This document shows, in pieces, positions 1 through 64,000 of a DNA stretch of 64,000 nucleotides; the stretch's first letter is position 1; each line of letters begins with the position of its first letter. Source of the DNA: an uncultured Chthonomonas sp. (GTDB taxonomy: Bacteria; Armatimonadota; Chthonomonadetes; Chthonomonadales; Chthonomonadaceae); the NCBI GenBank assembly GCA_903859705.1, contig CAIONQ010000021.1:1-64000 (forward strand). The letters are read 5' to 3'. A program made the translations under genes and the position numbers. Below the pieces are notes generated by a model. The model was not told the DNA's origin. It saw only the letters and a list, made by a program, of their open reading frames with translations, and did not search any database.

Positions 1-126
1 CATTGCCTGAACTCCATCTCACAGAAGATTATCGGACAATTCGACGTTGGCAACCAAAATGACTCTATTAAATTCGAAACCAGACCGATATATCAACTAC
101 AGGTTCGACAGCCTACGCGCCAATAA
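1..126 (+). CDS. Possible C-terminal end of an upstream gene (cut by window edge)
   Basis: Frame 1 is open from the first base to a TAA at 124-126, giving about 41 residues that end in ...IYQLQVRQPTRQ. A promoter begins 35 bases later, which fits a gene ending here. In several bacteria holB (DNA polymerase III delta prime) precedes ricT, so this could be its tail, but the fragment is too short to recognise. That identity is a guess from gene order only. Confidence 0.3.
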   Translation, partial: HCLNSISQKIIGQFDVGNQNDSIKFETRPIYQLQVRQPTRQ

Positions 127-160
127 GATGCGATAGCCCTGATTGCGGTATTGGGTTCGC

Positions 161-189
161 TTGAAAGCAACTTCAGGATATGTTACAAT
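161..189 (+). promoter_or_regulatory. Sigma-A-type promoter for ricT
   Basis: A -35 box TTGAAA (161-166) and a -10 box TACAAT (184-189) are separated by 17 bases. Transcription would begin near 196, which rules out the longer in-frame start at 143 for ricT and leaves a leader of about 64 bases. Confidence 0.7.
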
Positions 190-259
190 AGCAAGTTCAT
201 CTGCCCATATTATGTCTGTACGAAACTTACGGCAGTGCATTTTCAGGAATATAGAATTA

Positions 260-1135
260 ATGGCACTCTGTGCAGGGATATCATTCAAGCGAGTAGCACG
301 ATCTTACTGGTTCGATCCGGCAGGAATTAATCTCAAGGAGAACGACCGCGTGCTGGTTGAAACCGCTCGCGGCCCGGAACTTGGGGTTGTTAAGGTGGTG
401 CCTAGAGAAGTGCCTGAAGATGAAATACAGGCGCCACTGAAGCGAGTATTGCGCCTGGCGCAGGATAGCGACTCCACGCAGGAACAAAAGAATCGTGAAA
501 GAGCGAGACAGGCGCTGAGTGTTTGCAGCGAGAGTGTAGTTCGCCTCGGCCTGCCAATGCGGCTATTGCAGGCGGAGTATTGCTTCGATGCCTCTCAGGT
601 TACAATCTACTTTACTTCTGATTCCCGGGTAGATTTCCGAGACCTTGTGCGAGAGGTGGCTGGCGCACTTCGCTGCAAAGTTCAGCTGCATCAAGTTGGT
701 GCCAGGGATCAAGCACGGATGATTGGCGGAGTTGGGCCATGCGGCCTTACACTTTGCTGCGCAACTTTTCTCTCAGAATTTGCCCCCGTTTCAATGAAAA
801 TGGCTAAGGATCAGAGCCTCTTCCTAAACCCTGTCAAATTTTCTGGAGTGTGTGGAAAACTCATGTGCTGCCTACGCTATGAACACGAAGGCGAAGAGGA
901 AGCACAGGGACCACCGCAGATTGGCGAAGTAGTAAAAACGCCTTCTGGACAGGGGCGTATTGTTGACATTGAGCTTGGTTCGATGATGGCAACGGTGCGT
1001 TTACTGGATGGTGGCGAAGAGATTCAGATTTTGTTTGATGAACTAACACCGGAAAAAACCACCCGTTGCACAGATTGCAAGGGATGCGCGGTAGATCAGC
1101 TTCACGCAGATGCGGATGAGGCCGTTACCGTATAG
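260..1135 (+). CDS. ricT: PSP1 domain protein, RicT/YaaT family
   Basis: A 291-residue PSP1-family protein. The cysteine pattern GPCGLTLCC followed by GVCGKLMCC in the second half is the family signature. In Bacillus the homologue (YaaT/RicT) forms an Fe-S-containing complex that promotes RNase Y-dependent RNA maturation; whether it does so here is inferred. The N-terminal half (ISFKRVARSYWFDP, then VLVETARGPELGVV) is the conserved PSP1 beta domain. The C-terminus has another cysteine cluster (CTDCKGC). I chose the ATG at 260 because AGGAA lies about 10 bases upstream, it lies downstream of the predicted transcription start, and homologues begin near this point. An fmdB-type gene follows 30 bases later, probably in the same transcript. 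Confidence 0.85.
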   Translation: MALCAGISFKRVARSYWFDPAGINLKENDRVLVETARGPELGVVKVVPREVPEDEIQAPLKRVLRLAQDSDSTQEQKNRERARQALSVCSESVVRLGLPMRLLQAEYCFDASQVTIYFTSDSRVDFRDLVREVAGALRCKVQLHQVGARDQARMIGGVGPCGLTLCCATFLSEFAPVSMKMAKDQSLFLNPVKFSGVCGKLMCCLRYEHEGEEEAQGPPQIGEVVKTPSGQGRIVDIELGSMMATVRLLDGGEEIQILFDELTPEKTTRCTDCKGCAVDQLHADADEAVTV

Positions 1136-1165
1136 AAAAGGGTTTCCCTGTTCAGGAGTATCGAA

Positions 1166-1402
1166 ATGCCGATTTATGAGTATCTCTGCAAAGAGTGCAA
1201 TAACAACTTTTCCAGCCTGCGCCGATCTGCCGAAGATCTAGCCGCCAACTGCCCGAAATGTGGCGGTCAGCGTGTTACTCGGTTGCTAAGCGTAACCGCT
1301 AGAACATCCAGTGCAGAGCCAGAATTTGCCTGCGGCACCGGCGGATGTGGCATGCCAATGCAGGGTATGTGCTCTCGTCCCGGTGGCTGCGGCTGCCAGT
1401 AA
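1166..1402 (+). CDS. FmdB-type zinc ribbon protein
   Basis: A 78-residue protein starting MPIYEYLCKEC, with a second pair NCPKCGG, which together form the CxxC...CxxC zinc ribbon of the FmdB/putative regulatory protein family (residues 8-36). The tail is rich in Gly and Cys (CGTGGCG...GGCGCQ), as is common in this family. A ribosome binding site (CAGGAGT) lies about 8 bases before the ATG. FmdB was first named as a possible regulator of formamidase in Methylophilus, and no general function is established. Placement between ricT and metG suggests a housekeeping role. Confidence 0.85.
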   Translation: MPIYEYLCKECNNNFSSLRRSAEDLAANCPKCGGQRVTRLLSVTARTSSAEPEFACGTGGCGMPMQGMCSRPGGCGCQ

Positions 1403-1483
1403 CTCTACTTCAAGGTTTTCTAATAAGGCACGCAGCGCGTGCCAGGCTGCTGATTGCACACGCGGATCGGATGTTTGCTAAAC

Positions 1484-3547
1484 ATGACCAGTACCTACTA
1501 TATTACAACTCCAATATATTATGTAAACGGGCTACCACATGTAGGCTCTGCTTTAACTACGATTGCGTGTGATGTTCTTGCCAGGTACCACAGGATGCTG
1601 GGAGAACAGAGCTGGCTGCTTACTGGAACCGATGAAAATGCAACCAAGGTCCAGGAGGCAGCACTTAAAGCCGGGGCTACGCCACAGCAATTTGTCGATC
1701 ATCTCGCAGGTGAGTTTCGTACCTCATGGAACTCCTTACATGTTGATTACTCAGATTTTATTCGCACAAGTGAGCCCAGGCATATCCGCGCTTGCCAGGA
1801 GTTTTTCCAACGCTTAATGGCAAACGGTTACGTGTACCTGGATACTTATGAAGGCTGGTACAGCATAAGTGACGAAACGTTTTACCTCGATGATAAAGTA
1901 AAAGACGGCTTCGAAATTGAAACCGGCAAGCCCGTTGTTCGTGTGCAGGAGAAGAACTATTTCTTCCGCCTATCTGCATTCGGAGATCGGCTGCTGGAGT
2001 ACTACGATCAACATCCTGAATTTCTGCAACCAGATTTCCGCCGAAATGAAGTAATAGGATTCGTAAAAGAAGGCCTGCGGGATATGTGCATCACGCGAGC
2101 CAATAAGGGCTGGGGAATCGAAGTCCCCGGTGACCCCGAGCGCGTGATCTACGTTTGGTTTGATGCCCTTATCAATTACCTGGCAGCAACCGGCTGGCCA
2201 GATAATCCAGAGTGGGAACAGATGTGGCCGCCAAAGCTCCACCTGATGGGCAAAGAGATCTTCGTTCGTTTTCATGCAACGCTGTGGCCCGCCATGTTAA
2301 TGGCACTTGGTATTGCATTGCCAGAACAAGTATATGCGCACGGATGGTGGACTGCACGTGGCTCTGGTGGAAAGCTTGGCAAGAGTACTGGCGGCCTTCC
2401 TACGCCGGAGAAGTTTACTGCTTTGCTTGCACAGCGTGCCGGCATTGATACTGAGACTGCAGCCGATGCCCAACGCTATATTCTATGCCGAGAAATGAAT
2501 TTTGGGCTAGATACAGACTTCAGCCTCGATAATTGCCTGCGCAGGTACAACACAGATCTGGCTAATGATCTTGGCAATCTGCTAAACCGATCTATCAATA
2601 TGCTGATTAAGTTCCGAGATGGAATAGTCCCACTTGCAGCAGACCAGGATTCGGAAATTACAGCACTCGCTGTGAAAGTGGTGGCAGATTATCAGGGTGC
2701 TATGGCTGGCATTAGCCCCAACAGGGCTCTTGAAGCAATATGGAGCTTGATTGGCAGGCTGAATAAATACGTTGATGAGAAAGCGCCGTGGACGCTGGCG
2801 AAACAAGCAGCAGCAGGCGATGCTCAGGCGGCTGAGGCACTAAGTACCGTGCTTTACTCTTGTCTAGAAGCATCGCGCGTGGCTTCAGTGCTTTTGTGGC
2901 CGTTCATGCCCGTTGCGTCTGCTGCCATAACCCGGCAGCTTGGAATGCCCGAGCGCACCACGATACCAACCATTTCTGATGCGGCCTGGGGCGGCCTACC
3001 ATCTGGCATAACCACTCAGGGCCCCACCCCCATTTTCCCGCGAATTCAGGTACTTGAATTGAGCGAGGCTGAGCTAATAGATCTCGGTGTTGTTGCAGCA
3101 TCGGCGGTTACAACTGGCACCACAGAAAGGCACAAAAAAGTGAGCGAAACAAACAAACCGGCAGAGGCAGCTGTTCCCGGTACACCTATAACACCAGAGT
3201 CCGCTGCAGCCATCCCTGAACCACTAATCACGATCGATGATCTGATGAAGGTTGAGTTGCGTGTTGGCGAAGTTCTTGCAGCAGAGCCAGTGCCAAATGC
3301 AAGCAAACTATTGCGTTTGACTGTGCAACTTGGCGAAGATGACACGCGGACTATTCTGGCAGGCGTTGCAGAATATTATGAACCAGAAGCACTGGTTGGA
3401 CGGCAGGTTATAGTTGTTGCGAATCTGCAGCCGCGCAAAATGCGCGGCATTGAGAGCCAGGGGATGTTGTTGGCGGCAGACATTGACGGCAAAGCAGTAC
3501 TGCTGCAGCCAGACTCACCGGTGGCGCCCGGTGCAAAAGTCAGATAA
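1484..3547 (+). CDS. metG: Methionyl-tRNA synthetase
   Basis: Charges tRNA-Met with methionine. The class I catalytic core begins TYYITTPIYYVNGLPHVG, and the C-terminal 110 residues (from about ITIDDLMKVELRVGEV) form the Arc1p/CsaA-type OB-fold that binds tRNA, so this is the long bacterial form (687 residues). Three things are odd. The HIGH motif reads HVGS, the KMSKS loop reads KLGKS (GGKLGKSTGG), and the connective peptide (GWYSISDETFY) has no cysteines, so no zinc knuckle is possible. A linker of about 70 residues rich in Thr, Ala and Pro precedes the tRNA-binding domain. The ATG at 1484 (MTSTYYIT) is preferred to the one at 1454 because it sits at the family start, though no good ribosome binding site is visible. 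A small GGCACGC/GCGTGCC hairpin (1427-1443) lies in the gap after fmdB. Confidence 0.93.
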   Translation: MTSTYYITTPIYYVNGLPHVGSALTTIACDVLARYHRMLGEQSWLLTGTDENATKVQEAALKAGATPQQFVDHLAGEFRTSWNSLHVDYSDFIRTSEPRHIRACQEFFQRLMANGYVYLDTYEGWYSISDETFYLDDKVKDGFEIETGKPVVRVQEKNYFFRLSAFGDRLLEYYDQHPEFLQPDFRRNEVIGFVKEGLRDMCITRANKGWGIEVPGDPERVIYVWFDALINYLAATGWPDNPEWEQMWPPKLHLMGKEIFVRFHATLWPAMLMALGIALPEQVYAHGWWTARGSGGKLGKSTGGLPTPEKFTALLAQRAGIDTETAADAQRYILCREMNFGLDTDFSLDNCLRRYNTDLANDLGNLLNRSINMLIKFRDGIVPLAADQDSEITALAVKVVADYQGAMAGISPNRALEAIWSLIGRLNKYVDEKAPWTLAKQAAAGDAQAAEALSTVLYSCLEASRVASVLLWPFMPVASAAITRQLGMPERTTIPTISDAAWGGLPSGITTQGPTPIFPRIQVLELSEAELIDLGVVAASAVTTGTTERHKKVSETNKPAEAAVPGTPITPESAAAIPEPLITIDDLMKVELRVGEVLAAEPVPNASKLLRLTVQLGEDDTRTILAGVAEYYEPEALVGRQVIVVANLQPRKMRGIESQGMLLAADIDGKAVLLQPDSPVAPGAKVR

Positions 3548-3570
3548 TATCTGACTTTTGCAGTTTTTCT
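3534..3570 (+). terminator. Terminator overlapping the metG stop codon
   Basis: A perfect inverted repeat (arms CAAAAGTCAGATA and TATCTGACTTTTG, 3534-3560) spans the metG TAA and is followed by CAGTTTTTCT. The stem is AT-rich, so on its own it may be weak. Confidence 0.6.
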
Positions 3571-3619
3571 GTCATAAACGAACAAACTGCAACACTGGAC
3601 GCGTCACATAAAACCAATA

Positions 3620-3663
3620 AAAATGCCGATAAATGCCAACAACCGCATTTATCGGCATTTTCT
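3620..3663 (+). terminator. Strong stem-loop terminator
   Basis: A 17-base perfect stem (left arm AAAATGCCGATAAATGC, 3620-3636; right arm 3645-3661) with an 8-base loop ends in TTTTCT. It backs up the terminator at the metG stop codon. Confidence 0.75.
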
Positions 3664-3720
3664 ATCAATAACCGTATTAAAAAATCATTAAATTCCTTTG
3701 ATTTTTGCACGGGTTATGGC

Positions 3721-3749
3721 TTGCAAATGCATATGTCATCCGTTATACT
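3721..3749 (+). promoter_or_regulatory. Promoter for the small membrane protein
   Basis: TTGCAA (3721-3726) and TATACT (3744-3749) are 17 bases apart. This is close to the sigma-70/A consensus and points to transcription starting near 3756. Confidence 0.7.
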
Positions 3750-3810
3750 GTAATTACCAGCGATGTTTACCAACATGTGCTGCAATTCAGGATGCGAGAG
3801 GAGGTGAGTG

Positions 3811-4020
3811 ATGAAGAAGGAACTTAGCCCGGCAGTTATCGTAGCGGCAGTCGTTGCTGCAGTAGGAGTTGCTGCACTGATCGGGTTCAAGACGCTGGGG
3901 CCGGCATCGAAACCGCCGCCGCCGAAGAATGCCGCATACGAGGAATATCGCAAAACTGGCCATATGCCAGAAATGAAGAATCCAAATGCTGGCGGAGCTC
4001 CCTCCACAGCCGGGAAGTAG
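3811..4020 (+). CDS. Small membrane protein of unknown function
   Basis: A 69-residue protein that I do not recognise. Residues about 6-29 form one hydrophobic helix (PAVIVAAVVAAVGVAALIGF). A proline stretch (KPPPPKNAAYEEYRKTGHMP) and a Gly/Pro tail follow, giving the look of a single-pass anchor or a short exported peptide. Expression signals are unusually good: a near-consensus promoter 60 bases upstream and a full GAGGAGGTGA ribosome binding site 6 bases before the ATG. A GTG immediately before the ATG (3808) is a less likely start. The neighbours are metG (separated by two terminators) and a prepilin gene, so it is probably its own unit. Confidence 0.75.
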   Translation: MKKELSPAVIVAAVVAAVGVAALIGFKTLGPASKPPPPKNAAYEEYRKTGHMPEMKNPNAGGAPSTAGK

Positions 4021-4196
4021 CTATATTCTGTAAGCTATTACAACCTGTGGTGACATTGCTTCACTTCAGGAATGCACGCACTATCTTCAATCGGCTCAGC
4101 AATGCAAGGCATTGTTGCCGCGCGATGCACATTTTCTGTTTCTCCCTACAAATTTAAATGCCAGGAACGGATTGTTACCTGGCCGGAGGCTGCTGA

Positions 4197-5009
4197 ATGC
4201 CCACAATTAAGAAGGCGTTTACCCTAATCGAGCTGCTCGTTGTTATCGCAATCATTGCGATCCTTGCTGCCATTCTGTTCCCTGTTTTCGCACAAGCACG
4301 TGAGTCTGCTCGCCAGACAAGCTGCCTTAGCAACGTAAAACAGATCTCTCTTGGCCTGACCATGTACACTCAGGACTACGATGAGAGATTCCCAATGTGG
4401 TACTACGATATGACCCCGGACAACCCGCTCCGTGGTAAAACAGATCCAGATGGCGGTGGCTATAAGGCCTTTCATGTTGGGTGGGACAAGGTTGTTGCCC
4501 CGTACCTTAAGAACCGCCAGATCTTCCACTGCCCGGATCGCTTCGGCCCCGGTAACGACTGGTCTGATCCGACTAAAGACTCCAGCGGTTGGACAGGCAC
4601 CCAGAACTACGCTGTAAACGCTCGCCTTGTTGGCCGAGCCGGTGAGAGCTGGCAGGTACCTTCTAAACTGGCATCTATCAACTGGCCGGCACAGGCTATC
4701 CTGATTGTTGAGGATGGCACCCAGACATCTACTGGCTCCTGTATGGCAGACAGCGGACTGGAATGGGGTTGGACTGGTGATCATAAGTCTAACCTGGTTG
4801 CAGAAGGTGCCGATGGCGTTGCACCTGGCCCGCTGACTCAGCACAAGGGTGGCTCCAACTACGGATTTACCGATGGCCATGCAAAGTGGTACAACGGTCA
4901 CTCCATGGGCCTCCTGAGCAACAATACAGCTACAGATCAGTCTGTAACTGCAGCTGGCCTGGATACCACGGGAACCCATCCAACATACCACATCAACCCG
5001 GGCAACTAA
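4197..5009 (+). CDS. DUF1559-type prepilin-like protein
   Basis: A 270-residue protein with a type IV prepilin leader: MPTIKKA, then the [19 protein letters not shown] helix, cleaved before Phe. The residue before the cleavage site is Ala rather than the usual Gly. The family pattern continues with [16 protein letters not shown] and ends in the H-x9-DG type motif ([19 protein letters not shown]). Such proteins are abundant in Armatimonadota and Planctomycetes and are thought to be pseudopilins or surface proteins; their function is not established. GGAGG lies 10 bases before the ATG. A terminator follows the gene, so it is probably monocistronic. The type II secretion-like genes at the far end of this window could supply assembly machinery, but nothing in the sequence links them. 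Confidence 0.85.
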
Positions 5010-5060
5010 TCAGCTGATCCCGGAAGATATTGATGTGTAAATTCCACATCAAACCTTCGT

Positions 5061-5100
5061 AAGAACGGTCTCTTGCAGTGCGCAAGGGGCCGTTCTTATT
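5061..5100 (+). terminator. Rho-independent terminator after the prepilin gene
   Basis: AAGAACGGTC (5061-5070) pairs with GGCCGTTCTT (5088-5097) with one G-T pair, followed by a short T-rich stretch. Confidence 0.65.
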
Positions 5101-5224
5101 CTGTGAAATTACCCTTAAACAAGTTTCGCTGTGCCTATCGGCTAAACGGGTACAATTTTCATAACGGAACATCGGCGTAACGCCGTGGAACCACTCCACG
5201 CTTTTTAGATACCAGATACAGTCA

Positions 5225-6595
5225 TTGAAGACCAGCACAAAAACTAAAACCCCATTACTGCTTGCCTGTGGCCTTATATTAATAGTATGCGCCTACGCTG
5301 CGCGAACTAATATCCTGGCACATCGCAAAAGCACAGTTGTATCACCTGATGCACAGGCAACACATGTCGCTGAAAAGGAGCTTGTGCGCCTGCATGAAGC
5401 TGCCCGACTGGCACCTCAGGATAAACAAAAGCAGTGGGACCTGGCGAATTTCTACCTTAAGTACGAGATTTTGGATAAAGCAGCAGATCAACTTGCGGCA
5501 ATTATACATCTGGATAATCGGGATCTTGTGGCACAGCTGCGGCTTGCAGACGTTTGCTTGCGTGTAAAGCAGTTTAAAACAGCCGAATTTTATTATCACC
5601 ACGTAACTGAAGAAGACCCCAGAAGTATTGAGGCCTGGCAGGGCGTTAGCGCAGCCCTTCACAAACAGCGCAGGTTTTACGAAGCCACTACAGCTGCCAG
5701 GAAGGCAGTTGAACTGGATAAGAACAATCCGAGCTCGCACCTGGTATTCGCAACCTGCTTACTGGATTATGCTCTGCAATACCCAGACCCGATAATGCAC
5801 TCAGCTGAAATCAATGTCGCTCGTAAGGAGTTTGAAGGCCTGATAAAGGCAATGCCTGATAACGGAGAAGTTTTCTATCAGTACGGCCGCGCAGAAGAAG
5901 CTCTGCTACAACGCGAATCATCTGTTAAGCTTCTTGAAAGGGCACACCAACTCAGCCCCGATAATGCGGAGGCAGCACGCATGCTTGCGCTGGCTTATCG
6001 GGCCATGCTGCGCGATGATAAAGCTCTCAAAGTGATGCAGGAGCTGCTTGTACGGCAGCCCAAGAATCCTGCCACTAACGATATGCTTGGGCAGCTTTAC
6101 CTTGCATCCACCGTACCGGGAGATGCACAGAAGGCAGTAGATGCTTTTAAAACGGCTGCAGAGGCTGCCCCAAATGACGTTTATATATTGGAACGCCTGG
6201 GCGGTGCCTATGAGAAGATAAAGAACGATGCAGGTGCGAGAGCTGCGTACGAAAAGGCAACCCAAATTAACCCATACCGGGCGTTCGCCTTTCAACGGCT
6301 TGCACTTGTGTATACCCGCCTTAGCCAGCCCGCATTAGCCAAAGAAGCGGCAACAAATGGGCGCAATATGGCATTTAATGAGCAGCAGTTAAAAACGATA
6401 CAGGCGCTTAGCTCCAAGCACCCAGAGGATGTAAACCTGCACCTCATTCTTGCCGAACACTACCGGTCGATTAAGCTGCTTGGTCCTGCCCGGGATGAGT
6501 ACTTCTCTGTTTTAAGGATAGACCCAAAGAATAAACGCGTGCCCGCAGAGTTCATAAAGGGCGCAGCTGCTGAACCGGAAAAAGGGCTTTATTAA
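5225..6595 (+). CDS. TPR-repeat protein with N-terminal membrane anchor
   Basis: A 456-residue protein: one hydrophobic segment at about 10-27 (LLLACGLILIVCAYA), then tetratricopeptide repeats through most of the rest. Examples are QWDLANFYLKYEILDKAADQ, AWQGVSAALHKQRRFYEATT and VYILERLGGAYEKIKNDAGA. TPRs are protein-binding scaffolds, and with the anchor they should face the periplasm. The only usable start is TTG at 5225, with no ribosome binding site. A lone -10-like TACAAT lies at 5151-5156. The stop overlaps the next start by one base (TAATG), so translation of the FG-GAP lipoprotein is likely coupled to it, suggesting that the two products act together. The start is the uncertain part. 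Confidence 0.8.
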   Translation: MKTSTKTKTPLLLACGLILIVCAYAARTNILAHRKSTVVSPDAQATHVAEKELVRLHEAARLAPQDKQKQWDLANFYLKYEILDKAADQLAAIIHLDNRDLVAQLRLADVCLRVKQFKTAEFYYHHVTEEDPRSIEAWQGVSAALHKQRRFYEATTAARKAVELDKNNPSSHLVFATCLLDYALQYPDPIMHSAEINVARKEFEGLIKAMPDNGEVFYQYGRAEEALLQRESSVKLLERAHQLSPDNAEAARMLALAYRAMLRDDKALKVMQELLVRQPKNPATNDMLGQLYLASTVPGDAQKAVDAFKTAAEAAPNDVYILERLGGAYEKIKNDAGARAAYEKATQINPYRAFAFQRLALVYTRLSQPALAKEAATNGRNMAFNEQQLKTIQALSSKHPEDVNLHLILAEHYRSIKLLGPARDEYFSVLRIDPKNKRVPAEFIKGAAAEPEKGLY

Positions 6596-8331
6596 TGACT
6601 AGAAGCAGCGATAAAACCTGTACACGCAGAGATGCACTGCGCATTGGCTCAGCAAGTGCTATGGCACTTCTGGGGCTCGGGCTGGATGGTTGCCACTCGT
6701 CTCCCGCCGGTAGCCCAACTTCAGGACCCAGGTCGAATAGCCAGGCAGTGGCCTCGGCGGTTAAGTTTAGCGATATTACTGAAGCTGCTAACCTCAAATT
6801 TATCCACAGCAATGGAACGTGTGAGCGACGATACTTCTGCGAGCAGGTATCCGCAGGTGCGTGCCTCTTTGACGCTAACGGTGATGGCTTTTTGGATATC
6901 TACTTTCCGCAACCTAAAGCCATTGGCGACTGCTGCAAGGCCTATAAAGAACCATTAAGGCACCGCCTTTATATCAATGATGGCAAAGGTCGTTTCACAC
7001 TCAAAGAAGATGCTTTTGGAGGAGTTGAAACCGATTACGGAATTGCTGTGGCCGTAGGTGACTACAACAACGATGGCCATGCAGACATCTATGTGTGCTG
7101 TTATGGCAAAGATAAGCTATTCAGGAACCGTGGAGACGGCACCTTTGAAGATGTTACTGAGAAGGCCGGCGTAGGCCTTGGTGGCTTCTCGACCAGTGCT
7201 GTGTGGTTTGATTATGATGGTGATGGACACCTGGACTTGTTTGTGTGTAGATACTGCGAGTGGTCGGTTGAAAAGGATGACACGTGCTACAACAAGGATG
7301 GTAAGCCAGACGTATGCAGCCCCACTCACTACACTCCTTCGATAAGCATTTTGTACCATAACAACGGAGATGGCACGTTTACCGATGTAACGCACAAGGC
7401 CGGATTGGGAACAAGCGCGCGTAGGAGCCTGGGAGTTGCGGCAGCAGACTTTCACAACTCTGGGCGCTTGGATTTGTTTGTGGCTAATGATATGGGGCCA
7501 AATTTTTTATTCCGAAACATGGGCGGCGGTAAGTTTGAAGAGGTAGCTATGCAAGAAGGCGTAGCTATGGGTGTAAAACCTGAGCCACAGGCAAATATGG
7601 GGGTAGCAGTTGGCGATTACGATGACGATGGCGATCTTGATGTTCTCGTAACTACCTTTAGCGGCGAGCCTTACACGCTCTATCGTAACGAAAATGGGCA
7701 GTACTTTAGTGATGTTTCGGTTGAGGCCGGCGTGGCTGCGCCCACCTTGCCAATGCTTGGTTTTGGCACAGGGTTTGTCGACTCGCGAAACAACGGATCG
7801 CTGGATCTGTTCTTTGCAAATGGACACGTCAACCCGTATATAGAAGGGTTTGATCCAACCACACATTGGAAACAGCCAAACCAACTTTTGCTGAATGATG
7901 GTGCAGGCAAGTTTGCTCTGGCACCTGACGCTTTGCCCGCATCCGATGTAAAAGTGCACAAGGGCGCGTGTTTTGGCGACATCGACAACGATGGCAAGAT
8001 CGATATTCTTGTAACCGCAAGCAACGATACTCCAACGCTGTTGCACAACGACTCACCACCACAAAACTGGTTATTGATTCAGCTAGTAAATAAGCAGGGA
8101 TGTTGCACTCCAATCGGTACAAAATGTGTGGCAACCATCGCCGGCAAGAAGAAGATGCGTGTGGTACTTGGCGGTGGGAGTTATGCCGGCGATAGCGATT
8201 TTAGAGTTCACTTCGGCCTGGGCAGCGTCGCCTCCATCGATACTCTGGAAATTCAGTGGCTCTCTGGCAAGAAGCAGATACTGAAAGACGTAAAGGCTAA
8301 TCAGATTTTGAAGATCCGAGAAAGCGCGTAG
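6595..8331 (+). CDS. Exported FG-GAP/ASPIC-UnbV repeat lipoprotein (CRTAC1-like)
   Basis: A 578-residue protein with a Tat-type twin-arginine leader (CTRRDALRIG) running into a lipobox (LGLDGC), so it is probably exported folded and lipidated. The body carries repeated calcium-binding FG-GAP/VCBS units, each with a D-x-(D/N)-x-D-G core, for example DANGDGFLDIYF, DYNNDGHADIYV, DYDGDGHLDLFV, DYDDDGDLDVLV and DIDNDGKIDILV, which together form a beta-propeller. The last 70 residues (GTKCVATIAGKKKMRVVLGGGSYAG, then VHFGLGS) are the ASPIC/UnbV domain. Such proteins are inferred to act at the cell surface in binding or adhesion; no enzymatic role is established. The gene is coupled to the preceding TPR gene by a one-base overlap. 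Confidence 0.9.
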   Translation: MTRSSDKTCTRRDALRIGSASAMALLGLGLDGCHSSPAGSPTSGPRSNSQAVASAVKFSDITEAANLKFIHSNGTCERRYFCEQVSAGACLFDANGDGFLDIYFPQPKAIGDCCKAYKEPLRHRLYINDGKGRFTLKEDAFGGVETDYGIAVAVGDYNNDGHADIYVCCYGKDKLFRNRGDGTFEDVTEKAGVGLGGFSTSAVWFDYDGDGHLDLFVCRYCEWSVEKDDTCYNKDGKPDVCSPTHYTPSISILYHNNGDGTFTDVTHKAGLGTSARRSLGVAAADFHNSGRLDLFVANDMGPNFLFRNMGGGKFEEVAMQEGVAMGVKPEPQANMGVAVGDYDDDGDLDVLVTTFSGEPYTLYRNENGQYFSDVSVEAGVAAPTLPMLGFGTGFVDSRNNGSLDLFFANGHVNPYIEGFDPTTHWKQPNQLLLNDGAGKFALAPDALPASDVKVHKGACFGDIDNDGKIDILVTASNDTPTLLHNDSPPQNWLLIQLVNKQGCCTPIGTKCVATIAGKKKMRVVLGGGSYAGDSDFRVHFGLGSVASIDTLEIQWLSGKKQILKDVKANQILKIRESA

Positions 8332-8375
8332 CGACACTGAGCCGCTACAAATTAGATTAGACGGGACCGTTAACT

Positions 8376-9878
8376 ATGACGAATAGAGTGTGGTTTGAAA
8401 AACCACCTACCGCCGATAACCAGTGGGCAAATTTCGAAGAGCTGGTGCGAGGGCCGTACTCCGGTCACTTTGATGGACTATCTCCTATCGCCGGTGCGCG
8501 TGCGCCTGGCCGGCTGGATGTGATAGGTGGTGTTGCAGATTACAGTGGGAGCATGGTACTTGAATTGCCCCTTGCCTGTGCAGCATGTGTAGCCTGGCAA
8601 TGGCGGTCAGACCGCATTCTACGGATAAAAAGTATTGTTAATGATGGTTCTGAGGACCTACACGCTGAGATACCGCTGGAAGCAATCGTTAACGTAGATG
8701 GAACTATTAAACCCATCGACCAGGTGCGGGAAACACTTACATCCAACCAATCTATGCGGTGGGCCGCATACGTTGTTGGTTGCTACTATGTATTGCTGGC
8801 AGCCTATACAAAAGTTTCGCAGGGCAAAACAGATGAGCACCTTGGGCAACTTGGCGCAAATATCCTCATATCGAGTGATGTACCTACTGGGGCCGGTGTG
8901 TCATCATCCGCAGCACTTGAAGTTGCCACCATGCACGCACTATGCGAAGCGGCTGGTGTGCAGCCAAGCGACATGACACTGGCTGCATGGTGCCAACGTG
9001 TAGAAAATGAAGTGGTTGGCGCACCGTGCGGAATTATGGATCAAGTAACCTCAGCACTGGGGATACAAGATCATCTGCTCGTGTTGCAATGCCAGCCGCA
9101 CACACTTCTTGGGCATCAGCAAACACCTCCAGGCTGGAAGTTTGTAGGAATCGATTCCTGTGTTAAGCACTCTGTTGGCGGCGGTGAGTACACACGTGCT
9201 CGCGTGGGTGCTTTTATGGGGCTCAAAATCATTCAGCTGGAAAGCGGCGGCAAACCTCGAGGCAATTACCTGTGTCGCCTTTCAGTGGATGAGTTTAATC
9301 AGTACCGAGAGCTCATCCCGGAGACGCTTACGGGCTCGGAGTACTCCCAACTGTATGGCCTCCTACCTGATGTGATAACTCGCGTAGTGGACACTGAAAC
9401 GTACCACCCGCGCTCCTGTGCAGAACATCCCGTACTGGAAAATGACCGGGTAAAGCGCTTCTATGCCATTATGGAGTATGCAACAGCACGATACCATGAA
9501 GAGCTAGAAGCCCGCACAATCGATGATGCCCTACCCTCACTTGATGTGGATGTGATAGCGGCGGCAGGCCAGCTCATGTACGCAGCACATGATTCATACT
9601 CGACCCGCTTGAACCTCGGCTCACCTGAAACCGACTTGCTGGTAAACCTTGTTAAGCACTACGGGCCGCAGTATGGCCTGTACGGTGCAAAGATTACCGG
9701 CGGTGGCGCTGGTGGCACAGTAGCTATTCTTGCTGCCTCCGGCAATGAGGCTGCGGATAGAGCCCTGGAAGAGATATCCACCGCATATCAAACACAAACC
9801 GGTAAGACACCGCGCACTTTCAATTGCAGTTCTCCTGGTGCCGTGCAGTTTGGCGCCAGACAAATATTTCGAGGATAA
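8376..9878 (+). CDS. GHMP sugar kinase, resembling the kinase domain of plant L-arabinokinase
   Basis: A 500-residue GHMP-superfamily kinase of the galactokinase branch, expected to phosphorylate a free sugar at C1 using ATP. Motif 1 is ARAPGRLDVIGGVADYSG, motif 2 is SSDVPTGAGVSSSAALEVA, followed by GAPCGIMDQVTSALG, and motif 3 is YGAKITGGGAGGTVAIL. From memory, the phrases RLDVIGG-ADYSG, GIDS...HSVGG-YT-RVGA-MG, YLC and the C-terminal SSPGA--FG follow the kinase half of Arabidopsis ARA1 more closely than bacterial GalK, whose first motif is GRVNLIGEHTDY. The substrate (L-arabinose, galactose or another sugar) cannot be read from sequence. A uridylyltransferase follows 47 bases later, consistent with a kinase-then-UDP-activation salvage route. 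Confidence 0.85.
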   Translation: MTNRVWFEKPPTADNQWANFEELVRGPYSGHFDGLSPIAGARAPGRLDVIGGVADYSGSMVLELPLACAACVAWQWRSDRILRIKSIVNDGSEDLHAEIPLEAIVNVDGTIKPIDQVRETLTSNQSMRWAAYVVGCYYVLLAAYTKVSQGKTDEHLGQLGANILISSDVPTGAGVSSSAALEVATMHALCEAAGVQPSDMTLAAWCQRVENEVVGAPCGIMDQVTSALGIQDHLLVLQCQPHTLLGHQQTPPGWKFVGIDSCVKHSVGGGEYTRARVGAFMGLKIIQLESGGKPRGNYLCRLSVDEFNQYRELIPETLTGSEYSQLYGLLPDVITRVVDTETYHPRSCAEHPVLENDRVKRFYAIMEYATARYHEELEARTIDDALPSLDVDVIAAAGQLMYAAHDSYSTRLNLGSPETDLLVNLVKHYGPQYGLYGAKITGGGAGGTVAILAASGNEAADRALEEISTAYQTQTGKTPRTFNCSSPGAVQFGARQIFRG

Positions 9879-9925
9879 ACGCTCTGCGTGGCATTAGTTT
9901 GCTTGCAGCGGCAGGAGGCTACTAA

Positions 9926-10903
9926 GTGGCAAAAGTTAAGAAGGCAGTTATCACTGCCGCAGGCCGGGGCACGCGAATGTACCCGGCGACAAGTACCATT
10001 CAGAAGGAAATGCTTCCTTTGATGGACCGGGATGGTATTTGCAAACCAGCAATTCAGATTATTATTGAAGAAGCTCTGGATAGTGGTATCGAAGAGGTTT
10101 GCCTCGTAGTAAACCCAACAAACCGCACCCAGATAGAGCAACACTTTGCCCCCCTATCTAAGGAAGAGCTCCGGATCTTTAAAGGCAAAGACTGGGCACT
10201 TTTAGAATCTGCACGCATTCAGCAGATTGCCTCCCGGCTTACGATTGCAGTGCAGCATTCGCCAGAAGGATATGGGCATGCCGTGCACTGCGCAAAAGAT
10301 TTCGTTGGCGACGAGCCATTCTTGCTCATGCTAGGAGATCACATTTACACATCTGCCGAAAGCCGCCGATGTGCACGCCAGGCCCTGGATGTGTATGAAA
10401 AGTATGGATCAAGCGTATCCGCGGTTCAACAAACACCATCCGAGCTTCTTCACCTCTTCGGCACAGTTTGTGGCAAGCGGATTTCAGAGCGCCCACCCAC
10501 CTACGACATTGAGCAGATCTACGAAAAACCTGCTGTAGAATACGCAGAGGCCAACCTGAGACAAACCGGCCTTCTTCATGGCATGTATCTTTGTTTCTTT
10601 GGTATACATGTAATGGCACCGGCTGTTTTCGATTGGCTACAGTACGCAATTGATAATGATATCCGCGAAAAGGGAGAGTTCCAGTTTACAAGCGCACAGG
10701 AACGCCTTCGCGCATCAGGTGAAAGGTACCTTGCCGTAGAAACCAACGGTGAACGCCATGACATTGGTATTCCGTTTGGATATGCACAAACACAGGCGGC
10801 GCTTGCAATCAACTCCGTATATAAAGAGCAGATGCTGGCATCGCTCGTTAGAGCCCTGGCGGTTCCTCAAATCGCAATACCTGAACCGTTCAAAGATCGG
10901 TAA
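9926..10903 (+). CDS. galU: GalU-like UTP-sugar-1-phosphate uridylyltransferase
   Basis: A 325-residue nucleotidyltransferase (Rossmann-like NTP transferase fold) expected to join UTP and a sugar-1-phosphate to give UDP-sugar and pyrophosphate. The nucleotide loop is AVITAAGRGTRMYPATSTIQKEML; further GalU landmarks are YGHAVHCAKDFVGDEPFLLMLGDH and ERPPTYDIEQIYEKP. The segment MDRDGICKPAIQIIIEEA has a short insertion relative to ordinary GalU (usually VDKPLIQYVVEEA). The GTG start at 9926 has AGGAGG seven bases upstream. Its position directly after a GHMP kinase suggests that it uses the kinase product, possibly with broad sugar range; glucose-1-phosphate remains the default family substrate. 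Confidence 0.85.
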   Translation: MAKVKKAVITAAGRGTRMYPATSTIQKEMLPLMDRDGICKPAIQIIIEEALDSGIEEVCLVVNPTNRTQIEQHFAPLSKEELRIFKGKDWALLESARIQQIASRLTIAVQHSPEGYGHAVHCAKDFVGDEPFLLMLGDHIYTSAESRRCARQALDVYEKYGSSVSAVQQTPSELLHLFGTVCGKRISERPPTYDIEQIYEKPAVEYAEANLRQTGLLHGMYLCFFGIHVMAPAVFDWLQYAIDNDIREKGEFQFTSAQERLRASGERYLAVETNGERHDIGIPFGYAQTQAALAINSVYKEQMLASLVRALAVPQIAIPEPFKDR

Positions 10904-10930
10904 GTAGCACACAAACCACGGTAAGAAGCA

Positions 10931-10975
10931 CAACGGGAGCTGGCAGAATAAATGCTGCCGGCTCCCGTTGCATTT
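10931..10975 (+). terminator. Rho-independent terminator after galU
   Basis: A 16-base stem (left arm CAACGGGAGCTGGCAG, 10931-10946; right arm 10955-10970) has one G-T pair, an 8-base loop and a trailing CATTTT. Confidence 0.8.
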
Positions 10976-11005
10976 TGGATCCAGGAGAATATCATAAACA
11001 AATGT

Positions 11006-11045
11006 AGCCTGTGGGTTACGGAATGTAACCACACAGGCTTTTTAA
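11006..11045. terminator. Bidirectional terminator between galU and coxD
   Basis: AGCCTGTGGGTTAC (11006-11019) pairs with GTAACCACACAGGCT (11025-11039) with one bulged base. TTTTT follows on the plus strand, and the minus strand reads ACATTTGTTTATG after the stem. It lies about 20 bases beyond the coxD stop and so also closes the long minus-strand respiratory operon. Confidence 0.7.
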
Positions 11046-11064
11046 GTTAACATACAAGCATGGC

Positions 11065-11412
11065 TTACTGCCAGCCGATATGCGGAATCCAGTCTCTGGT
11101 AAGGTAATCCACCATTGTAGCCCACATAAACGGCAGTGTAACAAAGCCGATAAGAGCCCACATAATGGTAAGGCGCGAACTACCTTTAACTTGCATGAAA
11201 TATGCAACTACCAGTGTCGCCTTGGTTGTTGCGATGGCCATAGCAATTGCGTTGTTGCCCACCGTACCGAAATCTCTGAACGTGGCCGCGATTGTTGCTA
11301 CCATCAGAACCAGCAGAATTACATACGTCTTGAAGTACGTAGACGGAGGCGTGATATGTGCTGCCCCTGAGTCTGTGTATGCAATTTCACTGGAATGAGA
11401 ACCATGTTCCAT
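11065..11412 (-). CDS. coxD: Cytochrome c oxidase subunit IV-like membrane protein
   Basis: A 115-residue protein with three hydrophobic helices: TYVILLVLMVATIAATF, AIAMAIATTKATLVVAYFM and LTIMWALIGFVTLPFMW. This is the layout of the prokaryotic cytochrome c oxidase subunit IV (COX4_pro/CtaF) family, a small non-catalytic subunit that stabilises the oxidase. The central ATTKATLVVAYFMQVKGSSR segment matches the family signature. It is the last gene of the operon, 4 bases after coxC, and is followed by a terminator. Confidence 0.85.
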   Translation of the reverse strand: MEHGSHSSEIAYTDSGAAHITPPSTYFKTYVILLVLMVATIAATFRDFGTVGNNAIAMAIATTKATLVVAYFMQVKGSSRLTIMWALIGFVTLPFMWATMVDYLTRDWIPHIGWQ

Positions 11413-11416
11413 GTGA

Positions 11417-12100
11417 TTACCTCTTTCCAGGGATCAAGTAGAACAGCGGGAACAGGAAGATCCACACAATGTCTACGAAGTGCCAGTACAGGCCAAACAT
11501 CTCCACCGGCATATAGTATTTTACGCCGGGACGTCGCGCTGCAATCAACACACCAAGCACAACCATTAGCAAGATGCCGACGATAACATGAATGGCGTGC
11601 AAGCCTGTCATCGCAAAATACAGGCAGAAAAAGATTTGTGCCTTAGCTGTTGACAGATGTGCGTCAGAAACGTAGGCAAAGTTTGCGCCTGGAAGGTGAT
11701 GCTCCGCAAACTCCTTACTCCACTCCATTGCTTTAACGCCAAGGAAGACGAAAGAACAGAGCAAAGTAAATCCGAGGCACAGCAGCTGCTTCACACGGTC
11801 GGCCTTTTGTGCATAGTAAACACACATAGCCATTGAAAGGCTGCTTGTTAGCAGAACCACCGTGTTAAAGGCACCTTTGTCGACTTCCAGATATCTGTGG
11901 CCAGCTTCTGTGAAAATCGCCTGATTGTTCATGCGAAAAATCGAATATGCCAGGAACAGACCACCGAAGAACATGATTTCGGTAACCAGAAACGACCACA
12001 TCCCAACGATGTAAGTTTCGTTCTGCTGCTCCATGTCTTCAAACTGGTGGTACTGTACGGGATGGTGTCCGTGCGCGTCGTGCGCAGCTTCCACGCTCAT
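11417..12100 (-). CDS. coxC: Cytochrome c oxidase subunit III
   Basis: A 227-residue integral membrane protein of the COX3 family. It has a short His-rich N-terminus ([14 protein letters not shown]) and about five transmembrane helices. Recognisable stretches are [39 protein letters not shown] and the C-terminal [20 protein letters not shown], the last being highly characteristic. Subunit III flanks the catalytic subunit I and supports proton uptake and enzyme stability. A 69-base gap with a hairpin separates it from coxA, unlike the tight spacing elsewhere in the operon. Confidence 0.93.
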
Positions 12101-12137
12101 CAGTTTTCTCCAATAATCTGGTAGATATCAGCCCGGT

Positions 12138-12162
12138 GGCCGCAGAGAAAGTGCCTGCGGCC
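12138..12162 (-). other. Intergenic hairpin between coxA and coxC
   Basis: GGCCGCAG (12138-12145) and CTGCGGCC (12155-12162) form a perfect 8-base stem, extendable with GTG/CAC and a bulge. No T-run follows on the minus strand, so it is not an obvious terminator. It could stabilise or process the mRNA between coxA and coxC. Confidence 0.5.
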
Positions 12163-12169
12163 CACAACA

Positions 12170-13873
12170 CTAATGTGCAGAGTGCGAAGCGCCTTCGGCA
12201 TCGGGCAATACATTCTTGCTATGATCTACAATGGCATTCTCATGCGGTACATCGTAGTTGTAAGCTTCCCAGGTAACCACTGGCAGCTCATCAAAGTTAA
12301 ACTGCGTTGGCGGTGACGCCACAGTCCACTCCAGGCCAGCCGCGCCCCATGGGTTTGGCCCGGCCTTTTCGCCGTATTTCAGAGACCAGAGGAAGTACAC
12401 CAGCGGTATCGCATATCCCAGGGCGAGTACCGATGATCCCGCTGTGCTGAGCACGTGCCAGATCTGGAACTCGGCTGGATAGTAGTGATACCGGCGCGGC
12501 ATTCCCAGGTAGCCCAGGATGAACTGCGGGAAGAATGTAAGGTTAAACCCAACGAACGCGAGTCCAGCTGCAACCTTTGCCCAGCCCTCCGGATACATTC
12601 GGCCGGTCATCTTCGGCCACCAGAAGTGCAGGCCCGCAAGGTAACCGAGTGTAGCGCCGCCAACCATTACGTAGTGGAAGTGAGCAACTACGAAGTAGGT
12701 CATGTTAATGTGAACATCAACAGAAAGCGATGAGCAGTACAGGCCGGTTAGCCCGCCAATGGTGAACAGACCAATAAATCCGAGGCAGTAGATCATTGGC
12801 GCGCTAAACCACACTTCACCTTTATAGATGGTGGCGGTCCAGTTAAACACCTTGATTGCAGAAGGAACGGCAACAATGAAGCTGAGCGCAGAAAAAATCA
12901 TTCCTGTGTACAGCGACTGCCCCGTAACAAACATGTGGTGGCCCCAGACCATGAAGCCGAAGACCGCGATTGCAAGGGTAGAACCACATACGAAGGTGTA
13001 CCCAAAAATTCGCTTCCTACAGAAACACGCCAGAACCTCGTTGATTACTCCCATCGCCGGCAAGATCATGATATAAACTGCGGGGTGCGAGTAGAACCAG
13101 AACATGTGCTGGAAGAGAATGGGATCTCCGCCAATGGCCGGGTCAAAGATACCGATATGAAGCGTGCGCTCAACAAGCACCAGCCCCAGGGTAACAGCAA
13201 CAACAGGCGTACCAAGGACGATGATAATGCTGGTAGCATAGTGCGCCCATATGAAAAGAGGCAGCCTTGTCCAGGTGAGACCCGGGGCGCGCATCTTATG
13301 TATGGTAGCTATGAAGTTGATACCCGTAACAATGGATGAGAAACCTGCGATAAATAGCCCCACCAGCGTAACTGCAACGTTACTGTTTGAATAGATTGAG
13401 CTATAAGGTGTGTAGAAGGTCCAACCCGTATCTACACCTCCGCAGATCATTGCACCAAGCGCTATCACACCTCCGAGGGTAAACAGGTACCAGCTCAGAA
13501 GGTTCAATCGTGGGAACGCGAGGTCTCGTGCTCCAAGCATCAGAGGCAACAAGAAGTTACCAAGGGTAGCTGGAATACTCGGCACCAGGAAGAAGAAGAT
13601 CATCACAACGCCGTGCATTGTGAACATCTTATTGTAGGTGTCGCTCTCCATCAAATGGCCATGAGGAGACGTAAGCTCGGCACGGATCGCCATGGCTGCA
13701 ATGCCGCCAAGGCCAAACATAATCGTGATCGACACAAGGTAAAGTATGGCGATACGCTTGTGATCGGTTGTGAGCAGCCAATCTTTAACGGAGTGGCTCC
13801 AGTTAAGATAGTTCGGTCTTGAGGCCGATTCCCGCTCCAGCACAATGCCGGGTGGTATTGCTTCTGCACTCAT
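12170..13873 (-). CDS. coxA: Cytochrome c oxidase subunit I (A2-type heme-copper oxidase)
   Basis: The 567-residue catalytic subunit of a heme-copper oxidase: it reduces oxygen to water at the heme-CuB site and pumps protons. Visible ligand regions are FTMHGVVM (low-spin heme), the CuB pair GHHMF, and VVAHFHYVM carrying the two remaining heme ligands. At the D-channel end the sequence reads [16 protein letters not shown], with Tyr-Ser in place of the Glu of the usual GHPEVY motif. That YSHP form defines A2-type oxidases such as Thermus caa3. About 12 transmembrane helices are evident. coxB ends 2 bases upstream, so the two are probably translated together. The cytochrome c domain fused to CoxB fits a caa3 assignment. 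Confidence 0.95.
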
Positions 13874-13875
13874 CT

Positions 13876-15012
13876 CTAAAATTTCCCCCCAACCGTACCA
13901 GTTGCAGAGCCGCCCGCTGTTCCGGGTGCCGCGGCTGGCTGACCTGCCGATACTGCAGGCACCGCCGGTGTGGCTGAACCTACGGGCTGGCTCGCGGGAG
14001 CAGCCGACGGGTTTGCGCCGCCAGCCGGCTTCGTTGCGGCCTCAGTGGCTTTCTGAAGCGATACAGCGCTTCCGTTGCCGAGCGATTTGATATACATGAT
14101 CAGGTCATGAATCTGTTGTTCATCCAGGCTGTCTTTGTAAGAAGGCATGGTGGCGTTATAGCCCTGCAACAGCGTCTCTTCTGGATTTCGAATAGCCTTG
14201 CGAATGTACGTATCGTCTGCGATTGCAGTCTGGCCATTCTGGAGGCTGCGATGCCTACCGAAAAGATTGTGCAGCGATGGTGCGCGCATCGAATCTTTAT
14301 CTTTGTGGCAGTTGCCGCAAGCAAGCTGTGTAAACAGATCATAACCGGCCTGCTCTGGCGTGCTTGCCTTATCTGCTGTAGTTCCACCAGATTTAACCCA
14401 GTTGTTGTAATCCTCAGGTGTCATTACGTAAACCCATCCACCCATCTCAGAGTGGTTGGTACCGCAATATTCCGAGCAAAACAGATGGTGTTTACCTGGC
14501 TTAGTTGCCTGGAACCACACCGTGTTGTACTGCCCTGGCATTGCATCACGCTTCATACGGAAATCCGGTACATAGAAGCCGTGGATAACATCTTGCGAAA
14601 TAATGGTGAGCTTAAACGGGCGGCCCATGGGAACATGCAGTTCATTGTTCTCTCGGATACCGTTTGCAGAGTGCTGCAAGTGCCACATCCAGCGCTTACC
14701 AATCACGAAGATCTCTTCTGCATTAGCAGGCGGGTTAAACGCCTCCGCATAAGGCTTCACGTTCCAGACGAACATGATCAGGCCGAGAATCAACGGAGGA
14801 GTAGTCCAGGCAATCTCAACCAGTACGTTATGATCGCTGGGATTGGCGCGATTAACATTCGATCCGCGCCGATACCGTATAGCCAAAACCAGAATCAGTG
14901 TGAATACCAGAACGGTAAAGAACACTGTAAGACTGGTTAGTGCCAGGAATATATCATCTACCTGCTTTGCAAATGTAGAAGCCTGGTCTGGCACAAGTGG
15001 AAAATTGTTCAT
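13876..15012 (-). CDS. coxB: Cytochrome c oxidase subunit II with fused cytochrome c domain (caa3 type)
   Basis: A 378-residue protein. Two N-terminal helices (about 22-45 and 70-90) anchor a periplasmic cupredoxin domain with the binuclear CuA site [15 protein letters not shown] (Cys-x3-Cys-x3-His-x2-Met, around residue 180). A mono-heme cytochrome c domain follows (CGNCH near 230, probable Met ligand in [10 protein letters not shown]). The C-terminal 60 residues are an Ala/Pro/Gly-rich tail of low complexity. The fused cytochrome makes this a caa3 oxidase, able to accept electrons directly from the Alternative Complex III encoded just upstream. Confidence 0.94.
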
Positions 15013-15031
15013 CGGAGCGTCTCCGTATACC

Positions 15032-15904
15032 TCATGCCGTTCCCGGCGAATTCGTACCTTTAAGAGTCACTGATTTCTTGATGGCGTTGCCGCGCTTACG
15101 CTCCATCCGGAACATTGCGCTAATGTAGATAGCAAGAACCAGCATGGTGCCAATTGCTGCAAACCGCAGGATGCGCGTCACGGCAACCGTGTACTTACCG
15201 GTCGCATCCGCGTGTGTGCACAACAGCGCTGCATATTCAGAAAGAGACCCTATCTTGCTCTCAGATGCATCCACGAGCGCAAGAGTGACATCCCTCGGCG
15301 AATAATCCAACCCGAACAGATAGTGCGACACTTTGCCAGACGGTGTCAGATACATCAAACCGACTGGATGCGCGATCTGCCCTGTCTTCGGATCCTGCGT
15401 ATAGCGAAACCCTACCGCTGCCGCAAGAGATTGTATGGACTCGTTGCTGCCCGTAAGGAAGTGCCAACCGTCCTGAGCGCCAGGCCGTGGGTACAACTCC
15501 ATATAGTCGCGCTTCTTGGCCGCTCCGAGCGTATAGTTCTCATGCGGATCAATGCTTACGACAATTACGTTGTACTCTTTGCCAGCATTGAACCGTATTG
15601 CGTTCAATGCTTTAACCGCGCCATCGAGTTCCAGTGTGCACTGGCCCGCGCAACGGTAAAAGGGCATTACGAGGATGGCTGGCCTGTTATTCAGCAATCC
15701 GCCAAACGTTACATCACTGTTTTTCTCGTCCTTAAACTTAATGTTGAGCGGCACCTGGCTGCCCAACTTCTGTTCTATCCAGACATTCTTATTGGTTAAC
15801 GGGTTAGTGCCGTTTGTGTTTACCTGCGCGCCAACGGACCCGCCAGCGAAACAGAGAGACAGACCAATAGCGATGATAGCGCGGCTGATTTTCGAGGGGT
15901 TCAT
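15032..15904 (-). CDS. SCO1/SenC-family copper chaperone for CuA assembly
   Basis: A 290-residue thioredoxin-fold protein with an N-terminal signal segment (AIIAIGLSLCFAGGSVGA) and an additional helix near the C-terminus (FAAIGTMLVLAIYISAMF). The copper-binding motif is CAGQC (in MPFYRCAGQCTLELDG); a conserved-type His lies in GQIAHPVGLMYL. SCO proteins deliver copper to, or reduce, the CuA cysteines of subunit II, and coxB is the next gene. The ATG at 15904 is preferred to the TTG at 15934 because it directly precedes the signal sequence and has AGGG about 9 bases before it. Confidence 0.88.
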   Translation of the reverse strand: MNPSKISRAIIAIGLSLCFAGGSVGAQVNTNGTNPLTNKNVWIEQKLGSQVPLNIKFKDEKNSDVTFGGLLNNRPAILVMPFYRCAGQCTLELDGAVKALNAIRFNAGKEYNVIVVSIDPHENYTLGAAKKRDYMELYPRPGAQDGWHFLTGSNESIQSLAAAVGFRYTQDPKTGQIAHPVGLMYLTPSGKVSHYLFGLDYSPRDVTLALVDASESKIGSLSEYAALLCTHADATGKYTVAVTRILRFAAIGTMLVLAIYISAMFRMERKRGNAIKKSVTLKGTNSPGTA

Positions 15905-15942
15905 GTTGCTCAACCCTGTCCAGCTTTCATTCAATGCGACTG

Positions 15943-16485
15943 TTAGTGCGCTGTGCCCGGTTCGGCAGGGGTGCTAGCCGAAGGTTGTGTAACCGCTGGT
16001 GCAGTACCTGGTACTGCAGCCGGTGTGCTAGTAGGAGCAGTTGCTGCAGGCCGAACCTGCGCTTCGCTGTGAGGTGCGACTGCCGGCTTTGCAGCAGGCA
16101 ACCCCTTTTCCTTCACAATCTCCAGTGCCCGGTCTACAGGAATGCGAAGAGACTTCTTTCCATCCCCATCACTATAGTGCTCGTAGGCATGCTCTACACG
16201 ATATTCATCCGCTCGAAAGCGGTGTATATCCGCAATCGGATCCTTCTGTAGGATCGGCACATTTGCATCCTGAGGCTTAGGAGTTGCATCGAAGATGTGC
16301 TCGGGATGCATTGTTTCGCGAACTACGAACAGGTAATAACCGGCACTTGCGAGAGCAAGGTTGAAAAGAAAGAATACTATAAGTGCAATACCGCTCTTGC
16401 GAATAGCACTGTAAGTTACCTCATCCGTTTCATAGCGCTTGCCGGGTTCCGGAATGTATGGTGGTTTCTCGTCGTGACTATGCAT
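15943..16485 (-). CDS. Single-pass membrane protein of the ACIII/cox operon
   Basis: A 180-residue protein with a hydrophilic N-terminus, one transmembrane helix (about 30-52, GIALIVFFLFNLALASAGYYLF), then a periplasmic part with SLRIPVDRALEIVKEKGLPA, followed by an Ala/Pro/Thr tail of about 60 residues. I do not know a named family. The phrase RIPVDRAL...KGLP recurs, as I recall, in small proteins beside SCO and ACIII genes in other bacteria, which suggests an accessory or assembly role. The ATG at 16485 overlaps the actF stop by 8 bases, so it is translated with actF. Confidence 0.75.
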   Translation of the reverse strand: MHSHDEKPPYIPEPGKRYETDEVTYSAIRKSGIALIVFFLFNLALASAGYYLFVVRETMHPEHIFDATPKPQDANVPILQKDPIADIHRFRADEYRVEHAYEHYSDGDGKKSLRIPVDRALEIVKEKGLPAAKPAVAPHSEAQVRPAATAPTSTPAAVPGTAPAVTQPSASTPAEPGTAH

Positions 16486-17674
16486 GATGGAGCACCTCAT
16501 CCTTGATTGGTTCAACCCACACCGGAATTGCCAGTGCACTGGACATAGAGCGCATTACTGCCGTGAGCCAGATTCCTAGGAATACCAGAGCAGCACCAAG
16601 TGCGGGCACGAGGAACAACGGGTTGGTACCTTTAAAGCTCGGGAATATCTGCCAGCAGATATCCGTAAGCCGCATAAGTATCAACCATGTAGCCACTGCA
16701 CCGAGAAGCATTGGTTTCCGCTTTGTCTTGCCTGAGAGTAGCAAGAGGAATGGACCAAAGAATTGGAATATAACAAGAAATGCACCTACACTTAGCCAAC
16801 CATCGGCGAAGCGATGCAGGTAGAATTCGATTTCATCTGGCAGGTTACCAGACCAGATAATTACCCACTGCGAGAACGAGAAGTATGCCCACACCATGGT
16901 GTGCATCAGCAGCAGGTTGCCGTAGTCTTTGCGAACCGCGTTATCAACCGAATCCGCATAGGGTGCTTTGTTATGAAACAGCGACGTAATAACTGATGCT
17001 AGCGCCAGTGCACACATCGAATTGCTAATAACAAACCACACTCCGAAAATTGTGGAGTACCACCGTAGCTCCAGAGACATAACCCAATCGGTATATGCAA
17101 AATTGGCTGTGAGAACAAACAGTACCAATGCAACTGCCGAGAAGTTGGTTCGTGCCTGGATTAGAGTGGGATCCTTCGTTTCATCCTGTTTGCGCGATAA
17201 CCCAGTAAGAAACTGGGTAGAACCAATCCAGAACGTAAAGTAGATTATCGCTCGGATGGCAATCCAAGTTGGGTTCAGGTAGCCGAGACGATGGATCAAA
17301 ACGGCATTTTCCGGGTTGCTGGTAAGCTCCGGCTGTGCCCACGGGAACAAATGTTCTCGTAATAAAAAGATCGGCAGCGCTGCTATCAGGAGGCCCGGCA
17401 GCATACGCGCACCAGACTCCCATATTCGGATAACCGGATATCCCCAACTGCCCTTCACTACATAGTGAAGCAACATGAGGCCATAGCATCCCAGGCTAAA
17501 GCCAAGGGTTATTATCCAGCCGTAATAGTAGTACTGGATCACGCGATCCAGTGAAGATCCGCCGATTCCAAGCCCTGCACCAAGCAGTAACAAACCAAGG
17601 ATGGCAATAGCCGGAGCAAGCCGACCTACAGTTCGGAGGCTGGCCGGGAAAATTGCCGGTGAGTTATCGCTCAT
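16478..17674 (-). CDS. actF: Alternative Complex III subunit F (quinol:cytochrome c oxidoreductase membrane subunit)
   Basis: A 398-residue polytopic protein of about ten transmembrane helices, the second and smaller NrfD-like quinol-binding subunit of ACIII. Landmarks are YYYYGWIITLGFSLGCYGLMLLH near the N-terminus, FAYTDWVMSLELRWYSTIFG in the middle (typical of ActF), and WAYFSFSQWVIIWSGNLPDE. ACIII oxidises menaquinol or another quinol and passes electrons to cytochrome c or directly to the oxidase. The start ATG overlaps the actE stop by four bases (ATGA). Confidence 0.9.
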   Translation of the reverse strand: MSDNSPAIFPASLRTVGRLAPAIAILGLLLLGAGLGIGGSSLDRVIQYYYYGWIITLGFSLGCYGLMLLHYVVKGSWGYPVIRIWESGARMLPGLLIAALPIFLLREHLFPWAQPELTSNPENAVLIHRLGYLNPTWIAIRAIIYFTFWIGSTQFLTGLSRKQDETKDPTLIQARTNFSAVALVLFVLTANFAYTDWVMSLELRWYSTIFGVWFVISNSMCALALASVITSLFHNKAPYADSVDNAVRKDYGNLLLMHTMVWAYFSFSQWVIIWSGNLPDEIEFYLHRFADGWLSVGAFLVIFQFFGPFLLLLSGKTKRKPMLLGAVATWLILMRLTDICWQIFPSFKGTNPLFLVPALGAALVFLGIWLTAVMRSMSSALAIPVWVEPIKDEVLHHA

Positions 17675-18408
17675 TTGCGCTCTCCCTCGCCCGTTTTCTT
17701 ACTGGATTCTGCAGGAGCAGCCGGCTGATCAATCTTGCTTATCTCATCCGATTTCAAATCCGATTCCTCTGCATGCTGGCTGTACTGCAGCACACGTATG
17801 TACGCTGCAATGGCCCAGCGATCATTTTGATCTACCTGGAAAGCTCTAGGCGTCATGGCGCCATAGCCGTTGGTTATCACATCAAAGAAATGGCCGATCG
17901 GCATAGCGCGCAATCTTTCTGTGTTGTAGTTCCGTGGTGGAACCTTCACAGAGAAACCACGCTTCGCTATCATGCCGTTGCCATCCCCGAGTTCACCATG
18001 GCACGGTGAGCAGAAAATATTGAATCTTTCGTGCCCTCTGTCCAGAACCTTAGCAAGAAGCTCTTTCTTGTCGCCGGCAGCAGACTTGTACTCTGGAGCA
18101 TCATATACTTGAGATGGAATTTCATCCACAAGCACGGCGCCAGCTGGTTTGCCATCCACAACGTTAACGCCGCGGATGCCCTTCCAGTACGCATCGTCTG
18201 TACGCAAGTGAGCACGATCAACAACATGTGGAATAGGCGGCCGGTTGCTCTGCCCATCCACAAAAAAGTCGCTTTCTGCTTGCGGCTTCGGCTTGGGCTG
18301 CACCCACATATCGGTGTGGCATCCGGCAGCGCCAAGCATGGTCAGCGTTACAGCCGCCAGGCCCAGCGAAGTTCGGTGTGCAGCTATACTGGTGTGTTTA
18401 TAGTTCAC
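17671..18408 (-). CDS. actE: Alternative Complex III subunit E, mono-heme cytochrome c lipoprotein
   Basis: A 245-residue protein beginning at GTG 18408 (a GAGGTAGGGG purine stretch lies just upstream). Its signal sequence ends in a lipobox (TLTMLGAAGC), so it is a lipid-anchored periplasmic protein. The single heme site is CSPCHG (around residue 135); the probable Met ligand is in NGYGAMTPRAFQV. ActE passes electrons out of ACIII towards the terminal oxidase. The C-terminus is charged and Pro/Ser-rich. Longer upstream starts exist in the same frame but would overlap actD deeply and lack a signal sequence. Confidence 0.88.
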   Translation of the reverse strand: MNYKHTSIAAHRTSLGLAAVTLTMLGAAGCHTDMWVQPKPKPQAESDFFVDGQSNRPPIPHVVDRAHLRTDDAYWKGIRGVNVVDGKPAGAVLVDEIPSQVYDAPEYKSAAGDKKELLAKVLDRGHERFNIFCSPCHGELGDGNGMIAKRGFSVKVPPRNYNTERLRAMPIGHFFDVITNGYGAMTPRAFQVDQNDRWAIAAYIRVLQYSQHAEESDLKSDEISKIDQPAAPAESSKKTGEGERK

Positions 18409-18418
18409 TTCCCTACCC

Positions 18419-19006
18419 CTACCTCGCGACCTCGGATACAACATCCGGGCCAAGGCTCTGCAGGAACTGCCAGGTAGCCTCGTAATCAAACTTCGGATCT
18501 GCCGTTTCAATACACAGCACGAACTTATCTTGAGAAACAAGTTCAAAGCGAGGTGCATTAAAGATTGGATGGTACGGTTTGGGAAGGCCATTAAGCAACA
18601 GCATTCCTACAACAGCACCAAGGGCAGCAAACAGAATGGTAGTTTCAAAGGCCACTGGTATAAAGTTTGGCCATGAATGGAATGGGCGCCCGCCTACATT
18701 CATAGGGTAGGACATCTCATTCATTCCCGGCAAAAGCCTCACAAATCTGGGAAGATGATCAAGCACCGGGGTGGATGTCATGTATTCCAGAAAGTAGCCA
18801 TTGATTGTTCCAAATATACCCATGCCAAAAACCAGCCAGGGTACCTTTGGATCGTGACAATCCAGGGCATCGGTCATACCGTGGATTGGGAACGGGGAGT
18901 AGGCATCCATCTGCCGATACCCCGCGGCCTTCATCTTGCGTACAGCTTCGAGGATCTTATCTGGATCATCAAATTCTGCCGCCAGTCCATAGAGTGATGA
19001 GTTCAT
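18419..19006 (-). CDS. actD: Alternative Complex III subunit D (DUF3341)
   Basis: A 195-residue DUF3341 protein with two transmembrane helices (WLVFGMGIFGTINGYFLEYM and TILFAALGAVVGMLLLNGLP). The N-terminal region, LYGLAAEFDDPDKILEAVRKMKAAGYRQMDAYSPFPIHGMTDAL, is strongly diagnostic (residues 5-48), as is the NVGGRPFHSWPNFIPVAFE loop. It carries no cofactor; in known ACIII structures it is a peripheral scaffold subunit. The ATG follows the actC stop after 28 bases. Confidence 0.93.
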   Translation of the reverse strand: MNSSLYGLAAEFDDPDKILEAVRKMKAAGYRQMDAYSPFPIHGMTDALDCHDPKVPWLVFGMGIFGTINGYFLEYMTSTPVLDHLPRFVRLLPGMNEMSYPMNVGGRPFHSWPNFIPVAFETTILFAALGAVVGMLLLNGLPKPYHPIFNAPRFELVSQDKFVLCIETADPKFDYEATWQFLQSLGPDVVSEVAR

Positions 19007-19034
19007 ATCTGTGCTCGCTGTGCTCTGCTCTCAG

Positions 19035-20495
19035 TTACTCTTCCGCGTTCGCAAGTGCGGCATGTGCCGATCCGGGTGCGGTAGCTGTATGGTCGTCTTC
19101 AGCATGGTGCGCATGATGCATTCGCGCAAGCAGATCTTTCATCTCGAAGATATTGATGATCGGCATAAATCGGATGAACAGGAACATCAGTACGATAAAC
19201 AGCCCGATTGTTCCGGCGTACATTCCAAGATCCCAAACCGACGGGGTGTAGTAACCCCAGGAGCTCGGCAGGAAGTCGCGAGTAAGGCTAACAGGAATGA
19301 TAATATATCGTTCCAGCCACATACCTATACTAACGATTTGCGCTACCACGAACAGTACCACCAGGTTACGGCGAAGTTTGGGGCTCCACAGTATCTGCGG
19401 GGCAATGCCGTTACAGAAAACCAGCGCCCAATAGAAGGGAGCATATGGACCCTTGAACCTGTTAAGGATCATCGCCCATTCAAACTGGTTTCCACTGTAC
19501 CAACCGTAAAATACTTCCATCACATAGCCATAGAACACTATAAGGCCAGTGGTGAGCATAACCTTCGCCATCCAATCCAGGTGGCGCATTGTGATCTGGT
19601 TCTTGAGGCCGTACCAGGCGCGGATTGGAATAGCAAGTGTAAGCACCATTGCGAAGCCGGCGTACACAGCACCTGCAACAAAGTATGGCGGGAAGATGGT
19701 AGTGTGCCATCCGGGAACGATACCAACGGCAAAGTCGAATGAAACGATTGTGTGTACCGAAAGTACCAGCGGCGTTGAGAGGCCAGCCAGAATAAGGTAC
19801 GCAGTTTCGTAGCGCTCCCAGTGCCGTGCAGACCCTCGCCATCCCATGGATATCATTCCAAAGAGAACTTTGAGGGCCTTGTTCTCCGTTTTATCTCGCA
19901 ACGTAGCAAGATCCGGGATAAGCCCAACAAACCAGAACAGCAGCGAAACGGAAGCATATGTTGAGACTGCGAATACGTCCCAAACAAGCGGGCTGCGGAA
20001 CTGCGGCCAAAGGCCAAGAATGTTAGGGCCAATAGGACCTAGCCAGTAGAAAGCAACCCATGGTCGACCAGTATGGAACAGCGGATAGATACCTGCGCAA
20101 GCTACTGCGAAGAGCGTCATCGCTTCTGCAAACCGGTTGATCGAGTTTCTCCACTGCTGGCGTAGAAGCAGCAGAATGGCGGAGATAAGAGTTCCTGCGT
20201 GGCCAATACCAATCCACCACACAAAGTTGATGATATCGAAGCCCCAGGCGCAGGGAATGTTAATTCCCCAGATACCAACACCTTTGTACAGCAGCCAGGT
20301 CATCGCCATCATAAGCAGGTTCAACAGTAGGAACCCAACGACGAAGACGAACAGCCAGGACTTTGGATGAGTCCTCTGATTGAAAATCAGGCGTGTAATC
20401 TGATTTTCAATCGACTTATAGGTGTTGTTATTGCCTGTGATCAGGGCATCGTTCAGCGGCTCCGGTCCGTCGCCGCCATAATCAATGTCTGCCAT
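19035..20495 (-). CDS. actC: Alternative Complex III subunit C (NrfD/PsrC-type membrane subunit)
   Basis: A 486-residue NrfD-family integral membrane protein with about ten helices, the main quinol-binding subunit of ACIII. Recognisable stretches are NFVWWIGIGHAGTLISAILLL, HTGRPWVAFYW and the LVLSVHTIVSFDFAVGI helix. The C-terminus is a soluble tail ending in a His/Ala-rich stretch (ARMHHAHHAEDD). The ATG at 20495 is chosen because a GAGAGGGAG ribosome binding site precedes it; that site overlaps the actB stop, with one base between the TGA and the ATG. Confidence 0.93.
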   Translation of the reverse strand: MADIDYGGDGPEPLNDALITGNNNTYKSIENQITRLIFNQRTHPKSWLFVFVVGFLLLNLLMMAMTWLLYKGVGIWGINIPCAWGFDIINFVWWIGIGHAGTLISAILLLLRQQWRNSINRFAEAMTLFAVACAGIYPLFHTGRPWVAFYWLGPIGPNILGLWPQFRSPLVWDVFAVSTYASVSLLFWFVGLIPDLATLRDKTENKALKVLFGMISMGWRGSARHWERYETAYLILAGLSTPLVLSVHTIVSFDFAVGIVPGWHTTIFPPYFVAGAVYAGFAMVLTLAIPIRAWYGLKNQITMRHLDWMAKVMLTTGLIVFYGYVMEVFYGWYSGNQFEWAMILNRFKGPYAPFYWALVFCNGIAPQILWSPKLRRNLVVLFVVAQIVSIGMWLERYIIIPVSLTRDFLPSSWGYYTPSVWDLGMYAGTIGLFIVLMFLFIRFMPIINIFEMKDLLARMHHAHHAEDDHTATAPGSAHAALANAEE

Positions 20496-20496
20496 G

Positions 20497-23400
20497 TCAC
20501 TCCCTCTCCGTGCCACGCTGTGACCGAATGTCGGGGTTGGGATTCGAAATCTTGGCCAGGTATGTAGTCCGTGGCCTCGTACCCAATTCGCCCAGAAGCG
20601 AGTAATCGTGTGGCTGATCCTTCAGCTTAGACACTGCGCTCTCTTTGTCACTCAAATTGCCGAATACAATCGCGTTCGTTGGGCACGCCTGCTGGCAGGC
20701 TGTAACAACTTCGCCATCTCGAATTTCGCGCTCTTCAACCTTGGCGGTTTGCCGAGCTGCATCTATTCGCTGTACGCAGTAGGTACATTTCTCCATAATA
20801 CCGCGGCCACGAATTGTGACTTCAGGATTGGCAGAGAGCTTAAGAACGGGAAGATCGTAGTTCGTTCCGGGCCGCCACGGCTGTCCGGCCGAGTACTTGT
20901 AGAAGTTAAATCGGCGAACCTTGTACGGGCAGTTGTCGGAGCAATATTTTGTACCGACGCACCGGTTGTATATCATTTGGTTCAGGCCTTCATGGCTGTG
21001 CGTTGTGGCCGCAACCGGGCAAACCGGCTCACAAGGAGCAAGTTCGCAGTGCATACACGGCACAGGCTCAAAAAAGGTCTGTGGATTCTTGAGATCGCCC
21101 TTGTAGTACCGATCAATTCGGATCCAGTGCATTTCTCGGCCCCTGGATACTTGATCTTTACCTACAACGGGAATGTTGTTTTCTGCCTGGCAAGCGGTAA
21201 CGCATGCCTGGCAACCTATACAAACATTGTTATCGATCGACATGCCCCACTTGTATGCGCCGAAGCCCTCATACTTGTGGTCGCGCTCTTGCGCTTCAGC
21301 GTACAGGTTCTTGTCTTTTGGCGGGTTCGTGGTGGATTCTGTCTTGGCGAAGTCGGGCTTCTTAACCCACTCTTCGAAAGTTGCTTCCATCACAATATCG
21401 CGCTTTTCCATGCTGTAATGTGCACGGGTATGTGAAAGCGGATAGGTAGCGCCAGTATCTGTTACCTGTACTCCGGTTGCATAGCCTGGGCTTGAGGTTG
21501 TACGAAGCAGGTACGCATTTGCGCCTATTTCGTTTCCTATCTGCCCCGCTTTACTGCGTCCGTAACCAAAGTTCAGCGTTATAGAGTCATCTGGATGGCC
21601 GGGAATAATCTGAACAGGCGCCTTAACAGACGCAGCACCAGATTTGATCTCTACTACCTTTGCATCCTTTTGATCGGATTCGATTAGGAAGTCGCTAGGC
21701 ACGAGGTTGAGCTTGGCCGCAGTGGCCGGGCTCATAAGTGCCGCGTTATCCCATGTAATCTTGGTAAGTTGCTTGGGTAGTTCTTGCATCCAGCCATTGT
21801 TGGAGAAGTGGCCATCAAGAATTGTTTGATCCGGGCGGAAAACAAGCTCTATTCCGGATGCTGCAGGAGCAGCCGGGAGTTCGACACCAGGCTTGAATAC
21901 TACGTTTTTCGGCTTTGCAGCAGAATCTTTGATTAAGCCATCATGCAGTATCGTCTGGAAGGTTTTCTCGAAGTTACCTGGCAAACCCTGATCTGCCCAG
22001 TAGCGGTGAACCACCTCATACCCGGAAAGCATGTCGCCTCGAAGGATTGAAACTACTTCTCCGGCAGATTTGCCATCGTAAAGCGGAGATACCAGCGGCT
22101 GGATAATCGAGGTTGTACCATCCAGTGCGTGTGCATCTGCCCAGCTCTCGAGATCGTGAGTTGCTGGTAAATGCCAGTGGCAATATTCCGAAGTTTCGTT
22201 CTCATACAGCCCAAGCCGAATGCGGAGCGGAACGGTTTTGAGCAGGGCCTTGAAGTCAAGATCCGAAGGAGCATCGTAAACGGGGTTGCCGCCGAGTAGT
22301 ACGAGGATCTTAACAGCCCCGGCCTTTACGTCATCGGCAAGAGATTTAATGGAACCTAGCTGATCGCCCTTTGGATCACCATACTCAAGTAGGTCTACGT
22401 AGTTAACCGTAGTGCCCACATTGCCCAGTGCTACATTCATTGCGTGGGCGAGATAGTGGATAGCCGGTGACTGTTCGTCGCCAGGGATTATGATGGATGC
22501 GCCCTTGTGATCGGCCAGATCCTTGGCAACGGCGGCAATCCAATCTGGAGCAGGCTGAGCGCCAGGCGCACTTGCCACTCCTACGGCAGCAGCCAGATGC
22601 TGGGCAATGGAGAGTACTTCCGAGGGTTTTACTGGGAACTGGTTGTCGGCCATTGCACCGGTAATTGTAGGCGTAGACTCTACAACGTACAGGCGGTTCA
22701 TTGTTTGAGCACCCTGATGCACGCGGCGCTTCTCAGCAAAATCACGTGCGTACTTGATGCTTCCAACCATGGTCAACAGAAAATCGGCGTCCAGGGAAAC
22801 AATTCGGTCTGCCTTAGCGAAGTTGTACACAACGCTTACAGATTCTCCAAACGCCAGACCAGTGCCAACATTGGAAGAAGACTTACCTGTGGGCTCGTAC
22901 TGATGCCAGCGGGCTGCCGGATACTTCTTCAACAGGCCCACGAGCTGATCGTTGAGACTCGGAGATGTTACTGTTGTTGAAAGGATACGCAGACCAGCGC
23001 CATCGGCCGGCAGGTTTGCCAGCTGCGCAGCGATTGCCAGGTTGAACCGTCCCCAGTCGCTGAGCTTACCATCTTCCACAACGCTCTGGGAGCGATCTGG
23101 ATCGTAAAGGTTTAGAAGCTCTGCCTGAGTGTAAGCATCGGACGCTCCGAAACTTGCTGGATGATCTGGATTGCCCTCGAGTTTAACGGGTCTGTACTCT
23201 CGGCTGGTGCCGAGTACGCCTGTAGCGTAGCCACCGCGCAACACGGATGTTGCAAAGGTTAGAGGCAGGCCCGGAGTGAGGTCTTCCGGTTGAGAAACGT
23301 ACGGCACAACCTTTTGATCTGGAAGGAACCGGCAACCACTCATACCCGCCATCGCAAGCGATGCACCGGCAAGAGTTAGGAACTGGCGCCTATCAAGACC

Positions 23401-23568
23401 CGTTGCAATAGCACGCGTCTGCTGAGGAACCTCATCTACGAGGAAATCCATGAACTCCGGTGTCTCGGCAAGCTCTTCGAGGCAGCGCCAGTATTTCTTA
23501 CCGCGCGCCCCACTGAGCTTAGCCTGAACCTGGGCCATCGATAAAGGTCTTTTTCCTGGTTTATCCAT
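20497..23568 (-). CDS. actB: Alternative Complex III subunit B (molybdopterin-oxidoreductase-like Fe-S protein)
   Basis: A 1023-residue fusion of a molybdopterin-oxidoreductase-like domain and a four-cluster Fe-S domain. The N-terminus has the family phrase YWRCLEELAETPEF (about 26-39) and an internal twin-arginine signal LDRRQFLTLAG (about 58-68), the unusual TAT-variant leader typical of ActB. The central domain is not expected to bind molybdenum in this family. Cluster cysteines are CIGCQACVTACQ, PCMHCELAPCEPVCP, CVGTKYCSDNCP and CTYCVQR...CQQACP. The start at 23568 (MDKPGK) is inferred from family length and no clear ribosome binding site precedes it; starting at 23634 would overlap actA by 22 bases. 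Confidence 0.92.
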   Translation of the reverse strand: MDKPGKRPLSMAQVQAKLSGARGKKYWRCLEELAETPEFMDFLVDEVPQQTRAIATGLDRRQFLTLAGASLAMAGMSGCRFLPDQKVVPYVSQPEDLTPGLPLTFATSVLRGGYATGVLGTSREYRPVKLEGNPDHPASFGASDAYTQAELLNLYDPDRSQSVVEDGKLSDWGRFNLAIAAQLANLPADGAGLRILSTTVTSPSLNDQLVGLLKKYPAARWHQYEPTGKSSSNVGTGLAFGESVSVVYNFAKADRIVSLDADFLLTMVGSIKYARDFAEKRRVHQGAQTMNRLYVVESTPTITGAMADNQFPVKPSEVLSIAQHLAAAVGVASAPGAQPAPDWIAAVAKDLADHKGASIIIPGDEQSPAIHYLAHAMNVALGNVGTTVNYVDLLEYGDPKGDQLGSIKSLADDVKAGAVKILVLLGGNPVYDAPSDLDFKALLKTVPLRIRLGLYENETSEYCHWHLPATHDLESWADAHALDGTTSIIQPLVSPLYDGKSAGEVVSILRGDMLSGYEVVHRYWADQGLPGNFEKTFQTILHDGLIKDSAAKPKNVVFKPGVELPAAPAASGIELVFRPDQTILDGHFSNNGWMQELPKQLTKITWDNAALMSPATAAKLNLVPSDFLIESDQKDAKVVEIKSGAASVKAPVQIIPGHPDDSITLNFGYGRSKAGQIGNEIGANAYLLRTTSSPGYATGVQVTDTGATYPLSHTRAHYSMEKRDIVMEATFEEWVKKPDFAKTESTTNPPKDKNLYAEAQERDHKYEGFGAYKWGMSIDNNVCIGCQACVTACQAENNIPVVGKDQVSRGREMHWIRIDRYYKGDLKNPQTFFEPVPCMHCELAPCEPVCPVAATTHSHEGLNQMIYNRCVGTKYCSDNCPYKVRRFNFYKYSAGQPWRPGTNYDLPVLKLSANPEVTIRGRGIMEKCTYCVQRIDAARQTAKVEEREIRDGEVVTACQQACPTNAIVFGNLSDKESAVSKLKDQPHDYSLLGELGTRPRTTYLAKISNPNPDIRSQRGTERE

Positions 23569-23612
23569 AGTGTCAATACCCACTGGGGCGCCAGAGGCCC
23601 CGGAACGCATCT

Positions 23613-24392
23613 CTATCGGTGGCACACCGAGCAATCAGAAAGCTGCTGCTTCTTGACTTTGTACTTGGAAAGGAGCTCTTTGCCCTTCTCCACCTCATCG
23701 TTGCTTCGCTTGTAGTCACCGCTATCCATAAGAGCGGCCTGCTCCGGAGTAAGATGCGTATCAGCAAGCTTCTTCTTCTCTTCATCAGAGAGTTTGGCTT
23801 CATCTTCAACCACCGGCTGATCCATCTGATACTTTTTGTAAACGCTAAATACGTCTTCGCGCTTACCAACGTACTCTTCAGGATTTCGATGGCAGTTCAA
23901 ACACCATGCCATGAAGAAGGGCTTACCCTTGTAGGTCATCATCTCTTTCTGGATGGGACCGTGGCAAACGTTACAGTTCAGTCCGCGGTTAACATGAACC
24001 GCATGGTTAAAGTAAACGAAGTCTGGCACCGTGTGCAGCTGATTCCAGCGCAACGGCTGCCCGGTTGCAACACTGTTACGTACAGGCTCAAGAAGTGGGC
24101 TGTTAGTCCATATCTGCGAGTGGCATGTGTAGCAGGTTGCCGTGGAGGGCACGTTGGAATACGGAGACTTCTCCACAGAGTTATGACAATATCGGCAATC
24201 AATGCCAAGCTCGACAGCATGGTGCTGGTGGCTGAACGGCGCAGGCTGATCTTTCGCTAGCCCAACATGGGTGTTCCATGGGGATCGAGAAATCGCGCTG
24301 CCGCCAACCAGAAGACCCAACGGAAGAACAACAACCGCAACGAGGCTGACATTTGCGAGGACATTGGTGCTTGGATGGAAAATCTGAGCCAT
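23613..24392 (-). CDS. actA: Alternative Complex III subunit A, penta-heme cytochrome c
   Basis: A 259-residue membrane-anchored multiheme cytochrome, the first gene of the operon. After one N-terminal helix (about 11-32, NVSLVAVVVLPLGLLVGG) there are exactly five CxxCH heme sites: CRYCH (66-70), CYTCH (87-91), CNVCH (140-144), CLNCH (164-168) and CSVCH (254-258). The phrase PFSHQHHAVELGIDCRYCH is typical of ActA. A charged 70-residue stretch (KLSDEEKKKLADTH...) separates hemes four and five. Electrons from ActB reach ActE or the oxidase through these hemes. A promoter sits about 70 bases upstream. Confidence 0.94.
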   Translation of the reverse strand: MAQIFHPSTNVLANVSLVAVVVLPLGLLVGGSAISRSPWNTHVGLAKDQPAPFSHQHHAVELGIDCRYCHNSVEKSPYSNVPSTATCYTCHSQIWTNSPLLEPVRNSVATGQPLRWNQLHTVPDFVYFNHAVHVNRGLNCNVCHGPIQKEMMTYKGKPFFMAWCLNCHRNPEEYVGKREDVFSVYKKYQMDQPVVEDEAKLSDEEKKKLADTHLTPEQAALMDSGDYKRSNDEVEKGKELLSKYKVKKQQLSDCSVCHR

Positions 24393-24459
24393 CTTACGCG
24401 CTCCCTGATGTTCTAGGCGGAATGTTGAGGGACGATGCGGCCCGCCAAAGACAGTCGAA

Positions 24460-24489
24460 AGTATACCGTTGGGCCATGACCGAAGTCAA
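24460..24489 (-). promoter_or_regulatory. Promoter of the actABCDEF-cox operon
   Basis: On the minus strand TTGACT (24489-24484) and TATACT (24465-24460) are 18 bases apart, a near-consensus sigma-A promoter. Transcription would start near 24453, leaving a leader of about 60 bases before actA. Confidence 0.75.
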
Positions 24490-24810
24490 CCCGAATGAGT
24501 ACATTTCTGTGCATTTTTTCACGAATGAAGTTGTACCTGTTACGGTCAATTGTCTACCTGTGCAAAGCCTGTTTGTTGTCACGGTTATGCACCGTTCAGG
24601 CTCTCAAGTTCAGGGTATTACTATTCAAACAGGAAATTGCGCAGAGCGTTTGCCAATCAGAACTAAACGCGCTGCCGAACGTAAGAAAGCCGTGGCGCTA
24701 CTAGGCGGATTGCCTTTAGCATGGACGGGCAGAATTATAACACAAGCATTCTGCCAATTCAAATGCAACATTCCCGCGCCACTGGTACCCTCACCGGGTA
24801 TTGGTTAAGG
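24490..24810. other. Non-coding gap between ctaB and the ACIII operon promoter
   Basis: About 320 bases without a convincing gene on either strand. The one structure visible is an 8-base perfect stem (GGCAGAAT/ATTCTGCC, 24728-24755) without a T-run. It could mark the 3' end of the ctaA-ctaB transcript, but weakly. Confidence 0.5.
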
Positions 24811-25725
24811 CTACCGGATCACAGCATGATCTATGGCCAGGCACAGAAACAGAATTGCAAGGTATAGCATGGAGTAGTGAAACAGACCGGATGCCTGCTT
24901 GCGCTCTGTACTCTTGTTTAACTGAGCGCATTTCCACGCCAGTATGAGGTTAAGAATGAGTGCGCTAACAAAGTAAACCGGGCCACTCCAATGCATGATG
25001 CAAGGAATGTAACTTACAGCCACCGTAACCACAGCATACATCATTATCTGCATTACTGTAGCTCGGTCACCCTTAACTACCGGCAACATGGGTATCCCAA
25101 CGCTTGCATATTCATCTCGAATCAGCAAGGCCAAAGCCCAGAAGTGCACCGGAGTCCAGGCAAAAATGAGCCAGAACATCAACCACGCCATCGGCGTAAT
25201 GCTACCTGAAACAGCCGCAGCACCCACAAGTGGCGGAAAAGCGCCAGCAGCGCCACCAATAACAATATTGTGCCACGTACGCCGTTTAAGTAGCATAGTG
25301 TAGATGAACACATAAAACAGCAGACCAGACAATGCCATTAATGCTGACAGCAGGTTGGCGCAGCGCGTCAACAGTACAAACGAGAATATTTCGAGCATTG
25401 CAGCAAACAATAGTGCCCTGGTGGCGCTGATCTGCTCTGTTACCGTTGGGCGCGTGGCAGTGCGCCCCATCTTGCCATCTATATCCCTGTCGTACACCAT
25501 GTTCAGAGTGTTTGCAGAGCCAGCTGCGGCGTACCCGCCGAACAGCACAGCTATAAAACGAATAATGGTTACCGAGTGCGTTGCATCATTCACCACGAAC
25601 ATTGCAGCAAGCGCTGTAAACAGCAGCAAGCTTATGACTCTTGGCTTAGTTAACGCAAGATAATCTCGCCATGTGGCAGGAACCCTGGTTGCCTGGGTTA
25701 CCGTGGGTTGCGTGGTATCGCTCAT
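24811..25725 (-). CDS. ctaB: Protoheme IX farnesyltransferase (heme O synthase)
   Basis: A 304-residue UbiA-family membrane prenyltransferase that adds a farnesyl group to heme B to make heme O, the precursor of heme A for the caa3 oxidase. The first Asp-rich motif is NTLNMVYDRDIDGKMGRT (about residues 76-93); the second lies in LIRDEYASVGIPMLPVVKG. The N-terminal phrase YLALTKPRVISLLLFTALAAM is characteristic. Eight to nine helices are apparent. The start ATG overlaps the ctaA stop by four bases. Confidence 0.95.
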   Translation of the reverse strand: MSDTTQPTVTQATRVPATWRDYLALTKPRVISLLLFTALAAMFVVNDATHSVTIIRFIAVLFGGYAAAGSANTLNMVYDRDIDGKMGRTATRPTVTEQISATRALLFAAMLEIFSFVLLTRCANLLSALMALSGLLFYVFIYTMLLKRRTWHNIVIGGAAGAFPPLVGAAAVSGSITPMAWLMFWLIFAWTPVHFWALALLIRDEYASVGIPMLPVVKGDRATVMQIMMYAVVTVAVSYIPCIMHWSGPVYFVSALILNLILAWKCAQLNKSTERKQASGLFHYSMLYLAILFLCLAIDHAVIR

Positions 25726-26672
25726 GCTGGCTGCAACCCAGCCTCTGCAACCGTTGTAGGTTCGGCCCCTTCGGTGAGTGCCGCACAGGCAAGAAGCACC
25801 AGGTTAATCCATAACATATCGGCAATTAGCAGATGATCTAACTGCATCCACACCGGCGCGTGCAACATTAGATTGAAAAAGCCAAATGCCATCTGTAATG
25901 TGAATATCCACATCATCGACTTCTTGTACAGGCGCACCTGCGGAGTTGGGCGTAGCTTATACAACTTTGAGGCAGCATATCCTATATAACTGGCCACCAA
26001 CACTGCTGCAAATGGGTGCAGCGGGCGAAGCTTCAACAAATAGCTAGCCGTAGGCTCAAAGTCCTTTTGCATATCTGCAATTATGCGGGTACCGGGGAAC
26101 AGTGTATCGCCCAGAGCCGCGATGGTGCCCGTTATGCCCAGAACGGTCATCAATACTGCACAAATCAGCAGCATTTTCCCTACCGCTCCCTTGCCCTTCA
26201 GGCTTGGCAGAGCACCGCCAGCAGCACACCAGCCGGTTAGCGTGATAGAGCCGAGCAGCATAAATGTATTGGTGAGGTGAACCGAAATTGCGACCGCCCG
26301 ATACACAGATTGATCATGCGCTACCCACTTGAATAGTACCAGTGCAGCGCCGACCAGTGCCTCTGAAAATGTAAATCCAACTGCGAGCCACGCTCCCAGC
26401 CGAACTGGATGGCCCTTTGGGTAGCACCGAATGGCCCAGAAGATAAGCAGCATAATGAGAACAACTGCAAGCCCAGAAGTTATCCGATGCCCAAATTCAA
26501 CGAGTGTTTTGGTGGCCGGATTTATGGGAACCACATTCCCACCGCATAAAGGCCAGTGGGCACCGCAACCATCTCCTGAAAAGGAAGCGCGAACGTACAC
26601 TCCCCATACTACAACCATCAAATTGTATATCAGAAGGCCCCAGGTAAAGGTCCGAAAATTCTTCGTATTCAT
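25722..26672 (-). CDS. ctaA: Heme A synthase (COX15/CtaA family)
   Basis: A 316-residue eight-helix membrane protein that oxidises heme O to heme A. Family signs are the N-terminal YNLMVVVWGVYVRASFSGDGCGAHWPLCGG region (two Cys in the first loop), LVEFGHRITSGLAVVLI with a heme-ligand His, and RAVAISVHLTNTFMLLGSITL. The start at 26672 (MNTKNFRT) has GAGAGGAA eight bases upstream and is preferred to the in-frame start at 26702. With ctaB it forms a two-gene heme A unit directly upstream of, and in the same direction as, the oxidase operon. Confidence 0.93.
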   Translation of the reverse strand: MNTKNFRTFTWGLLIYNLMVVVWGVYVRASFSGDGCGAHWPLCGGNVVPINPATKTLVEFGHRITSGLAVVLIMLLIFWAIRCYPKGHPVRLGAWLAVGFTFSEALVGAALVLFKWVAHDQSVYRAVAISVHLTNTFMLLGSITLTGWCAAGGALPSLKGKGAVGKMLLICAVLMTVLGITGTIAALGDTLFPGTRIIADMQKDFEPTASYLLKLRPLHPFAAVLVASYIGYAASKLYKLRPTPQVRLYKKSMMWIFTLQMAFGFFNLMLHAPVWMQLDHLLIADMLWINLVLLACAALTEGAEPTTVAEAGLQPA

Positions 26673-26806
26673 CAAGCCGATTCCTCTCCCAAACAGCTCC
26701 ATTGTACCCTACCCGTTAAGATGTGCGTGGAACCATGCGGTAAACTACAGGAGATGTGAAGCGCAGGATTCAAGTGCGAACCCACTGCGCGTAAGAGGTG
26801 GTATCC

Positions 26807-27637
26807 ATGACTTCCAGTTCCTACCTTGCGCTTGTTGATGCATTTGCAGATGGCCCATTTAGCGGTAATCCGGCGGCAGTATGCCTTCTTGGGAAGTCGG
26901 CCAACGAATCGTGGATGCAGAACCTTGCAATGGAAATGAATCAGGCGGAAACTGCATTCATATACCCCGCTAACGAAAATGCACTCTTCCATCTAAGATG
27001 GTTTACACCGATGGCCGAAGTGGACCTATGCGGCCATGCAACTCTTGCATCTGCCCATGCATTATGGCAAACTCAGCCCGCTCTTCCAGAGTTACTTCGA
27101 TTTTCAACGCGCTCAGGTGTTCTAACGGCGTGCCGCAACACTGATGGATCCATTTCGCTGGATTTTCCCGCACAACCGCCCCAATTTGATGGCCCTCTGG
27201 CAAATCTTGCAGCATGCATGCATCTTGCAGAGAACGACGTAATCGCTATTGGGCAAACAAAATTTGATGGCTTCATCCATGTGCGTTCGGCAGACATAGT
27301 GCGTAAATGCAATCCAGATCTTCAGCTGGTTTCAAACCTGCCGGTGCGCGGCGTGATCATTACGGCAGATTCGGATCTAGATGGAATTGATTTCGTTTCG
27401 CGCTTTTATGCACCAGGAGTTGGCGTGCCTGAAGATCCAGTTACGGGTTCAGCGCATTGCAGCCTGGCTCCTTACTGGGTAGCCTTGAAAGGGCGAACCG
27501 AGCTAACCGGGCGCCAACTTTCGGCCCGTGGCGGCACAGTTTTCACCAGGCTAATTGCCAACCGGGTACAACTTACGGGCCGGGCCGTAACGGTGTTATG
27601 TGCGGAACTGCAGCCAGCTGCCATAGTTGGCCGGTAA
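26807..27637 (+). CDS. PhzF-family isomerase/epimerase-like protein
   Basis: A 276-residue protein of the PhzF phenazine biosynthesis-like family (two diaminopimelate-epimerase-like halves). Landmarks are VDAFADGPFSGNPAAVCLL at the N-terminus, MNQAETAFIYP (its Glu corresponds to the catalytic Glu of PhzF), LRWFTPMAEVDLCGHATLASAHAL, and FVSRFYAPGVGVPEDPVTGSAHCSLAPYW. Most members do not make phenazines and their substrates are unknown; no phenazine genes are nearby. The ATG at 26807 has AAGAGGTGG ending 5 bases before it and is preferred to the GTG at 26798. It is divergent from ctaA. Confidence 0.9.
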   Translation: MTSSSYLALVDAFADGPFSGNPAAVCLLGKSANESWMQNLAMEMNQAETAFIYPANENALFHLRWFTPMAEVDLCGHATLASAHALWQTQPALPELLRFSTRSGVLTACRNTDGSISLDFPAQPPQFDGPLANLAACMHLAENDVIAIGQTKFDGFIHVRSADIVRKCNPDLQLVSNLPVRGVIITADSDLDGIDFVSRFYAPGVGVPEDPVTGSAHCSLAPYWVALKGRTELTGRQLSARGGTVFTRLIANRVQLTGRAVTVLCAELQPAAIVGR

Positions 27638-27747
27638 TCCGGGTGTCGCTCGGCGAAGCGCAGGTACAATAGAAACTAAATGTGCAACACTAACGCAACA
27701 CAAGCTTCTGTGCACTAACATTCATCGAAATAAGGCGAGGTTTTAAC

Positions 27748-29277
27748 ATGCCTATTGCGGCATTTGCTACGCTGGGATGCAAGGTTAATCAGTACGAAAC
27801 CCAGCGAATACTGGATGATTTCGAGAGCGAAGGGTTCTCAATCACAGAGTTTAACAAGTTTGCTGACGTTTATGTGATTAATACCTGCTCGGTTACTCAA
27901 TCTGCCGAACGTAAGTCTCGAAATATTATCCGCAAGCTTGCCAGACAGAATCCGGAAGCCATAGTGGTTATGACTGGCTGCTACGGAGAGATGGCGAAAA
28001 TCAAAGGAGATACTCTGCCGGAAGTTTCACTGCATGTATCGAATCAACATAAGCTTGAAACGCTAAGCCAGGTCCTCCAAACATATCCTGGTCTTAAAGG
28101 GCAATTGGCAGCCAGCCCAAGGGTGGAGCAAACCGCCAAAGCACACAGGAGAACAAGGGCAACTGTTAAGGTGCAAGATGGATGCAATGTGTACTGCACG
28201 TTTTGTTCCATTCCATACACGCGCAAACACATGATTTCACGGTCGATTGATGAAGTTATTGCTGAAATAGAACAGCGTGCGCTTCAGGGCTATCGCGAAA
28301 TTGTAATCACAGGGGTTCTTGTTGGGGCTTATGGCCAGGATGCATTCACCTCTATTCCTGCCTCGAAGCTCCCCCGTGTGGATATGAGCGCAAACACAGC
28401 TACAAAAATTTCCGGCATGCAGGAATTAGAATTGGCGGACCTGCTGCTTGCCGCCGCCAGAGTACCGGGCATTGAGCGTGTAAGGCTATCTTCAATAGAA
28501 CCAACTCAGGTAACCGATCGACTTCTTGATGCCTTTGCTTCTGAACCAAAGCTATGCCCGCACTTGCACATCCCACTTCAAAGTGGAGATAGTGGTGTGT
28601 TACACAGGATGAATCGGCCTTATGATCAGGCCTTCTATCTCGATCGTTGCCGCGAAGCAAGTGCTCGAATCAATGATTTAGCAATTACCAGTGACATTAT
28701 GGTTGGGTTTCCTGGCGAAGATAGAGCCGCTTTTGAAGAGACTTTAAAGGTTGTCCACATCGTGGGCTTTGCCAGGGCACATTTGTTCAGGTTTTCACCA
28801 CGCCCCAACACCCCCGCAGAGAAGATGGCGGAATCCGTTTCTGAGGCCGAAAAGGTTGAACGCTTTAATGAGCTAATGGCTGCCTGTAAGCAAACGCAAC
28901 GGCAGTACATACAGAAACATATCGGCCGCACCTTAAGCGTACTGGTTGAGGGCAAGGAAAAGAAGGAAGCAACGAGCGAAGATATGGAAGCAAACTCCAC
29001 ACCTTCACCCAATGTGGCCGGTGAAGAGGATTATGTAAACAGAGCTGCCCCGTCTCAGTCGGCCTTGCTCTCTGGCTACACCGCCAATTACATTCGCGTG
29101 CAGTTCACTGGCGGGTCTCATCTCATTGGAACAGTGCAGCCGGTTTCTCTCATACAACCAGAAGAGGATTCGGCGATTGGCGAGATCGGCTTCGCATACT
29201 TCGGCCCGATGGAAGCCCCGCCAGATGCAGAGTTTATTAGCCTCACCCCATTTAAGGGGGCACTGGTCAGCGGGTAA
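27748..29277 (+). CDS. mtaB: tRNA (t6A37) methylthiotransferase MtaB
   Basis: A radical-SAM enzyme that converts t6A to ms2t6A at position 37 of tRNAs reading ANN codons. The N-terminal UPF0004 domain holds the auxiliary-cluster cysteines (FATLGCKVNQYET, INTCSVTQSAE, MTGCYGE); the radical-SAM cluster is CNVYCTFC (CxxxCxxC) followed by SIPYTRKHMISRS. At 509 residues it is longer than the usual 420-450. The extra length is a Ser/Ala-rich insert after LVGAYGQDAF and a Glu/Ser-rich insert of about 40 residues in the C-terminal TRAM-like domain (EGKEKKEATSEDMEANS...). GCGAGG lies about 8 bases upstream of the ATG. Confidence 0.92.
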   Translation: MPIAAFATLGCKVNQYETQRILDDFESEGFSITEFNKFADVYVINTCSVTQSAERKSRNIIRKLARQNPEAIVVMTGCYGEMAKIKGDTLPEVSLHVSNQHKLETLSQVLQTYPGLKGQLAASPRVEQTAKAHRRTRATVKVQDGCNVYCTFCSIPYTRKHMISRSIDEVIAEIEQRALQGYREIVITGVLVGAYGQDAFTSIPASKLPRVDMSANTATKISGMQELELADLLLAAARVPGIERVRLSSIEPTQVTDRLLDAFASEPKLCPHLHIPLQSGDSGVLHRMNRPYDQAFYLDRCREASARINDLAITSDIMVGFPGEDRAAFEETLKVVHIVGFARAHLFRFSPRPNTPAEKMAESVSEAEKVERFNELMAACKQTQRQYIQKHIGRTLSVLVEGKEKKEATSEDMEANSTPSPNVAGEEDYVNRAAPSQSALLSGYTANYIRVQFTGGSHLIGTVQPVSLIQPEEDSAIGEIGFAYFGPMEAPPDAEFISLTPFKGALVSG

Positions 29278-29291
29278 TCGGTCAATTTCAT

Positions 29292-29320
29292 TTGACATAC
29301 TACCCCCTCCGTGATATAAT
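29292..29320 (+). promoter_or_regulatory. Consensus sigma-A promoter for tRNA-Ser
   Basis: An exact TTGACA (29292-29297) and an exact TATAAT (29315-29320) are separated by 17 bases. Transcription should start near 29327, about 66 bases before the mature tRNA. Confidence 0.9.
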
Positions 29321-29392
29321 ACTGCGCGACCTGAACGGGGCTGCCGAACGTACAGACGGCGGATAACACCGCAAAAATGGTTCGACAGACGT

Positions 29393-29481
29393 GGAGTGAT
29401 GTCCGAGTTGGTCTAAGGAGCACGACTGGAAATCGTGTAATGGTCAAAAGCCATTCGAGGGTTCGAATCCCTCTCACTCCG
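29393..29481 (+). tRNA. tRNA-Ser (anticodon GGA)
   Basis: The acceptor arms GGAGTGA and TCACTCC pair, with discriminator G at 29481. The anticodon stem CACGA/TCGTG closes a seven-base loop CTGGAAA whose anticodon GGA is at 29428-29430, reading UCC and UCU. A long variable arm (TAATGGTC...GCCATTC) and the T-loop GGTTCGAATCC are present, as expected for a class II serine tRNA. The 3' CCA is not encoded (GTA follows). Confidence 0.95.
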
Positions 29482-29616
29482 TACCCCTTTCCCCTTTGCG
29501 TTCGTTCCTGAATGTTTGTACCGGTTGTCTGCGCTTCAGGCGCGTTCTATGCACTTCCCCTTTTCCCTGGATCTGCACAGTACCTGGTTCTGCTTTTTTA
29601 AGTTACAGGCATCTCC

Positions 29617-31083
29617 GTGAACAGTTCAGCCTCCCATAGATGGAAACCAAGCAAACTGTTTGAATTAGCGTGCCTCACGCTTGCGTTTCCTGCTGTGTAC
29701 TTTGCTGGTGCGGCCTATAGTTTTATTTCTCGAGACAGAGGCCACAATGCATCGGCATCTTCAGTTAAACTTCCCCTGATTGCCCCATCCAAATCGGGAG
29801 ACCGCGTGCTTGTGATAGCGCCTCATTGTGATGATGAAGTGCTCGCATGTGCCGGTTTGATTCAGAGAACAATTCGTACTGGCGGCACAGTTGCAACCAT
29901 AGTGGTCACAAATGGAGATGGCTACCCATCTGCCGTTGCAAGGCAACAGCGCGTTGTGCACGCTCAGCCCACCGATTTTGTTCATTTTGCCGAGCTCAGG
30001 CAAACAGAGTCTGAAAAAGCGCTGCACTCACTTGGTGTAACAGATTCAAATGTCTGGTTTCTGGGCTACCCCGATGGTGGCATGCTTACGCTCTGGAGCA
30101 AGCACTGGAATCACAATCTACCGTACCGTTCTCGCTTTACGATGGCAAACCATTCGCCCTATTCCCGAACCTATTCGCCGAGTTCTAACTACTGTGGCGC
30201 AGATGCTGCTGCTGATATTGCCCAGGCTATACGCGTCTTTAAGCCAACTTTGATAGTGGCAGCGCACCCGGCGGAGGATCATACGGATCACGCCACTGTA
30301 GGTGCCCTTGCAGAGCTTGCCTGGCAAATGGTAGAAACCGATCCTACTTGTAAATCCTGGATTAGCTCCACGTCCATAAGGCACTATGTGGTTCACCGCG
30401 GCGATTGGCCAATGCCTCAGGGCCTGCATCGTCACTTGCCACTTTCCCCGCCTGCCGCTATGAGCAATCTGGATACGGACTGGAGCCAGCTTCAGCTCAC
30501 TTCGTCCGAAGAGAGCGCAAAACAGAGGGCTATTGCACTTTACCAATCGCAAACCGCAGTGATGCCAGCGTTTATGGATGCCTTTGTTCGAACGAATGAA
30601 CTGTATGGTGAAATACCTACCAGGGTGCTGCCCGCTGTGGCAGATTCTGAAACCAGAGCAAATGGCACACTGAAGAGCTGGCAAAAAATTGTGCCAGTGA
30701 TGATGGACCCTGCACGTGACAATGTAATAAGAGACCTACAAGGTGGCGCCGATATTCTTGCGCTTAGCGCCGCCACATCTGGCTCTCGGTTGCATCTGCT
30801 GCTGCATACGCGTAGGCCTGTACATGCCGGAGTAACAGCCAGAATCCATGTTCGCTGTTTTGACGCTCACTGGCGCTCCAGTGATGTTGAATACGTATGT
30901 CTCGTTAAGCCTCGCGGCCAATCTGGCGGTGCCCAGCTCGAAAAATCGGTGACCTGGCACGACCTCGGGCAAACATCACATCCGTTTGCCATTGCACTGT
31001 GGGCCAATACGGAAGTGGCAGGCGTTGAAGTTGATAGAACGGAAATCAGAACGATTCCACTGCATGGAGTGCTAAAGCCATGA
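29617..31083 (+). CDS. Membrane-anchored PIG-L/LmbE-family deacetylase
   Basis: A 488-residue protein. A hydrophobic N-terminal helix (about 14-35) suggests a signal anchor and an extracytoplasmic catalytic domain. The zinc-binding motif is APHCDDEVLACAG, with the partner motif AAHPAEDHTDHATVG, both diagnostic of N-acetylglucosaminyl deacetylases (PIG-L/LmbE/MshB). The substrate is probably an N-acetyl amino sugar in the envelope or a small glycoside. The last 150 residues form a separate region beyond the PIG-L domain that I do not recognise. The GTG start at 29617 is the first available after the tRNA; the ribosome binding site (AGG) is weak. Its stop overlaps the nadD start by four bases (ATGA). 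Confidence 0.85.
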   Translation: MNSSASHRWKPSKLFELACLTLAFPAVYFAGAAYSFISRDRGHNASASSVKLPLIAPSKSGDRVLVIAPHCDDEVLACAGLIQRTIRTGGTVATIVVTNGDGYPSAVARQQRVVHAQPTDFVHFAELRQTESEKALHSLGVTDSNVWFLGYPDGGMLTLWSKHWNHNLPYRSRFTMANHSPYSRTYSPSSNYCGADAAADIAQAIRVFKPTLIVAAHPAEDHTDHATVGALAELAWQMVETDPTCKSWISSTSIRHYVVHRGDWPMPQGLHRHLPLSPPAAMSNLDTDWSQLQLTSSEESAKQRAIALYQSQTAVMPAFMDAFVRTNELYGEIPTRVLPAVADSETRANGTLKSWQKIVPVMMDPARDNVIRDLQGGADILALSAATSGSRLHLLLHTRRPVHAGVTARIHVRCFDAHWRSSDVEYVCLVKPRGQSGGAQLEKSVTWHDLGQTSHPFAIALWANTEVAGVEVDRTEIRTIPLHGVLKP

Positions 31084-31682
31084 CGGTTCATCGTGTTGGA
31101 TTGATGGGTGGCACCTTCGATCCCATTCACAACGCACATCTTTTCATTGCTGAGGATGCCAGGATTCGTTTTGTGCTCGATACAGTGCTCTTTATACCAA
31201 ACGGCTCCCCGCCCCACAAGTCGGGACGAGAGGTAGCCAGTGCGCACCATCGGCTCGAAATGACGAAACTGGCGGTGGCATCCAACCCGATGTTTAGAAC
31301 TAGCGAAATAGAGATGCGTGCAGATGCCCCATCTTATGCGGTTGATACTCTGCGTGGTATCCGATCGCAATTTCCTGATTCGGAGATCCTGTACATTACT
31401 GGCACGGATACTGTTGCTGAACTAATGACGTGGAAGGCACCAGAAGAAGTGATTGCCCTCGCACAGTTTGCCGCCTATAGCCGGCCTGGTTGCTCACCGG
31501 AACAACTGCAGAATGCGCTGCCAGCCAACTACCTCTCAAGGGTACACATATTAGAATCCATTAATCTGGAAATATCATCAACCGATATCCGGCAGCGTCT
31601 TTCAGCACATAAGCCGGTAAGATATCTGATTCCAGACGCAGTTCTGGAGTATATTGAGCATAACGATCTTTATGTGCGATAG
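31080..31682 (+). CDS. nadD: Nicotinate-nucleotide adenylyltransferase
   Basis: A 200-residue cytidylyltransferase-like enzyme that makes deamido-NAD from nicotinate mononucleotide and ATP, a required step of NAD synthesis. The nucleotide-binding GGTFDPIHNAHLFIAEDA is at residues 9-26, and the C-terminal SSTDIRQRLSAHKPVRYLIP carries the second conserved motif (ISSTxIR). Translation is coupled to the upstream deacetylase by an ATGA overlap, and rsfS follows 14 bases later, a nadD-rsfS order seen in many bacteria. Confidence 0.95.
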   Translation: MTVHRVGLMGGTFDPIHNAHLFIAEDARIRFVLDTVLFIPNGSPPHKSGREVASAHHRLEMTKLAVASNPMFRTSEIEMRADAPSYAVDTLRGIRSQFPDSEILYITGTDTVAELMTWKAPEEVIALAQFAAYSRPGCSPEQLQNALPANYLSRVHILESINLEISSTDIRQRLSAHKPVRYLIPDAVLEYIEHNDLYVR

Positions 31683-31696
31683 CAATCAGGGCATTT

Positions 31697-32200
31697 ATGG
31701 CGCAATTAGCCAGGCAGTACAGTGCTGCGGCTAAGCCGGCATCCCCCCTGAAGGAGAACGAATTGACACAGTACCTGAACGAGAGACTTAATTCTGAAGA
31801 CGGCGATCTCGAAGAAGATATCATCGAGATTGAACCTATAGACGACGATCCTGAAGTACGGGCACGATTCATTGCAGATTGTGCATACGCAGTTAAGGCG
31901 GAAGACATTGCCGCACTGGACTTGCGCGGCCTCACGATTATCGCTGACTTTTTTGTGGTATGTACCGGAAATTCAAGCATCCAGATACGCGCTATTGCCA
32001 ACCGCATAGAGGATGGCATGCGCGAACAGGGCTTCAAGAAGCTCCGCGCAGAGGGCTATCAGGAAGCAAGCTGGGTTTTGCTGGATTACGGCGATGTTGT
32101 GGCCCATGTTATGGCAGCCGAGCAGCGTGAATTTTACCAGCTTGAGAAGTTCTGGGCAGAAGCACCGCGCCTCGAACTCGGGTTGGAGCCAGATAGGTAA
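31697..32200 (+). CDS. rsfS: Ribosomal silencing factor RsfS (Iojap/YbeB family)
   Basis: A 167-residue protein whose last 110 residues are the RsfS domain (AEDIAALDLRGLTIIADFFVVCTGNSS...WVLLDYGDVVAHVM). RsfS binds ribosomal protein L14 on the 50S subunit and blocks subunit joining under starvation. There is an extra, strongly acidic N-terminal region of about 55 residues (LNSEDGDLEEDIIEIEPIDDD). Two starts are plausible: ATG 31697, used here, with AGGG nearby, or TTG 31763 with a better AAGGAG six bases upstream, which would give 145 residues. Confidence 0.9.
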   Translation: MAQLARQYSAAAKPASPLKENELTQYLNERLNSEDGDLEEDIIEIEPIDDDPEVRARFIADCAYAVKAEDIAALDLRGLTIIADFFVVCTGNSSIQIRAIANRIEDGMREQGFKKLRAEGYQEASWVLLDYGDVVAHVMAAEQREFYQLEKFWAEAPRLELGLEPDR

Positions 32201-32230
32201 TTCCACCTTACAATAATTTGGAGACCAAAA

Positions 32231-33424
32231 TTGCCCGATTTTCTGTTTGCAGCAAATGATCCATCTGGACAACCTGTTCAGGGCAAAGCCACTGCCGCCG
32301 ACATGGCCACGGCAGTGGCTTATGTTGCTTCGCTTGGATACACCTTGCTGCATATAGAGTTGTTGCAGCCTGGCCAGGAGCAAGCTAACGAAACAGTTCT
32401 GCCGGTGGCACAAACTGGCTTTACTACACAGATGCAGTCCGGGGCTGCCTCCAATGCATCTGCAGCTCTACCGCCATCCACTTCTCCCACGGCCAACGTG
32501 GAGCCACTAGAGAAGCCGGCAGTTGCACAAACGGAAGATATCTTGAAGGCGGATGCTGCCAAGCGCCGCAAGCTTGAAACTGATCTCTCGGCAATGGGTA
32601 TGTCACCAGATGAAATTAAGCGTCTCGTAAATGCCAATGCCGCAACCCATGAGGCCGATCCCAATTCAATATTTGCTGGCCTCGCACTAACGGCTGGGCC
32701 AGGGCTTGCTACAGCTGCTCCCCAAAAAACGAAGCGAACTTCGGCAGCATCTCTTGAGCAGTTTGCTGCGCAACTGAATGCGGATCAGGCGAAGAAGAAC
32801 AAAGAGGCCGTAAAGGCCGCCGCTGTAAACCTTCAACTGCCAGATTTTCGGGATGCCACCATTCAGGATACACTGAAGGCAGAACCGCTATTACGCGAAG
32901 CAAGCATGCTGCGCAGAACCGAAAAATTTAAGATTGCTGAGCAAAAAGTACGGGAAGCGATACAGTACACTCCGCGAGATCCATCGGCCCTTGAGCTTCT
33001 GGGTGATATCCTACAAGGAGTTGGCAGAGTAGATGAGGCACTGGCTGCCTATCGGCGCGCTGTTGAGGCAGATGCAAAACGCACATCTGCTGAGAAAAAG
33101 TATGGCGATCTATTGATGCGCCAACGCAACTGGGATATTGGCGACCCCGAACTTGTAACTGTAAACGGCAGGGCCGCCATGTTAATGAGCTTGCTTTTTC
33201 CAGGAGTTGGGCAACTCCTAAATGGCAGTTACATTAAATGTGCAGCCTTCTTTGCGCTGGATGCTGTATGCCTGTACCTATTGCTGTTCTCGCACATTCC
33301 GATTGTCGCAAGCCGTTTCCATCTTACTACTGTTGGAATGATGGGCATTGGCTTGCTGGTACTTACTTGGTTTGGCTCTGCTGTCGATCTGAGTTTAACT
33401 AACGCCCGGAGATCCCGGCTATAG
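32231..33424 (+). CDS. TPR membrane protein with a GspF-N-like front domain
   Basis: A 397-residue protein of unknown role. Residues 1-45 (PDFLFAANDPSGQPVQGKATAADMATAVAYVASLGYTLL) look like the short cytoplasmic beta-alpha domain that begins GspF/PilC proteins. A long Ala/Pro/Thr-rich linker follows. Residues about 235-310 contain TPR units (AEQKVREAIQYTPRDPSALELLGDILQGVGRVDEALAAYRRAVEAD). The C-terminal 80 residues form two or three helices with LLFPGVGQLLNGSYIKCAAFF, which resembles small TM2-like membrane domains. The TTG start at 32231 has TTGGAG about 9 bases upstream. The stop overlaps the convergent tatD stop within a CTATAG palindrome. Confidence 0.75.
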   Translation: MPDFLFAANDPSGQPVQGKATAADMATAVAYVASLGYTLLHIELLQPGQEQANETVLPVAQTGFTTQMQSGAASNASAALPPSTSPTANVEPLEKPAVAQTEDILKADAAKRRKLETDLSAMGMSPDEIKRLVNANAATHEADPNSIFAGLALTAGPGLATAAPQKTKRTSAASLEQFAAQLNADQAKKNKEAVKAAAVNLQLPDFRDATIQDTLKAEPLLREASMLRRTEKFKIAEQKVREAIQYTPRDPSALELLGDILQGVGRVDEALAAYRRAVEADAKRTSAEKKYGDLLMRQRNWDIGDPELVTVNGRAAMLMSLLFPGVGQLLNGSYIKCAAFFALDAVCLYLLLFSHIPIVASRFHLTTVGMMGIGLLVLTWFGSAVDLSLTNARRSRL

Positions 33425-34219
33425 ACTCGCTTCGGTAATGCACTGTAGCCTCGGGAAACAACGCACAGAATTATTCCATACTGAAGCTTGAGCAGAAGAT
33501 ACAGGCACCCGTTTAAGCTCAGCAACACGCTCTGCCACAAGTGGCAAGTACGATGGCTCATTCCGTTTGCCCCGAAACGGCATTGGTGTTAAGTAGGGAG
33601 CATCGGTTTCGAAGAGAAGGCAATCCAGCGGTGTGGCCTCAATACTTGCATGCACGTTGGTTGCCTTAACATAAGTTGATGTGCCACCGATACCCAGGAA
33701 CATCCCCAACCTTACCGTTGCTAGGGCTTGCTCTGGCTCACCTGCCCAGCAGTGCATAACGCCCCCTAGCTTCTTAACAGATTCTCTGTTCAAAATCCCA
33801 AGAGCATCGTCGTAGGCCTCTCGGCAGTGAATAATCACTGGCAGTTGCACATGTTCTGCCAGATCAAGCTGGCGTTTAAAAACCTCTTGCTGCTTATCCT
33901 TTGGAGATAGGTTGCGGTAGTAATCCAGCCCGATTTCGCCGATCGCAACCACATTTGGATTATTGGCCCAGCTATAGATCAGCGATTCGAATTCGGTACT
34001 CCATTCTGATGCATCATGCGGATGAAGGCCCACTGCAGCTGCTATATCGGAGTACTTATCGGCAAGCGCAACCGCGCGACGGCTGCTTTCAAGATCGTAA
34101 CCAACAACAATGTGCGCCTTGACACCCGCCAGCCTGGCGCGCTGCAGGGTATCAGGCACATCTGATTGGTTTTGGTTCATCTGGGGATGGTTGTAGTGAC
34201 AGTGAGTATCGATTAGCAT
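33419..34219 (-). CDS. tatD: TatD-family metal-dependent hydrolase/DNase
   Basis: A 266-residue TIM-barrel amidohydrolase. Metal ligands appear in MLIDTHCHYNHP (HxH at the N-terminus), AIGEIGLDYYR (Glu), LPVIIHCREAYDD (His), GGVMHCWAG (His) and LLFETDAPYLTP (Asp). TatD proteins are 3'-5' DNases or nuclease-like quality-control enzymes; the exact substrate varies. The start at 34219 is preferred to 34249 because the family begins MLIDTHCH. It ends six bases into the convergent TPR gene, sharing the CTATAG palindrome. Confidence 0.9.
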   Translation of the reverse strand: MLIDTHCHYNHPQMNQNQSDVPDTLQRARLAGVKAHIVVGYDLESSRRAVALADKYSDIAAAVGLHPHDASEWSTEFESLIYSWANNPNVVAIGEIGLDYYRNLSPKDKQQEVFKRQLDLAEHVQLPVIIHCREAYDDALGILNRESVKKLGGVMHCWAGEPEQALATVRLGMFLGIGGTSTYVKATNVHASIEATPLDCLLFETDAPYLTPMPFRGKRNEPSYLPLVAERVAELKRVPVSSAQASVWNNSVRCFPRLQCITEASL

Positions 34220-34263
34220 TCGTAATATCTCATGATTTGCCAATAGCAAATCCTAACGCACAA

Positions 34264-34297
34264 ATAAAAGGGGCCGAGGATATGCCTCCCCGGCCCC
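34264..34297 (-). terminator. Terminator downstream of the ECF sigma gene
   Basis: On the minus strand GGGGCCGGGGAGG pairs with CCTCGGCCCC (34297-34270, slightly bulged) and is followed by TTTTATTTG, a good intrinsic terminator. It separates the sigma gene from tatD. Confidence 0.8.
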
Positions 34298-34328
34298 GTT
34301 ATTCCCTGTTACTGATTCGCAAGTGCGC

Positions 34329-34958
34329 CTAAGATGTTACTGGCGCACCCGGAGCAGCAAACGAACGGTACCGTTCTCGTTTAGGCGCGACCTCTTTGCC
34401 CGCCATGAGTTTACGCAGTATGGTTCTTCCGCGGTGGATCCGGCTGCGAACAGTTCCAATGGAAGATCCCATAATCTCTGCGATTTCTTCGTAAGACTTG
34501 TCGTGCACATCGCACAACAGCACTGCGGTGCGAAACACCTCTGGCAGCGAGTTGAGCGCTGCCTGCAGCCGTTCGTCCATTACGCCTTGCATCAATGCCT
34601 GTTCTGGTGATCCAGATGGATCAGGAATCTGCAATAACAGATTATCGTCGGCATCCTCATCACCCAGGGGCTGATCAAGCGAAAGCGGTTTCTGCTTTGG
34701 CTTACGACGCATCAAATCTATGAAAAGATTTGAGAGAATTCTGAAGAACCACCCCTCAAAAGGAAGGGTTTTGTTGTAGGTACTAAACGACCGATACGCG
34801 CGAAGATACGCTTCCTGAGTCAGATCCTCTGCATCATCCCGATTGCCGGTCATTCTGAAAGCTATATTGTAAGCCTGCCGCTTTGTTCGCTGTACGAGTT
34901 TTTCAAACTCAACAGGATCGGCACCTTGCGTGGATACATTCACTGTTGCCTGTGACAT
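34329..34958 (-). CDS. ECF (sigma-24 type) RNA polymerase sigma factor
   Basis: A 209-residue sigma factor of the RpoE-like ECF class. Region 2 is AYNIAFRMTGNRDDAEDLTQEAYLRAYRSF through WFFRILSNLFIDLMRRK (binding core and the -10 element). A short acidic linker follows. Region 4 is LPEVFRTAVLLCDVHDKSYEEIAEIMGSSIGTVRSRIHRGR (helix-turn-helix for the -35 element). AGGAGG lies seven bases upstream of the ATG. No obvious anti-sigma gene is adjacent; the next gene downstream is tatD beyond a terminator, and the unknown 210-residue protein lies upstream. Its signal is therefore unknown. Confidence 0.92.
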   Translation of the reverse strand: MSQATVNVSTQGADPVEFEKLVQRTKRQAYNIAFRMTGNRDDAEDLTQEAYLRAYRSFSTYNKTLPFEGWFFRILSNLFIDLMRRKPKQKPLSLDQPLGDEDADDNLLLQIPDPSGSPEQALMQGVMDERLQAALNSLPEVFRTAVLLCDVHDKSYEEIAEIMGSSIGTVRSRIHRGRTILRKLMAGKEVAPKRERYRSFAAPGAPVTS

Positions 34959-35014
34959 CGCTCAGCCTCCTGAAGTCTTGCTCCGGCCGTTTTCATTGCA
35001 ATCACGGGTAGTTC

Positions 35015-35044
35015 CCTATAATTGATGACGCCATGAGCATACAA
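35015..35044 (-). promoter_or_regulatory. Possible promoter of the ECF sigma gene
   Basis: On the minus strand TTGTAT (35044-35039) and TATAGG (35020-35015) are 18 bases apart, each four of six to consensus. The rest of the 207-base gap 34959-35165 shows no gene. Autoregulation through a separate ECF-type site cannot be excluded. Confidence 0.4.
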
Positions 35045-35165
35045 AGGTTTCAGAGCTGAGGTTGTGACAGATGCCACACCCGGGCGGTTTCAGGCGCAAA
35101 AGCATGCGTGGTTGTGAAGTATTAGACACACACAGCAGACGGCCTAACTCTTGAACTGCACACCA

Positions 35166-35798
35166 TTACTCAAGCACATGATTCCGCTGCGGCGATGATA
35201 AATCCGTAACTTCTCCTTCTTCATACCGAACGATTACTACCGGGTTTAGGCGGGAGCGGGTTAATAAACCGAACAGTAGAAACTGCCCTGTTGGGCACAG
35301 ATCCGGTATAGGGCTACTCACAGCATCACACTTGACCCTAAAGAACAACGGTGTCTTACCCGGTACAAACTTGCCGATTACACGTGCTGTACCGGAGGCC
35401 GATCTGGGATCTGGATAATCAGCACAGAAACAATTGCGATTGTCCAGCAACCCACGCCGCGTGTAATATGCCGTAAACCGCATACTGTAAAGATTCTGCT
35501 GGTTCTCTGGTAGTAAGTACTGGCGGCATGCATTCAGAATGCCAGGAATATCACTGTCTTCCATGTACTTCACAGAAACACCTGGTCCCAGTGCGCCACA
35601 GAACTCTTCGGGTAAATCCAGAAGCTCGCAGCAGGCGCCGTTTGGTGAAATGAGCATTCGGCCAATTTCGTTGCTGTGCTCTATCCCCTCGCCCAGACGC
35701 TCCCGAACAAAATCGATACTCATCTGGTAGTGCTTCTGGTGCTCTGCTCTCAGCATAGAGAGCTGTAATTTTTCAGGTGGTCCAAATGGTTCGTCCAT
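35166..35798 (-). CDS. Unknown protein, soluble, about 210 residues
   Basis: I do not recognise this family. The protein is soluble with no signal sequence or membrane segment. It begins MDEPFGPPEKLQLSMLRAEHQK, has a mid-section rich in Cys (GACCELLDLPEEFCGALG, NACRQYL, NRNCFCADYP) and a C-terminal beta-rich part (FFRVKCDAVSSPIPDLCPTGQFLLFGLL). The cysteines are not arranged as CxxC pairs, so a metal site is not obvious. GGGAGG is seven bases upstream of the ATG. It follows sucC beyond a terminator and precedes the ECF sigma gene, both on the same strand. Confidence 0.7.
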   Translation of the reverse strand: MDEPFGPPEKLQLSMLRAEHQKHYQMSIDFVRERLGEGIEHSNEIGRMLISPNGACCELLDLPEEFCGALGPGVSVKYMEDSDIPGILNACRQYLLPENQQNLYSMRFTAYYTRRGLLDNRNCFCADYPDPRSASGTARVIGKFVPGKTPLFFRVKCDAVSSPIPDLCPTGQFLLFGLLTRSRLNPVVIVRYEEGEVTDLSSPQRNHVLE

Positions 35799-35843
35799 AC
35801 TGCCTCCCGAGTTATTTCTTTATTGCGTTAGCTGGAGCAGATG

Positions 35844-35891
35844 ATAAAACAGCGCCGAATTTGTGCTCTTGGCGAGAACAAACCCGGCGCT
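35844..35891 (-). terminator. Terminator after sucC
   Basis: On the minus strand AGCGCCGGGTTTGTTCTC pairs with GAGCACAAATTCGGCGCT (35891-35851, small internal mismatches) and GTTTTATC follows. Confidence 0.75.
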
Positions 35892-35920
35892 GCAATATTG
35901 TGCCTGTTAAGCGGCCCTTA

Positions 35921-37081
35921 TTACGCGGCCCCGTTTACAAGGGTTACGATCTTCGCAGCAGCTTCCTGCATTGTACCGGCCGGGATAAGGCTGGACTGAG
36001 CGAGAATGGCTGCGCCCTCTTCGGCACGAGTGCCGGCAAGCCGAACTACAATTGGCACGGTAATAGTAAGCTGTTCGGAAGCAGAAATAACTCCCTTTGC
36101 CACCTCATCACAGCGCGTGATGCCACCGAAGATGTTTATAAGCACACCCTTCACATTTGTGTCTGAGAGCACAATGCTCAAACACTCACGCACACGGTCT
36201 GCCTGTGCACCGCCACCCACATCAAGAAAGTCTGCCGGGTTGCCGCCTGCACGCTTAACCTCGTCCATAGTAGTCATGGTAAGGCCAGCACCATTGCAGA
36301 TGATGCCGATATCGCCACCGAGGCGAACATAAGCGATATCCTGCTTGTGAGCCCGTGCCTCAATCTCATCGTCTTCATTCTCTTCTGCATACTCGGCAAA
36401 TTCCGGATGTCGGAAGAGCGCACTGTCATCAATCTGGAATTTGGCATCCGCTGCAAGTACTCTGCCATCGGCAGTTACTGCCAGCGGGTTGATTTCCGCA
36501 AGGCAACCATCCGAAGCAACATACGCATTGTAAAGCTGGCGAAGGAACACTACTGCCTTGTTGACTACAGAAGCATCAAGTTTAGCATCGTAGCAAACCT
36601 GGCGAAGTGCGTAATCTCTCAGCCCCTCAATGGGATCAACTGGCAGCCGAGCAATCGCATCCGGATCCTCTTCGGCCACTGCTTCGATATCCATACCGCC
36701 CTTTGCGCTTACGATAAGCACATCGCGCTGGCTATCTCTATCTGGGACGATACCGAGGTAGTACTCCTTAACAATCTCAATCGGCTCTTCAACAAGAACC
36801 GTTTCCACAATGAGACCATCCGGCACCTGATGCGTCTTGAGCAACATGCCAAGAATCTCGCCAGAGATTTTCTCGGCTTCTTCCGGCGACTTTGCGACTT
36901 TGATACCGCCAGCCTTGCCACGCCCACCAGAGTGCACCTGTGCTTTAATTACACCGCTGCCGCCAAGCGCCTCTACAGCGGCGCGAGCCTCTGCAGGCGT
37001 CTTTGCTATTCCTGCGTTGCGCGGTACCGCAACGCCATACTGAGCCAGCAGCTGTTTTGCCTGGTACTCATGGATTTTCAC
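35921..37081 (-). CDS. sucC: Succinyl-CoA ligase (ADP/GDP-forming) beta subunit
   Basis: A 386-residue ATP-grasp enzyme subunit that binds nucleotide and succinate in the TCA-cycle step making succinate and ATP or GTP. Landmarks are KIHEYQAKQLLAQYGVAVPRN, VKAQVHSGGRGKAGGIK (read here as IKAQVHSGGRGKAGGIK), the nucleotide-site LAEINPLAVTADGRVLAADAK, and GGAQADRVRE...NIFGGITRCDEVA. The GTG start at 37081 is preferred to the TTG at 37108: AAGGAG lies eight bases before it and homologues begin KIHEYQ. The alpha subunit gene sucD, normally next, is absent; a terminator follows. Confidence 0.94.
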   Translation of the reverse strand: MKIHEYQAKQLLAQYGVAVPRNAGIAKTPAEARAAVEALGGSGVIKAQVHSGGRGKAGGIKVAKSPEEAEKISGEILGMLLKTHQVPDGLIVETVLVEEPIEIVKEYYLGIVPDRDSQRDVLIVSAKGGMDIEAVAEEDPDAIARLPVDPIEGLRDYALRQVCYDAKLDASVVNKAVVFLRQLYNAYVASDGCLAEINPLAVTADGRVLAADAKFQIDDSALFRHPEFAEYAEENEDDEIEARAHKQDIAYVRLGGDIGIICNGAGLTMTTMDEVKRAGGNPADFLDVGGGAQADRVRECLSIVLSDTNVKGVLINIFGGITRCDEVAKGVISASEQLTITVPIVVRLAGTRAEEGAAILAQSSLIPAGTMQEAAAKIVTLVNGAA

Positions 37082-37494
37082 TATCGAAACTCCTTCAACT
37101 TGGTTCAAAGGTTATGCTTGCTCGCCCGGGCATTCCGAGCAGGACGCAACAAACGGAACTGAAAGCAGAACCCGTGCACATAGTTTACCGCAACTGCCCG
37201 CCACTTCGGCCTGCAATAATGCTGCGTCCAGCTTTTTACCGCACAGATGGTGCCTCTGTGGCACAATAAACGCACGAAACCAGTGCCATAGAATCAGGCA
37301 ATGTGTGCGTGTACGAGCACGCGAGTAACCATGAATCATGCTCTTACCGGCGGATTACCAAACTGTAAATAGTTATTGCCATTAGTTAACTGTTCTAACC
37401 GTTGGTCACATGTTGTTGCAATGGATTCAAGTTGACACTTCGGTACCTACTGTGGTACCATGCCGTTTCGTGTGTAAGGATAGGAGGGCTCTCC
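37082..37494. other. Divergent regulatory gap between sucC and rpoB
   Basis: About 410 bases without a gene. It holds the rpoB promoter and leader on the right. On the left I see no convincing sucC promoter. A CACAGA/TCTGTG inverted repeat (37243-37261) and two GGTACC palindromes (37442-37447, 37454-37459), the second overlapping the rpoB -10 region, are the only other structures. Confidence 0.5.
37432..37461 (+). promoter_or_regulatory. Promoter of rpoBC
   Basis: An exact TTGACA (37432-37437) and TACCAT (37456-37461, four of six) are 18 bases apart. Transcription would start near 37468, about 27 bases before the rpoB ATG. Confidence 0.6.
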
Positions 37495-40400
37495 ATGAAA
37501 GAAATTCAACACGGCGCCAAGCGTACCACCCACATTGTTGACATCCCTAACCTCGTTGAACTTCAGCTCAACTCTTACCGCTGGTTTCTGGAAGAAGGAC
37601 TGCAGGAACTGTTCGACAGTTTCTCACCAATATTTGATTTCACCGGCAACACTTCCATCTCTCTAACAGATTTCACCCTCGGAGAGCCAAAGTACTCTGT
37701 GGAAGAGTGCCGCGACCGCGACATGACCTTCGAATCGCCCATCAAGGCGAAGGTGCTTCTTCACCAGGCCAACAAGGAAGAGATTGAGAGCGAGGTTTAT
37801 CTTGGCGATCTGCCACTGATGACCGACAAGGGTACCTTCATTGTAAACGGCGCAGAGCGTGTTGTTGTCAGCCAGCTGGCGCGATCCCCCGGTGTTTACT
37901 TTAAGGATAACCTGGACTTTTCCGGACGAGTGCTGTTCTACGCCACTATCATCCCTCAGGAAGGTGCCTGGGTAGATGTTGAAACCGATGCCAACAACCT
38001 GGTAACGGTGAGAATTGGCCAAACACGCAAGTTCCCGCTAACCACGTTGCTACGTGCTCTGGATTGTTTCGATCAGGCGCTGCCGCCGCTCGAAATGACA
38101 ATTCACGATGTACTGGAGCGATTCTGGGTTTATAAGAACGTAGAATCCCCGGCGGAGCCGGGCAAACTTGCTCAGGTGTTTGTTGAGAAAGATTTCTTCC
38201 TTGCACTTCGGTTTGCAGAAGATATCGTTTTCAAGAAAACCGGCGAAGTTGTGGCCACACGAGATAGCCATGCAAGCGAAGAGGTTCTGCGGGCTCTCGC
38301 CGAGAAGATCGGTTCCAACCATCAGGTTAAGCTCTACACTCGAACAGCTACCCATGAGGACATCCTCAATCTGTTCTCTACCCGTGTTGAGCTGATAAAT
38401 GCAACCGCTGAGCAGCTGCTACACCGCCGCCCGGTTAACGATATTGTTGATGACAAAGGCAAGCTCCTGGTTAAGGGCTTCCATCTCATCAACGATAAGA
38501 CCACGGCCAATGCAATTGCAAAGTTGAAGCTGCCGTCCATCGAAGTTCTCAACGTTAACAAATACGTTGAGTCCACAGTTGCACACGATACCGCTGTGGA
38601 TGCCGACTCGGCGCTCCTGAGCATTTACAAGCAGATACGCCCGGGCGATCCGGCTACCGCCGATTCCGCACGGAATCTTGTTCAAAGCATATTCTACGAT
38701 CCTCGCCGTTACGATATGGCGAAGGTTGGCCGATATAAAATGAACAAGAAGCTGGGCTCTAACTTACCTCTTGCGGCCCGTACCCTTACCAAGGAAGATC
38801 TTGTAAGCATCCTGCGATACATCATCAACCTGAATGCAGGGGAAGGTAAAGATCAGGCCGGCAACACAGTGAACGTTGTATCTACCGACGACATCGACCA
38901 CCTTGAAAACAAGCGTGTGCGTAGCGTTGGTGAGCTGCTTTCTTCACAGTTGCGCATGGGCTTCCTCCGAATGGAGAAGGTTGCCAAAGAGCGAATGACC
39001 AGCCTGGATAATGACAACATTATTCCGCAGGTTATTTTAAGTGTTAAGCCGATTTCGGCAAGCATTAAAAGCTTCTTCGGCTCCTCACAGCTCAGCCAGT
39101 TTATGGATCAGACAAACCCACTTGCAGAATTAACTGCCAAACGTAGGTTGTCTGCCCTTGGCCCGGGCGGTCTCTCTCGCCAGAGCGCTAAGCTTGAAGT
39201 TCGCGACGTTCACGAAAGTCATTACGGTCGTATCTGCCCCATCGAAACCCCTGAAGGTCCAAACATCGGACTTATTGGTTCGATGGCAGTTTACGCACGT
39301 ATCGATGTTTACGGATTCCTGGAAACTCCTTACCGTAGGGTTAAGGATGGACTGGTATCTGATCACATCGACTGGATGACGGCAGACATCGATCATAAGT
39401 ACTACATTGCACCGGCAAACCTCAAACTGGACGAAACAAACCGGTTTGCGGATACCGAGGTGCAGGTTCGCCACGAAGGTTCCTACCCCATCGTGAAGCC
39501 AACCAAAGTGCAGTACATGGATATCGCCCCGGTTCAGCTGATCTCTATTGCTACCGCGATGATCCCGTTCATCGAGAACGATGAAGCAACCCGCGCCCTT
39601 ATGGGCGCTAACATGCAACGACAATCGGTACCAACGCTTCGGCCAGACGCACCGCTTGTTAAAACTGGAATGGAGCGCCGAACCGCGCGAGACTCCGGTG
39701 CTGTTATCGTTGCTCGCCGTTCTGGCATCGTAACGAGAGTCACCGCAGAGCAGGTAGATGTCACCACGCCGGAAGGCCGCGTAGATAGCTACCGTCTGAT
39801 AAATCTGCTTCGGTCAAATAACTCCACCTGTATTACGCAGCGCCCAATTGTTAACAAATGGCAGCGCGTGCGACAGGGCCAGGTGCTTACGGATGGGCCA
39901 TGTACGGATCAGGGCGAGCTTGCGCTCGGCCAAAACGTGCTGGTTGCCTTTATGCCCTGGGGCGGATATAACTACGAAGACGCCATCCTGCTTTCTGAGC
40001 GGCTGGTTAAGGATGATGTATTTACATCTATCCACATCGAAGAGTTTGACAAAGAAGCCCGAGATACCAAGCTCGGCCCAGAAGAGATCACACGAGACAT
40101 CCCAAATGTCGGCGAAGATATGCTGAAGGACCTGGATGAAGATGGCATCATCCGCATCGGCGCAGAAGTACGCCCAGAAGATATTCTGGTGGGAGAAGTT
40201 GCGCCCAAGGGTCAGGGTGAACTTACTGCAGAAGAGCGCCTTATCATCGCCATCTTCGGTAAGAAGGCAGAGGAAACCCGAGACGTTTCGCTGCGCGTTC
40301 CACACGGAAACGGTGGCCGCGTCGTGGATGTTAAGGTGTTCAGCCGCTTTAAGTACCAGGGATCACGCGATAAGCGAATCTACAACTTCTGTAAGCGACC

Positions 40401-41670
40401 AGATACTAGCGCTCGCGATAGTGAATATGGTGAGCTGCTGCGCCTTCCTGCCGACGAATTGAACGCCGGTGTAAACATGCTCGTTCGCGTCTACATTGCG
40501 CAGAAGCGAAAGATCATGGAAGGCGACAAGATGGCCGGACGCCACGGAAACAAGGGCGTCATTTCTAAGATCCTGCCTGCGGAAGATATGCCGTTCCTCC
40601 CGGATGGAACACCGGTTGATATCGTACTCAACCCACTTGGCGTACCTTCCCGAATGAACATCGGGCAGATTCTGGAAACCCACCTTGGATATGTTGGCCG
40701 CCACCTTAACTGTACTTTTGTCAACCCGGCCTTTGAAGGATCTACCGAGAAGGAAATAGTTGGCGAAATGCAGCGCCTTGGCGAGCATTTCCGACAGCGA
40801 GTGCTGGAGAACTATGTAAACAGCGAGCTCGAAATGGGCATGAAATTCGCTGCGGATGCTACTCCGGAAGCTATGCTCGCTGAGATTGCCGCAGAGCTCG
40901 ACACATACGATGGTGCTCGCCTCGAAGAGGTAGCGCGAATTGTGGCTGCTCCACCGGCAATTTCACCGGTTGTTCGCGAGCTAGAAGCTGGCTCAGGAGA
41001 TGGTGGTGATCTTACTCCTTCTGGCTCCGCCGAAGAAGTGATCCCAGAGGTTCTTCCTGGTTACGACCGCAGCCAACTCGTTGATAAGATCAAGATCAAT
41101 GCCTGGGCACGATCTGGTTACAATCCCGATACCGGCAAAACCGTTATCCGCGATGGTCTTACGGGCGAAACGTTCAATATGCCGGTTACCGTTGGTGTAA
41201 TCTACATGCTGAAACTTGCTCACCTGGTAGACGACAAGATCCATGCACGCTCCACTGGCCCCTACTCGCTGGTTACCCAGCAGCCACTCGGTGGTAAGGC
41301 CCAGTTCGGAGGACAGAGGTTTGGAGAGATGGAAGTGTGGGCGCTGGAAGCTTATGGCGCAGCGTATATGCTTCAGGAAATCCTCACCATTAAGTCCGAC
41401 GACGTGCTTGGCCGCGTAAAAACCTATGAGAGCATCGTCAAGGGCGATAACATCCTTGAACCGGGTGTACCAGAGTCGTTCAAAATCCTTGTGAACGAAC
41501 TTCAGAGCCTTGGCCTGAAGGTAACAGTTCTCGATGAACAGGATAAAGAGATCGACCTGCGTGACAGGGACGACGACATCGATCCGAATGAGGACCCTGT
41601 AAAGGCGGCAGCACGTAGACGACAGCGTTCTATGCGGCTTGAACCGGAAGACACCAGCAAGGTCATTTAG
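37495..41670 (+). CDS. rpoB: RNA polymerase beta subunit
   Basis: A 1391-residue beta subunit, somewhat longer than the 1100-1350 usual range. The ATG at 37495 has AGGAGGG eight bases upstream and gives the family start ([24 protein letters not shown]). Conserved regions include the rifampicin-pocket segment [22 protein letters not shown]...ALGPGGLS, the [13 protein letters not shown] loop, the [15 protein letters not shown] catalytic-centre segment and the C-terminal [27 protein letters not shown]. The tail is acidic, then basic. The rifampicin residues appear wild-type (FMDQ...HKRR position reads [10 protein letters not shown], so the usual His is Thr). rpoC follows after 25 bases. Confidence 0.97.
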
Positions 41671-41695
41671 GCATTACCCGGAGGAAATCAAAGCA

Positions 41696-44600
41696 ATGGC
41701 TGATGCCAGCACTTTCTCTAAAATAAGAATCGGTATCGCGTCTCCTGATGAGATTCGATCGTGGTCTTACGGTGAAGTCAAGAAACCGGAAACCATTAAC
41801 TACCGAACGTTCAAGCCTGAACGTGACGGTCTGTTCTGTGAGCGTATTTTCGGCCCTGTTAAGGACTGGGAATGCCACTGCGGACGTTACAAAAAGGTTA
41901 AGTTCAAGGGAATCATTTGCGAGCGCTGTGGCGTTGAAGTCACACGCAGCAAAGTTCGCCGCGAGCGCATGGGCCACATCGAGCTCGCTGCGCCCGTGTG
42001 CCACATCTGGTACCTCAAGGGAGTTCCAAGCCCGCTGGCGCTGATTCTTGATATCAGCCCGCGGCCCCTGGAGAAGGTGCTCTACTTTGCCTCTTATATC
42101 GTAACCTCAGTTGATCGCGGAAAGATCAACAACGAGTTGTCTGATATCCGTTCCGCTGTCCAGGTGGAAACCGAGGATATCCTTCACGATAAAGAAGGCA
42201 TTGCTGATCGCCTAACCCGCGAGTTCAACAAAGAGGTTAAGGATCACCAGGAGCGCGCAGCCGAGGCTGCAGCTCGTGGCGAGAGTGCGGCTGCTGAAAA
42301 GCTCGCCAATCCCACCCCGGTTGCAGCGGGTGATGATGATCTCGATGCAGACGACCTTGAACTGCTGGAAGAAGAAGAAGCAGTTGAGTTCTGGACTGAA
42401 GAGGATATCGAGAAAAAGCGCGGAAATCTCGCCGAGCGAATCAAGCAGGAAGAGAAAGATGCAGTCGAGCGCGTAGAAGAGCTCGCAGCATCCCTCTTGC
42501 TGATGGAGAAGATCGAAAAGCGCCAGCTGATCTCTGAAGATCAGTACCGCGCCATCGAGCGCCTCATCGAGGTTCTTAATCGCCGACTCGGTGCCGATTG
42601 GGATGAAGTTATCAAGGCTGGCCTTGGTGGCGCGGCAGTTAAAGAACTTCTGCTTGAGGTTGACCTCGAGAAGATGTCTCGCGAACTGCGCCACGAAGTT
42701 GCAAACACACAGGGTCCCAAGCGAATTCGCGCCATCAAGCGCCTGGAAATTACAGAAGCATTCCTATCATCTAAGGCTCGCCCAGAGTGGATGATTATGG
42801 ATGCAGTTCCTGTGATTTCTCCCGAACTGCGCCCTATGGTGCAGTTAGATGGCGGCCGATTTGCAACTTCGGATCTTAATGATCTGTATCGCAGAATCAT
42901 CAACCGTAACAACCGTTTGAAGAAGATCACCGAAATTCGGGCACCTGAATCGATCGTGAACCACGAAAAGCGCCTGCTTCAGGAAGCCGTGGATGCGTTG
43001 ATCGATAACGGCCGCCGAACTCGCCCTGTAGTCGGAAGCAATAACCGAGCCCTTAAGTCTCTGTCAGACATGCTCAAGGGTAAAGAAGGCCGCTTCCGAA
43101 AGAACCTTCTCGGTAAGCGCGTAGACTATTCTGGACGATCTGTTATCGTTGTTGGTCCGCACCTTAAACTACACCAGTGCGGTCTGCCCAAAGAGATGGC
43201 TCTGGAACTCTTCAAGCCCTTCGTAATGAAGACACTTGTAGAGAGGCAGTACACCGGCAACATCAAGACTGCCAAGCGCATGATCGATAAAATGCGCCCG
43301 GAAGTCTGGGATGCGCTGGAAGAGGTTATTCGGGAGCATCCAGTGCTTCTGAACCGCGCCCCTACCCTTCACAGGCTTGGAATTCAAGCATTTGAGCCGG
43401 TGCTGGTAGACGGTAAGGCAATTCAGGTTCACCCGCTGGTATGCCATGCATTTAATGCAGACTTCGATGGCGACCAGATGGCTGTGCACGTTCCGCTTTC
43501 GGCTTACGCCCAGGCAGAAGCGCGCATCCTGATGCTCAGCTCGCACAACCTGTTTAGCCCCGCACATGGCGGCCCAATCGTTGCACCAGTTCAGGATATC
43601 GTTCTTGGTTCTTACTACCTTACGATGATCCGAGATCTGCACGGCGATGAGAAACAAAGGCCCTACGTGTTTGGCTCTGCTGAAGAGGCTATGCTGGGAT
43701 ACGATACAGGCTTGCTGGATCTGCATGAGCCGATCAGTGTCCGCCTGCCGTACCGCGCAGACCGAGAGGCTGAGACACAGCGTTACTTCAAGGTTGTTGG
43801 TGATCGATCCGGTGGTTCTGATCCAAATGCGAATGTGCCGGCAAATCACTACACTACCGTTGGCCGCCTGATCTTTAACCAGATCTTGCCAGAACGCCTC
43901 AAGTACACAGACAAGTACCTTCTGAAAACTCTTACCAAAAAGGGAGTTGGCGAGGTAGTTTCGGATGTGTATGAAACGCATGGCAAAGAGTGTTGTATCA
44001 ACTTCCTTGATGAACTTAAGGCCATTGGCTTTAAGTACGCAATGAAGGCTGGTATCACCATCGCAATGACGGATATGGATATCCCCGGTAAGCGCGATGC
44101 CATCATTCACCATGCGGAAGACGCTGTTAAACGAACCAACCAACAGTACAACCGCGGTGTGCTTACACCTGCAGAACGAAAGAGTAAAGTTCTTCAACTC
44201 TGGATCGATGCTGCAGATCAGGTCGCCGATGCCATCATGGGTGGTATCAGCCAGTATAACCCGATCTTTATCATCACCGACTCCGGTGCTCGAGGATCCA
44301 AGAAGCAGCTAACGCAGCTCTCTGGTATGCGCGGACTTATGACGAACCCGTTCGGAGGCCTTATTGAAGACCTTCCGATTAAGTCCAACTTCCATGAAGG
44401 CCTTACAGTTCTTGAATTCTTCGTTTCAACGCACGGTGCAAGAAAAGGCATGGCAGATACTGCGCTGCGAACCGCAGACGCAGGCTACCTTACACGCCGC
44501 CTGGTTGACGTTGCACAGGACGTTATCGTTCGCGATACTGATTGTATCGATGAAGGTATGCCTATCCCCGGGATCGCAGTTCGCGAAATCCTGGAAGGTG

Positions 44601-46435
44601 GAGAAGTCCTTGAGCCGCTCAGCGAGCGACTGAAGGGCCGATACCCCACCGAGGACATCGTGAACCCGCTTACGGGCGAAGTGATTGTGGAGCGCAACAC
44701 GGATATTCTGGACCCATCTGCACGTGAGTTGGACCAGTTCCGAATTGCAATTGACGACATTGTAGTTGTTGTCGCCGGTACAGATAACTCGTGGGTTTCC
44801 ACTGGTGAAGTTCTGCACCGCAAGGGCGATGCAATGACAGTGGCTCAGGCACACGATCTGCTTACGAAAAATGTACGCAGAGCCACTAACTTCCGCCGCG
44901 GCAAGAAGGCCGAAACAATCTACGACATCACGTCGTCGATGCGCGTAACGGTTCGATCCGTGCTTACTTGTGAGCTGCGCCAGGGCGTATGCGCCAAGTG
45001 CTACGGCCGGGATCTTGCAACGGGCCGCCTGGTTGATATTGGCGTCGCAACAGGTATCATCGCCGCTCAGTCGATTGGTGAACCTGGTACTCAGCTTACG
45101 ATGCGTACCTTCCACACAGGAGGTATCGCAGGTAAGTACCTTACCAGCGTTGCAAACGTTAAGCAGAAGAGGCAGATCAACCTTCGAGAACTGCACGACG
45201 ATATCAAGAAGGGTATCGTAAACCTGGAAGAGGCCGAAGGCACCGAACGCGAGCGCGTACGGTCTATCCAGAGTGTGCTCAAAGTTCTTGAAGATCAGGT
45301 TAGTGGACTTCTCCGAGTTGTGGAACTGTTTGAGGCCCGAAAGCCAAAGGGACAGGCCATCGTAACGGAGCATGCCGGCGTGGTTGCAGACATCGAAAAC
45401 AAGGGTCTGCGAAACGTTGTTATCCACACTTACCAGAACCTGAACGAGAACCTGCCGCACTATGGCCTCGGAACCGATGGCGTTTCGGCCGAGGATGTTC
45501 TGGATAACAGCAGTGAGGTCATCGTTAAAGCCGGTGAGGTAATCACCGACCGAGCGCTGCGCAAAATTGCTGCTATGGAGCGCAAGAGCCTGCTGGTCCG
45601 TAAGGTCCACATGGTCCCCTACCGAGGAGATCTTGAAGTTGAATCTGGTCAGGAAGTACATCCTGGCGATCGACTTACAGAAGGTCCTCTGGATCCACAA
45701 AAGGTTCTTGAACTGCAAGGTACCCTTGGCGTACAGGATTACCTGGTTCGCGAAGTACAGAGCGTTTATAAGAGTGTAGGCCAGGACATCAACGACAAGC
45801 ACGTTGAGGTTATCGTTCGCCAAATGCTACGCAAACGCAAGGTTCGCCATCCAGGAGATAGCCGCTTCCTGCCTGGCCAGATTGTAGACAAGTTCGTATT
45901 CGAAGATGAGAACATGCGCGTGTCTCGCCTCGATCCTCCAGGACAGCAGGCAACTGCCGACTGGGTGCTTCTTGGTATTACCGATGCTTCTCTCGCAACC
46001 GAGTCGTTCCTGTCTGCAGCGTCGTTCCAGAAAACCACACGCGTGCTTACAGAAGCTGCCGTTCGTGGAAAGAAGGATGAACTGGTTGGCCTCAAGGAAA
46101 ACGTTATTATTGGCCGTCTGATCCCGGCCGGTACTGGTCTGCCTTCATACCGCAGCCTGGAACTGGCTACCCCGGATGGCGCTCCGCTTATTGTGGAGCC
46201 GCCGCGCCGAGAAGATCAGCATCGGGAGCCGCTGCTTGATGAGGATGAGGACGATATTCCGCTCCTTGGCCGCTCAGCAAGCCGCCCAGATCCCCTGCCA
46301 ATGGATGGTTTCCAGGAGGTAGAGGAAATGACTACCGTTGGAGCAGATGATAACGGCGATACTGATGAGGTAACTCTCAGCATGCACGATATCTTCGCAA
46401 ATCTGGATCTGCCTGGCGATCTCGGCGACGAGTAG
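41696..46435 (+). CDS. rpoC: RNA polymerase beta-prime subunit
   Basis: A 1579-residue catalytic subunit. The ATG at 41696 has GGAGG about 11 bases upstream, after the rpoB stop. The N-terminal zinc site is [20 protein letters not shown] (about residues 60-79). The catalytic [12 protein letters not shown] motif, holding the three Asp that bind magnesium, is near residue 587. The bridge-helix/trigger-loop region is around [20 protein letters not shown] and [22 protein letters not shown], and the second zinc site is [19 protein letters not shown]. An acidic, Gln/Glu-rich insertion ([26 protein letters not shown] region) lies at about residues 205-260. A strong terminator follows. Confidence 0.97.
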
Positions 46436-46457
46436 CTAGCAGATAGCCTCACAATTC

Positions 46458-46494
46458 AAAAGCCCCCGGTTCAACTTGAACCGGGGGCTTTTGT
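46458..46494. terminator. Bidirectional terminator between rpoC and the DUF697 gene
   Basis: A 16-base perfect stem (AAAAGCCCCCGGTTCA at 46458-46473, mirror at 46477-46492) with a three-base loop. A-run and T-run flanks serve both convergent genes. Confidence 0.92.
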
Positions 46495-46524
46495 ACATTT
46501 ATTTGCTAGCACAGTGCAGGGTAT

Positions 46525-47487
46525 CTACTGAAGTTGGTCTTTGTCTGCCTCTAGCCTTGCTTGTTCTATCTGTTCCACCTTATCTGCTTTACCACGTAAC
46601 CGAATGCGATCTGCAAGTGCTCGTACACGATCTCGTGAAGAAGCATAGGCTTCGCGGTATATTCGCTGCGCCTGCGAGCGCGTTACCGTCTGGCCAGTTT
46701 GATAGTACATCTGCACCGCACGCCCAACAGCAATTGTTCCAGCGTAGCTAATCATCGCCCGAAACAGGAAACCAACCGCCGGCACAGCTCCCACAATTTC
46801 CCTGGCAACCGATCTCCACCCAAATGCGTTCAGGAGAATAGGAACAAGCTCCTTCATGCGGCTTCTATAATTAACCTCCAGGCCATTCGCTGCCGCCAGG
46901 CGTAACACCATCATTACCTGGTTCTTCGTTAGCACAACAATATCGCTCAGCGCATTCGCAGGAAGAATAATTTCAAAAATAGGAAAAGCCGAAACCACGC
47001 CAGTTATTAATGAAAACTCGGCGTTGGTCATCGCCGTTTGCTGAATAATCTCTGAAGATGCAGCCGCCCTAAACACGGGAAAACTGCGTGCCAGAGGCAG
47101 CATCAACTCGGGGCGGTCATCAAAAATGCGCTGTATCGTCGCATCCCAACCTCCAATATCCGCCAGTGAATAAACCGAGCAACCTCTAAAATCTGTTGTG
47201 CGCCCACCTCCAGTATCGATAACAAAATCGAATAAAGCTTCCGATTCTGGAAACCCGTCCTCAGGATGCGTGCTGTTGTATTCACGAAGGTCTGATGTAT
47301 CACCAGAAATATTCTTTCTTGCAATATCTGCTCCGCGCAGAGCTTCCACAGCATGCAGCCTGGTAGCTGGTGCTCCTACAACCGCCACGGATAGGGGGCG
47401 ATTTGCCTCCAATTGTATCTCTTTGACCGATATTGAGCGCAGTCTGCTCCAGAACTCTTTAGGTCCGCCTATTCTGACTTTCGCCAC
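46525..47487 (-). CDS. DUF697 (YcjF-like) membrane protein
   Basis: A 320-residue protein whose C-terminal half (from about SLITGVVSAFPIFEIILPANALSDIVVLTKNQVMMVLRLA to SYAGTIAVGRAVQMYYQTG) matches DUF697, a membrane domain often attached to small GTPases. The N-terminal half keeps a beta strand like a GTPase first strand (PLSVAVVGAP) but has no GxxxxGKS P-loop and no NKxD motif, so nucleotide binding is unlikely. Two hydrophobic hairpins fall in the DUF697 part and the C-terminus is a charged helix. The GTG start at 47487 has GAGGGGTG about four bases upstream. It is divergent from groES. Confidence 0.75.
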   Translation of the reverse strand: MAKVRIGGPKEFWSRLRSISVKEIQLEANRPLSVAVVGAPATRLHAVEALRGADIARKNISGDTSDLREYNSTHPEDGFPESEALFDFVIDTGGGRTTDFRGCSVYSLADIGGWDATIQRIFDDRPELMLPLARSFPVFRAAASSEIIQQTAMTNAEFSLITGVVSAFPIFEIILPANALSDIVVLTKNQVMMVLRLAAANGLEVNYRSRMKELVPILLNAFGWRSVAREIVGAVPAVGFLFRAMISYAGTIAVGRAVQMYYQTGQTVTRSQAQRIYREAYASSRDRVRALADRIRLRGKADKVEQIEQARLEADKDQLQ

Positions 47488-47576
47488 AGAACACCCCTCG
47501 CTACCATAATGGTAATACGCAGTTATCTACTATTAAGAATACTTCCGGAAGGCACCAGTTTGCAGCCTGTTATGCC

Positions 47577-47606
47577 TTGAATTAGTGTTGAAATCTGGAG
47601 TACAAT
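47577..47606 (+). promoter_or_regulatory. Sigma-A promoter of groES-groEL
   Basis: TTGAAT (47577-47582) and TACAAT (47601-47606) are 18 bases apart. The predicted start near 47613 falls just before the CIRCE operator, the standard arrangement for HrcA control. Confidence 0.75.
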
Positions 47607-47616
47607 ATCGCGGGTT

Positions 47617-47643
47617 TTAGCGCTCACAGCAGGTGAGTGCTAA
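47617..47643 (+). promoter_or_regulatory. CIRCE operator (HrcA binding site)
   Basis: TTAGCGCTC, nine bases, GAGTGCTAA. The right arm is exact and the left arm has one change from the TTAGCACTC consensus. It marks HrcA heat-shock repression of groESL; hrcA is not in this window. Confidence 0.93.
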
Positions 47644-47750
47644 CGAGCGATGCGCAGTCGCCGTTCGTGGGCGCCCTGCTATATGTGCACCCGATGCATA
47701 AGTCCAGCACATGGGCTTATATTACTACGAGATTTGAAGGAGGTTGTTTC

Positions 47751-49684
<1,934 letters not shown>

Positions 49685-49715
49685 TACTCGCTCAAAAGCA
49701 GCATTAAAGCATGTT

Positions 49716-49755
49716 CAGCGCCCTTCCGGATATACTCCGGAAGGGCGCTGTTTAT
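49716..49755 (+). terminator. Terminator after groEL
   Basis: A perfect 15-base stem (CAGCGCCCTTCCGGA at 49716-49730; mirror 49736-49750) with a TATAC loop, followed by TTTATT. Confidence 0.92.
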
Positions 49756-49834
49756 TGCAGCAAAAACATGCAAGTAAAAAGCATATTCACTGCTCATCAA
49801 TCCTCGCAAAAATGGTGTAAGGTACAATAGATGC

Positions 49835-50965
49835 ATGAGCACAACAGAAATACCCGTAACCATTACAGACCCGATAAATGCCAGCATACTTTCAGTTTCT
49901 GAAGATAAGATTCAGGGATTTCTGGCAGATCCTATCGGCAAAATATCCGAACTCTCCGGCATTGATATCGATACCGTTATAGAGCGCATTCAGGCAATGT
50001 TGCGATCTGGCACTATCCGCCGTGTACGCCAAACGCTTATGGCCACCAACCTCGCTGAAGGGGCCCTGGCAGCATGGCAGATACCTGCAGACAAGCTGGA
50101 CGATGCTTTCCGGTATATGTTTGACCTTGATCCATTCTCGGGACATGTGGTAATCCGCACCACCGATAGCGCCACCCCGGGCTCCAGCTACCGCTTGTGG
50201 ACCACCTTAAAGGTTCCCCAGGGTTATTCACTGGAAAAACACGCAACGTTTCTGGCAAACAAAGTGGGAGCAGAAGCGCACCTCCTGATGCCAGCCGAGC
50301 GCCTATTTGCACTGGGTGTTGGCCATATTCGCCGTAAAAACATGCCCATTGGTTCAAAGTCTGAAGCTCTGGCAGAAGTGGTAGATACTCAAAAAGTATC
50401 GTTAAGCGATCTCGACTGGCAGGTGCTTACCGCACTTAAACGCGAATTTGAACCAGAAGAATTTGTACGTGATCTTTGGACAGCTCGCGCCGCAGAAGCA
50501 GGCGTAGATTTTGAAACGTTTATGCAGGTAGGACAATCACTGCATGATCGCAAAGTAATAGGCCGCTTCTCTACTTTTCTTGAGCATGTCAAGCCTACAG
50601 CCGGTAACGAACGCGTTACGCGATACAACGCACTCTTCCACTGGGCCGTACCTAAAGGCCAGGAGATTGATGCTGGCAGGCAGATTGGCCGTTTCGAAAT
50701 CATGACCCACGCCTATTGGCGTGAAGGTGGGCCAGAGTTCCGAAATGTAAACATAATGGGCGTTGCCCATGGTGTCGATAAACAGGTTCTTTTAGATCAT
50801 AAGGCCGCTATGGATGCACACCTGGAATCGGTTGGTATCCCGGTAAGTTACACCAACGTGTTCTGGGGTGGGCGCAGTGAAATAAAGCCCTCAGAGATCG
50901 CACCACAGGCTTACAGGGCATTCTGTACTGAGAATGGCATCGATCCCGATAGCATGAGGGAATAG
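49835..50965 (+). CDS. Tandem AhbA/AhbB-like protein (Lrp-fold, siroheme decarboxylase family)
   Basis: A 376-residue protein with two copies of the Lrp/AsnC-like unit found in siroheme decarboxylases (AhbA/AhbB, NirD/L/G/H). The first (about 10-175) has a winged-helix part (IERIQAMLRSGTIRRVRQTL) and an effector-like beta sheet (SYRLWTTLKVPQGYSLEKHATFL). The second (about 190-370) has SLHDRKVIGRFSTFLEH, THAYWREGGPEFRNVNIMGVAHG and a GGRSEIKPSEIAPQAYRAF end resembling the family STREFKK...F tail. Known members decarboxylate siroheme to 12,18-didecarboxysiroheme on the way to heme or heme d1; others have no proven role. A -10-like TACAAT ends six bases before the ATG with no ribosome binding site, suggesting a leaderless transcript. 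The following two genes are metabolic enzymes, not heme genes. Confidence 0.75.
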   Translation: MSTTEIPVTITDPINASILSVSEDKIQGFLADPIGKISELSGIDIDTVIERIQAMLRSGTIRRVRQTLMATNLAEGALAAWQIPADKLDDAFRYMFDLDPFSGHVVIRTTDSATPGSSYRLWTTLKVPQGYSLEKHATFLANKVGAEAHLLMPAERLFALGVGHIRRKNMPIGSKSEALAEVVDTQKVSLSDLDWQVLTALKREFEPEEFVRDLWTARAAEAGVDFETFMQVGQSLHDRKVIGRFSTFLEHVKPTAGNERVTRYNALFHWAVPKGQEIDAGRQIGRFEIMTHAYWREGGPEFRNVNIMGVAHGVDKQVLLDHKAAMDAHLESVGIPVSYTNVFWGGRSEIKPSEIAPQAYRAFCTENGIDPDSMRE

Positions 50966-51057
50966 TCAGGATATCGGGCATGCTTGCGCTCAAGGCGTCT
51001 GCCAGGGTTTATCAGGCGCGTATCTGGCGCATCTGTTAAACAGGGAGGCAACGCCGC

Positions 51058-52323
51058 ATGAGCATTGATATACGTGTAACTAATGTAGAGCGCATTGTAC
51101 TCAATGTCCCTTTTACGCCAAGGTGCCAGCAATGGAACGCGCGTGAAGTGTGGCAATGGCGCATTTCTGAGATAATCCGCTTAACAACCAACAGTCCGGA
51201 AGTTATAGGCTATGGTGAAACCCTGCTGCACTACACATGGAGCAGGGTTTCTGATGAAGCAATAACTAAAGCCATTGGTAGTAGGCTTGGCGACCTGCTT
51301 GGCGACGATTCACTTGGTGCGGGCCTCCAGATGGCTGTCTACGATGCTGCCGGCAAAGCACTGGGTGTGCCTGCATACCGCCTCTTCAACCTCCCAAAAG
51401 TTCGCGATTGGTGCCCTATCTCCTGGTGGAATATAGATATGCCTCCCGAGGCATTTGCAGCGGAAGCACAAGAAGCTCAGAGTGCAGGCTACACCTCCTA
51501 CAAGATAAAAGCCCGGCCGTGGTGGGATGTGTATGCACAGGTAGCGGCCATTAGCGAAGTATCCCCCGTTCAGTTTCGGCTGGATCTTGATTGGAATCAG
51601 ATGTTGCTGAATGTGGGCAATGCCGCCCCGGTGCTGGCTCAATTGGATAAGAATCCACGAATTGCAATCTACGAATCCCCCATTATGCAGCGTGATATTG
51701 AAGGGCATCGTGTTCTCAGGGGTAAAACCACCCGGCCCATAGCGCTCCACTTCGGTGATCCACCTTTCGCTACCGTTGCCCGCGAAGAGGTTTGCGATGG
51801 ATTTGTTGTTGGTGGCGGGGTGAGTTCCGTAATTCGGCAGGGCCACCTCGCAGCAGCCTTCGATAAGCAGTTCTGGCTGCAGCTTGTGGGTACTGGCCTT
51901 ACCACAGCTCTCTCCGCGCATCTGGGGGCAGTGCTACCCAACGCGCAATGGCCATCAGTAAATTGCCTTAACAATTACGCCGACGATTTATTGGCAGAGC
52001 CACTTAAAATCCAGGGCGGCTGTGTAAGGGTTCCAGAATTACCGGGGCTCGGCGTCCAAATTGATGAAGAAGCGCTCATTAAGTACCGAATGCAGCCTCC
52101 TTTTGAAATTCCTCGCCCTCGTTTTGTACTTTCCATTGTGTGGCCGCATGGAAGGGTTGTACACTATTGCAGCATGAAACAGGTTTGGGATGATTGCCTT
52201 GCGGGCAACCAGCCTGTTCAGGAGCCAGGAGTTACCATGGAGGTAAACTCTGTGGATGACAATCAGGATTGGCAGCCGCTGTATGAACGTGCCACTATAG
52301 CTCCTGTGCACGATGTTCGGTGA
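51058..52323 (+). CDS. Enolase-superfamily protein (mandelate racemase/muconate lactonizing type)
   Basis: A 421-residue protein with an N-terminal capping domain and a C-terminal TIM barrel. The catalytic Lys motif is YKIKARP (KxK), the first metal ligand lies in FRLDLDWNQ and the second in YESPIM. The third ligand, normally Asp or Glu in a PIALDE or MGE phrase, is not at the standard place: the sequence reads PIALHFGDPP, so a shifted Asp or a lost site is possible. The reaction cannot be assigned; the superfamily abstracts a proton next to a carboxylate. AGGGAGG lies about 10 bases before the ATG. A creatininase-family gene follows after 30 bases, probably in the same transcript. Confidence 0.8.
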   Translation: MSIDIRVTNVERIVLNVPFTPRCQQWNAREVWQWRISEIIRLTTNSPEVIGYGETLLHYTWSRVSDEAITKAIGSRLGDLLGDDSLGAGLQMAVYDAAGKALGVPAYRLFNLPKVRDWCPISWWNIDMPPEAFAAEAQEAQSAGYTSYKIKARPWWDVYAQVAAISEVSPVQFRLDLDWNQMLLNVGNAAPVLAQLDKNPRIAIYESPIMQRDIEGHRVLRGKTTRPIALHFGDPPFATVAREEVCDGFVVGGGVSSVIRQGHLAAAFDKQFWLQLVGTGLTTALSAHLGAVLPNAQWPSVNCLNNYADDLLAEPLKIQGGCVRVPELPGLGVQIDEEALIKYRMQPPFEIPRPRFVLSIVWPHGRVVHYCSMKQVWDDCLAGNQPVQEPGVTMEVNSVDDNQDWQPLYERATIAPVHDVR

Positions 52324-52353
52324 GTCTCAAATCCAATTCAAGGAGCAGAACAC

Positions 52354-53133
52354 ATGAAATATGGCGAGCATAAATGGCGAGACACAGAGGATCTGGCCGA
52401 CCGCGTGGTAGTGCTGCCTCTGGCCTCCCTTGAACAGCATGGGCACCACCTGCCAATGCTAACGGATACCATGATAGCCGCGGAAATTGCCCGTATTGCC
52501 GAGGCAGAACTCGGTGATAAGGCCTTATTTCTCCCCGTACTGTGGGTGGGGGCATCCGATCATCACTTGGGGTTCACAGGAACCCTCAGCCTGGGAAATA
52601 GCCTCTACGTCGATGTATTGGTGGATATATTGGAAAACCTTGTGGCGGCTGGCTACCGCAAGATATTCCTCTTGAATGCTCATGGCGGCAACATTACACC
52701 TGGCAGAATGGCGATCTATGATGTGCAGATGCGGCATCAAGATATCCCCGATCTCTTCCTTGCCTTCAGCAGCTGGTGGACTCTGGCAGCAGATGAAATT
52801 GCTGCTGTGCCGGGGTTAGATCAGAAGATTGTAACGCACGCGTGTGAGCTTGAAACAAGTATGGTCCTGCACCTCCGACCAGAGCTTGTAGACTTGAGCC
52901 AGGCAATGGGTACACGCATTCCATTCGAGTCACGGTTTTACTGCCCGGATTTCTCCGCATCCAGCCGTGTAGATATTCCCCGCGCTTTCGATCAGCTCAG
53001 TATAACAGGAGCATTCGGTAATCCTGAACTTGGAACCGCCGAAAAGGGAGCAGGGCTCTTTGCAGCAGCAGCTGCCGAAGTTGTGCGTTTTGTAACCGAG
53101 TTCTCAGAATGGGATGAGATTACACCGCACTAA
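52354..53133 (+). CDS. Creatininase-family amidohydrolase
   Basis: A 259-residue protein of the creatininase/FAPy-deformylase family (ArfB, MftE and creatinine amidohydrolase relatives). Metal-site motifs are PLASLEQHGHHLPMLTDTM (Glu, His, Asp), SDHHLGFTGTLSLG, and FLLNAHGGN; a further Glu is in HACELETSMVLHLRP. These are the usual binuclear metal ligands, so it should be an active amidohydrolase; the substrate is unknown. AAGGAG is nine bases before the ATG. It directly follows the enolase-family gene, so the two may act on the same compound. Confidence 0.88.
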   Translation: MKYGEHKWRDTEDLADRVVVLPLASLEQHGHHLPMLTDTMIAAEIARIAEAELGDKALFLPVLWVGASDHHLGFTGTLSLGNSLYVDVLVDILENLVAAGYRKIFLLNAHGGNITPGRMAIYDVQMRHQDIPDLFLAFSSWWTLAADEIAAVPGLDQKIVTHACELETSMVLHLRPELVDLSQAMGTRIPFESRFYCPDFSASSRVDIPRAFDQLSITGAFGNPELGTAEKGAGLFAAAAAEVVRFVTEFSEWDEITPH

Positions 53134-53194
53134 CATTATCACTGTATTGGGCCGGGAAACCGGCGGATTTTAGATACCCAGAAAATACTAAACT

Positions 53195-53914
53195 ATGATT
53201 CAAAGACAGGGTGGCGCAAGCCGACGACCGGGATCCAGAAAGCCCGCAAAACCATCACGCTACGGTCAACAGAACCCAAGAGGCGTAAACCCGCTTCCTC
53301 CGTTTCCTACATCTCAACGCACACCGCGCCCACCACAGCCCAGGGCAACATCAGGTAAACAGGCCGGCGATGGTGCGATCTTCGCCGATCGATGGCCCTC
53401 TTCTCCTACCGGCACGCAAAAGGCAGGAGATGTTGCGCCAGCATCAGCTTCGAAACGCAAGAAGGATGGGCCATTCAAGGTTCTCATTGCAGTGCATCGC
53501 CCGCGATATCGTGGACGCACCGAGCGCGCATGTGCCATTGGTGGCTGGCAGGTAACGAGTTTGCTGAATAAGCAAGACGTGGTAGGCTTCGTCCAGAAGT
53601 CTGAAGGTCCACCCGATCTAGTCATCCTATCCTCGGATTTTGGTCGTCAGAAAAGCCTGGGCATTTTCAAGGCTATTCAGCAGATGCGGCCAACTGGTAT
53701 GAAGATCGTTGGCCTGATTGTTGATGAAGAAGGGCTAACTACCCAGGATGGCATACCGGCCGAGAAGTTGTGCGATGTTAGCATAGCACCACCCTATAAG
53801 GCTGCGGACCTTCGTACTGTCTTCTGTAAGCTCTACGAAGATATCAGAGGCGTGCCTGTGGCTGCGGAAGTTATTGCAGAGGGCATAGACCAGGAAAGCG
53901 AAGACGAAGAGTAA
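53195..53914 (+). CDS. Degenerate receiver-domain protein with disordered N-terminus
   Basis: A 239-residue protein. Residues 1-90 are basic, Pro/Arg/Gly-rich and predicted disordered (RRPGSRKPAKPSRYGQQ...). Residues about 92-218 follow the response-regulator receiver pattern: FKVLIAVHRPRYRG, a GGWQVTSLL helix-strand, PDLVILSSDFG, MKIVGLIVDEE, and CDVSIAPPYKAADLRTVF. Key phospho-receiver residues are replaced: the acidic pair is Val-His, the phospho-Asp position is Ser, and the conserved Lys is Pro. It is thus an atypical or pseudo-receiver, acting without Asp phosphorylation if it acts at all. The C-terminus is acidic. There is no Shine-Dalgarno site; TAAACT abuts the ATG. pyrE follows 15 bases later. 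Confidence 0.65.
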   Translation: MIQRQGGASRRPGSRKPAKPSRYGQQNPRGVNPLPPFPTSQRTPRPPQPRATSGKQAGDGAIFADRWPSSPTGTQKAGDVAPASASKRKKDGPFKVLIAVHRPRYRGRTERACAIGGWQVTSLLNKQDVVGFVQKSEGPPDLVILSSDFGRQKSLGIFKAIQQMRPTGMKIVGLIVDEEGLTTQDGIPAEKLCDVSIAPPYKAADLRTVFCKLYEDIRGVPVAAEVIAEGIDQESEDEE

Positions 53915-53929
53915 ATCGAGGAAGAGTGC

Positions 53930-54508
53930 ATGCTTACTGAAGATCAGGTTCGTGAGATATTCCTGGATGCTGGCGCATTGATGTCCGGGCACTTTAAACT
54001 GTCCTCTGGCAGGCACAGTGGCGAGTACTGGGAGAAGTTCTGGGTACTCCAGCATCCCCAGTATGTACAGGCAATGTGCGCAGAGATTGCAAGGCGTTAC
54101 GCCAATGATGGCGTTGAGGTAGTGCTTGGCCCAACAACAGGTGGGATTTTGCTTGCGTTTGAAGTTGCGAGGCAACTTGGCGTTAGAGCACTGTATGCTG
54201 AGTCTGAAAATGGCGTTCGAACACTTCGCCGAGGGCTTACCCTGCCTGCCGGAACACGCACGCTTATAGTAGATGATGTACTTACAACAGGCCTTGCCAC
54301 ACAGGAGTGTATCGATCTCTGCACTCGCCTTGGGGCGGATATTGCCGGCATAGCTGTGCTTGTTGATCGCTCCGGCGGCAAAGTCGATCTTGGTTATCGT
54401 AGAGAAAACCTTCTAACCATCGAAGCAGTATCCTATGCGCCGGAAGAGTGCCCGCTTTGTGCCGCAGGTGAGCCAATAACAAAACCAGGCAGCAGGTCTT
54501 TGCCTTAG
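53930..54508 (+). CDS. pyrE: Orotate phosphoribosyltransferase
   Basis: A 192-residue type I phosphoribosyltransferase that makes orotidine 5'-phosphate from orotate and PRPP in pyrimidine synthesis. The OPRT-type start is GHFKLSSGRHSGEYWEKF, the PRPP loop is TLIVDDVLTTGLATQECI, and the orotate-side loop is GGILLAFEVARQLG. The C-terminal CPLCAAG pair is a feature of the long OPRTs of Thermus-like and related bacteria. AGGAAGAG lies seven bases before the ATG. It is the last gene before a strong terminator. Confidence 0.95.
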   Translation: MLTEDQVREIFLDAGALMSGHFKLSSGRHSGEYWEKFWVLQHPQYVQAMCAEIARRYANDGVEVVLGPTTGGILLAFEVARQLGVRALYAESENGVRTLRRGLTLPAGTRTLIVDDVLTTGLATQECIDLCTRLGADIAGIAVLVDRSGGKVDLGYRRENLLTIEAVSYAPEECPLCAAGEPITKPGSRSLP

Positions 54509-54557
54509 GCTCCTCACGGGGAAGTGCACCCAAAAACAAGCTGAGGCATCGTTAAAC

Positions 54558-54602
54558 AAAAAGAACCGGCTCCGGAAAACTTCCGGAGCCGGTTCTTTTT
54601 TC
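54558..54602. terminator. Bidirectional terminator between pyrE and the secretin gene
   Basis: A 20-base perfect stem (54558-54577 and 54581-54600) around an AAC loop, with A-run and T-run ends (AAAAAGAACC and GGTTCTTTTT). Suited to both convergent transcripts. Confidence 0.95.
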
Positions 54603-54623
54603 TTTATAGCACAGATTAGCTAC

Positions 54624-57600
54624 CTACTGCTTAGGAGGCGTTGTTTGCCCGGCAGGGGTTTGATCTGGCACTGTGGTACTGGGCTGGCCAACCGGTGTAA
54701 CCGGGCCAGATTTCTTGTTGTCCTTCTTCTTGTTGTCTTTCTTGGCACCAACCAGGTTAGGTTGCTGTTCCGAAAGGCCAGTTATCTGGTTAATAACTGT
54801 TGCACCAGCAGATGCTGCCATCTGGCGGCTCTGCTCCGCTGTGGCAACAACATGCGGTGTCACAAAGATCATCAGCTCAACTTTAGAGCGGATCTTTTCG
54901 CGCGAGCGGAAGAATTGTCCCAGAATTGGAATATCACTCAGCACAGGAACCTTGTTAATGTTCAAACTGGTTCTGTCTCGGATCAGGCCGCCGATCACTG
55001 CCGTGTCACCATCTTTTACAGTTACGGATGTATCGGTGTATCTGTCATTAAACACGGGAGCGATTATGGCGTTAGATCCGGAACCCAGTGTCTGGTAGTT
55101 AACCAGGTCACTGGCATCTTCTACTACATCTACAGTAACCAGTCCATCGCGAGTGATGCGAGGTGTAACATCAAGTGTAAAGCCAATGGATGCAAACTGC
55201 ACCTGGTTGGAAACACTTGTGGATACAAGGCCACTTGAAGTTTGCCCGGTTATGTATGGAACCTGCGTGGCAATGTCGATAATTGCCGGCTGGTTATTGG
55301 AAGTGAACACACGCGGTGTTGCCAACACCTTCACTTTACTATCCACACCAAGAGCTTGCAGCAATATGCTGTGATTTACACTGGAGATTACTGCCTGTAG
55401 GCCCTGCTGAGCCGCATCTGGCGTTAACCCTGTGCCCATGCTGGCACCTGGCAACAGCACGTTTGCATTGCCCGTTGTAGTGCCGCCAAGTCCACCTATA
55501 ACATTGTTGAGGTTGAAGCCAAGCTTCTGGTCATTTTCAAGCGAGATCTCAGCAACAATCACCTCAATCATCACCTGGCGCGGTATTACGTCCAGAGAAT
55601 CTACAATGCCCTTAATGGCCTCGTAGTTGTTAGGCGTCGTGGTTACAATAATACTGTCCCCATTAGGCGAAGCTACTGCATACACATTGTTCTGAAGCTG
55701 CAGCAAACCCGTAAATGCACCGTTGGAGCCGGTTCCACCCATCTGCTGGTTCGAGTTGCCCCGGTTACCCTGGCCACCACCAAAGCCACCACCGCCAAAG
55801 CCACCGAAACCACCACCGCCGCCGCCAAAGCGCATACCCTGGCGGGTTGTGCCACTTGTATCCTGAACCTGGCTGGGTACAAACTGCCCATCGGCGGTAA
55901 GTACGCCCGGTATTCCGGATGGGATGGCAGACCCACCGTTATCCGTTGTAAATCCATCTCCAGCAGTGCCCATATCTGGCGCATTCGGGGGGCCAGGCGG
56001 CCGCATAGATACGCCTCGTCCGGATGTGGTTGGTCGGCGTTGAATAGGAGTATGGCCATTGATGGCGCCACCACCGCTGCCGCCCCTGCTTCCGCCTGCA
56101 CCACCAATACTGCCTCCGAAGAACGGATTAAAATTGTTGTTGCTGTTGCTCGAGGTGGAGGTGCTAAATGCCTGATTAAGGGCAGAAGCAACATCCGCAG
56201 CCTGAGCATTTTTCAGCGGAATAACAAATGTGGTCGACTCAACAGCGATGTTTACATCAAGTTGATCAATTAGCTCCTCAACCTTAACCATTTTCTCTGG
56301 CGATGCTGTAATCAGCACGCTGTTGGTTCGGGTATCGGCCGCTACCTTAGCAAACGGATCTGAACTCTGAGTTGTCTGTCCGGATCCACCGCCAAATCCA
56401 CCAAATCCACCAAATCCGCCGCCAAAGGCACGGGCAGCGAAGGGAGTACCACCACTGCTGGAGCTTGCAGAAATTGCACCATGCTGGTCAGAAAGCACCT
56501 GATTAATGGTGTTTGCAACGGTTGTTGCATCTGCATACTTAACCTTGCGCAGCTTGGTGTTGAGGGTATTCGAATCGTCATCATCAATTCGATTGATGAT
56601 CGTCTGGGTTATCTGTTCTTGCGTTTCTCTGGATGCCACCACAATCAGGCTGTTTGTGCTGGTTTCAGCAACTGCATATACAGACGGTGTGCCGCCGGAT
56701 GCCTGTTGCCCACCCATACCAGGGTTAAATCCTGGCTGGCCGGGTGCAGGGCCACTGGTTTTACCACGGGTGGTAATCTTGCCATACAGATTGTTTATCA
56801 TGTCTGCAAGGCCAGATGCTTCCGCATGGTGCAGTTGATAAACCGCCATCTCAGAGCGACTGGAGGTCTTATCCAGTGCGGCAACAAGATCAATCATGCG
56901 CTGAACATTGCTCGCAGTATCTGTTACAACCACAGCATTGCTGCCTGTAGCACCAACAATACTCGCTCCTTTATTCATTAAAGGAAGCAACTCTTTCGCC
57001 ATGGCATCTGCGTCCACATTCTCCAGCGGGATCACCTGGGTAATCACCTGGTTACGTGGATCAATGTTTTTGGGATCAATCTGAGTATTTACGTGGGTTG
57101 TATTCGCAACTGCCGAGTTGAACGGAAGAATTTGAATAACGTTATCCTGCTGCAGGGCTGTAAAGCCACGCACAGAAAGTACGCTTTGAAGAATTCTAAA
57201 CGCTTCATCAAGCGATACCTGCTTGGGAGCCACAATCGTAACCGGGCCAGTAACGGTGGGATCAGCCACAATGGTCATCTGCGTTGCTGTTGCGAAAACC
57301 TTAAGCACAGCAGAAATATCCATGTTGTGGAAATCCATGGAAACCATGGTGCCAGCTCGCGATGCCGGAGGCGCAAAAGTACCGCCAGTAGGTACGGCCG
57401 GCGCACCAGCAGGCGGTGCCCCAGCAGCGGGTGTGCCTGCTGCTGGCGGCGCTGCGGTTGGGTCGGTTGGAGCCCCTGCTCCCCGGGTTCCGCGCTGCCG
57501 TCGCTGGATTGGGATTATTTTTACGCTGCTCTTCGGCGCGTTAAACGGAGCCTGAACCGCGCCGGTGCCAGATGCCTGAGCATTAGCGCGAGCAGACGGA

Positions 57601-57695
57601 ACAAGGGCGGTTCCGGCAGCCATTGCCGCAAACGTCGCTGCGGCGAGAGACCTGCGCAAATATGCTGCGCGGATCCGCTGTGATCTATCTTCCAA
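54624..57695 (-). CDS. gspD: Secretin (GspD/PilQ family outer-membrane channel)
   Basis: A 1023-residue secretin, long for the family. A signal peptide (RIRAAYLRRSLAAATFAAMAAG, cleavage after ARANA) is followed by an N0 domain (FHNMDISAVLKVFATATQMTIV) and then N-type ring domains: VIPLENVDADAMAKELLPLM, VYQLHHAEASGLADMINNLY, LRKVKYADATTVANTINQVL, VIPLKNAQAADVASALNQAF and TTPNNYEAIKGIVDSLDVIP. A 150-residue Gly-rich stretch interrupts the last pair. The C-terminal secretin barrel has ATPRVFTSNNQPA and the VPVLSDIPILGQFF hallmark, then a Lys-rich tail. The start is TTG 57695, with GGAGG seven bases upstream, not the upstream in-frame TTG at 57746. Confidence 0.9.
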   Translation of the reverse strand: MEDRSQRIRAAYLRRSLAAATFAAMAAGTALVPSARANAQASGTGAVQAPFNAPKSSVKIIPIQRRQRGTRGAGAPTDPTAAPPAAGTPAAGAPPAGAPAVPTGGTFAPPASRAGTMVSMDFHNMDISAVLKVFATATQMTIVADPTVTGPVTIVAPKQVSLDEAFRILQSVLSVRGFTALQQDNVIQILPFNSAVANTTHVNTQIDPKNIDPRNQVITQVIPLENVDADAMAKELLPLMNKGASIVGATGSNAVVVTDTASNVQRMIDLVAALDKTSSRSEMAVYQLHHAEASGLADMINNLYGKITTRGKTSGPAPGQPGFNPGMGGQQASGGTPSVYAVAETSTNSLIVVASRETQEQITQTIINRIDDDDSNTLNTKLRKVKYADATTVANTINQVLSDQHGAISASSSSGGTPFAARAFGGGFGGFGGFGGGSGQTTQSSDPFAKVAADTRTNSVLITASPEKMVKVEELIDQLDVNIAVESTTFVIPLKNAQAADVASALNQAFSTSTSSNSNNNFNPFFGGSIGGAGGSRGGSGGGAINGHTPIQRRPTTSGRGVSMRPPGPPNAPDMGTAGDGFTTDNGGSAIPSGIPGVLTADGQFVPSQVQDTSGTTRQGMRFGGGGGGFGGFGGGGFGGGQGNRGNSNQQMGGTGSNGAFTGLLQLQNNVYAVASPNGDSIIVTTTPNNYEAIKGIVDSLDVIPRQVMIEVIVAEISLENDQKLGFNLNNVIGGLGGTTTGNANVLLPGASMGTGLTPDAAQQGLQAVISSVNHSILLQALGVDSKVKVLATPRVFTSNNQPAIIDIATQVPYITGQTSSGLVSTSVSNQVQFASIGFTLDVTPRITRDGLVTVDVVEDASDLVNYQTLGSGSNAIIAPVFNDRYTDTSVTVKDGDTAVIGGLIRDRTSLNINKVPVLSDIPILGQFFRSREKIRSKVELMIFVTPHVVATAEQSRQMAASAGATVINQITGLSEQQPNLVGAKKDNKKKDNKKSGPVTPVGQPSTTVPDQTPAGQTTPPKQ

Positions 57696-57769
57696 AGCAC
57701 ATCCTCCAACCAGGTACTGGTTTCGACTGTGTGTCTGAGAACTCAAAAGGTTTGTGAAAAGCGCGGTCG

Positions 57770-58645
57770 TTATCCGCCGCCATTACCGCCGAAGCCACCG
57801 AAGCCACCGCGGCGACCACCGCCACCGCCACCACCACGGCCCATTCCACCGCCAAATCCACCACCACCACCGGTAGCTCCCTGTGCGCCCTGAGCGCCTG
57901 GCCAGCCCTGGTTGAGTCTATTCATGTAGCGCTGAGCTCTGGCACCATCCAGCTGCATGCCATTTGGCAGAGTAATCGATTGCCCGGTTGCGCCCATACC
58001 TGCTGCCATAGCGGCCATTTTGGCCATATTGGGATCCATTCCCTGGGCAGCACCAGGCGATGCACTCAGGAAGGCTGCGCTTTTGCTGAGCGGAACATAA
58101 GAGTAGTTCATGCTCACCATCATGGACTTGGCCTCTTTGCCAAGTGTGAGCATCACAAACTGAGTATCGATGCTATCTACTTTAAAGCCTTCGAAATCGT
58201 CGCCGGCTTTGAGCATCACACTATCGTGAGTAGATGTATTCTCCACAATACCGTACGTTACATCATTTACCTTAGCACTGCCGGTAAAGCTCCAATCTGC
58301 CAGCGGATCGACTGGTGCTGGCGGAACAGGTTTGCTTATGGGCGGTGTAACGTCCTTTGGCGCAGGAGCTACGGGCTCACTAAACATGTTTGCTCGCAGA
58401 TCACCCGTGTAAAAAGTTAGGTCTCGTCGCTTACCAGGTGCACCTGCTACGGGCTGCTGTGATTTGGAAGTCACTGTAATGGATTTCTTCACCGCAGTTG
58501 ACTTTGTAACTGCCCTTGTATCGGCAGGCTTGCTCTGAGCAGCCTTCTGCAGCGATGGCACAATCAAGCCCATTGCTGCCGCTGATGCGGCCACGCCAAT
58601 AACTGCAGCGGGAACTGCAGAGCGCACTTTAGATTTACTTGCCAT
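57770..58645 (-). CDS. PilP/GspC-like inner-membrane protein
   Basis: A 291-residue protein with an N-terminal helix (AVPAAVIGVAASAAAMGLIV, about 10-30). Residues about 120-205 resemble a GspC/PilP homology region: DWSFTGSAKVNDVTYGIVENTSTHDSVMLKAGDDFEGFKV. The final 80 residues are Met- and Gly-rich, ending in GGGGGFGGGMGRGGGGGGG. In the alternatives PilP and GspC, this domain contacts the secretin N0 domain; its gene lies just before the secretin here, so the same role is inferred. The ATG at 58645 is preferred to 58678, with GGGAG about 11 bases upstream. Confidence 0.65.
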   Translation of the reverse strand: MASKSKVRSAVPAAVIGVAASAAAMGLIVPSLQKAAQSKPADTRAVTKSTAVKKSITVTSKSQQPVAGAPGKRRDLTFYTGDLRANMFSEPVAPAPKDVTPPISKPVPPAPVDPLADWSFTGSAKVNDVTYGIVENTSTHDSVMLKAGDDFEGFKVDSIDTQFVMLTLGKEAKSMMVSMNYSYVPLSKSAAFLSASPGAAQGMDPNMAKMAAMAAGMGATGQSITLPNGMQLDGARAQRYMNRLNQGWPGAQGAQGATGGGGGFGGGMGRGGGGGGGRRGGFGGFGGNGGG

Positions 58646-58689
58646 CGTATTGTGTTCTCCCTGATCTGCGAAACGCAAAAGTAGAGGTG

Positions 58690-59283
58690 CTACTTAGCAT
58701 TCGTCACGCTGCTCTTATCTGAAGTATCCGTACCTGTAGTTCCCGGCGCTACGGATCGAGTGTATACAGTAATCTGGGCGGCTACCTCAACAGTTTTCTG
58801 CCTTGGGTCCGCAGAGGTAATATCCAGCTTGTCCACAACCATCCTGCCATCGGGATCTTCTACCAGGTATAGAAACTTAACAGTATTTGGCTTGAACGGT
58901 GCAAGAAAGTGAACTTCCAGCGGAACACTGGATCCCATGCCAGAAGCCAGTGTGCGCGGCCTTATGGGCTTAACCTCACGGATATGCACTCCTGCCTTTG
59001 CAGCAATCTGCTGCAAGTCTCGGATTGTCCGGGGAACAAGCTCGTCCGGTGCGAGGTCATATGCCAGCGTCGCCACATGAGGCTCAAGCTCAGTAGCCTC
59101 ACGAGCCAGCCTTGCGGCATTCCGCTCGTTAACCTCATTATCCTTAACCGCCTTGGCATACGGAACCGTTCCTGCCAGGCTCTTCCCTCCGCCAGAGGGT
59201 GTGAGAATGTTAAAGATGACGATCAGTACGACAACAACGCCGCCGATTGTCACCAATCTCCGCTCTCTCGGGCTAATCTGCAT
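58690..59283 (-). CDS. pilO: PilO/GspM-like assembly protein
   Basis: A 197-residue bitopic protein: a short cytoplasmic N-terminus, one helix (about 10-30, LVTIGGVVVVLIVIFNIL), a coiled-coil stretch (NEVNERNAARLAREATELEPH), then a ferredoxin-like periplasmic domain (ELVPRTIRDLQQIAAKAGVHIREVKP...). This is the PilO/GspM layout. It pairs with PilN or the GspL periplasmic domain to form the inner-membrane platform. The ATG at 59283 overlaps the end of the upstream fusion gene by 11 bases and has GGAG six bases before it, so translation is coupled. Confidence 0.8.
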   Translation of the reverse strand: MQISPRERRLVTIGGVVVVLIVIFNILTPSGGGKSLAGTVPYAKAVKDNEVNERNAARLAREATELEPHVATLAYDLAPDELVPRTIRDLQQIAAKAGVHIREVKPIRPRTLASGMGSSVPLEVHFLAPFKPNTVKFLYLVEDPDGRMVVDKLDITSADPRQKTVEVAAQITVYTRSVAPGTTGTDTSDKSSVTNAK

Positions 59284-61519
59284 CATTGTCTCCGCTATCG
59301 TCCGTTTCGCCTTCACCAACTACGCGTTTTCGTGCTTTGTTGGCCGCTGGCCCCGCCGATTGATCTGACTTTTTAGAGGTTAGGTTCAACCCCATTAACA
59401 GATCTACGCTGCTCTGGTTTACGTGGCAGGTAATGATAAAACTCGTTCTTGTAACCTTCCCACCTACACCCGGGCGCTGTATAACGCGAGAACGTCTTGA
59501 TGTATTGTTGGACGATACAGAAGCGGTAGTCGTTACGGCAGGTTTAGTGCCTGTGCTGGCAACCGTGTCTGCCCCTGTTGCTGTACCGCCAAATCTCGAC
59601 GACATACGGTTTGCTCGCTGCCTACGCCGTGGGCCAGGCGTTGTGCCTTCACCCGTTACTGCAGGGCCAGGCGCATCGGGAAGAATAACATTTCGTCCCG
59701 CAGGTATCTGAAAAGCACCCGGTGTTACAGTGCTCGGTATACCCGTTGGCGGTTGGCCAGGGGTGATGATGTTTGGCTGCCTTCCAGGCGTAAAGCCACC
59801 GCCACCCGGAGTAAATCCACCACCTCCAGGTGTAAATCCACCACCTCCAGGCGCTGTAAACCCTCCAGCAGGATTACCGGCACCTGGCTGCGCGCCACCC
59901 TGAAACCCTGCAGATCCACCGCCAGTAGGGAAGCCCGGTGCACCGCCGCTAGGGGTGAACCCTTGCATTCCACCCATCTGCATGCCGCCATCGCCGAAGT
60001 TCGGCAACGGCGTGGAATCTTTTTTAGCATCTGCTTTTGGTGGGGCTGTAGCAACCAGGTTGGTTTCTTGCGCATCCCCCATGTAAACGAGTTTCACATC
60101 CCTGAACGCCCCACTGCCTTGCAAGGCAATGGCGAGTTCCGTAGGGGCGGTTGAGTTTCTAGCTTCACCACGTAAAGTAAGCAGGCCACCATGTACATAA
60201 GATAGCTGCGTTAGCCACAAATCAGAACTGTTTGGCAAAGCTGCATGCAGCGCTGTCACTACATCAACAGCACCGTGCTTGCGATCCAGCCCCTTCTCAA
60301 GCTCAGCATCGAACGAGGCTAGCTTATCGTGTTTTTTCTGCACCGTATCTAAAATTGATTTGCTACTCTTTAGCTTTTTATTGGCTGCAAGCGTGCGTAC
60401 CGCATCTGCCGCACTATTCTTAACCATAGCATTAGCTTGCCAAATCGCACCTATTAATACTGCCGCAGCACCGAGTACTGAAACCTGCTGCCGTAGGCGA
60501 GAGGCCTGGCGGGCCTGCCGCTCTGCGCGCTCATCCGGAACAAGAGATATCGGAGCCAGCGCACTGGATTGCGTTTGAAGAGCAAGGCCCGATGCCGTGG
60601 CGTAACCAATCAGATCTGGATCATTGGCTGTAATCAGCCGGTTGTGCAGCCTGGAAACAGGCATTTCAAGAATTGAACTTAAGCTGCGCTCAAGCCGGCC
60701 AGCATCCTTTACGGTAGCGCTGGATCCCGATAGAAACACATGCCCGATTATTTTGCTGCGGTACTCGTTCTGATATGCCGTAAAAGAGCGGGCAACCTCT
60801 TCATCGAGTTTGCGTTGTGCAACATCTGGTGAGATGCCCTCCAGATCGAGAGCTGTTGCACGAGTAAACAGCAACTGGCCGTCGGCAACCACAGCAACGT
60901 CCATTGAGCCCGGCTGGATATCTATCAGGGCTGTCGGCTCCAGTACATCTCGAGCATGTTCAGCCAGTGCAAGGGCGGAAACCGAGAGCTGCCTGAGTTC
61001 CAGACCTGCTTTATCAAATATCGCCAACAGCTCATTGATAAGAGAACGCCGTGCAGCTGCAAGCAAAACGGTTTCGAGGTCTTCACCATCCGATGAACCA
61101 AAACCAGGCAGAGGCCCGGTTAGCGCATGGTAATCCAGCGATACCTCATCAAGCGAAAACAGAATGTACTGTTGGGCTTCAAATGTAACCATCTGCTTCA
61201 TCTGCTCTGGCGGGGCAGATGGGAGCCTTGCAAATCGTACCGTTACGAGGCGGCGTGGCATACACGCAATAACAGATTTACCGCTGATGCCAGCTGCAGC
61301 AAGCGCGGCACGCAGAGCAGAAACGAACGTGTCCCGATGTGCCGGCAGATCGTTCCATACATGCGGCGGCAACGGTGCAGATCCACGGCGCAATATCCGG
61401 TTCTGGGAAGAATCCGAACCAGATAGCTCCATTTCCACTACACGGATTGCATTTTCGCCCAGATCAAGCGCTATGCAGTTCGATTGTCCCACTGAACGCG
61501 TGGGCTGCTTGGTTGGCAC
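59273..61519 (-). CDS. PilM-PilN fusion (GspL-like) with long repeat-built linker
   Basis: A 748-residue protein. Residues about 15-330 are an actin-like PilM/GspL cytoplasmic ATPase fold: CIALDLGENAIRVVEMEL (phosphate 1), TALIDIQPGSMDVAVV (phosphate 2) and HVFLSGSSATVKDAGRLE. A helix (VLGAAAVLIGAIWQANAM, about 350) crosses the membrane and residues about 370-490 are a PilN-like periplasmic ferredoxin-like domain (VVTALHAALPNSSDLWLTQLSY). A low-complexity Gly/Pro/Thr region with tandem FTPGGGG units follows, then a C-terminal piece around SFIITCHVNQSSVDLLMGLNL, and an acidic tail. This is the domain order of GspL in type II secretion. GTG 61519 has GGAGG five bases upstream. Confidence 0.8.
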   Translation of the reverse strand: MPTKQPTRSVGQSNCIALDLGENAIRVVEMELSGSDSSQNRILRRGSAPLPPHVWNDLPAHRDTFVSALRAALAAAGISGKSVIACMPRRLVTVRFARLPSAPPEQMKQMVTFEAQQYILFSLDEVSLDYHALTGPLPGFGSSDGEDLETVLLAAARRSLINELLAIFDKAGLELRQLSVSALALAEHARDVLEPTALIDIQPGSMDVAVVADGQLLFTRATALDLEGISPDVAQRKLDEEVARSFTAYQNEYRSKIIGHVFLSGSSATVKDAGRLERSLSSILEMPVSRLHNRLITANDPDLIGYATASGLALQTQSSALAPISLVPDERAERQARQASRLRQQVSVLGAAAVLIGAIWQANAMVKNSAADAVRTLAANKKLKSSKSILDTVQKKHDKLASFDAELEKGLDRKHGAVDVVTALHAALPNSSDLWLTQLSYVHGGLLTLRGEARNSTAPTELAIALQGSGAFRDVKLVYMGDAQETNLVATAPPKADAKKDSTPLPNFGDGGMQMGGMQGFTPSGGAPGFPTGGGSAGFQGGAQPGAGNPAGGFTAPGGGGFTPGGGGFTPGGGGFTPGRQPNIITPGQPPTGIPSTVTPGAFQIPAGRNVILPDAPGPAVTGEGTTPGPRRRQRANRMSSRFGGTATGADTVASTGTKPAVTTTASVSSNNTSRRSRVIQRPGVGGKVTRTSFIITCHVNQSSVDLLMGLNLTSKKSDQSAGPAANKARKRVVGEGETDDSGDNDAD

Positions 61520-61544
61520 GGTAACCTCCGATAGTTACGCCCGG

Positions 61545-63323
61545 TTAATGACCAGCGGACGTATTGGACGATGTAACTGTAGGCTGCGGCAGAACCGGAG
61601 AAGGCAACCAGTATGCCCACCCCGGGACGCGAGGCGTCTCACGCCACTGAAGTATTTGCGGTCCATTGTCCGTTAGCTGCACCATCGCAGTTACAGCATA
61701 TACATTCTGCTGCCCCGGTATCATTACTTTGACCCGGATCCTGTAGATGGACGACTTTGTGCAAATGGACGCGATTACGTTTTGAAACTCCTGGCGAGTT
61801 ACTCCCTGAAGAGCAAAGAAATCACCCAGCGTTTGAAACGACTGGCCGCCCTGTCTGAAATCGAGAATTGCATTCAGGGTGGTATGATCCATACCCGGGA
61901 TAGTTGCCAGCACTTCGGCCGGAGCCGTATTTATATTCACCAGATTAGGATGATACTGAAGGTCATCCACGGATACGAAATCTGCTATTTGCTGCATTAC
62001 CTGCTGGGTGAAGCCTGGAACTGTAAGTAGATCAGCAATAGTTTTAAAGGTGCTCGTAGTAGCTCCAGTTCCGGTTCCTGTACCGGTGCCTGTACCCGAA
62101 CCTGTTCCATTACCGGGCCTGCCAGAGCCGCCTGCTCCTGTTCCGCTTCCCGTTCCAGTACCGGTTCCCGGGCGCCCAGATCCACCAGCACCGCCTCCCG
62201 CAGCAGGTGTTTGCCGGTTTGCTGCCCCACTACCGCCCGTACCTCCCCCGGTTGCGCCCCCCGGGCGGTTGCCGCCAGTGCCGCCGCCGGTTCCGCCGCC
62301 GTTGGTAGATGCAGGTGTGCGCGCTCTGATCAAAGCATTTGCCAGGTTTGTGGAGATACCTAACCCCTGTAGATCGGTTGCAGTTGCAGTATTAATATTG
62401 ATACGAGCCGTACCATCTGCCGCAATGTTGCGTTCCATCGAAAGTGTGGTTAGCAACTCTGAAAGCGGCTTGGTGCTTGTACCATATATGTCGTCCCAAT
62501 TTGTATCACCAGCGGTAGCGGCTGTTCCAGTTCCTGCACCACCTGTACCACCAGTTCCACCCGTACCCGTACCACCAGTGCCGCCGGTTCCGGTTCCACC
62601 GCCTCCTGCACCACCAGTCCCGCCAGTTCCACCAGTTCCGGGACGCGCAGTTGTTTGCCGCGTAGTGCCGCTAAGCGATTGGTTTGAACCACTCGCAACG
62701 TTGTTCTGGCTGTCTTCCGGCGAGATGGGGTTGCCAGCAGCATTGCCAAACAAGATAGTAGGTGTCATCCCTTTAACAAGCAACAGCTCTTCTACGGTAT
62801 CAAACGGTGCATCCTTACAATTATATGGTGGCGTCAGTCCCTGGTAATAGTCTGATTTGGCACCATCTGTGGTTGCTGTTGTTTCGGGAGTGCGCCAATC
62901 TACAATGGCATCTGCAAGTGGAACATTTTGCCCAAAAACAGACATACGCTGTAGTGTGGCAGATGTGGCAGCGTTGATGTTTACGAATGCACCCGTATCC
63001 ACCACATCAATCTTGACCCACGCATCCCCTATCTGCATCCATCCATTAGAATCTGTATCTGCCCCGGGTGGAACTATCCCATACGTGGCTGCATGGCTGC
63101 TAATCTGATCCAATGCGGCCATGGCATAGTTAACCGCGCCTCGCGCTGCATTAAACCGAACCGTATCGGCATTGAAGTAGGATGCAGCTTTAAGCTCCCT
63201 GCTGGAAGAAGCAGTAAATGCAATAGCCACAGTGGTGAGTATGACAACCACTAGAATTACTGGTACAAGAGCCTGCGCTCTGGCTGGCCTAGAGGAACGA
63301 ACCTGTTGGGTTGTATGATGCAT
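61545..63323 (-). CDS. gspK: GspK-like minor pseudopilin with repeat-rich insertions
   Basis: A 592-residue GspK-family protein. The N-terminus is RPARAQALVPVILVVVILTTVAIAF, a hydrophobic helix of the pseudopilin type but without the usual G|F-T-L-I-E leader (Ala-Gln-Ala-Leu here). Helix-hairpin-helix segments follow: FVNINAATSATLQRMSVFG, ININTATATDLQGLGISTNLANALIRAR and NINTAPAEVLATIPGMDHTTLNAILDFR. Two long Gly/Thr/Ser stretches interrupt them (about residues 225-285 and 345-430, the latter GTGTGTGSGTGAGG-like). Known GspK caps the pseudopilus tip with GspI and GspJ. The ATG at 63323 or the TTG at 63335 could start it; the TTG abuts the upstream stop. Confidence 0.8.
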   Translation of the reverse strand: MHHTTQQVRSSRPARAQALVPVILVVVILTTVAIAFTASSSRELKAASYFNADTVRFNAARGAVNYAMAALDQISSHAATYGIVPPGADTDSNGWMQIGDAWVKIDVVDTGAFVNINAATSATLQRMSVFGQNVPLADAIVDWRTPETTATTDGAKSDYYQGLTPPYNCKDAPFDTVEELLLVKGMTPTILFGNAAGNPISPEDSQNNVASGSNQSLSGTTRQTTARPGTGGTGGTGGAGGGGTGTGGTGGTGTGGTGGTGGAGTGTAATAGDTNWDDIYGTSTKPLSELLTTLSMERNIAADGTARININTATATDLQGLGISTNLANALIRARTPASTNGGGTGGGTGGNRPGGATGGGTGGSGAANRQTPAAGGGAGGSGRPGTGTGTGSGTGAGGSGRPGNGTGSGTGTGTGTGTGATTSTFKTIADLLTVPGFTQQVMQQIADFVSVDDLQYHPNLVNINTAPAEVLATIPGMDHTTLNAILDFRQGGQSFQTLGDFFALQGVTRQEFQNVIASICTKSSIYRIRVKVMIPGQQNVYAVTAMVQLTDNGPQILQWRETPRVPGWAYWLPSPVLPQPTVTSSNTSAGH

Positions 63324-63335
63324 GTAGGTTCTCAA

Positions 63336-64000
63336 TTACTGGCCCGTGCCCGATCCTGAAGTGGTAGAAGAACTGGTGGTGTTCTTCAAAGTAGATGTAT
63401 CGGCATATGGCAGCCCGGCAGCAATTGGAATAATTGTTGTATAGGATACGCGCTGGCCATAAGCGTTGATCTTCTCGATCGTAATCTGAACCGCCGTAGG
63501 AAACGTAACGTCACCAGTACTGGCACTTATGGTGGCACCGCTAAGTGTAGTATAGGTGTTTGAGGCACTTGATGAGCTTGCCGTAGATCCGGCAGAAGTA
63601 CCGCCAGTTGTTCCCCCCGTTGCGCCAGTAGTGCCCGTTGAGACGGACTGCGCTGGAGTAATATTTGATTGCTCGTAGTCCCAGCTATCTCGCCAGGAGT
63701 TTTGAACGGGGTCCCAAAACTGAAACTGAATGCTTGTAATGCCGGAGGCAAGTATTGATCCCGGATCACCCTGTGGAGGTGCCGTAACCAAAGTAAGGTT
63801 AGGCACACTCACTACGGAGCGCAGTAAATTTCCTGAAGCCGAATCCACATCGTAGCGAACCACCTGATAGCCAGCCTGAGGCGTACCTGTTTGGCTCCCA
63901 TTTTGCCCGGAAGCACCAATCGTAGAGGTACCCTGGGCTCCGCCAGCCTGGTTAAGCTCTTCTGCTTGAATTCTATAAGACGATGTGGTGAACGTCAATA
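63336..64000 (-). CDS. Pseudopilin-like protein (GspJ-type), 5' end outside window
   Basis: The frame is open to the window edge, so the N-terminus with any prepilin leader is not seen. The visible 220 residues have VVRYDVDSASGNLLRSVVSVP and ITSIQFQFWDPVQNSWRDSWD, a pattern typical of the GspJ C-terminal part, interrupted by a Gly/Thr/Ser-rich stretch (GTTGATGGTTGGTSAGSTASSS), and ending VQITIEKINAYGQRVSYTTIIPI. The place directly before gspK supports GspJ. Low-complexity insertions match those of its neighbours. Confidence 0.6.
   Translation of the reverse strand, partial: LTFTTSSYRIQAEELNQAGGAQGTSTIGASGQNGSQTGTPQAGYQVVRYDVDSASGNLLRSVVSVPNLTLVTAPPQGDPGSILASGITSIQFQFWDPVQNSWRDSWDYEQSNITPAQSVSTGTTGATGGTTGGTSAGSTASSSSASNTYTTLSGATISASTGDVTFPTAVQITIEKINAYGQRVSYTTIIPIAAGLPYADTSTLKNTTSSSTTSGSGTGQ

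What the first reader, a model, noticed from the sequence alone, without database searches (positions are those of the whole stretch)
54624..64000. Secretion operon in which nearly every subunit carries Gly-rich low-complexity insertions
The secretin, the PilP/GspC-like protein, the GspL-like fusion, GspK and the partial GspJ-like protein all contain Gly/Thr/Pro/Ser stretches absent from usual homologues. The same feature in five adjacent interacting proteins suggests a shared structural adaptation, for instance a wider periplasm or an extra envelope layer, rather than chance.
Basis: partly seen in the sequence, partly recalled or inferred. Interest (0 to 1): 0.5.

Follow-up and report, generated by a model that had tools for sequence, protein, structure and literature searches.

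The report
Gly-rich disordered segments in secretion machines
A protein-secretion machine in an uncultured Armatimonadota bacterium really does carry long floppy glycine-rich stretches in five of its parts, but relatives, and second machines inside some of the same cells, lack part of them, so a thicker cell envelope does not explain them.

Summary
GspJ, K, L, C and D of a type II secretion (T2SS) operon hold 605 Gly-rich residues of 4,714 in its 11 proteins (12.8%), against 0.62% in a 315-kb sample of the same genome; E. coli K-12 Gsp proteins have none. It is not confined to this operon: a PilM-led type IV pilus (T4P) type locus carries such segments in its PilN-, O-, P-like proteins and secretin wherever read in the order (15 or 18 complete proteins each).

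Chance is rejected, but the proposed cause (wider periplasm or extra layer) fails for this operon. Insert lengths do not vary together as a set. Sister families lack the GspK inserts. In three genomes with two T2SS read, one GspK has them and the other does not. Two proxies for envelope spacing do not differ clearly.

Best reading: disordered surface segments are a habit of filament machines in this phylum, mostly at tolerant places (linkers between GspK modules, one loop site of three secretin N-domains, tails); only the last secretin loop keeps invariant residues. New variant of a known kind. Side find: SLH tether proteins with collagen-like spacers.

The parts
54624..57746 (-). GspD secretin, 1040 aa; N0 plus four Secretin_N repeats plus secretin domain
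   Evidence: Pfam PF21305, PF03958 (4 stretches), PF00263; NCBIfam TIGR02517 461.8 bits, cut-off 351.35; AlphaFold secondary structure
57378..57440 (-). GspD Pro/Ala/Gly-rich stretch before N0 (residues 103-123)
56679..56765 (-). GspD insert in the alpha1-beta2 loop of Secretin_N repeat 2 (residues 328-356)
   Evidence: AlphaFold elements, PDB alignment, 0 of 29 residues invariant in 14 sequences
56352..56474 (-). GspD insert in the same loop of repeat 3 (residues 425-465), with GGFGGFGGFGGG; 0 of 41 residues invariant
55683..56165 (-). GspD 161-aa insert in the same loop of repeat 4 (residues 528-688), 10 residues invariant in 14 sequences, three of them at its end next to the next strand
57770..58678 (-). 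GspC/PilP-like protein, 302 aa: TM, linker of 83 aa, HR-like block, tail
   Evidence: NCBIfam GspC_delta 20.7 bits, below cut-off 150
57773..57925 (-). GspC Gly/Arg-rich C-terminal tail (residues 252-302), after the HR-like block
58690..59319 (-). GspM/PilO-like protein, 209 aa, no Gly-rich segment
   Evidence: weak profile hits only
59273..61519 (-). GspL-like PilM+PilN fusion, 748 aa
   Evidence: Pfam PilM_2 6.7e-17; PilN 3.1e-4, under its cut-off
59741..59980 (-). GspL Gly/Pro-rich segment (residues 514-593), core of an insert of about 200 aa before the last strand of the PilN-like domain
   Evidence: extent read from the alignment
61545..63335 (-). GspK minor pseudopilin, 596 aa
   Evidence: Pfam T2SSK_1st, HHH_3, T2SSK; NF037980 119.2 bits, cut-off 130; Foldseek best hit a chain of the XcpGHIJK pseudopilus model 9a1f, third hit GspK of 3ci0
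62490..62681 (-). GspK insert 1 (residues 219-282), between helix-hairpin-helix modules
   Evidence: pLDDT below 50 up to residue 276; absent from the 8 aligned f2/f3 relatives
62031..62342 (-). GspK insert 2 (residues 332-435), between modules
   Evidence: pLDDT below 50 for 343-425; absent from the 8 aligned f2/f3 relatives
63336..64000 (-). GspJ minor pseudopilin, part inside the window (gene runs to 64337, 333 aa)
63558..63662 (-). GspJ Gly/Ser/Thr-rich segment (residues 226-260)
63858..63965 (-). GspJ Gly-rich segment (residues 125-160)

Best explanation
This is a T2SS operon with the 11 core parts (E-F-G-H-I-J-K-L-M-C-D) whose non-cytoplasmic subunits carry intrinsically disordered Gly-rich segments, as the T4P-type locus of the same lineage does. 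The segments are of two classes. (a) Segments kept by the lineage: one homologous loop (alpha1-beta2) in three successive secretin N-domains, and the tails and linkers of the PilN/O/P-like proteins and secretin of the T4P-type locus. They probably act as flexible tethers and as disordered filling at the secretin vestibule, helping a mobile six-fold assembly platform engage a rigid 13- to 15-fold ring. (b) Segments gained in one family: the two GspK inter-module linkers and most of the GspL insert (GspJ and GspC vary in every family), which sit where the fold tolerates extra length and are close to neutral in function. Shown: identity of most parts, disorder prediction, sites, distribution, lack of joint variation, same-cell contrast. 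Inferred: every statement about function.
For: Enrichment 12.8% against 0.62%. T4P-type locus: PilN-, O- and P-like proteins Gly-rich in 15 of 15 and its secretin in 18 of 18 complete order-level proteins, own genome included, with sampled backgrounds of 0.67, 0.10 and 0.70% in three genomes. GspD has some GLC in 30 of 31 complete copies in the phylum loci read. The three GspD inserts fall in the same loop of three repeats; the last one aligns to the PulD gap 292-303, and PulD loop 288-303 was left out of the cryo-EM model (PMC6882859, passages). The last loop keeps 10 invariant residues in 14 sequences. K inserts are predicted disordered between modules with block pLDDT mostly 77-95 and are missing from sister families and from a second T2SS in three genomes. 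Gly codons are scrambled: 0 of 9 proteins tested show local codon identity above shuffles at p below 0.05, so the stretches are not fresh DNA repeats.
Against: No functional data. Class (b) could also be useful. The J-C link (r 0.83) and C-D link (rho 0.82; r 0.39, p 0.13 after tree correction) show that some lengths may move together. Two of the three secretin loops have no invariant residue. GspC is filed by position and a weak profile hit only, and PilN, PilO and PilP of the T4P-type locus have no relevant profile hit and are named by gene order after a clear PilM; its secretin scores 131 bits against a PilQ cut-off of 284. The GspD model is poor overall (mean pLDDT 52).
Confidence: 0.5

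Rival explanations
1. Shared structural adaptation to a wider periplasm or an extra envelope layer: all five proteins are stretched to span a longer distance.
For: Thermus PilW, a Gly/Pro-rich protein at the PilP position, is proposed to act as a flexible tether in a ~70 nm periplasm, and a 54-residue cut moved the inner density ~7 nm towards PilQ (PMC13039148, passages and section 7). The PilP-like protein here has a Gly-rich stretch before residue 145 in 14 of 15 loci, this genome being the exception. GspD has one N-domain more than the N0-N3 of T2SS secretins (PMC5646246 passage).
Against: Two T2SS in one cell differ. No joint variation of the set. The insert sites of K, J, L and C do not lie on the spanning path (inference from their places), and the GspC linker that does has no GLC in 17 of 17 and overlaps between families. 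SLH-protein spacers: median 27 aa in f1 (n 12), 31.5 in f3 (n 10).
Confidence: 0.08
2. Neutral growth of low-complexity sequence at tolerant surface sites of the whole machine, with no function anywhere.
For: Lengths vary widely among relatives; K, J and L inserts come and go without loss of the operon; two of three secretin loops lack invariant residues.
Against: Segments of the T4P-type locus are kept in every complete order-level protein read; the genomes at large hold little such sequence; ten invariant residues in the last secretin loop.
Confidence: 0.32
3. Recent expansion of DNA repeats (slippage) happening to be in frame.
For: Some short imperfect tandem arrays exist, for instance a 21-base unit of 3.3 copies at 59783-59851.
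Against: Synonymous codons within the segments are no more clustered than in shuffles, 0 of 9 tests below 0.05, GspK nearest at 0.053.
Confidence: 0.04
4. Aromatic Gly-rich secretin loops form a gel-like sieve inside the periplasmic vestibule of the channel (like FG nucleoporins), a selective gate for pseudopilus tip and cargo.
For: Three successive N-domains each extend the same loop; 231 loop residues per subunit, 3,465 in an assumed 15-mer. Aromatic content of the Gly-rich residues 6.2% in D and 5.4% in the T4P-type secretin against 1.6 and 2.5% in J and K. N3 is a constriction site in PulD.
Against: That these loops face the lumen was not shown; GspC (5.4%), GspL (4.7%) and PilN-like (4.3%) segments are also fairly rich in aromatics, so this is not special to the channel; no test of gelation.
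Confidence: 0.05

Closest known systems
Type II secretion system of E. coli and Klebsiella (GspC-M, PulD)
   Same: Same set of core parts; GspD, GspE and GspG pass NCBIfam cut-offs; GspK matches solved pseudopilins by fold
   Different: E. coli K-12 parts have no Gly-rich segment and another gene order, C-D-E-F-G-H-I-J-K-L-M; here GspD is 1040 aa (650 there) with an extra Secretin_N repeat and long loops, GspK 596 aa (327 there)
Thermus thermophilus PilW / T4P machine (PMC13039148, passages and one section read)
   Same: A Gly/Pro-rich flexible protein of the PilP position bridging inner platform and secretin
   Different: In this T2SS the Gly-rich part of GspC lies after the HR-like block, not in the tether; tether-like placement occurs in the PilP-like protein of relatives
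Disordered regions of T2SS parts discussed in the literature (reference 30 of PMC5646246 and reference 8 of PMC7949064, seen only as cited there)
   Same: Disorder at key positions of T2SS proteins was already proposed to matter
   Different: Whether those works describe long Gly-rich segments was not checked
FG-repeat nucleoporins (recalled)
   Same: Gly/Phe-rich disordered sequence in a ring-shaped channel
   Different: No homology claimed, lumen location not shown

Membership tests
Type II secretion system | Secretin of the GspD family with N0 domain | tested here: met
   TIGR02517 461.8 bits over 351.35; PF21305 N0
Type II secretion system | GspE ATPase | tested here: met
   TIGR02533 644.8 over 630.25; PilB model 607.1 under its 675.65
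Type II secretion system | Major pseudopilin GspG | tested here: met
   TIGR01710 133.2 over 88.85, PF08334
Type II secretion system | Inner-membrane protein GspF | tested here: inconclusive
   TIGR02120 416.2, just under 424; PF00482 met
Type II secretion system | Minor pseudopilin GspK | tested here: met
   PF21687 and PF03934 over cut-off; NF037980 119.2 under 130; Foldseek to the XcpGHIJK model, E 6.6e-4
Type II secretion system | GspC with HR domain | tested here: inconclusive
   NF041515 20.7 bits, far under 150; T2SSC in 1 of 15 relatives at E 0.047; right place, TM and conserved HR-like block in alignment A6
Type II secretion system | Prepilin peptidase, pilotin, secretion of folded exoproteins | not tested
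   Not searched; secretion needs an experiment
PilW-type flexible tether | Gly/Pro-rich linker between membrane anchor and HR domain | tested here: not met
   For T2SS GspC no GLC before HR in 17 of 17 with a recognised HR start. In the PilP-like protein a stretch before residue 145 occurs in 14 of 15 order-level loci, not in this genome's own; the own copy has no profile hit
FG-type permeability gel | Disordered Gly-rich repeats with aromatic residues in a channel lumen | not testable with these tools
   Composition only; lumen orientation not determined

The most novel reading that the evidence does not exclude
In Armatimonadota the periplasmic vestibule of secretins (T2SS and T4P) is filled by a Gly/aromatic disordered mesh, grown from one loop of several stacked N-domains and kept across the lineage, which works as a permeability gate, while Gly-rich tails of the inner platform proteins mix into it and hold the two halves of the machine together without a rigid contact.
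Probability: 0.08. Interest if true: 0.8.

Novelty: new variant of a known kind. Interest (0 to 1): 0.4.

Why it matters
How secretin rings of 13 to 15 subunits couple to a six-fold platform and stay shut is an open matter in T2SS and T4P work. A lineage in which the flexible parts are enlarged and partly conserved gives natural material to test what those parts do. It also warns that a trait shared by neighbouring interacting proteins need not have a single cause: here the lengths mostly move independently and two machines in one cell differ.

Tried and rejected
Wider periplasm: tested by joint variation, by two-machine genomes, by GspC linker length and content and by SLH-protein spacers; rejected for this operon. 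DNA slippage: codon shuffles; rejected. Genome-wide Gly-run counts by DNA pattern were not useful: overlapping hits and G homopolymers inflate them, and the backward control is identical because the pattern is its own reverse. Search of a 133-aa piece of the last GspD loop over 121 phylum genomes matched 9 (8 of them in this order, own included), while at least 7 other order members gave none, so its origin could not be traced. GspC, and PilN/O/P of the T4P-type locus, could not be confirmed by profiles.

Selections and losses: A1 used 18 of 20 complete GspK (L060, L070 left out as near copies), A2 14 of 16 GspD (same two), A3 the window's GspK and 16 of 17 complete ones (L102 left out), A4 to A6 the window's protein and all complete ones. 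One search was given 29 of 30 phylum handles (G047 left out). In one search, 25 of 30 best-secretin loci (29 genomes) show at least 20 GLC residues, 3 show none (L166, L176, L181) and in 2 (L160, L172) my ORF picker chose an antisense frame; not all of these secretins are of T4P type. T4P-type loci were fetched for 18 of the 30 other genomes of the order; the rest were left out or had no usable place. In one search, 3 of 20 GspC did not match my HR pattern. In one search, 25 of 30 SLH loci were examined (L185, L193, L198, L213, L214 left out) and 2 had no collagen-like run. Truncated proteins were left out pair by pair, with L036 as outgroup only. Calling f1 Chthonomonadaceae is my inference from record titles; one f3 record there is titled Chthonomonas calidirosea.
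Full report
What is there. The window is the first 64,000 bases of a 72,166-base contig of a 6.24-Mb genome. Named relatives place it in or next to Chthonomonadaceae, Armatimonadota; the nearest named hit is an uncultured Chthonomonas sp. metagenome bin (GspK 58% identical in its best segment). On the minus strand, ending at 54,624, lies a T2SS operon with 11 core parts, E-F-G-H-I-J-K-L-M-C-D, of which E to I and the start of J lie past the window. GspD, GspE and GspG pass the NCBIfam cut-offs, GspF and GspK fall just short, and GspC is recognised only by place and a weak hit.

Is the observation right? Yes. With a simple score (GLC: windows of 20 residues, 80% GSTPNQA, 25% Gly), J, K, L, C and D have 104, 168, 80, 51 and 202 residues of such sequence; E, F, G, H, I and M have none. 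A 315-kb sample of the same genome has 0.62% (588 of 95,224 residues, 228 ORFs, 3 with 40 or more) against 12.8% in the operon (Fisher p 4e-6). The excess holds under other thresholds, though it falls to 6 fold when Gly is not required. E. coli K-12 Gsp proteins score zero, 11 of 11.

It is wider than the operon. A second secretin locus of the same genome (L004) opens with a clear PilM (PF11104, 173 bits), followed by proteins I name PilN, PilO and PilP from gene order alone (no relevant profile hit), an STN-domain protein and a secretin; their GLC counts are 120, 43, 62, 64 and 104. In the loci read from this order (own genome included) the PilN-, PilO- and PilP-like proteins are Gly-rich in 15 of 15 complete proteins each and the secretin in 18 of 18. 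In the rest of the phylum, 25 of 30 best-secretin loci show some, 3 do not and 2 could not be read. Sampled backgrounds in three genomes are 0.67%, 0.10% and 0.70%, so this looks like a trait of filament machines rather than of the proteome.

Where the segments sit. AlphaFold of GspK (pTM 0.67) gives well-folded modules (block pLDDT mostly 77-95) separated by two disordered stretches at 210-276 and 343-425; Foldseek's best hit is a chain of the XcpGHIJK pseudopilus model. In GspD (poor model, pTM 0.31, but regular secondary structure) there is N0 and then four beta-alpha-beta-beta-alpha repeats. T2SS secretins have N0 to N3 (PMC5646246, passage), so this has one repeat more. Repeats 2, 3 and 4 each carry an insert between alpha1 and beta2: 29, 41 and 161 residues. 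The last aligns to the gap 292-303 of the PulD chain; loop 288-303 was left out of the PulD cryo-EM model, and N3 forms a constriction in the channel (PMC6882859, passages). The loop of repeat 4 keeps 10 invariant residues over 14 sequences, three of them at its end; the other two loops keep none. In GspL the insert precedes the last strand of the PilN-like domain; by eye the PilN-like insert of the T4P-type locus is at a like place. In GspC the Gly-rich part lies after the HR-like block: 0 of 17 have GLC before it.

Does it reflect envelope width? Five tests. First, lengths across 16-21 sister operons on a tree of GspE+F+G: of ten pairs, J-C is linked (contrasts r 0.83, p below 0.001), C-D only before tree correction (rho 0.82; r 0.39, p 0.13 after), the other eight are not. 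Second, GspK: 96-212 residues in 12 of 12 complete proteins of this type in f1 (11, one); 0-69 in 10 of 10 from the other two families; J, C and D do not differ between f1 and f3, L does weakly (p 0.03). Without the Gly requirement the GspK gap is 201 against 178, but both inserts are missing at their sites in the 8 aligned f2/f3 proteins. Third, three f1 genomes (G004, G013, G015) have a second, distant T2SS: read from F to D in one, I to D in another, J to L in the third. Its GspK has 23, 0 and 0 residues against 96, 105 and 179 in the first system (the last frame runs off its contig). Its GspD is Gly-rich all the same (171 and 195 in the two read). Fourth, the GspC linker from membrane to HR, the part that spans the periplasm in PulC, measures 66-102 (median 83, n 9) in f1 and 73-79 (median 75.5, n 8) in f3; I estimate about 55-60 by eye for E. 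coli. Fifth, SLH proteins of SlpA/OmpM-like layout: in Deinococcus the stalk length of SlpA matches the outer-membrane-to-wall distance (PMC9388160, passages). Here they have collagen-like spacers of median 27 (n 12) in f1 and 31.5 (n 10) in f3. So the wider-periplasm idea does not account for the inserts of this operon. A general lengthening relative to E. coli (extra N-domain, longer GspC linker) is possible and separate.

Thermus PilW is rich in Gly and Pro, sits at the PilP place and is proposed to act as a flexible tether across a ~70 nm periplasm (PMC13039148, passages and section 7). The PilP-like protein has a Gly-rich stretch before residue 145 in 14 of 15 order-level loci, 9 of 15 with a lipobox by my pattern; this genome's own is the exception for the stretch and lacks a lipobox.

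Selection or slippage? In nine proteins tested, equal residues inside the segments do not share codons more often than in shuffles (lowest p 0.053, GspK), so they are not fresh DNA repeats. Composition differs by partner: aromatics 6.2% in GspD, 5.4% in the T4P-type secretin and in GspC, 4.7% in GspL, 4.3% in PilN-like, 2.5% or less in K, J, O- and P-like.

Reading. Disordered Gly-rich segments look like a standing habit of Armatimonadota type IV filament machines. Some parts look kept and probably work as flexible joints or vestibule filling; the GspK and GspL inserts look like lineage-specific tolerated spacers. I rate this a new variant of a known kind, interest 0.4. Searches of the open library for Armatimonadota with type II secretion (2 papers), for secretin with glycine-rich, type IV pilus and low complexity (1) and for PilQ with glycine-rich (5) listed no title or abstract start on this; those papers were not read, and subscription journals are mostly not covered. 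A T2SS gene set and a presumed diderm envelope have been reported for the Armatimonadota isolate Fimbriimonas ginsengisoli (PMC4072686, passages).

Noticed in passing
L215:819-2732 and 3007-5142 (own genome C147); L186-L188, L190-L192, L194-L197, L199, L201-L212 in relatives: SLH proteins laid out like OmpM/SlpA (SLH, spacer, helical stretch, long C-terminal part) carry a collagen-like GXX run of 18-36 residues after the SLH domain in 23 of 25 best SLH proteins examined. In the two own-genome copies Pfam Collagen scores 20.6 and 21.6 bits, under the 27.2 cut-off, and the C-terminal part has no Pfam hit, so the barrel is inferred. A tether porin with a collagen-like triple helix would be new; two searches of the open library listed no such report.
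   Followed up: partly
L050, L056, L019 and L058, L063 (relatives): A second, distant T2SS operon exists in several genomes of the order, with a short GspK (412-413 aa) and, where read, a Gly-rich GspD.
   Followed up: partly
window 55683-56165 (GspD residues 528-688): Conserved motifs (RQFF, PGVLTPxGFVPD, YGRGxxGxYxNLLQL by consensus) sit inside the otherwise low-complexity loop of the last Secretin_N repeat; a 133-aa piece matched 9 of 121 phylum genomes, 8 of them in this order.
   Followed up: partly
L004:7360-8361: A separate STN-domain protein (E 0.001, under cut-off) with a Gly-rich end precedes the secretin gene in the T4P-type locus, as if the secretin N-terminus were its own gene.
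   Followed up: no
GspC C-terminal tails, alignment A6: Besides Gly, many relatives keep a basic MNR-F-GG-R ending, RGG-like in several.
   Followed up: no
L083:1580-3658: A FecR/DUF6600 protein with 174 Gly-rich residues is the richest protein in the background sample.
   Followed up: no
L079:8709-9473 (own genome C23): The weak second GspK hit of this genome looks like a ComEA-like helix-hairpin-helix protein, not a pseudopilin (my reading of the sequence).
   Followed up: partly
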